Translations under genes and position numbers: made by a program
Notes under the pieces: generated by a model
Databases searched by the model: none
Told to the model about the DNA's origin: nothing
What the model saw: the letters and a program-made list of their open reading frames with translations, nothing else
Part shown: positions 1 to 64,000 of the stretch, in pieces
Layout of the letters: every line of letters starts with the position of its first letter
Numbering within the stretch: the first letter of the stretch is position 1
Assembly (NCBI GenBank): GCA_963402885.1
Contig: OY727094.1
Span: 3,598,501 to 3,662,500, forward strand
Length of the DNA stretch: 64,000 nt
Origin: Antedon bifida
Lineage: Eukaryota; Echinodermata; Crinoidea; Comatulida; Antedonidae
Direction of reading: 5' to 3'

Positions 1-363
1 AATTCAAAAAAAGACTGACAGTAGTTTAAATTTTAGAATAGACCAGACATTATTTCAAGTAGAAAACTATCACATGATCAAAGTAACCATCAATCAATCC
101 ATCATTTGTCATATGAGCACCATTTATCATTGCTTGTGGCCCTTCTTAGGAAATCATATTATCCATTTAGTCATCAAGCAAAATGTGTAATTATCTCACA
201 CAAAATATGCAATTTGTCTGTGGCATATAATAGTAATATTTACTGTTAAATGGTAGATTATTTATGTTCACACGACACAGAAATAAGTACAGTACCTCTA
301 AACAAATATTGCATACATCACAGATGGTGATCTTATTTTTACTTCCATATACAATTAGCACTT

Positions 364-620
364 ATAGTATCGGTCCAAAATATCTTTTAAAGTTGATAAT
401 TTAGTGGGTCAATTTTTCTTGTTTTGTCCAAGAAATGAACACTCTGGGTGTACATAAATGACCTTCGTTAAAAACATAATTATTTAGATATTTTATAGTA
501 TTGGTCAAAAATTTCTTTATGATTTAGTGGGTCAATTTTTCTTGTTTTGTCCAAAAAAAATGAACACCCTGGGTGTGAGTAAATGACCCTCATTAAAAAC
601 ATAATTATTTAGATATTTTG
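364..620. repeat. 131-bp direct duplication, two copies
   Basis: Two adjacent copies (364-494 and 495-about 620) share the order ATAGTATYGGTC, GATTTAGTGGGTCAATTTTTC, a TGAACAC-CTGGGTGT block and an ATAATTATTTAGATATTTT end, with scattered differences. There is no coding potential. The rest of 1-2050 is AT-rich sequence with no gene or further repeat that I can support. Confidence 0.8.
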
Positions 621-2058
621 TTTCTTTTTCAATCAAAATTTCATGAATGACAAAATATATAGCTTGAACTAAGTGAAATAAGAGATTTTGTGTTATAATA
701 CAAAACCAATAGGTTTCAACATATAGATTGTTCCGTAATTACAATTGTTACCACTTTCAGTCACAATGATGCCCATAACATCTTTTTTTTCATAACATTA
801 AATTCTATTATTTTTTTTTTCTACTAAAATTCTAGACTACCTATAAAGAAAAAGAAAATTTTTGGAGTTCAATCAGAGTTTAAACGCCATAAATAAATCT
901 TGTAAAAGCAGTATTGTAGTAGAATGTTTTTGTGACAAAATGTTTATTATACAGTATTGTTGTTCTTGGTTTTATTTTTAAAATTGTTTATTATTATTTA
1001 AAGATATGTTGTCGCCCTTGGGCCGGCAATGTATCTTTGTTTGATATGTATCTTGTTTATTTGATCATTTGTATTTTTGTACTTGGTATTCCTTGAGCAC
1101 AGGAATTTGTGGAAATGAAGTAAAAAAAAAAGAATCGAAAAAAAATATTATATTATATTTGTATGCCTGTTTCAACTTAAACAATAATTACCAAGCAACT
1201 GGTTTCTTAAGAGGGCGGCCCATTATTCTACTCTTCACTACAATTTCCACAATTCCTTGTGATTGACAACATCCTTTTTACATATAAAGAAAATACAAAT
1301 GTTAGACTATACTTTTCAATTATTTTTTCTTTTTGTTTAACGTCTAAAAACTTGATGTTTTTTAGCCAAAATCTTTTTTTCTCTTTATTACAGTAAATCA
1401 TTATAAGCTTTTAAGAATATTGACATGAAAGCCTAGAGCTAGCTGCTGTAGCCTAGGTAGATTGGATTGAATTCTCTAGGTGTAATAATCATTACGTGTC
1501 TATTATTTATATGTCTTGTTAAACACAACTTTTATACCTTATTGCATACCTTTAAGAAATCTAGCTGATCTTTCCTTAAATCTCATATCGTCATAAGGGG
1601 ACCTTTCTGTTTTTTTCTTGTCAATCTCGTTGATTTTTTGTTTAACTTACTAAAGCGTGATTTTCTTTTAAAAGAAAAACACATACATTTTTTACTTTCA
1701 TTCATTCATGTCTTTATTTCGGATAGTACATCCATATACAAATCATACAAAAAAAAACAACAAGAGAAACAATTACACCAGAAAATTAACAATATAAGCA
1801 ACTTCCACAAAACCAACTTACAATATCCTAAAAAACCAATTTGCACCAACGCTGATGTAGATTGGATTGTGGAACTGTATTCACTATTTTTTTATTTTTC
1901 AATGTTTTTGTTTATTTTTTTTATTTTTTTTAAACTATGTTGAAAATATAATAATATTGTTTTTTAATCTCATCAATATTTTTGTTAACTCATTAAAAGA
2001 ATGAGTTTTCTTTTTGTTTTTCCCCTACCTTTTTTTTAAATTATTTAATCAGAATCTA

Positions 2059-2225
2059 AAGCTCTGTCTTCACTATCAAACTCTATGTGACAAAAAAATG
2101 TGTTGTGCCCATATATGGACATGATGATGTCATATCACTACCATATTATTTGGTATATCACTACCACATATTTGGGCAAATCACATTTTGTTTGTCAAAC
2201 TAGTTTGATAGTGTAGACAGAGCTT
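2059..2225. mobile_element. MITE-1 copy (TA-flanked foldback)
   Basis: Begins TA-AAGCTCTGTC and ends GACAGAGCTT-AA. The two halves are inverted copies of one arm (CACTATCAAACT, then ACAAAAAAATGTG, then GCCCATATATGGACATGATG). Non-coding. Termini and TA flanks resemble Tc1/mariner-type MITEs (inference). This is the reference description for all MITE-1 copies in the window. Confidence 0.8.
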
Positions 2226-2689
2226 AACAACGTTTTTTAAACCTTCATGTGAATGTTTAAATGAAAAAGTTATAAAACAGTGCCTGGATGCAGTTATCAA
2301 ATACTACCCGTTCTACATGACCTTTAACCTTTAACATTAGAAACACATTAAATCATTCTCCATTTTAAAATGATATCTGATGAAATAATACTTTGCCTTG
2401 GTTATTCTTTATTACAATAAATTTAAAATTCTGAGTGATTTCATTAAATCTAGGTCGAATATGTTGGAAGCTTAAGCGCATTCACACCACTAAAATCAAT
2501 ACTGCAAATCATGGAAAACACATTTGTAATGAATAATAAATATCATTTATGAGTTTAAATAATTACAAACATCCTATGGTTTACAGTTACCTAAAGTACA
2601 TTGTACACCTTGAGAAAAAAAGACTGATTAGATTAAATTATGTTTAAACTTTATTATCCCCCTTAAGGAAACTCTGTTGCATTATAATT

Positions 2690-2870
2690 AGATATAGTAG
2701 AACCACCTATATTATTATTATATTATTAAGGGGACACCATTGAGACCAAAAATAATGTCCCCTTAATAATGGTATCCCACTAAATAGGTCTTGGCTGTGT
2801 TAAAACTTTACCAATGGTACATTTCTCATAGTGGTGTGTCTCTTTCATAGGATTGCCCCTTGGATAAGAG
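2690..2870. repeat. dispersed GGGGACACC repeat (seed of minisatellite)
   Basis: Contains AGTAGAACCACC followed by the inverted pair TATTAAGGGGACA / TGTCCCCTTAATA (about 2722-2768). The same GGGACACC...GTGTCCCC wording recurs at 11935-11995, 19130-19220 and 31055-31110, so this is a dispersed family. Here it runs directly into the 17-bp array. Confidence 0.6.
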
Positions 2871-3425
2871 TTCCCCCTGAATAAGTGTGCCCCCTAAACA
2901 AGAGTGCCCCCTAAACAAGAGTTCCCCCTGAATAAGTGTTCCCTAAACAAGAGTTCCCCCTGAATAAGTGTTCCCTAAACAAGAGTTCCCCCTAAATAAG
3001 AGTGCCCCCTAAATAAGAGTGCCCCCTAAATAAGAGTTCCCCCTGAATAAGAGTGCCCCCTAAATAAGAGTTCCCCCTGAATAAGTGTTCCCCCTAAACA
3101 AGAGTTCCCCCTGAATAAGTGTTCCCCCTAAACAAGAGTTCCCCCTGAATAAGAGTTCCCCTGAATAAGTGTACCCCTGAATAAGAGTGCCCCCTAAATA
3201 AGAGTGCCCCCTGAATAAGTGTACCCCTGAATAAGAGTGCCCCCTAAATAAGAGTGTCCGCTGAATAAGTGTTCCCCCTAAATAAGAGTGTCCCCTGAAT
3301 GAGTGTTCCCCCTAAATAAGAGTGTCCCCTGAATAAGTGTTCCCCCTGAATAAGTGTTTCCCCCTGAATAAGTGTTTCCCCTGAATAAGTATTTCCCCTA
3401 AATAAGATTTCCCCCTGAATAAGTT
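2858..3425. repeat. 17-bp minisatellite, over 30 units
   Basis: Degenerate head-to-tail units of about 17 bp alternate between AAGAGTGCCCCCTAAAT and AAGTGTTCCCCCTGAAT. Spacing is kept but single bases vary and some units lose a C. There is no open frame and no spacer diversity, so it is not a CRISPR array. It abuts a dispersed element whose end has the same CCCCTTAATAAG wording. Confidence 0.9.
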
Positions 3426-3771
3426 TTGTCTTTCTTTAATCTCTATACTTTCAGTGGCACTCGACATACAAGTTGTTTTCTACATTCCTTCTTCAGCAAA
3501 TTATAAAACATAGAAGGTATCAATCTATACATTACTTAAAAATGAAACACACACATGTAAAATTGACAACTAATACTTTCACAGGATTTTGTCTTGATGA
3601 TTATCGAGGCTTAAATGCCTTCACAACCTTTTTAACCTGTCATTTGTGTCAATCATGTTTAGATACATGAATCCTTTTAAGTCTATTGATTAGTATTGCA
3701 AATTTAATTTATTTCTAGCCTTTGGCAAAACCCATCAAATTGGATATCACTGTAAAAACTGTATTGATAAG

Positions 3772-3826
3772 CAAAAAAAGTGTGTTGTGCCCAAATATGG
3801 TAGTAATGACATCATCATCATATATA
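3772..3826. mobile_element. MITE-1 fragment
   Basis: Only the internal AAAAAAGTGTGTTGTGCCCAAATATGGTAGTAATGACATCATCAT type segment remains; both terminal repeats are missing. From 3830 to 5690 I see AT-rich DNA without a supportable gene. Confidence 0.5.
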
Positions 3827-5696
3827 TACATTATACTATACAGCTTTTGGGAGTTACGACTTATGATTTTGATGTTTGCTTCTACCCTTAGTTTTTAAAA
3901 AACATGCATGCTTGTTTTATGACATCATAATAAACTTTAATTCAAAAAAATGAAAACCATATAAAAATAACACAAGAAAATAACAGTACATCAACAAATC
4001 ATCATTTAAAATTCATGAAATCAATACAATAATATTTTGAAATGTTAATTTTGTTTAGCATGTATCAGGCATTCATAAACTCTGGTGTTAATTTAACGTC
4101 GTTCAAAATGTAACTTTACATATAGAGATGGAGATATTATGATATAAAAAAAATGTGGGGGAAGGATATGGTGGTTTTTGTAACACAACTATACCCATAT
4201 TTTTCATTCCCCATTTCTCAACATCCTGATGACCTAGTTAATGTGTTTTTAAAATAATATAGTTAAATACATTCATAATTTGTTGACAATTCCTTTTACA
4301 AAATAAATATACTCAATACAGTACCAATTCAGCTAAACAAATCAAAAGGGAGTGAGAAAATGAGAAAACACTTGACTTTTTGAGGATTTAAACATAGTAC
4401 CTTAGCATTGGAAGGTGGGCACCTTCTAACAATAAGTTTTCTATAATAATAATTTCATTTGGATCCCAAATTTAATAGTTTTCTTTCTTTAATAATTTTT
4501 TTAAAATTTGCTATTCAATCATTTTTTTTCTCATTTAAAAATCTTTTACGCATTTTTTCAATAGGTTCAGCGTAAAACCTAGTTTATTTTAATTGCACCA
4601 TATTTGTCCTTGAATAGTTTGTGTGCGTGACTTGAAAAATTGAAAGATGTCCATCATCAAATATTTCACGCAAAAACTAATAAAACGTCTTGGTAAAATA
4701 CCTTACTCATTATCTATAGAATGATGTCCTACAAAAATCACCTTCTCATTTTGCAATAAAGCACGTTTATCTAGGTAGCTGCCTCGGAGTGGAAATGATA
4801 ATATCGAAGCATATTTTAGTAGGAGATTCATCTAGTAATTCTTTTTTTACATTAGTGGAAAAAATAATTAGCTGTATAATGTCTTCGTTTGATTTTGCAT
4901 TATAATTTTGTTTTTTAATAGAAAGATTACAGACTTTCACTTTTAAAATTCAAGATCGTTTTTATGTTTAATATTGGGCAAAGTAGTAGGCCTACTTACA
5001 GTGTGATTGCGAATGTTTTCAAAGTTGTTTTTTTTCTTCTGAATTTAGATTTATTTCAGATTTATTTTTAGGGTGGATCCAGGATGTTTTAAACGGGAGA
5101 GTGATAAAATAAATAATAATAATATTTATTGGTTACTCTCCTTTAAAATGGAGAAACACTCTCGTAACAATAGGGTCAACCCAAAACTGCTAACAAAACA
5201 TATCAATAATAATAGTCAGAAGCAAGCAAAATTTCACCCACCCAAACAAACCAACGTCCCAGTCCTACTTTCCCTCACCCCAACCGTTCGACACCAGATT
5301 TAGTAATTCAAGAATAGAGTTCCAAAAATGTAATTTAAATTAACAATAGTTCAATGGTTTATCTATGTGAACTGTCCAGTACTTTTGGTATGACCTGTAA
5401 TCTTATTACCCATTTCTTTTGATCTTTTTCTACTGAGACTATACTTCTGTCTGTGAGATGACGGTACACAAATCCCAGAAGTATAAGGACTCTACACTAT
5501 ATCTAATTACCTAATACCAGATGATCATAAGGTGTCAAATTCTGCTACTTATTTTAATGAGATTTGGGATTTGATTTGGAAAAATTGCATTAACTTAAAT
5601 GTATCATCATATCAGAGAATAAGTACCAACCATGGAACTATAAATTTAGATAGGTTTATGAGTAGGCCTATGCTATAAAATATAATAGTATATAAG

Positions 5697-5872
5697 CCTG
5701 GCCATATTCACCATTCACACTTAGGCTAAGGGAAACACTTATCCTTAAAATTAAAAAAATCTCCTATCTAAGTGAATACAATTTAAAAGAAATATCTATT
5801 GAGTTAAGTGAAATATTTAATATTTAAGGGAAATATCTCACTTAAGTGTGATTGGTAAATAGAGCCACTGTT
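5697..5872. mobile_element. foldback element, TGGCYMTATTYACC termini
   Basis: Left end TGGCCATATTCACCATTCAC is matched by an inverted right end (reverse complement TGGCTCTATTTACCAATCAC), with a shared CTTAAGTG/CACTTAG extension. About 175 bp and non-coding. No clear target duplication was found. A MITE-1 copy starts 39 bp downstream. Confidence 0.6.
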
Positions 5873-5910
5873 TCTCACTTAGATTGGTTATTAAATTATT
5901 TTACCCTTTA

Positions 5911-6051
5911 AGCTCTGTCTACACTATCAAACTTTATGTGAAAAAAAAGTGTGATGTGCCCAAATATGGTAGTTCTATGACATCATCATGTCCATATATG
6001 GGCACATAACATTATTTTGTCACATAACGTTTGATAGTGTAGACAGAGCTT
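5911..6051. mobile_element. MITE-1 copy
   Basis: Nearly full element from AGCTCTGTCTACACTATC to GATAGTGTAGACAGAGCTT. It is preceded by TA at 5909-5910 and followed by TA at 6052-6053, consistent with a TA target duplication. Confidence 0.85.
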
Positions 6052-6668
6052 TACACATTCTTGGATTTTTTTTAGTAACCAAATATATTTTTCAGCAATA
6101 CTATAATTCTAAATGAACTTCTGACAGTTACAATTGAAATTGAAAGTTCAACGTTTGAGTTAAGGCAGAGTATGCAATTTATCTTATGTACATTGTCTAT
6201 TTTTACCCAGAAGGCAGCTCAGAGGGTCTGCTACTATTAATATACTTTAATTTGCAGAATTCAACTGAATAGCTGTAATATTAGTAAACATCATTTCAAC
6301 AATCTTAAACTCAATTTATTTAATTTGTTTATTTTTTAGTTTTATTGACGTAATGTAAACAGGTTTTGTAAATTGATATCATTCTTATTAGGTGAAGTTT
6401 AAGGTAATTGATAATTTTTTACTCCAATGGAACCAATTAATTTTCAAGAAAATACAATCAAAGGTAACATAAACAAAATACAATATGTACAGTAGCCCAC
6501 ATTTTGTACGCAAGACTAGATAACTTTATTTATACAATTTAATTCATATGTATATTTTAATTTTGTTTTCTCTACGAGTTTTGATAGTATTATTTCAAAT
6601 GAATTATTCAATTTTAAACTTGTTTTCACTCCGTTGAAACCAATTAATTTACAAGTGATTAATATCTG

Positions 6669-6786
6669 AACTAGTTTGATAAAAAGTGTGATGTGCCCAT
6701 ATATAGATATGATGATGTCATATCACTACCATGTTTGGGCACATCATACTTTTTTGTCAAACTAGTTTGATAGTGTAGACATAGCT
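6669..6786. mobile_element. MITE-1 copy, left end lost
   Basis: Starts inside the arm (CTAGTTTGATAAAAAGTGTG) and retains the right terminus GATAGTGTAGACATAGCTT. Confidence 0.75.
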
Positions 6787-6935
6787 TTAGTCAGTGTATT
6801 TTGTTATAGATGTGTAATATTTGAGGTGTTATTTTTTTATTATAAAAACATCGATATAAGATTTAAGAAACCAGATACCCTAACAGTCCATTATGACTTA
6901 AAATCACTGACATTTATTGTGTATGAGTTGCTAAC

Positions 6936-6993
6936 TATGGAACGCCGGCATAAAATTGATATCATCGAAATGTTGCGTAAACGGCGTTCCATA
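6936..6993. mobile_element. 58-bp TATGG-terminus micro-element with 6-bp TSD
   Basis: Sequence begins TATGGAACGCCG and ends CGGCGTTCCATA, forming a 12-bp terminal inverted repeat around a 34-bp centre. Identical hexamers GCTAAC lie immediately outside both ends (6930-6935 and 6994-6999). It has the same TATGG...CCATA termini and 6-bp duplication as the 7-kb palindromes at 46-60 kb and the 293-bp element at 32 kb. It cannot encode a protein, so it must have been mobilised in trans if it transposed. Confidence 0.8.
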
Positions 6994-7677
6994 GCTAACC
7001 ATTAAAATGGTATAACAAATGGTATGCAAAGTACAAGTTATAAAGGGTTGGACTTTAATTATACTTTTCATTAGAATATTTCAATACTACAGTTTATTCT
7101 TATAAGTATAATGATTAATTGAAGTCAGTGACATTTAATTTGTACAAGAATGTAATTAAATTAAATTGGTGTCACTATTATATAATACTTTATTAAATTG
7201 TGAATTGGATCAGAGTTTTATTCATATAGGTTGAAGTATGACACGCAACATATATCTTCATACAACTCACATTAAACTGTTTTGACCTAGATATAAGGCA
7301 TATTTAAGAACATCAATAAAATATAAGTGCTTGCGTCAGTGTCACCAGGACTTTGCTCTAGTTTATGTCCCTAAACTTATTACAAATGACACTTATTAGT
7401 GTTATACTTTGTAATGATTGTGACAAATACTCTTTAAGAGTCGATTATTTTTAATTTGTGTCATAAGTCATAATCAGCATATTGGCCGATTTTTTGTTTA
7501 ATCATGATTTCGGTACCATACTCTTTTTTTATGAGAAGTAAAATTGATGTGATGTTGATTCTTTTCTTCATTAAGGTCAAGGGTCATTTACTGTTGTGTC
7601 TGGTTTTCACTGAGATTCTTTATAAAATGGGACAATGCTACCAAACATTGCTATTCTTCATTAGTAACTTAGGTCTA

Positions 7678-7840
7678 AAGCTCTGTCCACACTATCAAAC
7701 TTTATGTGACAAAAAAATGTGATGTGCCCATATATGGACATGATGATGTCATATTACTACCATATTTGGGCATATCACTACCATAGTTAGGCACATCACA
7801 CCTTTTTTGTCAAACTAGTTTGATTGTGTAAACAGAGCTT
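7678..7840. mobile_element. MITE-1 copy
   Basis: Full-length copy with TA-AAGCTCTGTCCACAC at left and GTGTAAACAGAGCTT at right; the internal GGTAGTGATATG-type segment appears twice in inverted sense. Confidence 0.85.
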
Positions 7841-8159
7841 AAGGTTTGCTGTAAACCATGTGTTTCCAAAATGAAAATACTGTACAGCAATGTTGAGAAT
7901 GTATACGTTTTTACACTACAACCATCTACTAATATTTTCTTTCTACCACTTTTACTACCTGTATGTTGAATAAATCAAACTTTTTACTTTAATTAATATA
8001 ATTTATACTTCAAAATACCACCCCTCCATACTTATATCTCCAAAACATCAATACATAGAGGTATGTTGGAGATGCCCCACTGCATTCTTTATTAAGGATT
8101 TTTGTTTTAAATAATTGAAAAATCGATATGTAAACTACACCATTGTTATTGAAATCTAA

Positions 8160-8915
8160 AATCGCAACTTAATTTTTTATATTCTCTACTAACAGATAAT
8201 AGGCTACGATCTTCCTGGGAATAGGATAATTTTTAAAATCTAATGTTAATATCACAACTTAATTTTAAATGTATTCTCTACTAATAAATATAATAGGCAA
8301 CCTCCTATAACGGCACCAGCATGGGAATAGGTTAATATTAAAAACCTATTCTGATGTCAACTAAAACCAATTTTAAAGATTACAACTTAATTTTAAGTGT
8401 GTTCTAAACAGATATAATAGGCAACCTCCTGTAAGGGCACCAACATGGGAATAGGCTAATATTAAAAACCAATTTCAATGTCAACTAAAAACAATGTTAA
8501 AGAACACAACTTAATTTTAAGTGTGTTCTAAACAGATATAATAGGCAACCTTCTGTAAGGGCACCAACATGGGAATAGGCTAATATTAAAAACCGATTTC
8601 AATGTCAACTAAAAACAATGTTAAAGAACACAACTTAATTTTAAGTGTGTTCTAAACAGATATAATAGGCAACCTCCTGTAAGGGCACCAACAAGGGAAT
8701 AGGTTAATATCGAAAACCGAGTCAACTAAAACCAATGTTAAAGAACACAACTTAATTTTAAATGTGTGCTCTACTAAAACAGATATATTAATAGAAGGCT
8801 GATTACCCTTCCATAAGAGTATCATCAACTTGGGAATTACTTGATGTTAAAAGCCAATTGCCATTTCAACCAATCCAATGTTAAGGTCGTGACTTAATGT
8901 TAATGGTACTTTCCA
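8160..8915. repeat. about 124-bp tandem array, six units
   Basis: The landmark ACAACTTAATTTTAA recurs at 8254, 8382, 8506, 8630 and 8747 (spacings 128, 124, 124, 117), with a degenerate earlier start near 8164. Each unit also carries ATAATAGGCAACCTCC, a GTAAGGGCACCAACATGGGAATAGG-like block and a TCAACTAAAA segment. The three central units are nearly identical, suggesting recent homogenisation; outer units are decayed. Confidence 0.9.
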
Positions 8916-9186
8916 TTGATGGATAACATAATTAATAGACTAATCTACTGCCCTCCCTCAGGAATCTAGTTTACGTAGCCTGATAAACATTTATGATATC
9001 GTGATTCATCGAGTTAGCCAATTGTAATTGTTACTCATGATATGTGTCGAGAGATGGTGTACGCAGTTTGCATCAGGTTAATCATTTTTTAATGCGATAA
9101 AAGTGACAATTTTCATGCAATAATATTTACTTTAGTCACCAGAAAGTTTTTCCATTAAAACATACTTTTGTAATGACTTCTATCTA

Positions 9187-9346
9187 AAGGTCCATCTACA
9201 CTATCAAACTTTATGTGACAAAAAATTGTGATGTGCCCATATATGGACATGATGATGTCATCACTACCATATTTTGGCATATCACTACCATATTTGGGCA
9301 CATCACACTTTTTTTGTCAAACTAGTTTGATAGTGTAGACAGAGCT
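9187..9346. mobile_element. MITE-1 copy
   Basis: Left terminus is mutated (AAGGTCCATCTACAC); the right terminus GTGTAGACAGAGCT is intact. It lies about 200 bp upstream of the splice acceptor at 9554. Confidence 0.8.
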
Positions 9347-9554
9347 GAAATCTCGTAAACAAATAATATAAAGTAGTACTGTATTTTGTAGTTTTCTTCA
9401 AATTTCAAAATCAAGAAACGAATAGATTACTACTAGATTAATCTTTTGTGCTTTTTTTTTTTTTTGATTGATCATTTAAAATTCTATTTATGTTGCTGTC
9501 ACTTTTTTGTTAATGATTTTGATTTTAATAAAAATTAAAAACTTTTCTTTTCAG

Positions 9555-12500
9555 AGCTTTCTTAGATCGGGCATCATCTAAACGAAAAATAGGCACATTC
9601 CTTGATCGACTTGGGTAAGAAAATATTTTTATTTTAATGGACCAGAGCTCAGATTTATCAAAAATGTGATTTAGCAACAAAAACATCATCTTAAACTTAT
9701 TTTAAAGTTAATGATTTAGCTTTAAAAAAAAAACCTTTCAAATAAATGCCAGCTCCGCTACAGACAATACCTGCATACCTGAAACTCTGTACATAACAAT
9801 TTCATTTATGAACATTCTCTAATAAATTTGTTATCTTTTCAACAGTAATAATAGATAATCACCATGACTTGAAAGAGTTTAATTTGACTTTTTTTTCTTT
9901 CAACCTCATCTATCATTAGCTTTGGATAATAACGACAAATTCATATTCATCGTGTAAAAGATTACTATAATTTATGAGCGAAATTGTGACATTTTATCTT
10001 GGATCTAAAATCAGGGATTGTTTGTACTTAGCTGTAGTGAAAAGCAAATGTAATTTCATATACATTTTAAATGTATTTGGATGTAAGTGTTAAAGGATTT
10101 AGCTGCGTGTGTATGGACCCAGCCACTGAGGCAGGGTGATTATAAGTGTGTTGTGATAATCGCCCCATTCATTATTATGGATATGGAGATTAACAACCCA
10201 GGGTTGATGTTTCATCTGAAGGGCAAGAAAATTAATTAAACTCTAACTAATGGCATAAAACATTACAACTTGTGACATTGAAAGAACGTTTTATTTTTAG
10301 CAGAAGTTAAAAAACAAAATACATACATCAAATGTCTGTTTGGGCAATATAACATAAATAACATAAAGAGAACATAAATCAACAGTGAATAAAACAGATC
10401 AGTTATCTTGATCAGGAAAGAAACACAGTTATCAATTTGACCTCTGTTCCTATTTAGTGGCAACTCGACATGACACAAAGGGACCCTTAGGGGCAATAAA
10501 GTTGTTGTATGTGTAGTCCACTATATGCGCAATTCAGCCCAGTAAAGCTGATTTCACATCGCGGCCGGATTCAGTTCGGCGCACTGCAAAAAATATCGCA
10601 AGCTTTGAGCATGCTTTAACGTCGAGTACCAATTTTGTTATCCTGTGTCAAGCTCACTGTTGATTGGTAAAAAGATTTTAAGAAACAACTTCACCCACAT
10701 CATGCAAAAGAACACAATCAAACTTTTATTTAGGGCCTGTTCAGACCTACATAGTTTTATGTTTTATATTGTACACAACTTCAAGTTCAAGTTTCAAAGT
10801 AACATTTATTTTCTTCAAATAAAAACAGGATACAAAATGGTGTAAAGAAAGGTAATATGATTGAAGAAGGCATGTTCAAAAAAGCAAAAAGCTTGTGGCA
10901 GACGTGCCCAAACAAAGACAAGATTTAAACAACACGGAAAATATATAAATTTACATTACATGGGTTAAACTAAATAAGAAAAATAACTAAAAAAATAATT
11001 TAGGTATAAATTAGGAATTGATTCGTCTTCTTGTTACTCATCATAATAATTATTATCATAAAATGTAATATAATAAGAATTAATACTTGGATGTGAAATA
11101 TCTTTTAAGTTTAAATGAAAAGCTTTTCTTAGATAACTTACAACTCCATAGATCTTGATCTGAACTAGGGAAAAGAAAAAAAAAGCCACTTATGACACAC
11201 GTTCGCTGTGAAAGCTTATTTAATAAATAAACTTTTTGAATATAAACATATTAATCATTAAATTGGTATAATTCTTGTATATGTAGCCTTGCTTTAATCG
11301 GCTTCTCAAAAATACAAATTACGACATTTAATAATAATTTAATATTAAATACAAAATTATTTTATTAAATTGCGCTACTTAAGTTGTAACATTGAAAAGT
11401 ATAATAGATATTGCATAATATCAATTGAAAAGATAACATTGGTCATGATAGGTTATGTCAGGTTATTATTATACGTATATTGATGTTTTAACCGTTGGGA
11501 GTTGACTGTACTAATATTTCATTCGACATTGACATTGACATTATCAAATCTATTAATTCAGATATTTTAAGTGAATTAGTTAAATTTTTATAACTTAACA
11601 TTTTGTTACATTGTGTTTTTCATTTATCAAGGGTTGGCTGTACTATCTACACTTTGATTGACAGATGAAATGGAAATGCTAATTTATTGATTTCTGATCC
11701 AATACCATTTTTTCATTAATTAAGTCTTAGGATTAACGGTTTTTCATCAAGGGTTAAATAATTATTGAAAAAATCATAGTACATACTTAATACCATTAAG
11801 CCAATGAATGCAAGTACAAAACATAAAAATCCTGAAAATATCTACAACTAAACAGGTTTATTGATTCAAAATTGTTTAAGCAAAAGATATGAATTTTCCC
11901 AAAAAAAAAACATTTTTTACCAAGAATTATGTGTAAAACTCCACTTAAACGGAGTGTCCCTGAATAGTGGTATCCCTAAAGGTGGACTTTTACACTCATT
12001 TAGTTTTTTAATTATTTTATCAGGTCAATAAAATGTTGTACGTATCAAATATTTTTTTTTTTTCGTTAATAATAAACTAATACAGTATAGTCAAAGAATA
12101 TACTGACAATTGACAACACACATAGTTTGTATATGTGTTTTAATGCAAGTCTTAATTGGCCTACGGGTAAATGATTACACATTTTAGATGTCAATATGGC
12201 ACCTTGAACTATATATTATGGATAACTTCCCCTTCATTGCAAGTAAAAATTTAGTTATTACATTCATGACGTCATTTATAATGAGGTACATTGACTATGA
12301 TTAATCTATGTATGGTATCTTCATCATCAAAACATTGTAAACAAAATACTGTAAATTATCGGTATGCTCTTTTAGTAGAAATGCTGCTACAAATTACAAC
12401 ATTTTTTCACAGAATTTTATAGCTATAAACATGCAAATTTTGGTAATTTTAGAAACTAAACTAACCATAATTTGTAACATTATAACTAACAAAATGTTTA

Positions 12501-13347
12501 TATTACAGAATATCTTTTACTACAAGGAACATGAGCTGTGGAAAACCCCAGACAATAAAATAAATCATTATCTTTTCAGAAAAAATTATTATTATCTTTT
12601 TAGCAATTATCAGCCCACTGTTGGAGAAAGCTTCCAAAGCTAAACCAACCATTTTCTGCCCTCATCCAGAATAAAACAAATATTGCATTAAAACCTCAAA
12701 CAATTTCATTTGTACTATTTACCATAAAAATTATTATGGTGTTTGTTTCACGATTTCATCTTACTTTCTGTGCGTCCCTGACTTCTATATTTTGTATTTA
12801 CTATTAACTAAAATGATATACTTTCATTTTGATATGAATAATAAAAAATTAAAATATCTGTTACATAATGTATTTTGTTTCCCAGGGGTGTTTCTATGCA
12901 GAGCTCTGTCCAAAATGTGTTAGGTATGTACAATTTAATTAATTTATTTGAGTTATTCAAGGATTGAATAATGGGGGTTTGGTATTATGCAGACCATTTT
13001 TAGGTTCTGGATTTGTCTTAATATTGATATAAAGATAAACATTTTGGCACACGTGGCATTTCATACGTATACTTGAACTACTGTAGTTTACGGACAAAAA
13101 ATGCTTATTGGTGACGAGCATAAATGAAGACTAATAAAGAAGAGTCCATATTTTGTGTTTGTTTATCTCTCTCTTCTTAGTCTGCTGGCGTAGTCATCAC
13201 TTATTCATGCCAACATTCCCTGTCTATGATTGTTTGTTGATACAATCACTTTAAAAATAATAATTATTTTTTAATTTTCTAGAAATGTTTCAGAAGGCAC
13301 GAAAACGAATGCAAGCAGCTAGGCAGACGCTAAACACTATTGAATGA
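9555..13347 (+). CDS. 3'-terminal three exons of an unrecognised gene (partial)
   Basis: Coding parts are 9555-9614, 12886-12923 and 13283-13347. Exon 1 follows a TTTTCTTTTCAG acceptor and ends at GG|GTAAGA. Exon 2 lies between TTTCCCAG and the GTATGT donor. Exon 3 follows TTTTCTAG and ends at a TGA (13345-13347). Only one frame of the first exon is open, and the split codons GG|G and G|AA join all three into one frame of about 53 residues. That tail contains KRKIGTFLDRLGG and ends KARKRMQAARQTLNTIE: a basic, probably helical C-terminus. The family is not recognised. Upstream exons were not found within 1-9500, so the preceding intron is long or earlier exons were missed. A candidate polyadenylation signal AATAAA lies near 13447. 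Splice logic is convincing; gene identity is unknown. Confidence 0.6.
10775..10920 (-). mobile_element. 3' end of a non-LTR retroelement
   Basis: Read on the minus strand the segment ends in AATAAATGTT...ACTTGAACTTGAAG, a short TTGAAC-type repeat tail. Such tails are familiar at 3' ends of invertebrate LINE/SINE copies. No reverse transcriptase frame is present, so this is a severely 5'-truncated copy. The remainder of 9615-12885 is intronic AT-rich sequence. Confidence 0.4.
11935..11995. repeat. dispersed GTGTCCC repeat fragment
   Basis: CCACTTAAACGGAGTGTCCC...GGTATCCCTAAAGGTGG has the same ordered words as the repeat beginning at 2690. It lies in the intron before the 12886 exon. Confidence 0.4.
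12985..13085 (+). repeat. dispersed repeat R2 (TTTTGGCACAYATGG)
   Basis: Segment with TCTTAATATT...AAGATAAACATTTTGGCACACGTGGC...TTTCATACGTA matches 31117-31215 in the same orientation and 36105-36215 in reverse complement. Three dispersed copies in one window indicate an old transposon family of unknown class. Confidence 0.6.
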
Positions 13348-13631
13348 ATGAGTAGTATGAGTGGTGCTAGAATTGGCATTGAGGCATACATGGCACATTG
13401 GAAATGGTACAGATGTTGCTGCTATGACGATACCAAAATGGATCTAAATAAAAATTGGTATGTTGCCCAAAAGCAGGGTCAGTCTAAATCTAAAATACAA
13501 ATTGAGAGAAAAATCAATCATGCATGAAGTTGCAACTACAAGAAGTTGTTCGTCCAAGATACCTATGAGTAGTGCTCTTTGGAGTGATGTCTGCCACTTG
13601 TGAGGAAGCCCAAAAGATGATTTAATGACTT

Positions 13632-13763
13632 AAGCTTTGTCAACACTCAAACTAGTTTGACAAAAAAAGTATGATGTGCCCGTATATGGTAGTGATATGA
13701 CATCATCATGTCCATATGGACATTTTTTTTGTCACATAAAGTTTGATAGTGTAGACAGAGCTT
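13632..13763. mobile_element. MITE-1 copy
   Basis: AAGCTTTGTCAACACTCAAAC at left and GATAGTGTAGACAGAGCTT at right, about 285 bp past the stop codon of the upstream gene, possibly inside its 3' UTR. From 13770 to 16050 the sequence is AT-rich with an (ATT)n tract near 14872-14895 and no supportable gene. Confidence 0.8.
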
Positions 13764-16055
13764 TAAGTTTGTTGTGAAAATAAACAATCATAAAAATAAA
13801 CGAAATGTAAAAATAAAATACTTAAATTATTTTAAAGGTGAAATTAATATACAAAATTAAATATAATTTTTAAAAATTATAATATAGATTCTGCTAATTT
13901 AATTATAATTATTCTAAATCTAAAAATAGATTTAATCTTTTAGTAACGATTGTGTACTACACAATGCTGAAGGTTGTACAAAGAATTACCTAATATATCA
14001 TAATAAATACCTCAGCAAGTAATATATCACTTTTTATTATTTCGTGATATTTTGTTATTCCATAATATTATACTTTACTGCATCTTGTATCAACAAAAGG
14101 CTGTGTCTGCTGCTTACTCAAAAATAATAGCAGATTGTTGTATTTGAAATTTGATATTTATATACATAATAAAATTACTCTTTTATGTACTTTTATTTTT
14201 ACTTTTACATAGTCCACAACAAGAAATGTGTTTAATATGTAATAATACTAATATTAGTTCTGATACCTTTATCATTTGCCTCTGATTGCTCATTTTTAAG
14301 ACCTAGGCATAGCTGCCTACTATCTACTGTACAATAGTGTTTTATTTTATTTGGGAGCCAATTTATTCTGCTTAAATGTTGCTGGCAAAAACCATACTTG
14401 ATGTGTTTAAATTTTATAGACTTAAATATCGTGATCTGAAAGTTGTATTCTGTTCTATCATATAAAACTATGTATCAAATGATTATCTCTATGACCTCTT
14501 AAAATTGATAGTAAATATCCCTAAAGATTAAACACATCATTTGTAATGTCACTAGATAAATCATCTTTAAACTCTCATAAAGTTCATGTTATGTCATACA
14601 AATGTATCATGTACAGTATCAACAACATTAAACAAGAGTGACATACAAAATAACTATAAATACTAGTGTTTAAAAGACTTTTGTATTTGTATTTCACACT
14701 ACATTCTATTATTTTTACATTTATTTTGATTCATTTTTAAGTTAATAATTTTATTCATTCTTGTATGCTGTATTTCACACAACATTTTATTTTGTTTCAT
14801 TTTAAGTTATTACTTGCACGCACCTTTATCATCAAAGTGTGCCACTGTTGTAAAAGTGAAGTTTCTAATAAATTATTATTATTATTATTATTACTGTGTT
14901 CTAAATAAATTATCTTAATTACATTAAATGACTCTTTTGTTTAGTATTTGAAAGTTAAAATGCTGTGCATAGGTTATTATTGACAGAGTTTCTACAGTAC
15001 TTAAAAACTGAGGTACCGAATTCGTTCCTCTCGTAGGTTTATTATAAATATTTAATTTTTAATTTATTAATTATTTATTTATTCTCGTTCTATTAGATAA
15101 GCAAGACTAATAAGTGAAAACACACAACATTTCTATAACATTTAAAACAAATAAAATCTATAAAAAATTTGTATCATTTATGCATTTTGAAATGGAACTT
15201 TCTGTAATATGTTATTAATTTCCTGATTGTTATTGATCTAGATAAATAGTGTATTTATTTGATTAACTTACTTAAATTTGAATTGTATTTTAAGAATATA
15301 GATTAAAGCACATAAACAAGCAAACCACTGTAATGTAATAGTAATAATTTATTTACTTGTATTGAGCAAATCCCATTAAAATATGTTCAAATGACGCACA
15401 ATTGATTTAAAATTTAACAATAAAATACTTGAAAAGTAATGTACATATAAAATGGATCAATAAATTAATGTAAATCAGAGCCAATGCTGGACTTAGAATT
15501 GTATGCATTATGCGCTAAAGAAGTAAGCAAAGGTACTTACATAACACTACAGTGGAACAATGACATTGAAAAAAATAACAACAGTCCAAAAACAACATAG
15601 ATTTGAAACATAAATACAGTACAAAAGTAAAGAAATACATCAATCAATTTATGACAGACCATCAGCCGAGGAGTCATGGAAACGATTGCGTAAGTAATGT
15701 TTTGATCAGATGAATATTCTGGGCTAATAATCATTCACATTTTTTAATAAACAACTATTATCCATTCCTTTATTATGCATTTAGGATAACGTCTGGGTGC
15801 ATCCGATTTTTTTGTCAAATGACAATTCAGCTACTTTCCATTCCAGTACTAAAAATGCCATGTCAATGATGCATTTGCTTACGCAAATATTATTTTAATA
15901 AAAAAAATTGTCATCGTCAGTACAAATTTCCGGATAGTTAAATTGCACAGGTAATCAAATGAGTAAATATTATTGACTAATGCAGGTGTACATTTCTAAA
16001 TGCTTTCAACAAAATACAGAAATAATCATGATTGTATTTGAAAAAGACATCTTCA

Positions 16056-16410
16056 ATTCAGTGGCGGGTTTAGGATTATTTAATTATAAGGAAAGGTTCA
16101 AGATTTGCTGAACTTTAACATAATCTTCTATCTTTTGTATAGCAATTTGAAGGGTTTAGGGTGACCAAGCCGGTTAGGCCTCCTTGGATCTGCATATGCT
16201 ATCATTTATCACTTCAGTGGTAGATTATTTAATTAGGAGGAGGGAGGTGGTGTTCTAAAGATCTAAAATGAGATTGCTGAACTTAACTTAATTTCCTACC
16301 TGTTGCAATAAAATTTGAAGGGTTTAGGGTGCCCAGGCCAGCTAGGCCCCCTTGGATCTGCATATGGTATCATTTATAAATTTAGTGGTAAATTTAGGAT
16401 TATTAAAATG
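16056..16410. repeat. 168-bp direct duplication
   Basis: AATTTGAAGGGTTTAGGGTG recurs at 16144 and 16312, each followed by a CTTGGATCTGCATATG-YTATCATTTAT block. The first copy opens with CAGTGGCGGGTTTAGG, reminiscent of hAT-type ends. Confidence 0.75.
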
Positions 16411-16419
16411 AGGTTTCTG

Positions 16420-16765
16420 AAAGTTTATAAAAAATAGCACAGATTTTGAATACATAATTTATTTCAATTTGTTTGTTAGTGATGTCACAAATTTCAAAAA
16501 TGTATTTTTAAAAGAATTCAGTTTATTATTTTCAAATATCATTAGCACAATACAGAGACCAAGAATATAGGTTAATCTCAAGATACACTTTGTTTATGAA
16601 ATTGCGCGGTATAAAGTTGATAGAAAAAAATAGTACAGATTTGGTTCAGCAATAAATTTTCAAAAATAATTTATTTTTTTATTTTTTGAATATCATTATA
16701 GCATACAGAGACTAAGAATATGGGTTAATTAGTATCTCAAGATATATACACACTCGGTTGAATTT
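16420..16765. repeat. about 154-bp direct duplication
   Basis: AATATCATT...CATACAGAGACYAAGAATAT recurs at 16535 and 16689, each preceded by an ATAAAAAATAGYACAGATTT block. It lies directly after the 168-bp duplication. Confidence 0.65.
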
Positions 16766-17520
16766 AAAAATACCAAGCCACTAGTTATGACAATCTTATG
16801 TGAACTCTCAGTAGAACTCAGCCAGACCAATGTGAAGTTTCCGTGTATGTGAAAGCAAGCGGCAATCTTCAAATGTTTCAACTACAATTAAAACGGTTAA
16901 CGTTTGTCTGTTTTGTATTTATTTATTACTGATGTGTGACTATTTGTACATTAATGTTCGCTCATAGACCATTTGTTGTTTGATTGATAAATTGCTAAGC
17001 TTTTTCTCTTCAAATGTCTTGACTATACTCATTGCAAGAAGATGAAACTACTTTAAGTCATGATTAAAAATGTCAGGCATTTAAAAAAATGATTACAAAT
17101 TGTGAAATTAGATTATCGAGTTATTTAACTTAAACTCATCACATTAGATAGTATAACTATAAAAATTTACTCATTTCAAAAGTTCAACCAAATTAATGTG
17201 TTCTTAAATTGTCAGAGTGTTCTCATTAAAAAAAATTGTGAAATGATGTTTATAAAAATGTTTTTAAAATCGATGCACACTGTATAATAAATTAATTTTG
17301 TCACATTCATCAAGAATTTATTTGCAAGATAATGATTTTTTTTTTCTATTATGATTTGAGAATGGTTTTTTGATGATTCCCTTGTGATTAATAGTAATTA
17401 CTATTTATTGGTTTTAGTGCAGATGAAGGCAATACAATTTTTTATCTGTGCAAAATTGTAATGTCATATTGCTCCAAATAATCACGTTATGTCATTCGTG
17501 CCCACCATCCTACTCCATTG

Positions 17521-17722
17521 CAGTGGCGTAACGACTATGAGTGTTCACTGGCTAAACCCAGGGGCCTCAGAGCTTGTGGAGGCCCCCTGAGCAGTGCCAA
17601 GAGGAAAAAAACAGGCATTGAAATATGTCGAAAAAGCTCAAAACTCCCAAGGCCTCCAGCGTTGGAGAGCCCCTTAGGGTTCCTAAACAAGGGGGGCTCA
17701 GGCATCTACCTTTATGCCACTG
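17521..17722 (+). mobile_element. 202-bp hAT-type non-autonomous element with 8-bp TSD
   Basis: Starts CAGTGGCGTAACGAC and ends TTTATGCCACTG, giving imperfect terminal inverted repeats CAGTGGCRTAA. It is flanked by a perfect 8-bp duplication CTCCATTG (17513-17520 and 17723-17730). An 8-bp duplication with CA-G ends is characteristic of hAT transposons. The interior is rich in AGGCCCC/GGGGCCTC words and is far more GC-rich than its surroundings. A related copy lies inverted at 21220-21408. Confidence 0.88.
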
Positions 17723-18123
17723 CTCCATTGAGTTTGAGTTTACAAGATTTCATGGTTTCACCAAATAAATATAAACATTCGAAATTCATCAATGGAAAAT
17801 CTTCAATTGATTCAAAGTTGTTCCTCCTTCATACAGGTCATGATATGCATTTGTGGCAATTTAATCAAATTTGACTTGACCTCGCAGCTAGGCCCAACTA
17901 AAAAAATCAGATAGGGCATAAGTAAGACCACAAGGACTGGTTAAGCACGTGGCGTGACTGGTTTACCGAAAATGAAAAAGAAGGCCTAGCTAGCGAATAT
18001 TCTAGGCCTATAATTAACTTTGTCTGCACAAGTTGTGACTTTTAGATATTTAAATTCAAAGAAGTAAACTATGTTTAAGCCTCCCCATGTCTCCTTATAA
18101 AAACTGAACTTGACCTTACTTAC

Positions 18124-18541
18124 CTTTTTTAGCTTTCTTTGTAGGGTTAAAAATAATTATCCACGGTATGATAGTTTGGTGACGTGCTAGGCCGATATTG
18201 TCTGCTCGCCAAATACAGTGACCTGATTGGTCAGAAGTGTCGGTGTGATAAGTCATTACGGTTTTGAGCATGCGCAGATGTCTGATATTGAAATCCCTTT
18301 TACACACCATGATGGAAACGCAACAGCCGACGCGCGCGTTCAAATCCTGATAATATTTATACGCATGCGTCAATATTGTATTTTTTAGATCTGTGGATAC
18401 TATTAATAATAGGCCTATAACCACCAAGTTTGGAAAGGTGTTTTTGCCATGTAACGGTAGAATTATATATGTAACGGACTCTACAGATAGTCTGGACATA
18501 AGTAAGACATGATGACCATCCATTCTGTAGAGTTTTAACAT
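18124..18541 (-). other. candidate minus-strand first exon and promoter region
   Basis: An open frame of about 139 codons starting with ATG at 18541 runs into a strong donor (AAAAAAG|GTAAGTAAGG; exon end 18124) still in frame. No family is recognised and no downstream exon was found. The area is locally CpG-rich, with an inverted CCAAT motif (ACCAATCAGG on the minus strand near 18220). It could equally be a non-coding first exon with a chance frame. Confidence 0.22.
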
Positions 18542-19129
18542 GTTAAAGGTACAGTCATTCTAACACGGTGCTTGCAAATTATAAACGTATACATTTTTCA
18601 TACATACATTATAACTATTGTGAGTGTTTGAACAATTAATGTTGATTTGTGGGGGATTAGACGGTATCAATTGGCTTCCGTTCAAAACCATTAATTATAA
18701 ACATTTCATACATACCCGACGTCATTTCAATCAATTAGTAGGCCTTAATGTAATGTTAATTCAACATGAGGCTTTCTTATACTTAAATCGAATATAGGCA
18801 TCCATCACCGCGCGCGCGTCTGTTTACTTCTTTTACCGGCATGTGTTGATGAATGAATCGACAACGACTCATTCGTACCTATTATGCCGAATGTTAATAC
18901 TATGAGCCGTTAGGACGCGGGTTGTTTTACGATTTGTTTTATTTTTTAACAAAGGTGTACTTTTGCACTTTGTAATAACCGTAATACTTTGTGCAGTGGT
19001 AATGTTAGGTTTTTGAACTTAGCAGAAAAGTCATGCACTCTGTGACATTTCAAACATTTTCTCATTCGTTTTAAAGTAGATAATACGTACGTGTAGGTAT
19101 GGCCTTCATATAGTATAGTCATTGTTGTT

Positions 19130-19220
19130 TAAGGGGGACACCTTCAGGACCGACCCAGTAAAGCGTCTCCTTAATAAGGGTGTCCCCATAGTAAGGGTGT
19201 CCCCATAGTAAGGGTGTCCC
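19130..19220. repeat. dispersed GGGACACC repeat with 17-bp tandem
   Basis: Contains GGGGGACACCTTCAGGACCGACC, then TAAGGGTGTCCCCATAG repeated about three times at 17-bp spacing. This is the same family that expanded at 2858-3425, at an early stage of tandem growth. Confidence 0.65.
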
Positions 19221-19430
19221 TTGTGTTCGCCTCACGCGGGGAAACGTCCTCTTAACAAAGGTTTTGCTGATAGTTACCGAAATATGTTATATTTAAAACT
19301 AATCTATAAGGTAATAGCTATACCTGGATTTATATTGTTTAATGTATTCTATCCATTTAGTGTAATTTTGTGGAGCTTTTTGACTAAAAAAAAGCTCCGA
19401 CAATAAGCTGTATCATAATAGCGATCTTGT

Positions 19431-19477
19431 TCATTTCGATTTCCAAAAATATTATAATATTTTCGGAAATCGAAATG
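19431..19477. other. near-perfect 47-nt hairpin
   Basis: CATTTCGATTTCC-AAAAATATTA pairs with TAATATTTT-CGGAAATCGAAATG with essentially no loop and one mismatch. It could be a tiny foldback insertion; no target duplication is evident. Confidence 0.5.
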
Positions 19478-20394
19478 TATATTTATGAACCATGTAATGC
19501 AATCGTCGTAAGAGTTTTAATATAAAACCTTTTTGTTTCAATTCACCGTATTCTTGTAGATGGTGTATTAATACATGTGTGGGTTGTTGAAGATTAGTGG
19601 TAACGTTTATATTCTGAATCTCTTGGATTTAATTTTCCTCCCGGCTAAAAATAAATTTTTACAAATTACGTGCGGTTATATTATACGAAGCTGTTATAAC
19701 GTAAACACTCGGCAAAGGCATATTACTTGTCGGAGGATGATAATAAAACACAGAAATACATTATAAGGTAACTCTGTGTCAATAGCTATATCAAAAATGA
19801 GAATTATCGGCGTTTCGTCTTTGATCCTCTTGTGCTACCGTATAGTTAGCCGTATTATTATGTGGGTGTGACTAGCTTATGAGTTAATCAAATAAGTCCT
19901 CTTGTTTTAAATTATTCGTCCTAGAAAATTAGAAAGCAGATAAAGGTAAATATTTCTGTTGCTTCAAGACAAAATAAATCTTATACAGTATTGTCAAACA
20001 CTTCTTTCAACACACAAATTCAGAAAGTTATTTCTGGAATAAAAAAAAGAAGAAATAGTCTGAAGGGAACAAAATCGGTTCCTCGTCTCTGAGCACTTTA
20101 TTTACTACAGCTTTTAGTATGTTAGAAAGTGTATAGAAAGATTTTTAGAATTAAGGATAAATGCAATTGAAGGTAATATAACATTTTTAAGAATGTTTGC
20201 AAGAATTAAAAATTATAGGCCCAACTGAGAAAATGAATATAATGAGAAAATAGCAAGAGTAATTAGACACTGGTTGGTATTATAATAACCATATTTTATT
20301 TATTATTTTATGAAAATATGTATATGAAGGGTCGAATAAATGTGGGACACACCCATTAAAGCGAAAAAATAACTTTACAAATTTTAATATTAAA

Positions 20395-20660
20395 ATACTG
20401 ATGCTGATTTTTATTGTAGGTTTATTGGATTTGTGGAAGTTGCTATTGTTAATTTTCTAGTGCAATTTGTTCTCTTTTTGTTTTGTATGCTTTGTATGGA
20501 TGTAAATAGGTATCTGGTAGACTGGCAACAATCTTCCCACATAGAGTCTAGTGACAGCCACAGAATCGGGTGCTATCTGAGTGAATCGAAATCTTTATGA
20601 ACGAATCGAAATCTTTATGGACGAAATAAAGGAAACGAATGAATGAATGACTGAATGAAT
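20395..20660 (+). mobile_element. 3' end of non-LTR element R1, (GAAT)n tail
   Basis: TTGTTAATTTTCTRGT, a T-rich TTTTTGTTTTGTATG stretch, then ATGGATGTA, AGGTATCTGGTAGACTGGC, GTCTAGTGACAGCC, a doubled CGAATCGAAATCTTTATG and a GAATGAATGA tail. Parts recur at 25765-25895 (same strand, same GAATGAATAA ending) and 22855-22965 (reverse complement). It looks like 5'-truncated retrotransposon 3' ends with a tetranucleotide tail; no coding part remains. Confidence 0.6.
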
Positions 20661-20989
20661 GAATAACACTGTGATTTTGTTTACAACAAATATTCTAAAA
20701 TGTTGTTTGGTCATTGTATCTAAAAAATACCTTAAAATCTGACTTAAGTGACACCCCACTTATTGGAATAATTTAGCCAATAAAAATATTCATTCCAACC
20801 AATTTACGTAATACATCATTGCCTTTTTCCAGAAACTAATCAAAGAACACAGGCATTGTTATGGAAAATTTATTCTGAAAATGTATTTCAATATCTACCT
20901 GAAACCAGACAGCGTGTTTCCCCGTGGTACAATTATCAACTAATTACTGGAAACCTCAGTCTTACAACAATAAGATAAGTGCTATGTGA

Positions 20990-21219
20990 CCAATTTACGT
21001 GTGACGTTATAATGACGTAATACCGCTGTTTTAAAACAACAGCTTTGTATTTTAGGTGTTTTTTATAGCTAATGAGCGGTGGGTTTTTAGTTCAGTTCTT
21101 CAAAACAATGATCGATATTTATTTATACTTTATGGTATATACAAAATGGCGTTAGCGCTCACGTTTCTCCTTGTGGTAGGCCTAATTGTTGTTTACATCT
21201 TTTCAAAAGCTTCCTCCAT
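20990..21219 (+). other. small ORF start with hydrophobic anchor, cut by hAT insertion
   Basis: ATG at 21146 in a good context (ACAAAATGG) opens MALALTFLLVVGLIVVYIFS, a typical uncleaved ER signal-anchor profile as seen at the N-terminus of microsomal enzymes. A hAT-like MITE begins at 21220. After removing the insertion the frame meets TAG almost at once, so only about 25 codons are native. Upstream 20990-21030 holds an ACCAATTT motif and two TGACGT(A/T) half sites. It could be a decayed first exon or a chance ORF. Confidence 0.22.
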
Positions 21220-21408
21220 CGGTGGCGTAACACAGACTCAGGCCTGGCCCTCAAAAGCTGGAGGCCTCGGACGTTTTTAGCCTTTTCGACATATTTCAAT
21301 GTCTGTTCTTTCCTCTGGGCACTGCTCAGAGCCCCTCACCCCCTCCCCCATTCATAAGCTCCGGGGGCCCCTGGGTTTAGCAAGTTAGCGCTCATAGCCG
21401 TGCCACTG
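21220..21408 (-). mobile_element. 189-bp hAT-type MITE, relative of 17521 copy
   Basis: Begins CGGTGGCGTAAC and ends GTGCCACTG. The interior is the reverse complement of the 17521-17722 element (CCCAGGGGCC, GCAGTGCC and GACATATTTCAATG words). Flanks TCCTCCAT (21212-21219) and TATTCCAT (21409-21416) agree at 6 of 8 bases, a decayed 8-bp duplication. Confidence 0.8.
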
Positions 21409-21766
21409 TATTCCATCTAGTTAGTGTAACCTTGCATTTTAACTTTTCCCTTATCACCTCCCTTCCACATACCATATAACGTTACATTCAACAATTAAAT
21501 TCAGTCTATTGGACAATAATAGTTCGAAATAATAATAAGTATTTTGCGCTGCTGTGGATTCGAAAACCAATCAAAAATATACAGTATATGACTTTAGCTG
21601 TCATCCGGGCTGTCATCCCGATTTCAATTAAATTGATATTATAAACCAGTATAATGAGGGTAGCATTATTTGTAGTCGGGTGAACGGACGATCACCCACG
21701 ACAAACGTTTCTCTGATTGCAATTACATTCAGGTATCTATAAATCAAATAGCTTTAATTTGCCTTA

Positions 21767-22505
21767 TAATTCAGGGGGATTGTGGAGACAGACTCTGGTG
21801 CGTTCACATTACCGTCTCTCCACCAATGATGTGCGTGGTGGTACGCTCGCAATGTGCACGATAGCTTGACATGACTTCTAATTCAGGGGGATTGTACAGA
21901 CAGACTCTGGTGCGTTCACATTACCGTCTCTCCACCAATGATGTGCGTGGTGGTACGCTCGCGCTGTGCACGATAGCTTGACATGACTTCTAATTCAGGG
22001 GGATTGTACAGACAGACTCTGGTGCGTTCACATTACCGTCTCTCCACCAATGATGTGCGTGGTGGTACGCTCGCGCTGTGCACGATAGCTTGACATGACT
22101 TCTAATTCAGGGGGATTGTACAGACAGACTCTGGTGCGTTCACATTACCGTCTCTCCATCAATGGTGTGCGTGGTGGTACGCTCGCGATGTGCACGATAG
22201 CTTGACATGACTTCTAATTCAGGGGGATTGTACAGACAGACTCTGGTGCGTTCACATTACCGTCTCTCCACCAATGATGTGCGTGGTGGTACTCTCGCGA
22301 TGTGCACGATATCTTGACATGACTTCTAATTCAGAGGATTGTAGATACTCTGGTGCGTTCACATTACCGTCTCTCCACCAATGATGTGCACGATAGCTTG
22401 ACTTGACTTATAATTCAGGGGATTGTACAGACAGACTCTGGTGCGTTCACATGTCTCTTCAGTGGTCACGTGGTGGTACGCTCGAGATGTGCACGATAGC
22501 TAATA
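21767..22505. repeat. 112-bp tandem array, about 6.6 units
   Basis: TAATTCAGGGGGATTG starts units at 21767, 21879, 21991, 22103, 22215 and 22327 at an exact 112-bp period, then 22411 after a 28-bp deletion. Units contain CTCTGGTGCGTTCACATTAC, CCACCAATGATGTGCGTGG and GTGCACGATAGCTTGACATG. GC content is higher than the surroundings and the exact spacing suggests recent expansion. Confidence 0.95.
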
Positions 22506-22854
22506 AAGCTGCATTCACACTTCATCAATTCACACGGAAGACGACTCCGTTTTCTTAATAATATAGAAAATTAACAAAACAAGTGTGAATGTTGTTTTAG
22601 TGTCTTTTAAAGTGTAATATCTATACAATTAATCAGAGTAGAATTTATAATTGTTTGAGTTCGAGTGAGATAGAATTTCTATCCACTCAAACCACGGTCA
22701 TAATATCCTATCGGCACACAAGCAACTCCTCGGATATTGGTATGGTGGTATAAGAACATTGTCTGTCCAGTGCTCGTGTGAACTTAAAAAGAACAAAGTG
22801 CATCTTTCGGAGAGAGTGGGGTATAACCTTGTCTATTTTCAGCCCTTATTATTC

Positions 22855-22965
22855 TGCATCGGGCTAACCAATATCAGTCGATTCACTCAGATAGCACCCG
22901 ATTCTGTGGCTGTCACTAGACTCTCTGTGGGAAGACTGTTGCCAGTCTACCAGATACCTATCTAA
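22855..22965 (-). mobile_element. R1 retroelement fragment
   Basis: Its reverse complement matches 20510-20590 almost base for base over about 80 bp (AGGTATCTGGTAGACTGGC, CACAGAATCGGGTGCTATC). No tail is present on this copy. Confidence 0.6.
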
Positions 22966-23447
22966 CTGTACTTTTAATACACGATATCTCTGTCATTAGG
23001 TTCCTATCTGGAGACAGATATTAACAGGAACCACGGCCCTGTCCAATTGGACGAATATGAACTTGCTACCCAAATCGACTGTTTCCCTCACAAAAATACA
23101 CTTTTGAAGTGTTTGTATGAAACTCTTGGTATGAATGCGTTAGTAATGTGCATTTAACTTTCATTAAACTAATCCACACCGTACCATTTTATACATTACA
23201 AACGTGTTGTTGTGTTAAATAATGACATCTCACATTAAATACATGCTTTTAACGGCTTCTTAACACATTATGATTATGTCTTACGCATTTTGATTATTTC
23301 ACCGAAGTTCATTGTCGAAGAGAAGCACCCTTTGACGCTTCATCTATCAAAATGAAAGTAAGTTCAAATTGGTCGGTTATTTTGTTCATGATCATCCATT
23401 GCCAACGTTTTCAATAGTCAGTTTGTTTCTCAGTACTTTTAAATCTT

Positions 23448-23555
23448 GTGCCTAAATATGGTAGTGATATGCCCAAATATGGTAGTGATATGACATCATC
23501 ATGTCTATATATGTCATTTTTTGTCACATTAAGTTTGGTAATGTAGACAGAGCTT
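23448..23555. mobile_element. MITE-1 copy, left half missing
   Basis: Retains two tandem AAATATGGTAGTGATATG units and the right terminus ATGTAGACAGAGCTT. It ends 75 bp before the candidate splice acceptor at 23630. Confidence 0.7.
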
Positions 23556-23630
23556 AAGTTATTGTCTATATTTTGCTGCATCTCTTTGTTTCTCTTTATC
23601 CATTGATTCATACTTTTATATTATTATTAG

Positions 23631-23736
23631 AGGCCTTTCATTTTCACGGACACCATTAGTCTTAAAGTCATTCTGCCCATACTCGTAGGCCTATGTTTCT
23701 TAGCGTACACAGAAGATGACTTCCCTCAACAGCTGC
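23631..23736 (+). other. candidate internal exon encoding a membrane segment
   Basis: A long T-rich tract ending ATTATTATTAG precedes the segment and a perfect GTAAGT donor follows it. One frame is open throughout and stopped immediately upstream, so it needs splicing to be coding. It contains TISLKVILPILVGLCFLAY followed by an acidic TEDDFP stretch, like a signal peptide or type II membrane anchor. No partner exons were found. Confidence 0.25.
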
Positions 23737-23820
23737 GTAAGTCGCTAATACTATATAAATACAAATCTTGAACATTTCGATCTCATTCGTATCTATTATA
23801 TTGTATTGATTGTTTTCCTT

Positions 23821-23988
23821 AAGCTCTGTACACTACCGTATCAAACTAGTTTGACAAAAAAGTGTGATGTGCTCAAATATGGTAGTGATATCGTGTCCAT
23901 ATATGGGCAAACATTTTTTTGTCACATAAAGTTTGATAGTGTAGACCATGGAGTTATAAAATTTACCTCCATGGTGTAGACAGAGCGT
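23821..23988. mobile_element. MITE-1 copy carrying a 27-bp insertion
   Basis: A full MITE-1 from AAGCTCTG to CAGAGCG, interrupted near its right end by the foldback insertion at 23947-23973. Confidence 0.85.
23947..23973. mobile_element. 27-bp foldback insertion with 8-bp TSD
   Basis: CATGGAG...CTCCATG with an 11-13 bp AT-rich centre, inserted in MITE-1. GTGTAGAC occurs immediately on both sides (23939-23946, 23974-23981), whereas other MITE-1 copies have it once, so the duplication is unambiguous. An 8-bp duplication with CA...TG ends suggests a hAT-type event (inference). Confidence 0.75.
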
Positions 23989-24294
23989 AAGTACTGTATC
24001 CAATATCCATATCTTTATTCTCAGATTTAGTTTAGTCAATCTTGTGAACTTTTTGATTGGCAGATTAAAATCTATTTTCTCGTTCAATAATAATTCAGAA
24101 TTCTCGTCATTCTACTTTCAATTATGCCGATAAAACGCACATCACGTAACGTTCAAATCTGTAATTATATTTATCGTTTGTTTTCATGAAATGTGTAATT
24201 TTGAAATGCATAGGCCTATTTATTGATTTGAACTTTTGAAATGAATCACAAGTCAAATCTCAATAGGAGGTACGGTAGCTTTTCACGACGACTA

Positions 24295-24389
24295 AAGCTC
24301 TGTCTACACTATCAAACTAGTTTGCCAAAAAATGTGCCCAAATATGGTAGTGATATGACGTCATTGAGTCCATAGTGTAGACACAGCTT
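24295..24389. mobile_element. MITE-1 copy, internally deleted
   Basis: Left arm to GTGATATGACGTCATTGAGTCCATA, then directly the right terminus GTGTAGACACAGCTT; flanked by TA. Confidence 0.75.
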
Positions 24390-24483
24390 TATTAAAACAG
24401 AATTAGTTTGTGCGCATGCGAAGACATTCGTACGCGCTTCGACACAGTTTCGTCGATTACAGAAACGACACAATATGCATATT

Positions 24484-24606
24484 AAGCTCTGTCTATCTAG
24501 ACTATATCACACTTATGTGACAAAAATGTGTTGTGCCCATATATGGACTCAATGATGTCATATCACTACCATATTTGGGCATATCACTACCATATTTGGG
24601 CACATA
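24484..24606. mobile_element. MITE-1 copy, right end lost
   Basis: Starts AAGCTCTGTCTATC and runs through the centre to GGGCACATAC; the right arm is missing. Confidence 0.7.
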
Positions 24607-25209
24607 CTGAATTGTAGTTGGTGTGACAATTCGAGTATTTCAAATAAACTGATTAATTTTCCCGGTCAACAACCACCTTCATTTACATGCGTACTACACC
24701 AGAATGACGTCACCATATAACTCATTTTTACACCAATGTTCAATATTTATCAATTTATATCTATTAAGGTGTTTTAATACGATTAACTTATCTTAACCGA
24801 ATTACAGTATCTTAGCATAATTTACACTATAAAATCAAAACGATCTATCTTTTTATTTTAAAATTACACTTTCCGTTGGTCATTGCGGCTTATGGTAATT
24901 TACTACCCTCTCGTCTAGTTTCTAGCCCATCTCTCCCCAACCCATCCCTCTCTCTATCTTCGTCTAATCTAATTTATAACTTGTCATAAAGGTAACTCTA
25001 TGCATGATGAATGATATTAGGAAATAGTATCGAGCTCTATCAGAGACAATACATTATGCAGGACATTCTCCAAATGTTCTGTTGAAGTGAAATGTCAGTT
25101 ATTTAAAATAACACATTGCGTTAACGTACTATATGACTCTATGTGAAGGATACTGTCAACTCATTTAGAGTTTGCTTTAATAACGGGTTACGCTTCTGAA
25201 ATTGCCTAG

Positions 25210-25580
25210 ATATATTTTTTTATTTATTTTATTTTATTCAATCGAAACCAACAGCAATAATTACCGCAACTTACAGGTTTGATACAAACAAAGCCAGGAC
25301 TGTTTAAAGCACCTTGATTGGTCCTAACATTGATCAAGGGCTCTCTCTCTCTCTCTCGTCCAGTGCCCACCTTGACCAGAGGTCTGAGGCAGATACTAGA
25401 TGCAGGGGCTGCCATAAGAGTCAGCAGTGCTGATTTCAAATGCCTAACGGGACCCCAGCTCCGTATACAGCACCCGCTATTCCCAGATGGTCTCCCATCC
25501 AAGCTCTAACCAGGCCCAACGTCGCTTAACTTCGGTGATCTCTGACGAGAACCGGTGTTTCAACGTGGTAAAGCCGTATC
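25210..25580 (-). mobile_element. 5S rRNA-derived SINE
   Basis: On the minus strand 25580-25463 aligns over its whole length with 5S rRNA: ACCGGTTCTCGTC, GATCACCGAAGTTAAGC, TTGGATGGGAGACC and CTGGGAATA are all present. These include the A-box and C-box of the internal Pol III promoter. Instead of terminating, the sequence continues through an unrelated body of about 230 bp, including a (GA)n tract, to an A-rich tail (AATAAAATAAAATAAATAAA). That is the architecture of a 5S-headed (SINE3-type) SINE. Substitutions such as TACGGAG at the 5S 3' end argue against a working 5S gene. Confidence 0.75.
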
Positions 25581-25764
25581 TATATAATAGCGCAAGCATG
25601 ATGTTTGTAACGAATAACGTTCCCTCTTTCTATGAATATTGGAGGAACTCATACATAGTTTTAAGAACAGAATTCATGACAGTTGTAATAGTCTCATTCA
25701 AACCATAGTTAACGTACTTCCACAATCCAACCTACATTAGCGATTGGTGCAAATTGGTATTTTA

Positions 25765-25895
25765 GGATATTTTAGGTTGGTTTTGTGGAACTTGCTTAGG
25801 TCTATATTGTTAATTTTCTGGTAAAATTGTTTCTCTGCTTGTTTTTTTTATGATTTGTATATGGATGTACTATCCGAGATAAAGAAATGAATGAA
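25765..25895 (+). mobile_element. R1 retroelement 3' end
   Basis: TTGTTAATTTTCTGGTAAAATTG, a T-rich stretch, ATGGATGTA and terminal AAAGAAATGAATGAATAA match the order seen at 20440-20650. Confidence 0.6.
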
Positions 25896-26149
25896 TAATT
25901 AATAGCTTGTCATAAAGGTAGAAATGTATAACCGACGTAAACCGCATGGGTTCGGTTTATAAAATAATGAATCACACTAACCGCTGAATAAAGGAGGATT
26001 TTACAACGGAAATAAATAAAATGATATTTGTTGAAAGACGTTACAATTACTGAGTGTCGCTAATTGTATTCTTTGTTGGTGAATTGATGATAATGATAGT
26101 TGAAGATTTTAATATTAATTGATTTGAGTTAGGCTTTTAATAACAATAA

Positions 26150-26290
26150 TGTCTTTTGTATAGCGCTTAACCAAAATAAATTTTCTCTAAAGCGCTACGA
26201 CCACAAGGCTCGAAACAAGGTGGAAATTACGTCATTTTATGCTATACGAAAGAGATGGGTTTTCAGCAACTGTTTGATGATGGCAATATA
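26150..26290. repeat. possible LINE/SINE-type dispersed repeat
   Basis: Phrases TTTGTATAGCGCTTAACC, AAAGCGCTACGACC and AAAGAGATGGGTTTTCAGCAA resemble a repeat common in marine invertebrate genomes (family recollection; no second copy in this window). Confidence 0.3.
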
Positions 26291-26814
26291 ATTGGCATAG
26301 ATGAATAATATAGATTGATAGATAGTTATTTGGAGAAGAAGTTCTGTGGCAACGTCTGACCGACAATTTTTTGACACTTTTAACAGCATTATTTTTTAAT
26401 AAATGCGTCTATATTATTACAGTAGGCCTTATCAATGATTCTACAGTATTAATAAAGTATTTGGTCATGATATGAGTGTATTTATTTGACACGCAAAAAT
26501 AATACAATACATAGTATTCGTTAATTTATTTAATAATTAATATAATGTACTTCTATCAACTTGGGTTATAACATACGAAAGACAAACCCCATAAATATAA
26601 TAGCAATTTACATCATTTATATACTGTATAATAAATATCTTTATTTTTGTTATTTTATGGATCATTTTACATATATAGTTATATTACATCAATTATTATA
26701 TACATATTACTACATTAATGTGAAAACGGACTAGGATTTATATACACCTTTTGAAATAAATTAAATAATTCGGAGATTCAATCGTCGGAGTGGTGAGGAA
26801 GAGGTCATGTCATT

Positions 26815-26975
26815 AAGCCTATTTTCCACTAGGCGAATTTGTTTGTGCGAATCGAAAGCGCCAGCTTATGCACATGCGTAGTTATGTTTCCATCTTCCAA
26901 ATAATTCTCTACGCATGCGTATAAGCTGACGGTTTCGATTCGCGCGAAAAAATTCGCCTAGTGGAAAATCGGCTT
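26815..26975. mobile_element. MITE-3 foldback, full length
   Basis: AAGCCTATTTTCCACTAGGC at left; CTAGTGGAAAATCGGCTT at right, flanked by TA on both sides. The inner arms carry CGAATCGAAAGCG...CAGCTTAT and TACGCATGCGTATAAGCTG. A related partial element starts at 61689 and a relative hosting a MITE-1 lies at 33296-33640. Confidence 0.8.
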
Positions 26976-27284
26976 TAATGTGTCAAGCATCGTCTCAGCG
27001 TTACGTCACGTCATAATGTCATTTTCGGTCATCTCGGATGTTACGTCATCAGCTTGATAATGAACGGGAGAAGAGTCCAATATGGCCTAATAATTGTCAT
27101 TTTTAGTTACAGTAGGGCTAGGCCTATACCTACAGTCTTGGGAACATTTGGTCTTCGAAAAAAGTTTAAATAGGCCGAACAAAATATACATTATGCCTCC
27201 GCTTGACGTTACCGCTCGCCTGTGTAAATTGGCCTTAAGTCATAAAGCAGACAGTGTTAAATTACAGCGAACTATATTTTAACA

Positions 27285-27345
27285 ACTTTCAACCAATGAG
27301 AGAGAAAGTATATAAGCCTACACAAGTGTAAGTGTGTGATTAACG
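27285..27345 (+). promoter_or_regulatory. possible CCAAT/TATA promoter
   Basis: CAACCAATGAG (27290-27300) is followed 12 bp later by GTATATAAG (27308-27316), the usual order for a plus-strand core promoter. Several TTACGTCA half-CRE motifs lie at 26995-27060. No convincing downstream gene was found, so function is speculative. Confidence 0.22.
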
Positions 27346-28735
27346 CACACACAACTATCCATCTATCTATACGTAAAAGAGAATAATATTAACTTAACAC
27401 AACAACGAACATTCTTTATAAAAGGTTGTAAATACTGTGTGGAAAGGGTACGATTATGTATTAATAGTATATATACTATGTGGGAAATATAGGTACAATA
27501 TGTATTAATAACAGTAGTTCCGTCTTTATGTATTGATGACTCTTTCTGGAATTATCATATTGATTGTTTAATAATTACGAAGCTTTAAGTAGCACGAACT
27601 ACGTATATAATTATACATTTGGATGAGCTCCGTTTATAGGTGGGATTTGTTTTGAATTATTTTTACAAGCTGAAAGGGAAAACGCAAGCCCACTTGGACG
27701 TTTTGTCGACGGTATATAAACAGCAGCGTTATCATTGGCGACTTGGATATGATTTTAGTTTTGAAAAAAATATGCTACAGCATGTTTTATTTACATTTAC
27801 GGATGTTATAAATCAAAGGCGCCATATATATATATTATGTCATTATATCAATATTATACTACAGTATTCTTTTCTATAAGTAACACATGTGCTTAATCCA
27901 CGTGTCTTAGACTATAGAGAAGCAATATTATGAATGCTTAGACCAAGAATAGATTCCAATGCATTAAACGCGTATGCTACATTGTTATTCAGGCGACGAA
28001 GGAGCTAAGTTTATAGTCATTCAATTTAATTAAGCTTAGAGAAGATATTGTTATTTAGCTTTCAACAATCTTTTCAGTGTGTGATACTATTGACGTAAAT
28101 AAGTTTACACATTTTCCAGCTTTTCAGAATTCGTACTTATGTAAGAATTTACTACTAGTTGCACGTTTATTTATGCTCAAATGTATTTGAGAAATGCCAT
28201 GAAAACTTGAATGGTAACTCCTTTGGTAGTAGGTTTTATACTCTTAAACAGAACCAGAAACCAATGTACGAATGCAATTTATTTTTAAAACAGGATGTAG
28301 CAAAAACATGACAGGAGTTTCATGAAATCGCACGAGGATCGACTGGACATTGAGAGCCAGCCCAATTATGTCCAGCTTCAGTGGAGTGGATTTGTATAAC
28401 GAACGTTGGCTGTACCATGACCTATACATTTATAGGTCCCTGGCTATATTACAGTATAATTATACAGAGAATAACTTTTGAAGATAACAGCTATACGATC
28501 ACACATTTTCACCGGTAGTTGATTGATTAAAGTCCTTTGATTCTTTTTCAATCGATTAAAATGTTTCTCATATCTGCTGTCCAATAACTTTTCTTTCTCT
28601 TTCAATAACTACTGTATATAACTTTACATTTTTATACTGTACAATCATATTTAGGTATGTTAGTATGTACTACAATATACTTTATAAAGTTGTTTTGTTT
28701 GTCATTCTGGAATTCGCTTTTCCGATCAATTGTTG

Positions 28736-29159
28736 TAGTTTGATGTTGTTGATTTGTTACTGTTCATTTTCGTCAACATCGTCTGCGTACTACGTGGCCA
28801 TTGCTCATTGGTTCAATTGTTGTTGTAATTTGATGTTATTGATTTGTTACTGTTCATTTTTGTCAACATCGTCTGCGTCCTACGTGGCGATAGCTCATTG
28901 GTTCAGTTGTTGTTGTAGTTTGATGTTGTTGATTTGTTACTGTTCATTTTCGTCAACATCGTCTGCGTCCTACGTGGCGATAGCTCATTGGTTCATTTGT
29001 TGTTGTAGTTTGATGTTGTTGATTTGTTACTGTTCATTTTCTTCAACATCGTCTGCGTTCTACGTGGCGATAGCTCATTGGTTCAATTGTTGTTGTTGAT
29101 CTGTTACTGTTCATTTTTGTCAACATCGTCTGCGTACTACGTGGCGATAGCTCATTGGT
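28736..29159. repeat. 90-bp tandem copies of the GPCR C-terminal coding end
   Basis: GATTTGTTACTG (GATCTGTTACTG in one unit) recurs at 28751, 28841, 28931, 29021 and 29098, then inside the gene at 29188 (spacings 90, 90, 90, 77, 90). On the minus strand each unit spells the receptor tail (ELSPRRTQTMLTKMNS, then NKSTTSNYNNN) followed by TGA. So the array is repeated duplication of the last about 30 codons including the stop. It would lie in the 3' UTR. One unit has a 13-bp deletion. Confidence 0.92.
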
Positions 29160-30284
29160 TCAATTGTTGTTGTAGTTTGACGTTGTTGATTTGTTACTGT
29201 TCATTTTCGTCAACATTGTCTGCGTCCTACGTGGCGATAGCTCATTGGTTCTTGTGTAAGTTCTACTAAGTTTTTTTCCTGGAAAACTGCAAAAACATTC
29301 CACAAACGCTTCCCTGTACTTAACATTAAATACATTATAAATAAATGGATTCGCTGCAGAGTTTATATAGAGTAGACACCGACAAAGATTTACCAAAATT
29401 CCGGCAGCATCTGGGTGTAAGTCTCCATGAATTGAGATCAGGTTAATTACCTGGAAAGGACTTAGACATAAAATGTATACTGAGACAGTGAGTATAAGCA
29501 TTCTCAATATCTTATGCTGAGCTCTATGTTTCACCATAAAAGAACGTGATAAGGTTCTCTGCGTCCGTGACATCTTCTGCATCATTGAAATCATCAAGAA
29601 ATACAGAATGAAAATGATTACAGCAACGACGAAAAACAACGAGGCGTCAATAGTGTGCAAGATGTCTTCACCGGGATGGCTAGTTGAATAATACGTACAA
29701 TATGTAATATCAACCAACTCTCCTTCATGCATCATATCTGGATAATGCTTAAAACCGGTAAAAGCCAGTTTACGCGAGTTCCAAACAAATGATACGCCCC
29801 AGCAAGAAAGCGTTGCACCAATCGCTATCGGTCTCACGTTGGTTGTCTTAAACCTCAATGGCCAACACACAACAAAATATCTCTCCAGTGTTAACGCCAG
29901 AATGGTCAAAGAGCTGACGTGAAAACTAACATCCACAAGAAACGTGTTCAGCTTACAGTAAAACAGACTTATTGCACTGTCTTCGTTAAGGTCGCCGGCT
30001 GCGAACACTTTCCAGAATGTAACTGGTGCGTTCGTCAGGTACATTAGATCTGCTAAAGCTAGATTCGCCAGATATATGTTCATAGACGTTCGCATTGGTT
30101 TTATTCGTAAGAATACAATGATAATAGCAATGTTACCAGTTATTCCAACAGTCACAACTATTGGCATGAATACTGTTATAATCAGTTTATCAACCTCAGT
30201 AAACGTCGGTGCTTCGGCGTATGACATGTTGGCCGTAATGTTCTCTATCTCTAACGCTGATTGCGTCGGTGCGTATTGCTCCAT
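29160..30284 (-). CDS. rhodopsin-family neuropeptide-type GPCR
   Basis: A 374-residue seven-helix receptor in one coding exon. Landmarks: N-glycosylation sites N15 and N19; TM1 with GN (50-51); TM2 NLALADL (D79); disulfide cysteines C110 and C196; TM3 end LTLERYFVVCWPLR (ERY at 134-136 in place of DRY); TM4 W162; TM6 CLSPF (273-277); TM7 NSAANPFIY (NPxxY at 312-316). The tail has a CFCSF cysteine cluster (330-334), a possible palmitoylation site. The ERYFxxCxPLR wording is closest to the ghrelin/neuromedin-U/TRH receptor cluster, so a peptide ligand and G-protein coupling at the plasma membrane are likely. The exact ligand is unknown. Odd points: the toggle Trp of CWxP is Leu, TM5 has no conserved Pro, and the last about 30 codons are the first unit of a 90-bp tandem array. 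The start has an acceptor-like TTCTCCTTTAG 21 bp upstream, suggesting a 5' UTR intron. Confidence 0.93.
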   Translation of the reverse strand: MEQYAPTQSALEIENITANMSYAEAPTFTEVDKLIITVFMPIVVTVGITGNIAIIIVFLRIKPMRTSMNIYLANLALADLMYLTNAPVTFWKVFAAGDLNEDSAISLFYCKLNTFLVDVSFHVSSLTILALTLERYFVVCWPLRFKTTNVRPIAIGATLSCWGVSFVWNSRKLAFTGFKHYPDMMHEGELVDITYCTYYSTSHPGEDILHTIDASLFFVVAVIIFILYFLMISMMQKMSRTQRTLSRSFMVKHRAQHKILRMLILTVSVYILCLSPFQVINLISIHGDLHPDAAGILVNLCRCLLYINSAANPFIYNVFNVKYREAFVECFCSFPGKKLSRTYTRTNELSPRRTQTMLTKMNSNKSTTSNYNNN

Positions 30285-30536
30285 AACGTCAATTTTACGG
30301 TTATTCTAAAGGAGAACAAATAGGAATGTTTTTAAAATAATATAAGAATATTTTTATTTTATCTTTTATATTATTATTCACATCCGATTAAATGACGCAG
30401 AAGCTAAAGTGCTTTTAATGGCCCATAAAAAGTCACGCTTTTGGTGGGAATGTGTTAGTATACAACAATGAGATAAACAGAATGAAAGAGAAGAAGGAAA
30501 AAAAACGAACTAGTTAAGTATATTCCCAATAATATC

Positions 30537-30612
30537 TTGCGCATGCGTCAAATACAATTACGAAATGCACCATCACGCGCAACGTATTACTGGTCGTCTT
30601 ATGACGTCATAT
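30537..30612 (-). promoter_or_regulatory. CRE and NRF1-like sites upstream of the GPCR
   Basis: A palindromic cAMP-response element TGACGTCA (30602-30609) and GCGCATGCGTC (30539-30549), an NRF1-like site, lie 250-330 bp upstream of the receptor ATG. Both motifs are rare by chance in this AT-rich DNA but also occur elsewhere in the window, so a promoter role is inference. Confidence 0.35.
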
Positions 30613-31054
30613 CCTGGCGTATTTTTTTTATCCTTTTGGCTATATACGTATAGCATGGCGTTTACTTAAGTAGTACCAAGATATGTAAAAGCCTACATTT
30701 AATTACTAATGTTTTAACCCTATCGTATAATTTGTGACACTTGTGGTTTATACTTTTAAAACTGATTTACGATATCGATAAAGTAAAAGATACTGTTAAT
30801 AAATTGCAAGCCCGTAAGTTGAACAGGTTTCATATCTCTAGATTAGCATCATTGACAATCATGGTTTTGCTAAAAGCGATACTTAGTATACATGTTAATA
30901 TACTGAATTAATCGTGTTTAAAATACTAAATTAAAAAAAAGGTTTATCAATTTTCAGTTGTCATATTAAAATTGTAACAAAAAATGTTTTCATGTGAAAG
31001 TATTTAACAGAGGTTTATGCTAAAACCTATATATTTCTCTTTCATGTTTTCATT

Positions 31055-31110
31055 ACGGGAAGTGTCCCCTGAATATAGGAGTGTATCACAAATGAGGTGT
31101 TCTACTGCAT
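31055..31110. repeat. dispersed GTGTCCC repeat fragment
   Basis: GGGAAGTGTCCCCTGAATATAGGAGTGT and GAGGTGTTCTACTGCA share wording with 2690-2870. It is followed at once by an R2 copy. Confidence 0.4.
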
Positions 31111-31116
31111 TTCCAA

Positions 31117-31215
31117 CAGTCTGGGTTCCAGACGGAGTTTTGACTTAATATTATTAACAAGATAAATATTTTGGCACATATGGCGTTTCATACGTAAAAT
31201 ACTTGAGCTTGTATT
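31117..31215 (+). repeat. dispersed repeat R2
   Basis: TTAATATTATTAACAAGATAAATATTTTGGCACATATGGCGTTTCATACG type segment matching 12985-13085. From 31220 to 32010 I see no further feature. Confidence 0.6.
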
Positions 31216-32023
31216 TCAGACAAACATCGAAAAATTCTCGAAATAATTACAGATTTGGGACAAGTCTACATTTCCAGTTGCAACTGATTTTTAAAAAAAC
31301 ATTAAAAGAATCGAAACTTAACTAATAACGTATTGTAAAAACGAGCGTTGACGACGTCAACTAACATCTGTGTTTGCTGTTTCGACCTGGATAAACAATC
31401 AACCAATCAGAATGATTTATTACTTTATACGCAACTGATTGGACAAAACGTCTTCACTTTAAACCAATCAGCTATAAGTACTTTTAAAATCGTCTGAACG
31501 TGTCTTATTGATGAGCAGACGGATAATAACCTTTTACTATACTACTTCCTTTTACGTAATTTGTCTAACATGTTGTTTATAAGAATTTACGACAAAATCT
31601 GAAAAGCGTCTACTGGCCTAGTTAATTAATAAGGCGTTCATTTTTTGTAACTGTTTTCATAACATTTTGCAACAACACATAATCGCTTTAACGTCATCGT
31701 ATGACCAAATATTCTCCGATTGTTGTTTATAATAACAATAATGCCTTTATTAATGTATTTGTTTCAGAGATTTGTCATAAAGTTTATTTATAGTGACATA
31801 TACAGCGTTACGTAACACGACGTAGACACAACGTACGCGTCAGTCAAATTACGGTGGGCTTACGTATGCGTTGCTACCAGTGGAACCAAGCGTTTATCAT
31901 TATAAGAGAGAATTTAATAAGATAGTAAAAAAATTACTTTAATGTTTTTCATGATCTCTTAAAGTAGGCCTACAGTAAACATTACTTTGATAATTTTTTT
32001 TCTTTTCGGACATCGGGTAAATT

Positions 32024-32316
32024 TATGGAAGGCAATCACCGCCAAAAATACAATTACAAACATACAATGTATTCGCGAAAATAAAACGTACAATGTACAC
32101 GCAGATACGTACAACGTACTCGCAGAAACATACAACGTACTCGCAGAAACATACAACGTACTCGCAGAAACATACAGCGTACTCGCAGAAAAGGCCAACA
32201 AAAAGACATGCACAAAATTAAAACGTACAACGTTTTCTGAAACAGACACGTCTGCGAGTACGTTGTATATTTCCCTGAATTGTATGTTTGTATTTTGGCA
32301 GTGATTGCCTTCCATA
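32024..32316. mobile_element. 293-bp TATGG-terminus MITE with 6-bp TSD
   Basis: Starts TATGGAAGGCAATCACCGCC and ends in the inverted GTGATTGCCTTCCATA; the arms continue through ACAAACATACAAT / ATTGTATGTTTGT. A perfect hexamer TAAATT flanks both ends (32018-32023, 32317-32322). The interior holds four 21-bp tandem units (ACATACAACGTACTCGCAGAA type, 32107-32190), with an inverted TCTGCGAGTACGTTGTA on the other side. Open frames across it on both strands are by-products of the 21-bp repeat. Confidence 0.9.
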
Positions 32317-32604
32317 TAAATTCCTCTTAAATCCTTTTTCTAAATGTTTGGTTCCGAGATCTGTGATGTCAATAACATCGATTACAACATTGGTTAGTAC
32401 AAAATTCCTTCTCTGAAGCACGTTCGATCAGATTTTTACGGTTATGTGTTTTTCTTTATGCTGATGAATATAGCAATGTCTGGTTTTTACGACAGACGAT
32501 TAATAAAATATAAACGATCGTATTTGTGTGAAATCGCCGCCAACAAACTGTATAAACGTTTAAGCTATCTGAACTGAGCAGGCATCGATTAAAAAAAAGT
32601 TCAC

Positions 32605-32620
32605 ACGCGCGCGCGCGCCT
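32605..32620. repeat. short (CG)n tract
   Basis: ACGCGCGCGCGCGCC, a potential Z-DNA-forming run, 35 bp before a MITE-2 copy. Confidence 0.6.
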
Positions 32621-32652
32621 AAACGAACATTCATAATACACTTGTTGCGGTA

Positions 32653-32785
32653 ATGCTTTGTTCCCACTAGCGACGCAACGCAAGGACGTACGTAAGTGAA
32701 TTGACCAATCACAAGCGATGGATTATTCGAACAGTGGCTTGTCATTGGTCAACTCGCTTGCGTTGAGCGTACGTCCTCGCGAGTA
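32653..32785. mobile_element. MITE-2 copy, right terminus lost
   Basis: Left end GCTTTGTTCCCACTAGCGAC, then GCAACGCAAGGACGTA, an arm with GACCAATCACAAGCGATGG, and the inverse CATTGGTCAACTCGCTTGCG. This is the reference for the short MITE-2 form: a foldback with CCAAT-type motifs in both arms. Confidence 0.8.
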
Positions 32786-33295
32786 TTGTATTGATATATT
32801 CATTTTGATGATTAATTTTATTCATTTTTTCATTTTACGAAAATTATTGATTGAATCAATCGCGCGAGTTAAACAATATTTTGGGAACAACTTTTTTTTT
32901 TACGTTACATGCACTGTACATCATCATTACTGTAAACATTAAATAGTAGAAAGCTTAAAATCAATGATGTTGTTAAACCCAGAGCACTTATTTTCAACCA
33001 TTACCATCATCATTGCCATGACAGTTCATCCTTTTAATAATAATAACATTCCTTATCATTCCAAGCATTTAGTACTTTGTGTTTTATAGGCTAATGTCGT
33101 TTTATACGTTCGTTTATTTAGAAAATAGTTTTGTAATTACGAAAGCACTAAGTTAAGTTAAGTCGCAGTCAAATCGTTCAATACTTCCAATTCAATGTTT
33201 GGTACAAAAACAATTAGGTTAATCCAGAATGAAAAGTCTTAAATAAACAAAATTAAACGAATTAAAATATAAAAATAATGATGCCCATCCATTAG

Positions 33296-33640
33296 GCCCT
33301 AAGGATGCTTTCCACTAAAGCTCTGTCTACACTATAAAACTTAATGTGCCAAAAAAAAATATGATGTGCCCATATATGGACACGATGACGTTATATCACT
33401 ACTATATTTGGGGATATCACTGCCATATTTGGGTACATCACACTTTTTTTGTCAAACAAGTTTGATAGTGAAGCGAATATATTCTCGCGAATTGAACATT
33501 GCTTTATCAGGAGTTCTCATGATTGGTTATAAAATTGTTTGCGTCACAAAAAGTAGTTGGAAATATGAATACGCATGCGCATTTGTCAACGCTGTTAATA
33601 ATTCGCGCGTATACATTCGCTTAATGTAAAACCAACCTTA
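33296..33640. mobile_element. MITE-3 relative with a nested MITE-1
   Basis: Outer left end CCTAAGGATGCTTTCCACTA; outer right end TTCGCTTAATG...CCAACCTTAGG. The outer body has GCGAATATATTCTCGCG and TACGCATGCGCATTTG. A MITE-1 (33318-33470) sits inside the left end, giving a relative age: the outer element is older. Confidence 0.55.
33318..33470. mobile_element. MITE-1 copy nested in older element
   Basis: TA-AAGCTCTGTCTACACTAT to AAGTTTGATAGTG; the last 12 bp of the right terminus are missing at the junction with GAAGCGAATAT. Confidence 0.75.
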
Positions 33641-33983
33641 GGCTTTTTATTGTTGATGTTTGTTTTCGTTGTACCGGATGTTATCGGATCGGCAGTAAAC
33701 AGGGCGCCGCCACGTATTGTTTTGTTGTTCATTACGTGCAGTCCTTGTCTAATTAATCTCTATTTTTTAATAAAAGATCATAGTTTTAAAGCGCACATTA
33801 CATGTTGCGCCACTTTGGGCAAAAGTTCATGGTCTTCCATCAATTAGTGTTCTTGCTTTTTAGTGTGGTTTAAGCAATCAGTGCGATATTTAGGTTAATT
33901 AACAAAACGCGTCAGCTATTGTCATTTTAATTTAACATTCATTAAGTAATTAATGGTGCTCTAATTTTTTTGTACTTAACCGG

Positions 33984-34130
33984 TAAAACCTGGTTCTCAT
34001 TAGTTGAACGCAACACAAGGACATCGTACGCGCTACGCACGAATTTGACCAATCAGGAGCGACAGTTTAATAATCCGTCGCGTTTGATTGGATAATTTCG
34101 ATACTTAGCACGTATATAGGCCCTTGTGTT
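33984..34130. mobile_element. MITE-2 copy, diverged
   Basis: AACCTGGTTCTCATTAG, GAACGCAACACAAGGACATCG, GACCAATCAGGAGCGACAG and CGCGTTTGATTGG follow the MITE-2 order with many substitutions; the right end is decayed. Confidence 0.5.
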
Positions 34131-34647
34131 TGTCTCCTCGTCCTGTGTGTAGTGTTGCATTTATATTATGTATTTCTGTTTAAATAATATAAATATGATA
34201 TTAAAACCATATTCATCTTAATTAACTAAATCTACAAGAATGTTTTCGTAGAATGCATATCCATCATTAGTGTTCTTACCATCTTCTATAATCTCATTAA
34301 AGTACCATTAAACAGTTTTCCATTTATGTTATAATGATTAATTGACAAGGCATTAGAAGTGTGTCAGATAGGAATGGGCCATACTATCTCTCGCGCTAAT
34401 ATAATACACCTTTACATACATCGTGCGTGATATCACGATCATTTTAATATACGTTGTTATACGTTCGCTTGCGTTTTTCTTACACACTGCAGGCAATGCA
34501 AACAAAGACATGTGCATGTTTTGGTACATAAATAACGCATTAATCAAAGTGAGCATTGTCCAGTATAATTATATGATAGTTCCACGTGTTTCTTAATGGA
34601 TTTTTGTTTTGCGTAACACATTCGGACATATTGAGTTCGATTCTGCT

Positions 34648-34935
34648 ATAAATGACAAACACTACTAGGCCTATATCGCATCATAAAACTTTTAGCAAGA
34701 ATTGTAGTCGAATTTTTAAACTTTCTATGACATCATCTACAAAGATGACGTCATCCTTTTTAAACGAGCTCCATATTAGAACTCTGCAATATATGACAAA
34801 TACTCCCTCTCTATATATCATATCGTACCCATAAAACTTTAACAAGAATTTTAGTCGTTTTTAAACTTTCTAAGACATCATCTGCAAATGATGATTTCAT
34901 CCTTTTTAAACGAACTCCATATTACGTCATCTGAT
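34648..34935. repeat. 148-bp direct duplication with CRE-like motif
   Basis: CATAAAACTTTWRCAAGAAT begins blocks at 34682 and 34830, each followed by TTTTTAAACTTTCTA-GACATCATCT and CATCCTTTTTAAACGA. The first copy holds GATGACGTCATC (34743-34754); the second has GATGATTTCATC instead. No coding frame. Confidence 0.75.
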
Positions 34936-35384
34936 ATCTTTCTAAACATTCAATTCGTTTTTGCATTAAAATGAGAAATTTAATATATCATCAATATATT
35001 ACTAAATAGGCCTATAATTAAGTATACCTTATATTACTCTTAACATAATTATGTATAGATCTATACTGTATTATGACTTTTATGACTATTAAGATCGCAC
35101 CATTCTTATAATATTATTAAGAATAGAATGAGGTCTAATTGTGTACTTATACGAATAGAACTTCGTGTGAGAAAGGTAGAAGCGACAATGCCATTTTTAA
35201 AATGATGACATCATCATTTGTTGATGATGTCATAGAAAATGAAAAATCCATAACATTGACGATTTTATTGGTGGAATGAGCTGTAACAATACAATTTGCA
35301 TCTGGCAGTTAAGTTCAAAGCGGTGTTTTTTACAACTTATATAAATAATCCAATGAAATTATGTTAACTTCTATATCATTCCGA

Positions 35385-35630
35385 AACTAGGGCAGATGAT
35401 TTTCGCGCGCAATTACAGTAATAACTTACTTTACGCGCGATAACTATTCATCGTGGGTTCATTACATGGGCCACATCCTACTACGTTGATTGGCCACTGT
35501 TAAACAAAACTAGGGCAGGTGATTTTCGCGCAATTACAGTAACAATTTACGCGCGATAAACTATTCATCGTGGGTTCATCACATGGGTCGCATCCTCTAT
35601 TTTGATTGGCCAGTGCTAAACAATAAGTGA
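35385..35630. repeat. 123-bp direct duplication, CpG- and CCAAT-bearing
   Basis: AACTAGGGCAGRTGATTTTCGCG starts copies at 35385 and 35508. Each carries TTACGCGCGATAA, CTATTCATCGTGGGTTCAT and GATTGGCCA(C/G)TG. CpG motifs are kept in both copies despite an AT-rich setting. Confidence 0.85.
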
Positions 35631-36104
35631 ATTTCTACGTGTTTTTTTTTTATATTGAAAAACGTAACGTAGCATGCCTTGATAAATTCCTGAAAACATC
35701 GCAACGAAATTAAATCATTTCAACATAACTCATCTTGGCTGTGTTTATTGATAGCCTACTAAACACGAGGGCATTACATTCACATGGTCAACTATTAAGA
35801 TAACGACATACCGTCAGCTATGTTCGTTTCAAATACATTTGTTTTATAGATATCATCATGAATAGCGCATTTTAAAGTCGTATTACTGGGTAAGAGACAG
35901 TCCTCCGGGAAAGAAAAACTCTTATCTTTAAGAATGAGTTACCTATTTTTAAATTTGTGCTATTTTTTGTTTAAATACCTACGCTGTTCTATTCTAACTA
36001 TTGCTACTGATAAGACTTTTCTAAAAGATGCACGTGCAGTATAATATGCACTATAAGACATGCCCCAAGTCTGTATTTATTGGCTTAGTCCATCAGTCGG
36101 CATT

Positions 36105-36215
36105 TCGATTTTTGTCTGAAAATACGAGCTCATGTATTATACGTATGAAACGCCATATGTGCCAAAATATTGATTTTTTTACTAATTTCGGTCTAGAACC
36201 TGAACTAAATATTCA
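36105..36215 (-). repeat. dispersed repeat R2, inverted
   Basis: TACGTATGAAACGCCATATG TGCCAAAATATT-type wording is the reverse complement of 12985-13085 and 31117-31215. From 36215 to 36675 no other feature is supported except a lone GTAAGT near 36500. Confidence 0.55.
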
Positions 36216-36676
36216 CAAGCGTATACTGTTGGCTGTTTGGAACATAATCACTATGAATTAAGATCGTGCTTTTTTTTTTACAAAAGCGTATAGTTAGGGC
36301 TGAACTTTAAGTCAGTGTTCTGTTTTTGAAAATTACTGTATTTTAAATAGACAGACTTATAATAAACATTTGTATACATCAATATGCATCACTGACCTAT
36401 AAAGTGTGCGCATGAAATGTGGCCCTGGTGTATAATGCCGTGTACAATAAAGTGTTAAAAAGAACAAGTGTTTTAAAGTAAACGGCTTCGAGGGAAAGGT
36501 AAGTGTTACTCTTCAGTCATGCCAATTTTATTTCCAATCGGAAAGGAAGTCAAAATCAAAACTTTAGTTTTAGTTGTCATTGATTCGGTTTATCCTTATC
36601 CCATTTTTAAAAACTTTTCACTTGTTTTCACAGAGCTATGAAACTTTTGTTTTTGGGTTTTATACATATACATTTA

Positions 36677-36709
36677 GTTCAAACTAATTTGATAGTGTAG
36701 ACAGAGCTT
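36677..36709. mobile_element. MITE-1 terminal fragment
   Basis: Only AGTTCAAACTAATTTGATAGTGTAGACAGAGCTT-type right terminus remains. Confidence 0.55.
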
Positions 36710-37433
36710 TAAGTTACTTAGTTTAGTACATGTACACTCGAAGATGTAACGCGTTTGTAACAATTTATCAAACTAGAAACGCAAAGTCTATTTATAAACG
36801 CATCTAAATGTCTTTTTATTGTCGTCTATATTACGCATGCATCATTAATGTTTACATCATTATCTAGACATACATAAATGCATTAATGTATTGAAATAAA
36901 CTCATCCATCTACAAAAAAAGTCATAATCAGAAATGAATACCCATGACGTCACCGATCATTGGTTTTCTTCTACGATATTGTAATCGTAGCGTTAAAGTC
37001 CATAAAAGACGTTATGTCTCAATTTGCTAATTTAACGTGATTTAATCGAAATTTGTTTTATTTATCGAGCTTTCAACTAACAGATTTCAATCAGCCAAAT
37101 TATGTCTAGGAATTTCGGCATTTTTATATTAATGGTGAATGTCGTTGAAAATTAGAATTTCTAAATGCCACATGGAACATAGCAATTACAGTTATTGTTC
37201 TTTAATAATACCACCATTTTGCAGGACTATGTGTTTTCCGCGATATTAGTTTAAAAATCAATGCAAATTACTTAAAAGCTTTTTGAGGCTGATGCAATTT
37301 TCAGTTTTAATTATTTCGTTTCAGTTCAGTTTTATCCTTCTATTTTATTCATATTTCTACAATTAGGACCTTCAATTATTTCATCTAGTCCTACTTTACT
37401 AATGCCAAAATGATTAACCTATGGTAAATACTA

Positions 37434-37583
37434 AAGTTCTGTCTACACTATCAAACTAGTTTGACAAAAAAAGTGTGATATTCCCAAATATGGTAGTGAT
37501 ATTCCCAAATATGGTAGTGATATGACATCATCATGTCCATATATAGGCACATCACATAACATTTGATAGTGTGGACAGAGCTT
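37434..37583. mobile_element. MITE-1 copy
   Basis: TA-AAGTTCTGTCTACAC to GTGTGGACAGAGCTT, with two tandem CCCAAATATGGTAGTGATAT units in the left arm. Confidence 0.85.
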
Positions 37584-38425
37584 AAGGATATCTCACCGCC
37601 TTTAAGACCGGTTTTTGCTGTGTAGAGATATTTTGTGAAACGGCATCGGAGTCGAAACCGAAATCGGAAGAGTGTTGACAGGCTCTTTTGGGTCATATTA
37701 CACTTCCATAATGCAAAATGCATATGATAATAAAAATTTGAATAAAAAGTGGTAAATCCCCCCTTTTTTTATTTTGTATTATTAGCTTTAGCTAATTTAT
37801 TCCAAGTAGGCCTACAGTACTCTCTCAGTAGTATCCGGGCACCTGTAGCTACTCCCCACGGTGTTGCTTGTTTATCAATATTTTCCCTATAAATAAGGCG
37901 GCCTTCGTCTTACGAAGCGTGCCTACAGCGTAGTCGACGCGCGCGTTCATTTACTGTCGTTCCATAATTATCAACATTTGAACGCTCGAAATTAATATAG
38001 TGTAGTTAGGCCTACTGAAGGGGATACGTTAACAACAATTTAATGTGTTTTGACTTCCCTAAATAATGTAAAAACATATACTGTCGCAACAATGTTTTTA
38101 ATTTCAGCCCCAAACGGCGCCCCGTCATTATCGTACCATTGGGCCTACTACATGTTCTCTGTCGACTCCTATACAGTATCAAAAACGCAACACAGCCCAT
38201 ATAAATTATATTTTATACGCCGGTGGTGGTAAATAACAATTTGACCTAAATAAATAAACTTGATCTCATAAAAAAAATAGTTATAAATTGTATTGAATTG
38301 TTAAATATTTCAACCAGGAAAGTCAACTCAAAGTTCCTGTTTCCTTCATCAATTTTCAACCGTATGAAAAATCTAACGACGAAATGGACCGATCGTGATA
38401 GAAACCCCTTCATTTTGTCGTTCTA

Positions 38426-38585
38426 AAGCTCTGTCTACACTATCAAACTAGTTTGACAAAAAAAAAGATGTACCCAAATATAGTAGTGGTATTCTTAAAT
38501 ATGGTAGTGATATGAAATAATCATGTCCATATATGAGCACATCACATTTTTTCTCACATAAGGTTTGATAGTGTAGACAAGGCTT
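38426..38585. mobile_element. MITE-1 copy
   Basis: TA-AAGCTCTGTCTACAC to GTGTAGACAAGGCTT. From 38590 to 39700 the sequence is AT-rich with no supportable feature. Confidence 0.82.
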
Positions 38586-39704
38586 GAGACTGAGAAAACA
38601 ATTAATATGCAATATCGTGTTGAACAATAATGTCAAATAATTTCGTGGAATATCTGAGATTTACGGTTATTTGTATCAAAGTGCATTGTGTTCGTCCGCC
38701 TATCTCAGAGTTGAGCATAATTTATATAGACAAAGGTAAACCATAATGCTTAACTCTTTCTTGTGAGATTTAAAGCCAATAAAATCATAATAAATTAAAG
38801 ATAATATTTATAATAACACATTTAGTAAGACTAAAGGTTGATTGCATGAATAGTCAGTCAAATTTTACCTAAATAAACGGGGTTTTTTTTATCGATTGAA
38901 ATAGAAAATATAAAAAAGAAATAAATAAAGTGCATATAATAAATAAGAGCCGAAAACCTTTAGAGCAAATTAACCCCCTCCTATTGGGTGTCCCATAATG
39001 ATCGAGAAACTGTCTTGAAATACTAATGTTATTAATGTTATGTAAGTATAAGAAGCTTAGGTCTAATATTAAAATATATATCTTAGATAATATAATTTCA
39101 TATAATCATTAAAATGTTTATGCAATTATTACAGCTTTGGAAGGAACCGCCGGTATATGGATGGCGTAACAACAAACACACCCATAACTTTCCATCCACA
39201 TATTATAGATTATGCGGCAATATAATCTAGACAAATAAATTTGAACTTACCTTTAAGTATATATATATCAAGGGAACAGCTAAAATGTATTTTACTGGCG
39301 TGGAACGCATACACATAATGTACAATATAACAGCATAATCCTCAATATAAGGCGAAAACTGCGTACAACCACGACAATCTATTTCAACCAATCATATAAA
39401 AGTTGATCAGCCGAACATTGAATAAGCGAGTTGCGCGCGCAGACGTCATGCATCATTAAGTTCCGTACTCAGTGATCTTGTGAGGACGGATGGTTTATTT
39501 TATCACTCATCGTGGTATTCATAGAAGGTGTTAACTTATCTTTTTGGTTTTAGACTCTTAATTCTTAAGTTCATAAGTTAATGAGCGTATCTGCTTAGCA
39601 CCGTTACAGTATCGAGTGTTAAAATACCAAATATGACATTTACAAAAAGGTGATAATCATAAAATAAACTTCAAAAATGCGTATATTTATTACGTAAGAG
39701 AATC

Positions 39705-39839
39705 ATGTTTATGTCGTGGAAGGTCAATTTCAAGATAGACCTACATTTATTATTTTTTTTTAATTTATTGATAATTGGTGTTTCAGTGTCGTTGGCGATG
39801 ATGTTTCCCATTTCAATAAATCTGAAGAGTCAGAACGGT
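39705..39839 (+). other. candidate signal-peptide-encoding start
   Basis: ATG at 39705 opens a basic N-region (WKVNFKID) followed by LLFFFNLLIIGVSVSLA, a plausible secretory signal. A possible donor (CAGAACG|GTAACA) occurs at about 39838. Beyond it the frame runs into a MITE-2, so the later codons are transposon-derived. No downstream exon is recognised; chance is a real alternative in T-rich DNA. Confidence 0.18.
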
Positions 39840-39867
39840 AACAGGAAAATTAAAGTTTACGCGCTAA

Positions 39868-40027
39868 ATCTTAGTTCCAACTTGGATGCAACGCAATGAC
39901 GTAAACGCACCACCAGTAACTTGCCCAATCACGAAGAGGTGGATCATTCAGAACTATAGCTTGTGGTTGGTCAATTCTGTTGCGTTGGGCATACGTCATC
40001 GCGTTGCGCCTAGAAAGTAGGGAAACC
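39868..40027. mobile_element. MITE-2 copy
   Basis: TTAGTTCCAACTTGGATGC, CAACGCAATGACG, GCCCAATCACGAAGAGG and inverted GGTTGGTCAATTC, GCGTTGGGCATACGTCATCG. Diverged but ordered. Confidence 0.65.
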
Positions 40028-40069
40028 AAACCAATTTAGAAACTGCAACAATACGTTACTTAAAGTCAA

Positions 40070-40215
40070 TGCTTGGTTCCAACTAGAGACTCAACACAAG
40101 GTTACGCAACGTAAGTGATTTGACCAATCACAAGCGATGGATTATTCGAACTGTCGCTTGTCATTGGTCAACACGCTTGCGTTGTGGTTACGTCCTAGTG
40201 GGAACAAAGCTTTAA
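40070..40215. mobile_element. MITE-2 copy, complete
   Basis: GCTTGGTTCCAACTAGAGAC to GTCCTAGTGGGAACAAAGCTTTA, with GACCAATCACAAGCGATGG and TCATTGGTCAACACGC in the arms. Confidence 0.8.
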
Positions 40216-40704
40216 GTGCACGTCCATCGTGTGACTATGAGATTGTCGCACAGGTAAACCATGACGCCTCCCTCCCGCCGCACGGCGCTGTAAACAATAT
40301 TTAGACGCGATGCTTTGACAAATGAACCATACGCGTGAAATTGCTCTAAAATGTAGACCAGGTGTAGGCCTACTTATCTCTCAGTTTTGCTGTCCTTTTC
40401 GCCAATTAAACTGATTGTTTTCGCACTGAGAGAGCTCCAACAAATTATTTACGATGATTATAAGCACGTACAATTACGATCCGATTTAAATCTATATAAC
40501 AGTTTCTACGCTGTTAATAATTGACTTCATAAATTAAAAGCAGTTTAACCACCTTATTTGGCATGGCAACCGAGAAAATATAAAATATCATCTTCTGTAT
40601 GTCCAAGATGAATTGTAGTTAGATTTTAGCATTTTGTTCAATTAAACTCGACGAAAGGAAATCAGGAATGTATGTATTATATCTACTGTAATAGAATATT
40701 CTCT

Positions 40705-41212
40705 CGATGATGATGATATTGATGTTTACAATGACGGTGATGAAGGAGATGAGATGATGATAATTTCGATGATGATGATTATGATGATGATAATAAAGAT
40801 GATGATGACGATGAGGAGGATTATGATGATGGTGATGATGATGATGATGATTAAATAATGATGGTCATGATGATGATGATGATGATGACGATGATGATGA
40901 TGATGATGATGATGATGAAGATAATAATAATAATGATGGTTATGATGATGATGATGACGATGATGATGATAATGATGATGATGATGATGATGATGATAAT
41001 AATGATGGTTATGATGATAATGATGATAATAATAATAATAATTTTGATGATGTTGATGATGATAATGATGGTGGTAAAGATGATAACGATGAAGATGATG
41101 ATAATTTCGATGGTGATGAAGATGACGATGATGGTGATGATGAAAATGATGATAATAATAATAATTTTGATGATGTTGATGATGATGATGATAATGATGA
41201 TAATCATTACTG
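40705..41212. repeat. (TGA)n/(GATGAT)n microsatellite, about 500 bp
   Basis: Imperfect ATG/TGA trinucleotide array with interspersed ATA and GGT triplets; an internal AATAATTTTGATGATGTTGATG block occurs twice (about 41031 and 41151). Long open frames in several phases (poly-Met, poly-Ile, poly-His) are artefacts of triplet periodicity. Confidence 0.97.
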
Positions 41213-41589
41213 TATGTTGCTGCCAATATCAGGATGCTAAGAGTGTTAATGACGATCATACAGTTACAGACAGTTAGGTATAATTGATGATTAATGAAAT
41301 ACGATTAATGGCTTATGATGATAGTTCTAATCAAAACACAACATATTTTTATAAATTCATAGTGTATCTCGCATCTGACAGTCTAATCGTAACATTATTT
41401 CCCATCGGAGCTGTCAAACATGCTGTCTAACGCCAGTTATGTAACTTATCTCCATTGGGAAGATAACTTTAACGTGTATAAATTCGCAATGTTCTAACAA
41501 ATCCCGAATAGCTATGATATTCAAAAGGCCGTGAACCAATGCAATAGAGATTCGGAAATAGATGTTATTCAACGAAAGACATTTATCTA

Positions 41590-41665
41590 TTATGGATGAT
41601 AAACGCGTTTAAGTTATGGATAAACGTGTATAAGTTATGAATAAACGCGTTTAAGCTGTCGAATA
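41590..41665. repeat. about 25-bp tandem repeat, three units
   Basis: GATAAACGCGTTTAAGTTATG-type unit repeated three times with CGTGTATAAG variation. AACGCGTT is palindromic. Confidence 0.6.
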
Positions 41666-42630
41666 ATAATTATTTCACACACGTCAATCGTGAAAGATTT
41701 TCATCGGCCTTGGGTTACAAATAATGTGATATCAGTGACATAACTATGTTATTGATACAGATACGATGTCTCTTAATGTAATAATTATCCTCTTCAATTG
41801 TGGTATGGTACATGAGTATGCACGTGGTGGATATCCATAGGGCAAAGTTACTAATATGAAACGCTAAAAACGTCTTATTTATTGAAATCAAATTCTTAAC
41901 AATTTTCTATAAACGAAACAAAGATTCTGATAGCGTTTGACAAATACATATGTGAAGAGGTTGATAGATTAATATCCTTTAGTATTGGTTTATTCATTTT
42001 CTGTACGTCTATATTTTCATTATGGTAATATATTTGCATAATTATATCGAATGTTATATTTTTGATGCCATTTTATTCTAATATGCTAATGAATTTCAAA
42101 TTAAATTATATTTTTCTTTCCAGAATAATATAATTATCAATTTATCCGCAAGAGAGCGTACATGTCCTTGGCTCCGTCCGTCAATTTCAAACCAAAACAT
42201 TAAAGATATGATATATTTATGATATATTTGACCAGATGTTGATGATCAAACTAAACTTATTCAAAAGCCTTCGTCTTCTCTAAAAATCACATTTGATCTG
42301 ATCAAAGGAACGTGACTGATGTAACGTCCCCGGGAAATAAAGCGCTTGTTCTTAGATGTTTAGGCCTGGTTCTTCCAAGGAAATCTGAGTTGTTAGGCCT
42401 GGTTATTTTAACAGTGATTTGTTATTCAAAGGTATTTAAACGAATTCAGGGCATATTTAAAATTCATTATCGAATTATTGTATTTGTGACAGAAAATATA
42501 ATTTTAATCACCAGCAACAAGTTCGTTTACAAGGGTTATGCTCGTAGTAAGATGGCTCACTTAAACAACACACAAGCGCAATGCAAGCGTAAGAACAAAC
42601 GCAAATCTGTGCACAGTGCACAAACCTCTA

Positions 42631-42730
42631 AAGCTCTGTCCACACTATCAAACTATATTGACAACAAAAGTGTGATGTGCCCAAATATGGTAGTGATATG
42701 CTTATATATGGTAGTGATATGACATCATCA

Positions 42731-42761
<31 letters not shown>

Positions 42762-42813
42762 ATCTATCATATATGATCACATCACATAAAGTTTGATAGT
42801 GTAGACAGAGCTT
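42631..42813. mobile_element. MITE-1 copy with internal (CTAT)n
   Basis: Complete element with TA on both sides; an (ATCT)n run of about 8 units (42729-42765) has grown inside its centre. Confidence 0.85.
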
Positions 42814-42869
42814 TAGATATGACTAAACTTACAGATTCATTTTGGACACATGAGCACAATGAGCGTAAC

Positions 42870-43003
42870 ATTCTGTCTACACTATCAAACTAGTTTGACA
42901 AAAAAAGTGCCCAAATATGGTACTGATATGACGTCATCGTGTCCATATATGGGCACATTATATTTTCTGGTCACATAAAATGTGATAGTGTAGACAGAGA
43001 TTT
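42870..43003. mobile_element. MITE-1 copy
   Basis: TTCTGTCTACACTATCAAAC to GTGATAGTGTAGACAGAGATTT, 57 bp from the preceding copy in the same orientation. Confidence 0.8.
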
Positions 43004-43541
43004 AGAACAAACGCAAATCTTATCACACATTTCTATAAGGAAATTAAAATTATGTTGCAAAAAAAGTAACTAACAACAGCAAACTAGCTCTGCACACCCA
43101 TCCGACATAAAAACAATTAGGAATTACAAACAAATATATATATCGTAATTAACACAGCGGGCTTTAAAGAGTTTTACCGTTCATTACACCCCGATAATGC
43201 GTTTTACCTTACCTGACTAATGATAATAGAACACGCAGTTACAAGAGGCACCCATTAGAAATATGCAATTACACAAAAATCTGTTTGATCTGCCGCCAAT
43301 ATCTACACCTATGTTTGATTTTTAATGGATATTTCATTCTGGTGTGGGTTCACAGTCAGTTGCCGCTCACGATTATTTTGCATTTTACCATATCATCATC
43401 GGTATCAAATGCACGGACATCCAGATTACATTATGCCGAATTATATACATTCTTTTTGTTGATTTACATCACGAATTTCCACTAGCTATACATCATGGAA
43501 GATTGTAATCTCATTGGTTTATGGTATTACATTAATTTTTT

Positions 43542-43803
43542 AAGCTTGGTTCCCACTAGCGACGCAAACAATGTAGCGCATGCAACCTACAGCATGGTTC
43601 CCACTAGAACGCAACGCAGCGACGTATCGACGCAAAGTGCTGTATTGCGTAATCACAAGTGGGAACCGACGACGCAATAGTGCTGCAAACATCGTATGTT
43701 TGATTTCACGCAGCCGCACAGGGGAAAACATAATGATTGGAAGGGCATTTCCTTACGTTGCGTAGATTGCGTTATGTTGCGTCGCTAGTGGAAACCAAGC
43801 TTT
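43542..43803. mobile_element. MITE-2 long form
   Basis: AAGCTTGGTTCCCACTAGCG at left, CGCTAGTGGAAACCAAGCTT at right. A second internal start GGTTCCCACTAGAACGC lies at 43594. The long form replaces the CCAAT arms with GTATCGACGCAAAGTGCTG, GTGGGAACCGACGACGC and GTTTGATTTCACGCAG. Same layout at 61427, 62198 and 62770. Confidence 0.8.
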
Positions 43804-44270
43804 AGTTATTAATATATCATTAATCTATATACCGTAGCATGCGTTTAGGTTTATGCATTGCGGTAGCTAACCGCCTCGACGCGTCATAAAAGAAATGGGG
43901 CATAATAATGAATTTTATGCGATTAATCCTCAATTGATCCATATAATATAATCATATTTCCGTTCATCGTATAAATTAAATTATTTTATATAGAATAAGC
44001 ATTGAGACTTATTCCTCCATGGAATAATAAACAATCTGTGTTATACATCATCATTACAATAATTGGATCAAGTCGACTTGGTTGTTGGTTATTATGGAAT
44101 AGCACCCTTTGTAATTCGTCAGGATCCAGGGTTCAAACACCTCGAAACTCACTTGTTTCCAAAGTGTAGGCCTACTTGTTGCAATTTATATTTTATATGC
44201 GTCGAATCGAATTTCGAATCTAATACAGCGCTTTGATCTTTCTCTGGAAATGTGCTTAATTAATAACTAA

Positions 44271-44416
44271 AGCTGGATTCCCACTGAGACGCAACGCAGG
44301 TACATAAGCGCAAACGTAATTGATTTGACCAATCACAAGCGATGGATTATTCGAAATTTTGCTTGTGATTGGTCAACTCGCTTGCGTTGCGTCTACGTCA
44401 TTGCGTTGCGTCGCTA
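44271..44416. mobile_element. MITE-2 copy
   Basis: AAAGCTGGATTCCCACTGAG to GCGTTGCGTCGCTAGTTAA with GACCAATCACAAGCGATGG and GATTGGTCAACTCGC arms. Confidence 0.8.
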
Positions 44417-44436
44417 GTTAATGAAATAATAATTGG

Positions 44437-44601
44437 TAAAGCTTGGTTGCCACTAGCGACGCAACGCAAGGATGTAACGCAACGTAAGTGATTTGATCAA
44501 TCACAAGCAATGGATTATTTGAACTTTTGCTTGTCATTGATAAACTCGCTTGCGTTGGGCGTAAGTCCTTGCGTTGCGTCTCTAGTGGGAACCACGCTTT
44601 A
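44437..44601. mobile_element. MITE-2 copy, complete
   Basis: TA-AAGCTTGGTTGCCACTAG to CTAGTGGGAACCACGCTT-TA. Strong pairing through GACGCAACGCAAGGATG; 20 bp from the previous copy. From 44602 to 45410 no feature is supported. Confidence 0.85.
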
Positions 44602-45413
44602 CTTTACTACTGAACTTGACATCAAATGACTTTACATTTTCCAGACAGGTGGATTAGGAGAAGCAGGTGGGTCATCATGCAAATGATGTAATAGTCTGCT
44701 TTAAATTTAAAAAACCGCCTGGATTACCTGTTGTCATTTATCAATCTGTATACTCCATAAATAGATTAAGATACACGTTAGAGAAAACTAGAAAAATACT
44801 GTTGCTCAGTATTTCGGATCCACCCAATGACGTTGTTCATACTATTAGGCCCTACTGTACTAATAATTACCCATCATGGCACATTGTGAAGCATAGGCGA
44901 GGCATGATATACACTATATATACATTCGGTTTATACACCGATGTATGTATCTCGTATGAGCACATTTAGGTGATTATGTATTTTCTATACATTCAGCTTG
45001 ATCAACCATTTTTTGCTGCAATTATTCAAGGGCCATCACATCGAATTTATTAGGCAAGAACCACGCGCTAACGCAACTTCCACCGACCGAAAAACATCTT
45101 AAGAAATTCAGCTGATTTTTCCATTAAATTTCAACAAACATGAGACATGAATTCTAGTAACAAAGGAGTCACTTTTGTGTGTCAAAGGTTAAGTGCAAGC
45201 GTCTCTTGCAACATAATTACATTTTCTACATAACATAAAATGTTTAAGACATTAGATGAATAATAGTTGAACATTACGCCGCATTTAAGGATATTGATAA
45301 GATGCGGTTCGCTTGGAAGGATTAACTTTGAGAAGTTTCAATAATGGAGTGTTCTTCATTTTCTCTTGAAGAAATGCTGTCGTTTTAAGTTGATATTTCA
45401 CTCACGCGTTCGT

Positions 45414-45501
45414 CTTTGGGGCGTTCCATACAATTATTCTGTACTGTGATACTCTGTACGAGTCGTATAGCAACAAGTAGCAAGTATGGAACGCCCCAGA
45501 G
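45414..45501. other. foldback with TTGGGGCGTTCCATAC arms
   Basis: CTTTGGGGCGTTCCATAC (45414-45431) pairs with GTATGGAACGCCCCAGAG (45484-45501), one mismatch, 52-nt loop. It reuses the GGCGTTCCATA word of the 58-bp element but in the opposite sense. No target duplication was identified. Confidence 0.65.
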
Positions 45502-46033
45502 TAGCAGTAATTAGAAGTATAGGAGCAAGAAGCAACGATGCATGGTAGTAATAATAGTTAGTATAGTTTCCAAATCGTTTATAGATATTTTCAATGCCTC
45601 ACATTTAACAGGGGCGCATTCAGGAGATCCAGACCGAGAGATTGAGCCACACCACAAAATTGGATCCGCGTCCGCGCCTATTTAAGCGCGCCAAATAACT
45701 AATGTTTCAGATGGTTTGGTGTGACGTCGTGTTAATAAAATTGCTATACAATTCAAGAACCACCATTCCTTCCTAATCAACATTTATTATTGATTATAAA
45801 ATATACATGTTAGAAGCAATATCATCAGAGGTTAAAGAAAATTGGGGCAATGGTGATTGATGGAATAATAAAATAACTCATTTACAAAAATATAATGTAC
45901 TATCATTTTATTTATAGTAAAATTAATATAAAAGAACATTAAAACAGACATAAACATATAGGTTATGTATACGATAAATTATATAAAAATGGTGAATTGA
46001 ATGCCGTTAAAAACTGACAAAAATACGTAATTA

Positions 46034-49000
46034 TATGGCAAGCCTCAGCTGTCTGAAGTATTCAAAATATTATATTATTATATCATTTTTTATTATATTA
46101 TATATTGTATTGTAATGAATTATAGGTTTTGCGTTATATTACTTGGTTTTAGCATTATATTATATCTATTTCTAATATAATATGTGAAAAATGTAACAAA
46201 TTATTGACTTTTTGTATTATATTATTGGGTTTTAGCATTATATCATGAACATTTACTATTATATTATTAATAAAATACATTATATTATAATATAATTGTA
46301 TTATATTAAACGCATTTACCTTACTTTATAACATACAACATTATTATATTATACGGATTCGTGAGTTATATTATTATTTTGTATGATGTTTATTATACGT
46401 CACGACTTATTTCAGTTCTTCTAACTCTTTCTCTCCCTCCCCCTGTTCACTAGCAATCAGCGGCAGAATCTGAATTGTGTGACTGTTGAAGAATAACTAA
46501 TTATCTTTACTACGTACTAGGCCTAGGCATGGAGCTACTAGGGGATCTAGCCTAGACGTAGCTAGTTAGACAAGTGACCAAGGACCACCGGACAGCTACA
46601 ACTAATACTACAATACAATAATACTACTACAATAACTACTACTGCTACTACCTAGGCCTAGCTAGTAGAGTACTAGGTAGCCTACTACTAGGCTCTAGCT
46701 AGGGCGTATGTATGATATTAACTAGGCCTACTAGGCCTAGGCCTACTAGTACTAGGCTAGGCCTAGACTTAAGTTGTAGTAGGCTAGGGCCGGGCCTGCT
46801 GCCTTAGGCTAGGCTACTACTACTACTACTACTAGGCAGCCAGCCCATGATGGGTACGAGTAAGCCAAAATGTTGGATTTATAAGTAAACCAAAATTTGG
46901 GTACGAGCGAGTTGGCATGGCCCGGGTACAGGTTGACCTGTATCCTTCTAGCTAATCGTACTAGGCCTAGTCCTCAAGTAAGTCTACGCTACCCAGTCCG
47001 GCTACAATATGGTCTATTTTGTTTTACAGCTTTATTAATACTAATAGCTGGGTTCAAATCTGGGTTGGGACGGCTTTTTCTCATTCTAAAACAGATTTCC
47101 TTATCATAATAAAATAATATATGAATTTATTTGTAATATTGTAATGTATACATAATATAAGTAATTGCCATTGCATTTATTATTATTAATTATATATTAT
47201 ACGGTTACCCCTTAATTATACTATAGTATAATTTCCTTGTTATATTTTACAATATTTTCTTCATAATTCTACAATTTTGTCTTTCACAGCACAAATTTAT
47301 CATACTGAATCATCACACACCAAGTCTCATAAATCTCTACTGTATTTGTCCAAGCTACTCCAGCTACATGGTATTGCCTTGAGGCTAAACTACACACTGT
47401 ATACTGGCACTACCATCATTCCTGGCTCGTCAACCTGGACAACATAAGCACAGTTTCAGTTTATTTACCATTTCAATTTCTGAACATAAGAGATGAACAA
47501 CTTATATGGATGGATAACCGTAAGAGCGAAGCTCGTTTACCGGTCACCCGTTAGTGCAGTGACATTGCAGACAACATAAAGACAGGACAAAGGTGCAATA
47601 CATAACAAGACATGTGAACACTTGTGTTTGCAACCCCTTGGATAAAATAATATATTTATATAAAGGAGAAAGTTAGATATTATAATATTTCTTTTCGATC
47701 ATACAATGATAATTTTAAAATTACTTCCTAAGAAGTCATACTACTGATTCAAAATAGTGACTTACACCCTGTGGTCAAGGCTTTACTTTCTCTTATGCTT
47801 ATTTCCTCCAACATACAGAGTACATAGGACTTTTTTTATTCATAACTGTTGAATTGCATCCCAATACATAGTACCTATTGGTATTATATCTAAAAATACA
47901 AAGGCGGCTAACACAGATAGTTCCATATATACAGTACTCTTTTATAAATAGATGTATCTCTCCAAACTACTCCCAACTACCTAATCTAATAATAGTACTA
48001 TTAGCATACTACTATACACTTTGTAGACAAGAAATAAGTTGTATACACCTAGAGGACTTATGGTAGTACAGTCGATCGCCCTCTCACTGGCTCGGTCAAC
48101 ATAATCTATGCCTAGATTATTACAGTAATTAAAGTACATTATTACAGAGATTTTTTTTTTTTTTTTTGCAGAAATCAAAGTTATGTGTATAGAAAGCAGT
48201 ACTCGTATTAAAAACTAAGCATTTTGCAGGTCTTGAACGCAAACTGGCAGGATATTTTTTATTGTTGAAATGAATTGAATCCCAACTTATTTTCTACGAA
48301 CTGGAGACGAAGACATATTATGACCCTTTTATTTAAATTTATTTGAATAGACCTCCATGTAAAGTCATTAAAGGCTACATGATTGTTTTATATTTTAATA
48401 TGTGATAGTAGAAAATCATTGTGTATAATGAGGACTATGAATCTTATATTTACTTGCATTCTCATCTTTTTAAAATATTATTTATAATGCTGGTAATGAG
48501 TTTAAAATTTAATTATATTGACTATTTTTGATAATCATCATGTCCTTATAAATTCATTTATATTTCTTTTGTGTAATATATTTCATATATTATGTATTAA
48601 ATAAATTGGTAAGGCCCTATACTGTTATTATTTAAGAAAAGTTTATATACACTATTATTTAAATGCCTACCAATATTAGTATTAATTGTTTATGTAAATA
48701 TTTTGTCTAGTTGTCTTGATTTTTTGTATAGGCCAATGGCATCAATGTTTTTCTCAACGCAAATTAGCCTAATAATGCCACATTTAGACACATGATTCAT
48801 TGATTTCTGATATTCTGTACTTGTGTTTGCATTACTAAAATAGTAGTTAATATATTTTATTTATAATGTATGTATAAACATATATTCATATTTTTTTTAA
48901 CATTTTTAATACCTATCTACCTTTCTGATATTGTTACTATTATATAATATTTGTTGAGGCAGCAATAAAAAGAAAATTAAAACATTTAATTTGACCTATA

Positions 49001-52000
49001 CTGTACTATGTTAGTTCAGGAGATAAAGTGTGTGTGGGCAGAAACTAGTGTGTTGGAAGTTGGTGGTGTGAGGTGTATAGTTGTCACTTTAAGACCTAAA
49101 TTAGATGTTTTCTGAAGAAAAGAAGTAAGCGGATACGCTTTCAAACAACTCCAAGAAGATTCACACAAAAATAATTACTTTCCAATAAAATAGTATAACA
49201 GTGTATATTACAGTAGGCCTACATTGAATAAACTCGAGCGAAAAAATAACGCACATAAAAAAACATTCATTTTCTTGTCGAAAAGTGCCCTCTCTAGTTT
49301 TCTATTAATTTATTAATAATTATTATTAATTAATGAGTAATATGAATATATTTTTAACATTCAATGCTGGAAGCTGGTTCTACTCCTAACAAAGTTTCAT
49401 ACCTCAAAATTTCATCAACGTATTCAAAGCACTTCAATATTAAATATCACATTTAACATAAAAAATCGGGTTTTGGATAGAATTTTGCTTAAAAACATAT
49501 ACAAAAAGCATCGATAAAAAATACTTTTCGTATTCAAAAACATTTGATACTTGGTATAAATGTTCAATATAGGTTGCTCTATTCACAGAAACAAAATTGC
49601 ATCCATGAACGTTTTTTGTTGGTTGTTTTTTCAAAATCGTTATTAGGTTGAAAAAAATGAGTTGGAATTGTATGGTCTTTCATAAGTGTACATTTTGTAA
49701 AAACGTAAATTAAAAAAATCAGTGATATGGCTTGATAGTTATTTTGTTTTGCAATATGGATGGAGCAACCTATATTGAACATTTAAACCAAGTATCAAAT
49801 GTTTTTGAATACGAAAAGTATTTTTTATCGATGTTTTCTGTATATGTTTTTAAGCAAAATCAAAACCTGAATTTGTAATGTTAAATGTGATATTTATTTA
49901 AGTGCTTTGAATACGTTGATGAAATTTGGAGGTATGAAACTTTGTTAGGAGTAGATACAGCTTCCAGCCTTAATTGTAAAAAATATGTTAATATTACTCA
50001 TTAATTAATAATAATTATTAATAAATTAATAGAAAACTAGAGAGGGCACTTTTCGAAAAGAAAATGAATATTTTTTTATGTGCGTTATTATTCCGCTCGA
50101 GTTTATTCAATGTACTGTAATATACACTGTTATACTATTTTATTGGAAAGTAATTATTTTTGTGTGAATCTTCTTGAAGTTGTTTGAAAGCGTATCCTTT
50201 TACTTCTTTTCTTCAGAAACATCTAATTTAGGTCTTAAAGTGACAAATATACACCTCGCACCAGATTCTGCCCACACACACTTCATCTCCTGAACTAACA
50301 TAGTACAGTATAAGTCAAAATAATTGTTTAAAATTTTTTTTTATTGAAAACAATCTGCCTCAAAAAATATTATACAATAGTAACAATATCAGAAAGGTAG
50401 GTATTGTAATAATGTTTAAATTTAAAAATGTGAAAAAAAAACTGAATGTTTATACATACATTACAAATGAAATATATTAACTACTAGGTTATTTTAGTAT
50501 TGCATACACAAGTACAGAATATCAGAAATCAATGAATCATGTTTCTAAATGTGGCATTATTAGGCTAATTTGCTTTGAGAAAAACATTGATGCCATTGGC
50601 CTATACAAAAAATCAAGGCAATTAGACAAAATATTTATATAAACAATTATTTAAACTAATATTGGTAGGCATAAAATAAGTGTATATAAACTTTTCTTAA
50701 ATAATAACAGTATAGGGCCTTACCAATTTATTTAATACATAATATATGAACTATATTCCACAAAAGACATATAAATGAATTTATATGGACATAATGATTA
50801 TCAAAACTAGTCAATATAGTTAAATTTTAAACTCGTTACCACCAGCATTATAAATAAAATTTTAAAAAGATGAGAATGCAAGTAAATATCAGATTCTTAG
50901 TCCTCATTATACACAATAATTTTCTACTATTAGTATCACATATTAAAATATAAAACAATCATGTAGCCTTTAATGAATTTACATGGAGGTCTATTCAAAT
51001 AAATTTAAATAAAAGGGTCATAATATGTCTTCGTCTCCAGTTCGTAGAAAATGAAGTTAGGATTCTATTCATTTCAACATAAAAAAATATTCAAAATATC
51101 CTGCCAGTTTGCGTTCAAGAGTACAACCTGCTTAGTTGTTAATACGAGTACTGCTTTCTATACACATAACTTTGATTTCTGCCAAAAAAAAAAAAAAAAT
51201 CTCTGTAATAATGTACTTTAATTACTGTAATAATCTAGGTATAGATTATGTTGACCGGGCCAGTGAGAGGGCGTTCGACTGTACTACCATAAGTCCTCTA
51301 GGTGTATACAACTTCTTGTCTACAAAGTGTATAGTAGTATGCTAATAGTACTATTATTAGATTAGGTAGTTGGGAGTAGATTGGAGAGATACATCTATTT
51401 ATAAGAGAGTACTGTATATGGAACTATCTGTGTTAGCCGCCTTTGTATTTTTAGATATAATACCAATAGGTACTATGTATTGGGATGCAATTCAACAGTT
51501 ATGAATAAAAAAGTCCTATGTACTCTGTATGTTGGAGGAAATAAGCATAAGAGAAAATAAAGCCTTGACCACAGGGTGTAAGTCACTATTTTGAATCAGT
51601 AGTATGACTTCTTAGGAAATAATTTTAAAATTATCATTGTATGATCGAAAAGAAATATTATAATATCTAACTTTCTCCTTTATATAAATATATTATTTTA
51701 TCCAAAGGGTTGCAAACACAAGTGTTCACATGTCTTGTTATGTATTGCACCTTTGTCCTGTCTTTATGTTGTCTGTAATGTCACTGCACTAACGGGTGAC
51801 CGGTAAACGAGCTTCGCTCTTACGGTTATCCATCCATATAAGTTGTTCATCTCTTATGTTCAGAAATTGAAATGGTAAATAAACTGAAACTGAAACTGTG
51901 CTTATGTGGTCCAGGTTGACGAGCCAGGAATGATGGTAGTGCCAGTATACCGTGTAGTTTAGCCTCAAGGCAATACCATGTAGCTGGAGTAGCTTGGACA

Positions 52001-53281
52001 AATACAGTAGAAATTTATGAGACTTGGTGTGTGATGATTCAGTATGATAAATTTGTGCTGTGAAAGACAAAATTGTAGAATTATGAAGAAAATATTGTAA
52101 AATATAACAAGGAAATTATACTATAGTATAATTAAGGGGTAACTGTATAATATATAATTAATAATAATAAATGCAATGGCAATTACTTATATTATGTATA
52201 CATTACAATATTACAAATAAATTCATATATTATTTTATTATGATAAGGAAATCTGTTTTAGAATGAGAAAAGCCATCCCAACCCAGATTTGAACCCAGCT
52301 ATCAATAAGGCTATAAAACAAAATAAACCATATTGTAGCCGGACTGGGTAGCGTAGACTTACTTGAGGCCTAGGCCTAGTACTATTAGCTAGAAGGATAC
52401 AGGTCAACCCGTACCCATGCCAACTCGCTCGTACCCAAATTTTAGTTTACTTATCCAAAATTTTGGCTTACTCGTACCCATCATGGGCTAACTGCCTAGT
52501 AGTAGTAGTAGCCTAGCCTAAGGCAGCAGGCCCGGCCCTAGCCTACTACAACTTAAGTCTAGGCCTAGCCTAGTACTAGTAGGCCTAGGCCTAGTAGTTA
52601 ACATCATACATACGCCCTAGAGCCTAGTAGTAGCTACCTAGTACTCTACTAGCTAGGCATAGGTAGTAGCAGTAGTAGTTATTGTAGTAGTATTATTGTA
52701 TTGTAGTATTAGTTGTAGCTGTCCGGTGGTCCTTGGTCACTTGTCTAACTAGCTACGTCTAGGCTAGATCCCCTAGTAGCTCCATGCCTAGGCCTAGTAC
52801 GTAGTAAAGATAATTAGTTATTCTTCAACAGTCACACAATTCAGATTCTGCCGCTGATTGCTAGTGAACAGGGGGAGGGAGAGAAAGAGTTAGAAGAACT
52901 GAAATAAGTCGTGACGTATAATAAACATCATACAAAATAATAATATAACTCACGAATCCGTATAATATAATAATGTTGTATGTTATAAAGTAAGGTAAAT
53001 GCGTTTAATATAATACAATTATATTATAATATAATGTATTTTATTAATAATATAATAGTAAATATTCATAATGTAATGCCAAAACCGAATAATATAATAC
53101 AAATAGTCAATAATTTGTTACATTTTTCACATAATATATTAGAAATAGATATAATATAATGCTAAAACTAAGTAATAAAATGCAAAACGTATATTTCATT
53201 ACAATACAATATATAATATAATAAAAAAATGATATAATAATATAATATTTTGAATACTTCAGACAGCTGAGGCTTGCCATA
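46034..53281. mobile_element. giant mobile palindrome, copy 1 (7.25 kb, 6-bp TSD)
   Basis: Begins TATGGCAAGCCTCAGCTGTC and ends with its reverse complement. Perfect hexamers TAATTA flank it (46028-46033, 53282-53287). The whole left arm (about 46034-49580) is repeated inverted as the right arm (about 49760-53281), leaving a spacer of about 180 bp. Going inward each arm has: AT-rich TTATATTATTA-type subterminal repeats (to about 46420), a CTAGGCCTAG/TACTACTAC-rich block (46510-46845), a GGGTACGAG segment, then low-complexity AT DNA. No conserved protein was found; short ORFs are shifted between arms. It would form a huge hairpin if single-stranded. The element is presumably non-autonomous or foldback-type. 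Confidence 0.93.
49581..49759. other. central spacer of palindrome copy 1
   Basis: Pairing of the arms ends at CAATATAGGTTGCTC (left, about 49565-49580) and GAGCAACCTATATTG (right, about 49762-49777). The interval between is non-repeated T-rich DNA with no gene. Confidence 0.7.
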
Positions 53282-53287
53282 TAATTA

Positions 53288-53573
53288 TGTTATTTCTTTT
53301 TAATATTCTCCTAAATAACTGTGCCTTTAGGGTATAATTTAACTTATCTCTATATTAATTTCCTTTCCTTCACATGTTTTTGAACTCACTTCATTTCAAT
53401 TGTATTTCGATGCATAACCTTGTCATTGTGTTTAAATTATTCGTACATTAGATTCTATAATTTGTATCCACGCGTAGTTTAAACACAAATCATTGTTATA
53501 GCGTTTCATTAAGTAACACCTGCGTCTAGACATAAAAAAGAATGGAAAATGAAGTAAAATCAAATAAATAGTA
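53288..53573. other. short native stretch between the two giant palindromes
   Basis: About 286 bp of AT-rich host sequence between two independent insertions. It contains no gene or repeat I recognise, and shares no sequence with the flanks outside either element. Confidence 0.7.
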
Positions 53574-53579
53574 GCTATG

Positions 53580-56500
53580 TATGGCAAGCCTCAGCTGTCT
53601 GAAGTATTCAAAATATTATATTATTATATCATTTTTTATTATATTATATATTGTATTGTAATGAATTATAGGTTTTGCGTTATATTACTTGGTTTTAGCA
53701 TTATATTATATCAATTTCTAATATATTATGTGAAAAATGTAACAAATTATTGACTTTTTGTATTATATTATTAGGTTTTAGCATTATATCATGAACATTT
53801 ACTATTATATTATTAATAAAATACATTATATTATAATATAATTGTATTATATTAAACGCATTTACCTTATTTTATAACATACAACATTATTATATTATAC
53901 GGATTCGTTAGTTATATTATTATTTTGTATGATGTTATTTATACGTCACGGCTTATTTCACTTCTTCCAACTCTTTCTCTCCCTCCCCCTGTTCACTAGC
54001 AATCAGCGGCAGAATCTGAATTGTGTGACTGTTGAAGAATAACTAATTATCTTTACTACGTACTAGGCCTAGGCCTACTAGGGGATCTAGCCTAGACGTA
54101 GCTAGTTAGACAAGTGACCAAGGACCACCGGACAGCTATAACTAATACTACAATACAATAATACTACTACAATAACTACTACTGCTACTACCTAGGCCTA
54201 GCTAGTAGAGTACTAGGTAGCCTACTACTAGGCTCTAGGGCGTATGTATGATATTAACTAGGCCTAGGCCTACTAGTACTAGGCTAGGCCTAGACTTAAG
54301 TTGTAGTAGGCTAGGGCCGGGCCTGCTGCCTTAGGCTAGGCTACTACTACTACTACTACTAGGCAGCCAGCCCATGATGGGTACGAGTAAGCCAAAATGT
54401 TGGATTTATAAGTAAACCAAAATTTGTGTACGAGCGAGTTGGCATGGCCCGGGTACAGGTTGACCTGTATCCTTCTAGCTAATCGTACTAGGCCTAGTCC
54501 TCAAGTAAGTCTACGCTACCCAGTCCGGCTACAATATGGTCTATTTTGTTTTACAGCTTTATTAATACTAATAGCTGGGTTCAAATCTGGGTTGGGACGG
54601 CTTTTTCTCATTCTAAAACAGATTTCCTTATCATAATAAAATAATATATGAATTTATTTGTAATATTGTAATGTATACATAATATAAGTAATTGCCATTG
54701 CATTTATTATTATTAATTATATATTATACGGTTACCCCTTAATTATACTATAGTATAATTTCCTTGTTATATTTTACAATATTTTCTTCATAATTCTACA
54801 ATTTTGTCTTTCACAGCACAAATTTATCATACTGAATCATCACACACCAAGTCTCATAAATCTCTACTGTATTTGTCCAAGCTACTCCAGCTACATGGTA
54901 TTGCCTCGAGGCTAAACTACACACTGTATACTGGCACTACCATCATTCCTGGCTCGTCAACCTGGACAACATAAGCACAGTTTCAGTTTATTTACCATTT
55001 CAATTTCTGAACATAAGAGATGAACAACTTATATGGATGGATAACCATAAGAGCGAAGCTCGTTCACCGGTCACCCGTTAGTGCAGTGACATTACAGACA
55101 ACATAAAGACAGGACAAAGGTGCAATACATAACAAGACATGTGAACACTTGTGTTTGCAACCCCTTGGATAAAATAATATATTTATATAAAGGAGAAAGT
55201 TAGATATTATAATATTTCTTTTCGATCATACAATGATAATTTTAAAATTACTTCCTAAGAAGTCATACTACTGATTCAAAATAGTGACTTACACCCTCTG
55301 GTCAAGGCTTTACTTTCTCTTATGCTTATTTCCTCCAACATACAGAGTACATAGGACTTTTTTTATTCATAACTGTTGAATTGCATCCCAATACATAGTA
55401 CCTATTGGTATTATATCTAAAAATACAAAGGCGGCTAACACAGATAGTTCCATATATACAGTACTCTTTTATAAATAGATGTATCTCTCCAAACTACTCC
55501 CAACTACCTAATCTAATAATAGTACTATTAGCATACTACTATACACTTTGTAGACAAGAAATAAGTTCTATACACCTAGAGGACTTACAGTATGGTAGTA
55601 CAGTCGATCGCCCTCTCACTGGCTCGGTCAACATAATCTATGCCTAGAATATTACAGTAATTAAAGTACATTATTACAGAGATTTTTTTTTTTTTTTTTG
55701 CAGAAATCAAAGTTATGTGTATAGAAAGCAGTACTCGTATTAAAAACTAAGCATTTTGCAGGTCTTGAACGCAAACTGGCAGGATATTTTTTATTGTTGA
55801 AATGAATTGAATCCTAACTTATTTTCTACGAACTGGAGATGAAGACATATTATGACCCTTTTATTTAAATTTATTTGAATAGACCTCCATGTAAAGTCAT
55901 TAAAGGCTACATGATTGTTTTATATTTTAATATGTGATAGTAGAAAATCATTGTGTATAATGAGGACTATGAATCTTATATTTACTTGCATTCTCATCTT
56001 TTTAAAATATTATTTATAATGCTGGTAATGAGTTTAAAATTTAATTATATTGACGATTTTTGATAATCATCATGTCCTTATAAATTCATTTATATTTCTT
56101 TTGTGTAATATATTTCATATATTATGTATTAAATAAATTGGTAAGGCCCTATACTGTTATTATTTAAGAAAAGTTTATATACACTATTATTTAAATGCCT
56201 ACCAATATTAGTATTAATTGATTATGTAAATATTTTGTCTAGTTGTCTTGATTTTTTGTATAGGCCAATGGCATCAATGTTTTTCTCAACGCAAATTAGC
56301 CTAATAATGCCACATTTAGACACATGATTCATTGATTTCTGATATTCTGTACTTGTGTTTGCATTACTAAAATAGTAGTTAATATATTTTATTTATAATG
56401 TGTGTATAAACATATATTCATATTTTTTTTAACATTTTTAATACCTATCTACCTTTCTGATATTGTTACTATTATATAATATTTTTTGAGGCAGCAATAA

Positions 56501-59500
56501 AAAAAAAATTAAAACATTTAATTTGACCTATACTGTACTATGTTAGTTCAGGAGATAAAGTGTGTGTGGGCAGAAACTAGTGTGTTGGAAGTTGGTGGTG
56601 TGAGGTGTATAGTTGTCACTTTAAGACCTAAATTAGATGTTTTCTGAAGAAAAGAAGTAAGCGGATACGCTTTCAAACAACTCCAAGAAGATTCACACAA
56701 AAATAATTACTTTCCAATAAAATAGTATAACAGTGTATATTACAGTACATTGAATAAACTCGAGCGGAATAATAATGCACATAAAAAAACATTCATTTTC
56801 TTGTCGAAAAGTGCCCTCTCTAGTTTTCTATTAATTTATTAATAATAATTATTAATTAATGAGTAATATGAACATATTTTTAACATTCAATGCTGGAAGC
56901 TGGTTCTACTCCTAACAAAGTTTCATACCTCCAAATTTCATCAACGTATTCAAAGCACTTCAATATTAAATATCACATTTAACATAAAAAATCGGGTTTT
57001 GGATAGAATTTTGCTTAAAAACATATACAAAAAACATCGATAAAAAATACTTTTCGTATTCAAAAACATTTGATACTTGGTATAAATGTTCACTATATGT
57101 TGCTCTATTCACAGAAACAAAATTGCATTCATAAACGTTTTTTGTTAGTTGTTTTTTCAAAATCGTTATTAGGTTGAAAAAAATGAGTTGGAATTGTATG
57201 ATTTTTCATAAGTGTACATTTTGTAAAAACGTAAATTAAAAAAATCAGTGATATGGCTTGATAGTTATTTTTTTTTTGCAATATGGATGGAGCAACCTAT
57301 ATTAAACATTTATACCAAGTATCAAATGTTTTTGAATACGAAAAGCATTTTTTATCGATGTTTTTTGTATATGTTTTTAAGCAAAATTCTATCAAACCCT
57401 GAATTTGTAATGTTAAATGTGATATTTATTTAAGTGCTTTGAATACGTTGATGAAATTTGGAGATATGAAACTTTGTTAGGAGTAGATACAGCTTCCAGC
57501 CTTAAATGTAAAAAATATGTTCATATTACTCATTAATTAATAATAATTATTAATAAATTAATAGAAAACTAGAGAGGGCACTTTTCGAAAAGAAAATGAA
57601 TATTTTTTTATTTGCGTTATTATTCCGCTCGAGTTTATTCAATGTACTGTAATATACACTGTTATACTATTTTATTGGAAAGTAATTATTTTTGTGTGAA
57701 TCTTCTTGAAGTTGTTTGAAAGCGTATCCTTTTACTTCTTTTCTTCAGAAACATCTAATTTAGGTCTTAAAGTGACAAATATACACCTCACACCAGATTT
57801 TGCCCACAGACACTTCATCTCCTGAACTAACATAGTACAGTATAAGTCAAAATAATTGTTTAAAATTTTTTTTTATTGGAAACAATCTGCCTCAAAAAAT
57901 ATTATACAATAGTAACAATATCAGAAAGGTAGGTATTGTAATAATGTTTAAATTTAAAAATGTAAAAAAAAAAAACAGTATAGGGCCATACCAATTTATT
58001 TAATACATAATATATGAACTATATTCCACAAAAGAAATATAAATGAATTTATATGGACATAATGATTATCAAAACTAGTCAATATAATTAAATTTTAAAC
58101 TCATTACCAGCATTATAAATAAAATTTTAAAAAGATGAGAATGCAAGTGAATATATGATTCATAGTCCTCATTATACACAATGATTTTCTACTATCACAT
58201 ATTAAAATTTAAAACAATCATGTAGCCTTTAATGACTTTACATGGAGGTCTATTCAAATAAATTTAAATAAAAGGGTCATAATATGTCTTCGTCTCCAGT
58301 TCGTAGAAAATGAAGTTAGGATTCCATTCATTTCAACAATAAAAAATATTCAAAATATCCTGCCAGCTTGCGTTCAAGAGTACAACCTGCTTAGTTTTTA
58401 ATACGAGTACTGCTTTCTATACACATAACTTTGATTTCTGCAAAAAAAAAAAAAAAATCTCTGTAATAATGTACTTTAATTACTGTAATAATCTAGGTAT
58501 AGATTATGTTGACCGGGCCAGTGAGAGGGCGTTCGACTGTACTACCATAAGTCCTCTAGGTGTATACAACTTACTTCTTGTCTACAAAGTGTATAGTAGT
58601 ATGCTAATAGTACTATTATTAGATTAGGTAGTTGGGAGTAGATTGGAGAGATACATCTATTTGTAAGAGAGTACTGTATATGGAACTATCTGTGTTAGCC
58701 GCCTTTGTATTTTTAGATATAATACCAATAGGTACTATGTATTGGGATGCAATTCAACAGTTATGAATAAAAATGTATGTTGGAGGAAATAAGCATAAGA
58801 GAAAATAAAGCCTTGACCACAGGGTGTAAGTCACTATTTTGAATCAGTAGTATGACTTCTTAGGAAATAATTTTAAAATTATCATTGTATGATCGAAAAG
58901 AAATATTATAATATCTAACTTTCTCCTTTATATAAATATATTATTTTATCCAAGGGGTTGCAAACACAAGTGTTCACATGTCTTGTTATGTATTGCACCT
59001 TTGTTCTGTCTTTATGTTGTCTGTAATGTCACTGCACTAATGGGTGACCGGTAAACGAGCTTTGCTCTTACGGTTATCCATCCATATAAGTTGTTCATCT
59101 CTTATGTTCAGAAATTGAAATGGTAAATAAACTGAAACTGTGCTTATGTGGTCCAGGTTGACGAGCCAGGGATGATGGTAGTGGCAGTATACCGTGTAGT
59201 TTAGCCTCAAGGCAATACCATGTAGCTGGAGTAGCTTGGACAAATACTGTAGAGATTTATGAGACTTGGTGTGTGATGATTCAGTACTGATAAATTTGTG
59301 CTGTGAAAGACAAAATTGTAGAATTATGAAGAAAATATTGTAAAATATAACAAGGAAATTATACTATAGTATAATTAAGGGGTAACCGTATAATATATAA
59401 TTAATAATAATAAATGCAATGGCAATTACTTATATTATGTATACATTACAATATTACAAATAAATTCATATATTATTTTATTATGATAAGGAAATCTGTT

Positions 59501-60514
59501 TTAGAATAAGAAAAAGCCATCCCAACCCAGATTTGAACCCAGCTATCAATAAAGCTATAAAACAAAATAAACCATATTGTAGCCGGACTGGGTAGCGTAG
59601 ACTTACTTGAGGCCTAGGCCTAGTACGATTAGCTAGAAGGATACAGGTCAACCCGTACCCATGCCAACTCGCTCGTACCCAAATTTTGGTTTACTTATCC
59701 AAAATTTTGGCTTACTCGTACCCATCATGGGCTGACTGCCTAGTAGTAGTAGTAGTAGCCTAGCCTAAGGCAGCAGGCCCGGCCCTAGCCTACTACAACT
59801 TAAGTCTAGGCCTAGCCTAGTACTAGTAGGCCTAGGCCTAGTAGTTAACATCATACATACGCCCTAGAGCCTAGTAGTAGCTACCTAGTACTCGCCTAGG
59901 TAGTAGCAGTAGTAGTTATTGTAGTAGTATTATAGTATTGTAGTATTAGTTGTAGCTGTCCGGTGGTCCTTGGTCACTTGTCTAACTATAGCTACGTCTA
60001 GGCTAGATCCCCTAGTAGGCCTAGGCCTAGTACGTAGTAAAGATAATTAGTTATTCTTCAACAGTCACACAATTCAGATTCTGCCGCTGATTGCTAGTGA
60101 ACAGGGGGAGGGAGAGAAAGAGTTAGAAGAACTGAAATAAGTCGTGACGTATAATAAACATCATACAAAATAATAATATAACTAACGAATCCGTATAATA
60201 TAATAATGTTGTATGTTATAACGTAAGGTAAATGCGTTTAATATAATACAATTATATTATAATATAATGTATTTCATTATTAATATAATAGTAAATGTTC
60301 ATAATATAATGCCAAAACCGAATAATATAATACAAATAGTCAATAATTTGTTACATTTTTCACATAATATATTAGAAATAGATATAATATAATGCTAAAA
60401 CTAAGTAATATAATGCAAAACGTATATTTCATTACAATACAATATATAATATAATAAAAAAATGATATAATAATATAATATTTTGAATACTTCAGACAGC
60501 TGAGGCTTGCCATA
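53580..60514. mobile_element. giant mobile palindrome, copy 2 (6.94 kb, 6-bp TSD)
   Basis: Same family and organisation as copy 1, with its own target duplication GCTATG (53574-53579, 60515-60520). Arms meet around a spacer of about 170 bp near 57108-57280. The right arm lacks about 262 bp found in copy 1 (copy 1 positions about 50443-50705), with the breakpoint in an A-run at 57964-57974. Left arms of the two copies are nearly identical base for base, as are right arms, while left and right arms of one element differ more. This shows both came from a master that was already palindromic. Confidence 0.93.
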
Positions 60515-60757
60515 GCTATGCTTAATGTTTGTTTCAATTTTTCACGCTGCTGCTCTAGCCAGCTACGTCCCATGAGGACTACTCATTCAGAAGCTAAAGC
60601 AAGCAGCAGTTATAGTATCTAAGGCTGAGGGCTGGGGAAAGGTACATATGTCTTCTTTCAAATGCTGTGTATACAATTAACTAGTGAAAAAATGGGCATG
60701 TGATTCATAATTAAAGAACTATCTGTGATGTGTATGTACCTTTGCGATTAAAGGACA

Positions 60758-61082
60758 TCTTTTTAATAATTAATCATTAATTAATTAAAAGAACAATGAT
60801 TAATTTTAAAATGTCCAGCGGCGTTTTTTGTAAGAAATATTTCTTGTTTATTTTCGTAAGAAGTCGATATTGTCCTGGTTACATTGACTAACACGAACCT
60901 TTATAGATTAAATACATTTTACCCAGTCAGCCTATGCTGACTGGGTTCTATGTCTATTCTTCAAGAAGTAGGCGTTGCCTCTGAAGCCACAGCCACTTTT
61001 TTTGGCTAAAACTTTTAAACGCTTGGACCGATTATTGACTTGCGAGCTGCGCCAACGTGTGCCCCTACCTGGGGAATTCTAG
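60758..61082 (+). mobile_element. possible non-autonomous Helitron
   Basis: Candidate 5' end TCTTTTTAATAATTAATC, preceded by A; 3' end is a CCCC-TACCT-GGGG hairpin followed by AATT and CTAG, then T (61083). The A|TC...hairpin-CTAG|T pattern is the Helitron signature. The interior includes a perfect CCCAGTCAGC-CTAT-GCTGACTGGG hairpin (60922-60945). No second copy in the window tests the boundaries. Confidence 0.35.
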
Positions 61083-61426
61083 TTTTTATTGTATTTTCTT
61101 TGAGGTATTTCTCAATTTTCCGAATTACTAATGTTTTGTATAGCGATCATAATTGAAGAGAGTTATCGATCAGGTTAGGAAACTAACTCTAGAGAGATAA
61201 TAATGTAACCATTATAGGCCTACTCAGACTCAAATTATTGATAAAGCATTATTATCAAGACAATTGATCGACCTTCTCCCTTCTTGATTGCCGATTAAAT
61301 GAGAAAAATTCCTAGGTAATCGATTCTCTCATTAACCACCAAAACGTCTAATTACAGCTGAATGTCATCTTGTCCACACTGGAGGAATTTAGTAGATGTG
61401 TACATGTTTTTTTTTTAATCTTCCCT

Positions 61427-61688
61427 AAAGCTTGGTTCCCACTAGAGACGCAAAACGTAACGCAACCTACGCAACGTAAGAAAATGACCTTCCAATATTT
61501 TGATTGCTCCCGCCTGCGTGAAATCAAACCTGCGATGTTCGTCGGTTCCCACTTGTGATGAGGCAATACATCATTTTGCGTCGATACGTCGCTGCGTTGC
61601 GTTCCAGTGGAAACCACGCTATATCGTGTATCTTAATCAATACGTCGTTGTGTTGCGTTGCGTTGCGTCGCTAGTGGGAACCACGCTT
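61427..61688. mobile_element. MITE-2 long form
   Basis: AAGCTTGGTTCCCACTAGAG to GCTAGTGGGAACCACGCTTA; contains an internal terminus CAGTGGAAACCACGCT at about 61604-61620, so it is probably two overlapping or nested copies. A MITE-3 starts directly after it. Confidence 0.75.
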
Positions 61689-61790
61689 AAGCCTTTTTCC
61701 ACTAAGTGAATTTGTTCGCGCGAATCGAAAGCGTCAGCTTATACGCATGCGCGCGTGGAGAGGGATTTGGAAGATGGAAACATGAATACG
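61689..61790. mobile_element. MITE-3 left half
   Basis: AAGCCTTTTTCCACTAAGTG, CGAATCGAAAGCGTCAGC, TACGCATGCGCGCG match 26815-26890; the right half is absent. Confidence 0.65.
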
Positions 61791-62197
61791 CATTTTTTTA
61801 ATTTTTTTTTAAAATTTCACTTTATTTATAGAGGGTGACCCTAAACAGCGTATGCTGATAATCAAGGGGCCCTCTTGATGATTTACGTATAGTACAACAA
61901 TAAGACTGTTCTACCACCAGCGAGTTAGGTTTGAACTCTTGCCGATGACAACGACAAGAGTTCAAGCCTTATTCGCTCCAAATAGTTCTTGTTGTAGAAA
62001 AAGTTTTCTCGGATAAGGGCTATAAACCTGGATCGTTTGGTTCTAATTTTCATGTTTTAAGAAATTGAAATATGTCATTTCCTCAAGATTCAATGAACTC
62101 GTTTACACATAAACCCTCATAATTTCTCATCATTTTTATACTAAAATTTATTTGTTATTCGAGGCATATAATGAATGTGTATTATTGCATTGTTATG

Positions 62198-62403
62198 TAA
62201 GCGTGGTTCCCACTAGGACGCAACGCAACGACGTATTGACGCAACGTGCTGTATTGCGTAATCATAGTGGGAACCGACGACGCAATAGTGCTGCAAACAT
62301 CACAGGTTTGATTTCACGCAGGCGGGGGCAAACACAATTATTAGGACATTTTCTTACGTTGCGTAGGTTGCGTATTTTGCGTCGCTAGTGGGAACCAAGC
62401 TTC
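62198..62403. mobile_element. MITE-2 long form, complete
   Basis: AAGCGTGGTTCCCACTAGGAC to GTCGCTAGTGGGAACCAAGCTT, with GTATTGACGCAACGTGCTG and GTGGGAACCGACGACGC inside. Confidence 0.82.
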
Positions 62404-62769
62404 ATTATGTAATTTTACGCGCGCGTGGAAACGCTGATGATAATATGATGGTATTTTGTTTATATATGTGTTATGTATTATATATGATATATACAAAAAT
62501 GCCAATAAAAGTAGGCCTTATATTACAAGTTAATTACATCTTTTTCATATCAAATTTGCAGGTGAATTTTACGTTTATTGATTACAAAATTCATTGTCTT
62601 AATTGCCTTTTTATTGTTTCGCTTACGTCATGGTTAACTCACTCGCTTATTGGTGATTAAATCAAGCATTGATCTGAATTAATTTCCTTACGCAATTGAA
62701 GTCTAAATATAAAGACCATTATTCGTGTTATTTTAAAGGTGCGTTTTTTAATAACTTAAACAAATTGTC

Positions 62770-63092
62770 ATTGCTCAACATAAGAAAATGCCCTTCCAAT
62801 GATTGCATGAAATCCAACCTCCTGCTTGTTGCGTGTCAACGTTAGTTGTCGTAGACTTTGACATGGTTTACCCCGCGTACTTTTGAGTACGCACTGTACT
62901 ATGTTTGGCTCTGTGTTTTCCCAGTGTTCTCTTGCCTTGCGTTGTTGCGTCAAATCAAACTGATTTGATTTCCCGTAGCGATGTTTGCAGCACTGTTGCG
63001 TCGTCGGTTCCCACTTGATTTCCCATAGCTATACAATACAGCACTTTGCGTCGATACGTCGCTGCGTTACGTTGCGTTGCGTTCTAGTATAG
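62770..63092. mobile_element. MITE-2 long form, rearranged
   Basis: Right part GTTGCGTCGTCGGTTCCCAC, GCGTCGATACGTCGCTGCG, GTTGCGTTCTAGTATAGGCC is clear. The left part AACATAAGAAAATGCCCTTCC lacks the terminus and about 100 bp of foreign sequence lies within. Confidence 0.6.
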
Positions 63093-63484
63093 GCCTCGGT
63101 GTGTATTGCAATGATGACGGGCAGAACAACTCTAATCTTTAAAATTCATACGTTATATTCATAATTCACATCACGATAACTGACTCGTGTCTAGTTCAAT
63201 TTTGGATTTATTAAGATTAACACCGATGAAAGGAGCGACTCAGCACCTTAGCCTTCATTGAAATGCTTGTCAAATTGTAATGCTAATTTGTTATTTTTTA
63301 TAGCATACTATTTCCGCAAATTCCTCGCATCGTTGCTAATCTAATGATACAAATGAAACTGACTTTTGCTTGTATTACTGTCATTTGCCATTTTGTTTAA
63401 ATCATGGGTGTTTTTTTACAACCAAATCAAATAAAAAATAGAATTTTGAACACGAATATTGTTCCGATTGATCCGCAATTATTA

Positions 63485-63830
63485 TATAAGCCGAGACGTA
63501 AGCCTTGTCGACAGTCCAGGCGATCGCGTCATTGCATTTGCGATGCGCTTACAGTACGCCCTTACAACTGGGCTGACCAATCACAAGCGAGACAGTCCAG
63601 ACGATCCATCGCGTCATTGGTCAAATTACTTGCGGTGCGCTTACAGCACGTCCTTAGTGGGAGACCAAGAATAAAATACTGAAACTGACTTAAATAGTAT
63701 TAAAAACGAAGACACGTGTGCGTATTCCCTCGCAACGCAAGACGTAGGATCAACCAAAGTGGTCTGAGTGACCAATCACAAGCGAGAAAGTCCGGGTGAT
63801 CCATCGCGTCATTGGTCAAATTACTTTAAA
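63485..63830. mobile_element. two decayed MITE-2 copies
   Basis: GACCAATCACAAGCGAGA and GATCCATCGCGTCATTGGTCAAATTACTT occur at about 63572-63632 and 63768-63825. The first ends GTCCTTAGTGGGAGACCAAG; the second starts TCGCAACGCAAGACGTAG. Beyond 63830 nothing further is supported. Confidence 0.65.
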
Positions 63831-64000
63831 AAAAAGCATAAATTGAAACAGAAACCTTTAACTTTAATTAAGAGCACGGCCCCATCTGACTTCCCATTTA
63901 GATTCATAGTTCTTAGTTTTTTTCCTCGAATCTTTCTAATAATAACATCAATCAATATAATGTTTCAAATACATCATTCATTTCCATCTCCCTCGATGTT

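Follow-up and report, generated by a model that had tools for sequence, protein, structure and literature searches.

Palindromes of several kilobases are generally regarded as unstable, and the crinoid Antedon bifida nevertheless carries two of them side by side in the window analysed here (the whole stretch of 64,000 nucleotides from contig OY727094.1). What are these two palindromes, and how did they come to lie next to each other? The first-pass annotation had described a pair of mobile palindromes with arms of about 3.5 kb, a common terminus and, for each, its own perfect hexamer duplication (TAATTA; GCTATG). Alignment bears out this arrangement, and the exact ends and flanks agree with it. 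The bounds of 46034..60520 given for the pair are right at the start, but their end includes the right duplication, and element 2 stops at 60514. As discussed below, both elements are very probably non-autonomous foldback transposons of the IS3EU/GingerRoot type.

Architecture of the two elements

The features are as follows (. indicates that no strand applies).

46028..46033, +: element 1 target-site duplication, left (TAATTA)
46034..53281,.: element 1 (subfamily A), a complete 7,248-bp palindromic transposon
46034..49579, +: left arm of element 1, from local alignment of the arms
46034..46060, +: outermost terminal repeat, 27 bp, invariant in 38 of 38 aligned arms
46069..46373, +: subterminal zone with repeated TTATATTA / ATTATATTAT, from short-word counts versus shuffles
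49580..49762, +: centre of element 1, 183 bp, non-palindromic
49763..53281, -: right arm of element 1, inverted, from local alignment of the arms
53282..53287, +: element 1 target-site duplication, right (TAATTA)
53288..53573,.: host DNA separating the elements, both duplications excluded
53574..53579, +: element 2 target-site duplication, left (GCTATG)
53580..60514,.: element 2 (subfamily A), a complete 6,935-bp palindromic transposon
53580..57105, +: left arm of element 2, from local alignment of the arms
57106..57289, +: centre of element 2, from local alignment of the arms
57290..60514, -: right arm of element 2, inverted, shorter than in element 1 by a deletion of about 260 bp close to the centre
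60515..60520, +: element 2 target-site duplication, right (GCTATG)

Both elements consist of two inverted arms of about 3.5 kb that are about 96% identical (96.4% in element 1 and 96.3% in element 2, by alignment of the arms) and that flank the same 183-bp centre; the centre of element 1 is matched in 19 of the 19 full-length copies aligned. Element 2 comes to only 6.9 kb, a loss of about 260 bp from the right arm, close to the centre, accounting for the shorter length. Compared with its own reverse complement, centre included, element 1 is 95.4% identical and element 2 is 95.2% identical. Very long inverted arms thus make up most of each element, which is the mark of a foldback element. The left ends (46034 and 53580) are TATGGCAAGCC, the right ends (finishing at 53281 and 60514) are GGCTTGCCATA and the gap between the elements is 298 bp. 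The chance of a 6-bp match at random window positions is 0.0006.

At the left end of element 1, TTATATTA is present in 10 copies within 46034-46420 (shuffle mean 0.3) and ATTATATTAT in seven copies (shuffle mean 0.05). The repeats noted in the arms are these short TTATATTA repeats of the subterminal zone, and a direct-repeat listing (20 of 23 families) gives no tandem array inside the elements. The zone is possibly a transposase-binding array.

The longest stop-to-stop frame is 108 aa in each element, and single-base shuffles of element 1 give a longest frame with a median of 92 and a 95% point of 128. Elements 1 and 2 have no open frames beyond this expectation, and none of nine element frames matched Pfam at the cut-off; the best matches below it were LytTR (E 0.01 and 0.04) and SecM (E 0.09). 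On these two grounds a coding remnant within the arms was rejected. Frames of at least 100 aa are present in five of eight long copies with inserts, one of them reverse-transcriptase-like by eye, and no integrase-like frame was noticed by eye in the inserts of these eight. The earlier statement that no transposase is visible holds for the two elements and for the frames examined in other copies, but not for the genome as a whole, where a coding family with similar ends is present.

Copies in the genome and their clustering

The 25-bp terminus is found in 222 places (111 + 111, at most two mismatches) in the 315.6-Mb genome, an inner-arm word in 197 places (99 + 98, at most two mismatches) and the centre in 107 places (54 + 53, at most three mismatches). 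Reversed-pattern controls gave 0 matches for each of the three. Therefore, the family contains about 100 palindromes. All of the 100 terminus matches listed are exact, and a search of viral and prokaryote contig collections with the terminus gave no match, as would be expected for an animal element.

A genome-wide search for copies with different duplications had been proposed as a check, and its outcome favours the proposal. Perfect duplications border 34 of the 46 terminus pairs read (30 of six bp and four of seven bp), and they comprise 32 different sequences. The pairs cover contigs C1, C7 and C8 and some of contig C9, together with a single pair on C10; unpaired termini (save junction pieces of two) and a 1-kb pair (C8 15080396-15081410) were left out, and for copy sizes one start was taken with two alternative right ends. 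The other 12 pairs are without a perfect duplication, and two of these are nearly full-size copies with no duplication at all. One element (L058) has the family ends, yet it is non-palindromic and is without a duplication. Some copies are nearly identical and hence recent.

The copies are not scattered evenly. When the centre is used to mark each copy, 27 of the 89 distances between neighbours are 13 kb or less, versus 0.49 expected from a simulation in which the lengths of two contigs (C14 and C16) were assumed. Measured from centre to centre, these 27 reach at most 12.1 kb, and the next distances are 31, 80 and 95 kb. The gaps between neighbours, taken from 43 terminus pairs with a random model in which C9 is represented by its listed part only, have a bimodal distribution: 708 bp or less in 12 of 39, 2.9 kb in one and more than 100 kb in the others. 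Clusters of two to five copies exist outside the window. In one case, a copy sits within the terminal repeat of another and is flanked by a 6-bp duplication. The 27-bp terminus contains CTGAAG at positions 20-25, other copies are found inserted at CTGAAG and this CTGAAG/CTTCAG site is present at four junctions.

These patterns suggest that insertion may be directed to sites close to resident copies or to their ends. The clustering might instead be passive, the copies inserting or surviving in AT-rich, gene-poor DNA without any steering by residents. Indeed, the insertion sites and spacers are AT-rich (GC is 0.19-0.30 in 10 of 12 spacers), and contig C10 is enriched, with 23 among the 100 centres listed. 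However, a regional preference should also occupy intermediate distances, which the bimodal gaps do not, and the recurrence of a single terminal-repeat site at four junctions argues against it as well. We consider passive clustering to be rather unlikely.

Superfamily and relation to known foldback elements

Passages of two sources describe IS3EU elements by 6-bp target-site duplications, terminal inverted repeats of more than 30 bp and TAYGG..CCRTA ends (PMC12730594), and by termini that are always TA..TA with duplications that are usually 6 bp (PMC10045372). Both window elements have TATGG..CCATA ends and arms of about 3.5 kb, and 30 of the 46 pairs read have six-bp duplications. The suggestion that this is a foldback element tied to a DNA transposon superfamily is therefore supported, the superfamily being IS3EU by ends and duplication length. 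No transposase was found within the two elements, nor, among the termini listed, a coding element with identical ends, and we file the palindromes as non-autonomous elements of the IS3EU type by their ends and duplications, as candidate rather than proven members.

A coding family of the same genome ends in TATGGAAAGCC, has 6-bp duplications and encodes an integrase-like transposase. In nine of nine pairs of ends examined, 39-40 of the 40 terminal bases agree; seven of the nine have a perfect 6-bp duplication, and PF24764 matches are inside those seven spans. The DDE exon has a match to PF24764 and a weak one to rve. PF24764 is a putative IS3EU marker, in keeping with the ends and duplications here, and it is confirmed only as an integrase-like core. 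The palindromes have 10 of the 11 outermost bases in common with this family and no shared interior over the stretch compared, the far part of the coding element excluded. No coding copy that could serve as a helper with identical ends (TATGGCAAGCCTCAGCTGTCTGAAG) was found among the termini listed, and a probe in which any base except C follows the 15-bp end has one match in the genome. None of the 100 termini listed has a PF24764 match within 20 kb, as compared by eye.

This lack of a coding partner with exactly the same ends leaves room for a transposase of another superfamily that makes 6-bp duplications (Polinton, hAT6, Dada or similar) to move the palindromes. Such duplications are reported for Polinton (PMC10045372) and for some hAT families (PMC12730594), but the combination of TATGG..CCATA with 6 bp is the signature reported for IS3EU in the same two sources. 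The sole coding family tied to such ends here has an integrase-like DDE core, in a genome search that covered the IS3EU type only. Polinton/Maverick elements have AG..CT termini, unlike those of the palindromes, are 15-20 kb long and encode a polymerase and an integrase; the palindromes have TATGG..CCATA termini, are 7 kb long and have no coding frame that we could find. Mutator elements make 8-11-bp duplications, P elements 7-8-bp and hAT elements usually 8-bp, and 30 of the 34 perfect duplications here are 6 bp. Because hAT families with 5-7 bp duplications exist (PMC12730594), hAT is set aside by its ends and not by length alone. Overall, we regard a transposase from another superfamily as improbable.

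Within the IS3EU type, the palindromes differ from the elements described in being nearly all arm and without an internal transposase, and a partial survey of the IS3EU literature gave no member with this structure. Most foldbacks are ascribed to Mutator (PMC4079207). A close likeness is Galileo of the P superfamily, of which copy 112 of D. willistoni is 9,021 bp long with arms of 4,246 and 4,680 bp and no transposase (PMC4168063). The long-arm Galileo copies are likewise almost all arm and transposase-free, with identical duplications at their ends. Copy 112 differs in its superfamily, in its 7-8-bp duplications and in having internal tandem repeats and pieces of other transposable elements, and it is a single extreme among 191, whereas the palindromes form a family of about 100 uniform copies. 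Long inverted arms are also seen in Tetris and other Mutator-type foldbacks, which are non-autonomous and have no transposase source found, but their duplications are 8-10 bp, their arms are at most 1.7 kb with tandem repeats of about 220 bp and their middle domain is variable (PMC4079207). The sea-urchin foldback elements (Lieberman et al. 1983, as cited in PMC4079207) resemble the palindromes by description alone, in their echinoderm host and foldback structure. The first-pass annotation had proposed an undescribed element type. This goes too far for the general form, given Galileo; the novelty, as far as our literature search shows, lies in the superfamily, in about 100 copies being so uniform, and in their clustering and self-insertion.

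Inheritance of the arms and the moving unit

When the arms of the two window elements are compared, 68 sites separate the two left arms from the two right arms, one site separates element 1 from element 2 and none is crossed. A tree of 38 arms from 19 full-length copies, from which we named subfamilies A and B, separates left and right arms within each subfamily (support 0.99-1.00), and in each of the two, corresponding arms of different copies resemble each other more than the two arms of one copy do, in 36 of 36 pairs. Arm-specific differences are inherited from copy to copy, which makes the palindrome in its entirety the mobile unit, as had been proposed. Gene conversion between arms after elements 1 and 2 split has left hardly any trace (one site versus 68). 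However, the left arm of one of the 19 copies (C8_17153468) is 98.0% identical to the right arm of element 1 versus 97.0% to its left arm, so arm exchange or conversion does occur. Older homogenisation is also possible because nine of the nine left/right sites common to both subfamilies are confined to the inner quarter of the arm (chance if uniform, 5e-6). Within elements 1 and 2, the difference between outer and inner arm is not significant (p 0.09). Changes specific to the left arm are more numerous than those specific to the right arm.

The 298-bp spacing in the window and the clusters of two to five copies elsewhere might suggest tandem or segmental duplication of a single insertion. In a cluster at C7 24.35-24.36 Mb, two spacers are 91% identical over about 135 bp, so some duplication may have happened there. 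As a general account this is highly improbable. The target-site duplications differ between the window elements and, wherever both members have one, within the clusters read. The nearest relatives of element 1 among the 19 copies are C1_11233239 and C7_24352987 (0.16-0.17% different), whereas its neighbour, element 2, is 1.3% away, and a five-copy cluster on C7 mixes subfamilies, with at least one B (34872335) and at least one A (34906196).

Palindromes are hard to assemble. Foldback read artefacts exist (PMC12870357), but hairpin or foldback reads built into palindromes are already contradicted as an explanation by arms that are about 4% divergent with indels, by left-arm and right-arm variants that recur in phase at unlinked loci and by the perfect duplications at 34 of 46 pairs.

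For the foldback transposons of the IS3EU type that we favour, we would suggest the following mechanism. An integrase-like transposase of the IS3EU type, provided in trans, would recognise the conserved end of 27 bp, perhaps aided by the AT-rich subterminal repeats, and would join both ends across a 6-bp stagger, moving the whole unit. The palindrome may have originated by an ancestral inverted duplication of one end, through aberrant transposition or gap repair, and the arm divergence of about 4% together with the 183-bp centre would make it tolerable to the replication machinery. A bolder idea, which we put forward tentatively and would not yet bet on, is that this IS3EU lineage is obligately palindromic: the inverted dimer with its perfect ends, and no element with one arm, would be what replicates, its arm identities would have been kept over many transpositions, and its complex would be drawn to residents and insert at a fixed site in their terminal repeats, producing growing arrays.

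In conclusion, a palindrome has been copied about 100 times with its arms still distinct and some copies almost identical, despite its supposed instability. These copies provide about 100 natural replicates for studying the survival and movement of long palindromes in an animal genome, and they add elements of the IS3EU type to those with the foldback form. If either element were transcribed from end to end, the RNA would be a 3.5-kb hairpin and might be a source of silencing RNA. Finally, insertion both beside and inside residents brings self-targeting by a eukaryotic DNA transposon within reach of a test.

The two palindromes and their surroundings

Both side-by-side palindromic elements described in the first-pass annotation were confirmed, together with their paired flanking hexamers. 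They and the other features recognized in the window are as follows.

Features of the window
46034-53281: element 1, 7,248 bp, flanked on both sides by TAATTA
53580-60514: element 2, 6,935 bp, flanked on both sides by GCTATG
25462-25581, minus strand: full-length 5S rRNA match (Rfam RF00001, 74 bits), the sole Rfam match across the window at gathering cut-offs; either a 5S gene or a repeat derived from one
29160-30305, minus strand: G-protein-coupled receptor, 96% identical to an Antedon mediterranea protein and 79% to an Anneissia japonica protein, which points to a crinoid host, probably an Antedon species
40738-41255: long GAT-rich triplet tract
43588-43813, 61425-61623 and 62200-62413: three copies of a MITE-like repeat of ~220 bp with inverted ends, two of them less than 2 kb from element 2
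Approximate starts 2053, 5908, 7674, 9182, 13630, 23819, 33315, 37434, 38423 and 42872: ten copies of a MITE-like family of ~110-190 bp with inverted ends AGCTCTGTCTACACTATCAAAC..GTTTGATAGTGTAGACAGAGCT

Elements 1 and 2 alike start with TATGGCAAGCC and end with GGCTTGCCATA. By local alignment, the inner ends of the arms are at 49579/49763 in element 1 and 57105/57290 in element 2, which leaves a non-palindromic centre of 183-184 bp, and the two arms of one element are 96.4% (element 1) or 96.3% (element 2) identical. All 38 arms aligned have the same outermost 27 bp, and TTATATTA is abundant in a subterminal zone (10 copies; shuffled sequence has 0.3 on average). The two elements have no open frames beyond chance, and none of the nine element frames scanned against Pfam reached the cut-off.

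A family of mobile palindromes

Pattern searches of the window's own assembly (315.6 Mb, 27 contigs) found 111 matches per strand to the 25-bp terminus and 99 + 98 on the two strands to a 27-bp inner-arm word (both with up to two mismatches), and 54 + 53 to a 32-bp centre word (up to three); reversed-pattern controls for the three words gave 0 + 0 matches each. The resulting ratio of about 2:2:1 is the prediction for a family of some 100 palindromes. Among the 100 inner-arm matches listed of 197, nearly all are in facing pairs ~975 bp apart; seven were unpaired by eye, leaving out the last one listed, and five of these belong to copies that were read and have deletions or rearrangements. Palindromy was measured on 37 terminus-to-terminus spans. 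It is 0.89-1.00 for spans of 6.4-7.3 kb; the seven spans of 1.0-4.8 kb are either old, diverged copies or products of internal deletion, and those above 7.8 kb are compound or contain other inserted DNA, most of them scoring 0.00-0.26 by a measure that tolerates little offset. L058, a 4.6-kb element at C8:19167697-19172275, has the family ends, with a second family end nested ~87 bp inside, a non-palindromic interior and no duplication.

Both junctions were read for 46 terminus pairs. The check proposed in the first-pass annotation has a positive answer, since the same ends occur with different duplications elsewhere in the genome: 34 of the 46 pairs have a perfect one (30 of 6 bp and four of 7 bp), and these comprise 32 different sequences. 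The 12 others comprise five short or old copies, two compound ones, two whose flanking hexamers mismatch at one position, L058, and two copies of nearly full size with no duplication. The joined flanks of 24 copies indicate AT-rich insertion sites with a weak symmetric preference, namely A three bases before the duplication (16/24) and T three bases after it (18/24).

The whole palindrome is the mobile unit. Comparison of the arms of elements 1 and 2 gave 68 sites that pair the two left arms and the two right arms, one that pairs the arms of each element and no crossed site. The 19 copies aligned include subfamily A (like element 1) and subfamily B (about 7.0 kb); in a tree of their 38 arms, left and right arms separate inside both subfamilies with support of 0.99-1.00. 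In 36/36 pairs within A and 36/36 within B, the left-right distance of each element exceeds both like-arm distances, a count that leaves out the nineteenth copy, C8_17153468. Such general grouping of like arms could not result from de novo formation of a palindrome at each site or from regular arm conversion, and the occurrence of identical phased variants on different chromosomes argues strongly against an assembly artefact. The nineteenth copy (6.4 kb, C8:17153468-17159899) looks part-exchanged, since its left arm is 98.0% identical to the right arm of element 1 versus 97.0% to the left, and it possibly reflects arm exchange or conversion. Near-identical copies imply that some movement was recent: C1_22988135 and C7_9143861 have five differences in 6,981 aligned arm sites, and element 1 and C1_11233239 have 11 in 7,061.

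The majority states of A and B group left with left at nine sites, by subfamily at two and crossed at one. The nine left-with-left sites, all located in the arm's inner quarter, suggest that the palindrome predates the A/B split; the outer arm seems to have been nearly homogeneous at the split. Fixed changes specific to the left arm (40 and 43 in the two subfamilies) exceed those specific to the right (12 and 17), some of these sites being runs adjoining gaps; directional conversion or faster change of the left arm could have produced the excess.

Among 43 spans from those listed, 12 of 39 neighbour gaps are 708 bp or less, one is 2.9 kb and the remainder exceed 100 kb, where random placement predicts 0.02 gaps of 1 kb or less. 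With the centre as marker, 0.49 neighbour distances of at most 13 kb are expected and 27 of 89 were observed; 15 clusters, each of two to five members, take in 42 of the 100 copies listed by centre matches. Most of the spacers read are bounded by both neighbouring elements' own duplications. Elements insert not only near resident copies but also into them. At C9:7682855-7696947, one element lies within another's right terminal repeat with CTTCAG on both sides, and the outer element keeps its own CATTGTA duplication. The same CTGAAG/CTTCAG site was used at C1:22987401/22987426, C8:19964192/19964217 and C8:19971221, with partial nesting, and another subterminal insertion site appears to have been used at C7 34896552/34896642. 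The transposition complex may steer insertion to resident copies.

Coding relatives and the foldback form

PF24764, the Pfam family that we take to mark a coding IS3EU-like transposase, has 46 matches in the assembly. One member of its most uniform group starts with TATGGAAAGCCAAACCCGCC, an end with 20 matches per strand (at most one mismatch). In all nine end pairs checked, the two ends are the same at 39-40 of the 40 terminal bases; a perfect 6-bp duplication flanks seven of the nine, and the spans of these seven contain PF24764 matches. The family's 195-aa exon gives a PF24764 match (E 6e-69) and a weak match to rve. This exon, outermost ends near-identical to those of the palindrome (TATGGmAAGCC) and 6-bp duplications indicate that an IS3EU-like transposase family is present. 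The part of the coding element compared has no interior sequence in common with the palindrome, and this family need not be its helper; a terminus-pattern probe of the assembly found no coding copy with the palindrome's own ends.

One coding copy, C7:36215070-36244725 (29.7 kb), has AATTAC at both outer ends and two inverted transposase regions identical over 3,510 bp. It was read in samples: two further pairs from its inverted arms match at 100% over 500 bp and 98% over 409 bp, one pair nearer the centre gave a 37-bp match and another none, and no inverted match was found in the sampled central kilobase. It is possibly a giant foldback or composite element, or else a pair of elements on either side of other DNA. 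Its structure suggests that the coding family, too, gives rise to inverted arrangements with a single duplication, a possible clue to the origin of the palindrome.

In the passages cited here, IS3EU elements have TAYGG..CCRTA ends, TIRs longer than 30 bp and 6-bp duplications (PMC12730594), or always TA..TA termini and usually 6-bp duplications (PMC10045372). The palindrome agrees with every one of these features, in its ends, TIR length and duplication length. Foldback elements are a structural class to which several superfamilies have given rise; according to the cited part of the Tetris paper, most seem to be Mutator, exceptions aside, and transposase loss together with TIR elongation may produce the form (PMC4079207). 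In the sources cited, the precedent nearest in size is a Galileo copy whose arms measure 4.2 and 4.7 kb (PMC4168063, cited in part). The freely accessible papers searched describe no IS3EU foldback in the portions seen; the one listed paper with both 'IS3EU' and 'foldback' (PMC8268682) has the latter word in a reference title.

In conclusion, the palindromes form a non-autonomous foldback family of the IS3EU type that is real and has been active recently, and the strength of the family is its uniform, heritable palindrome together with its self-clustering.
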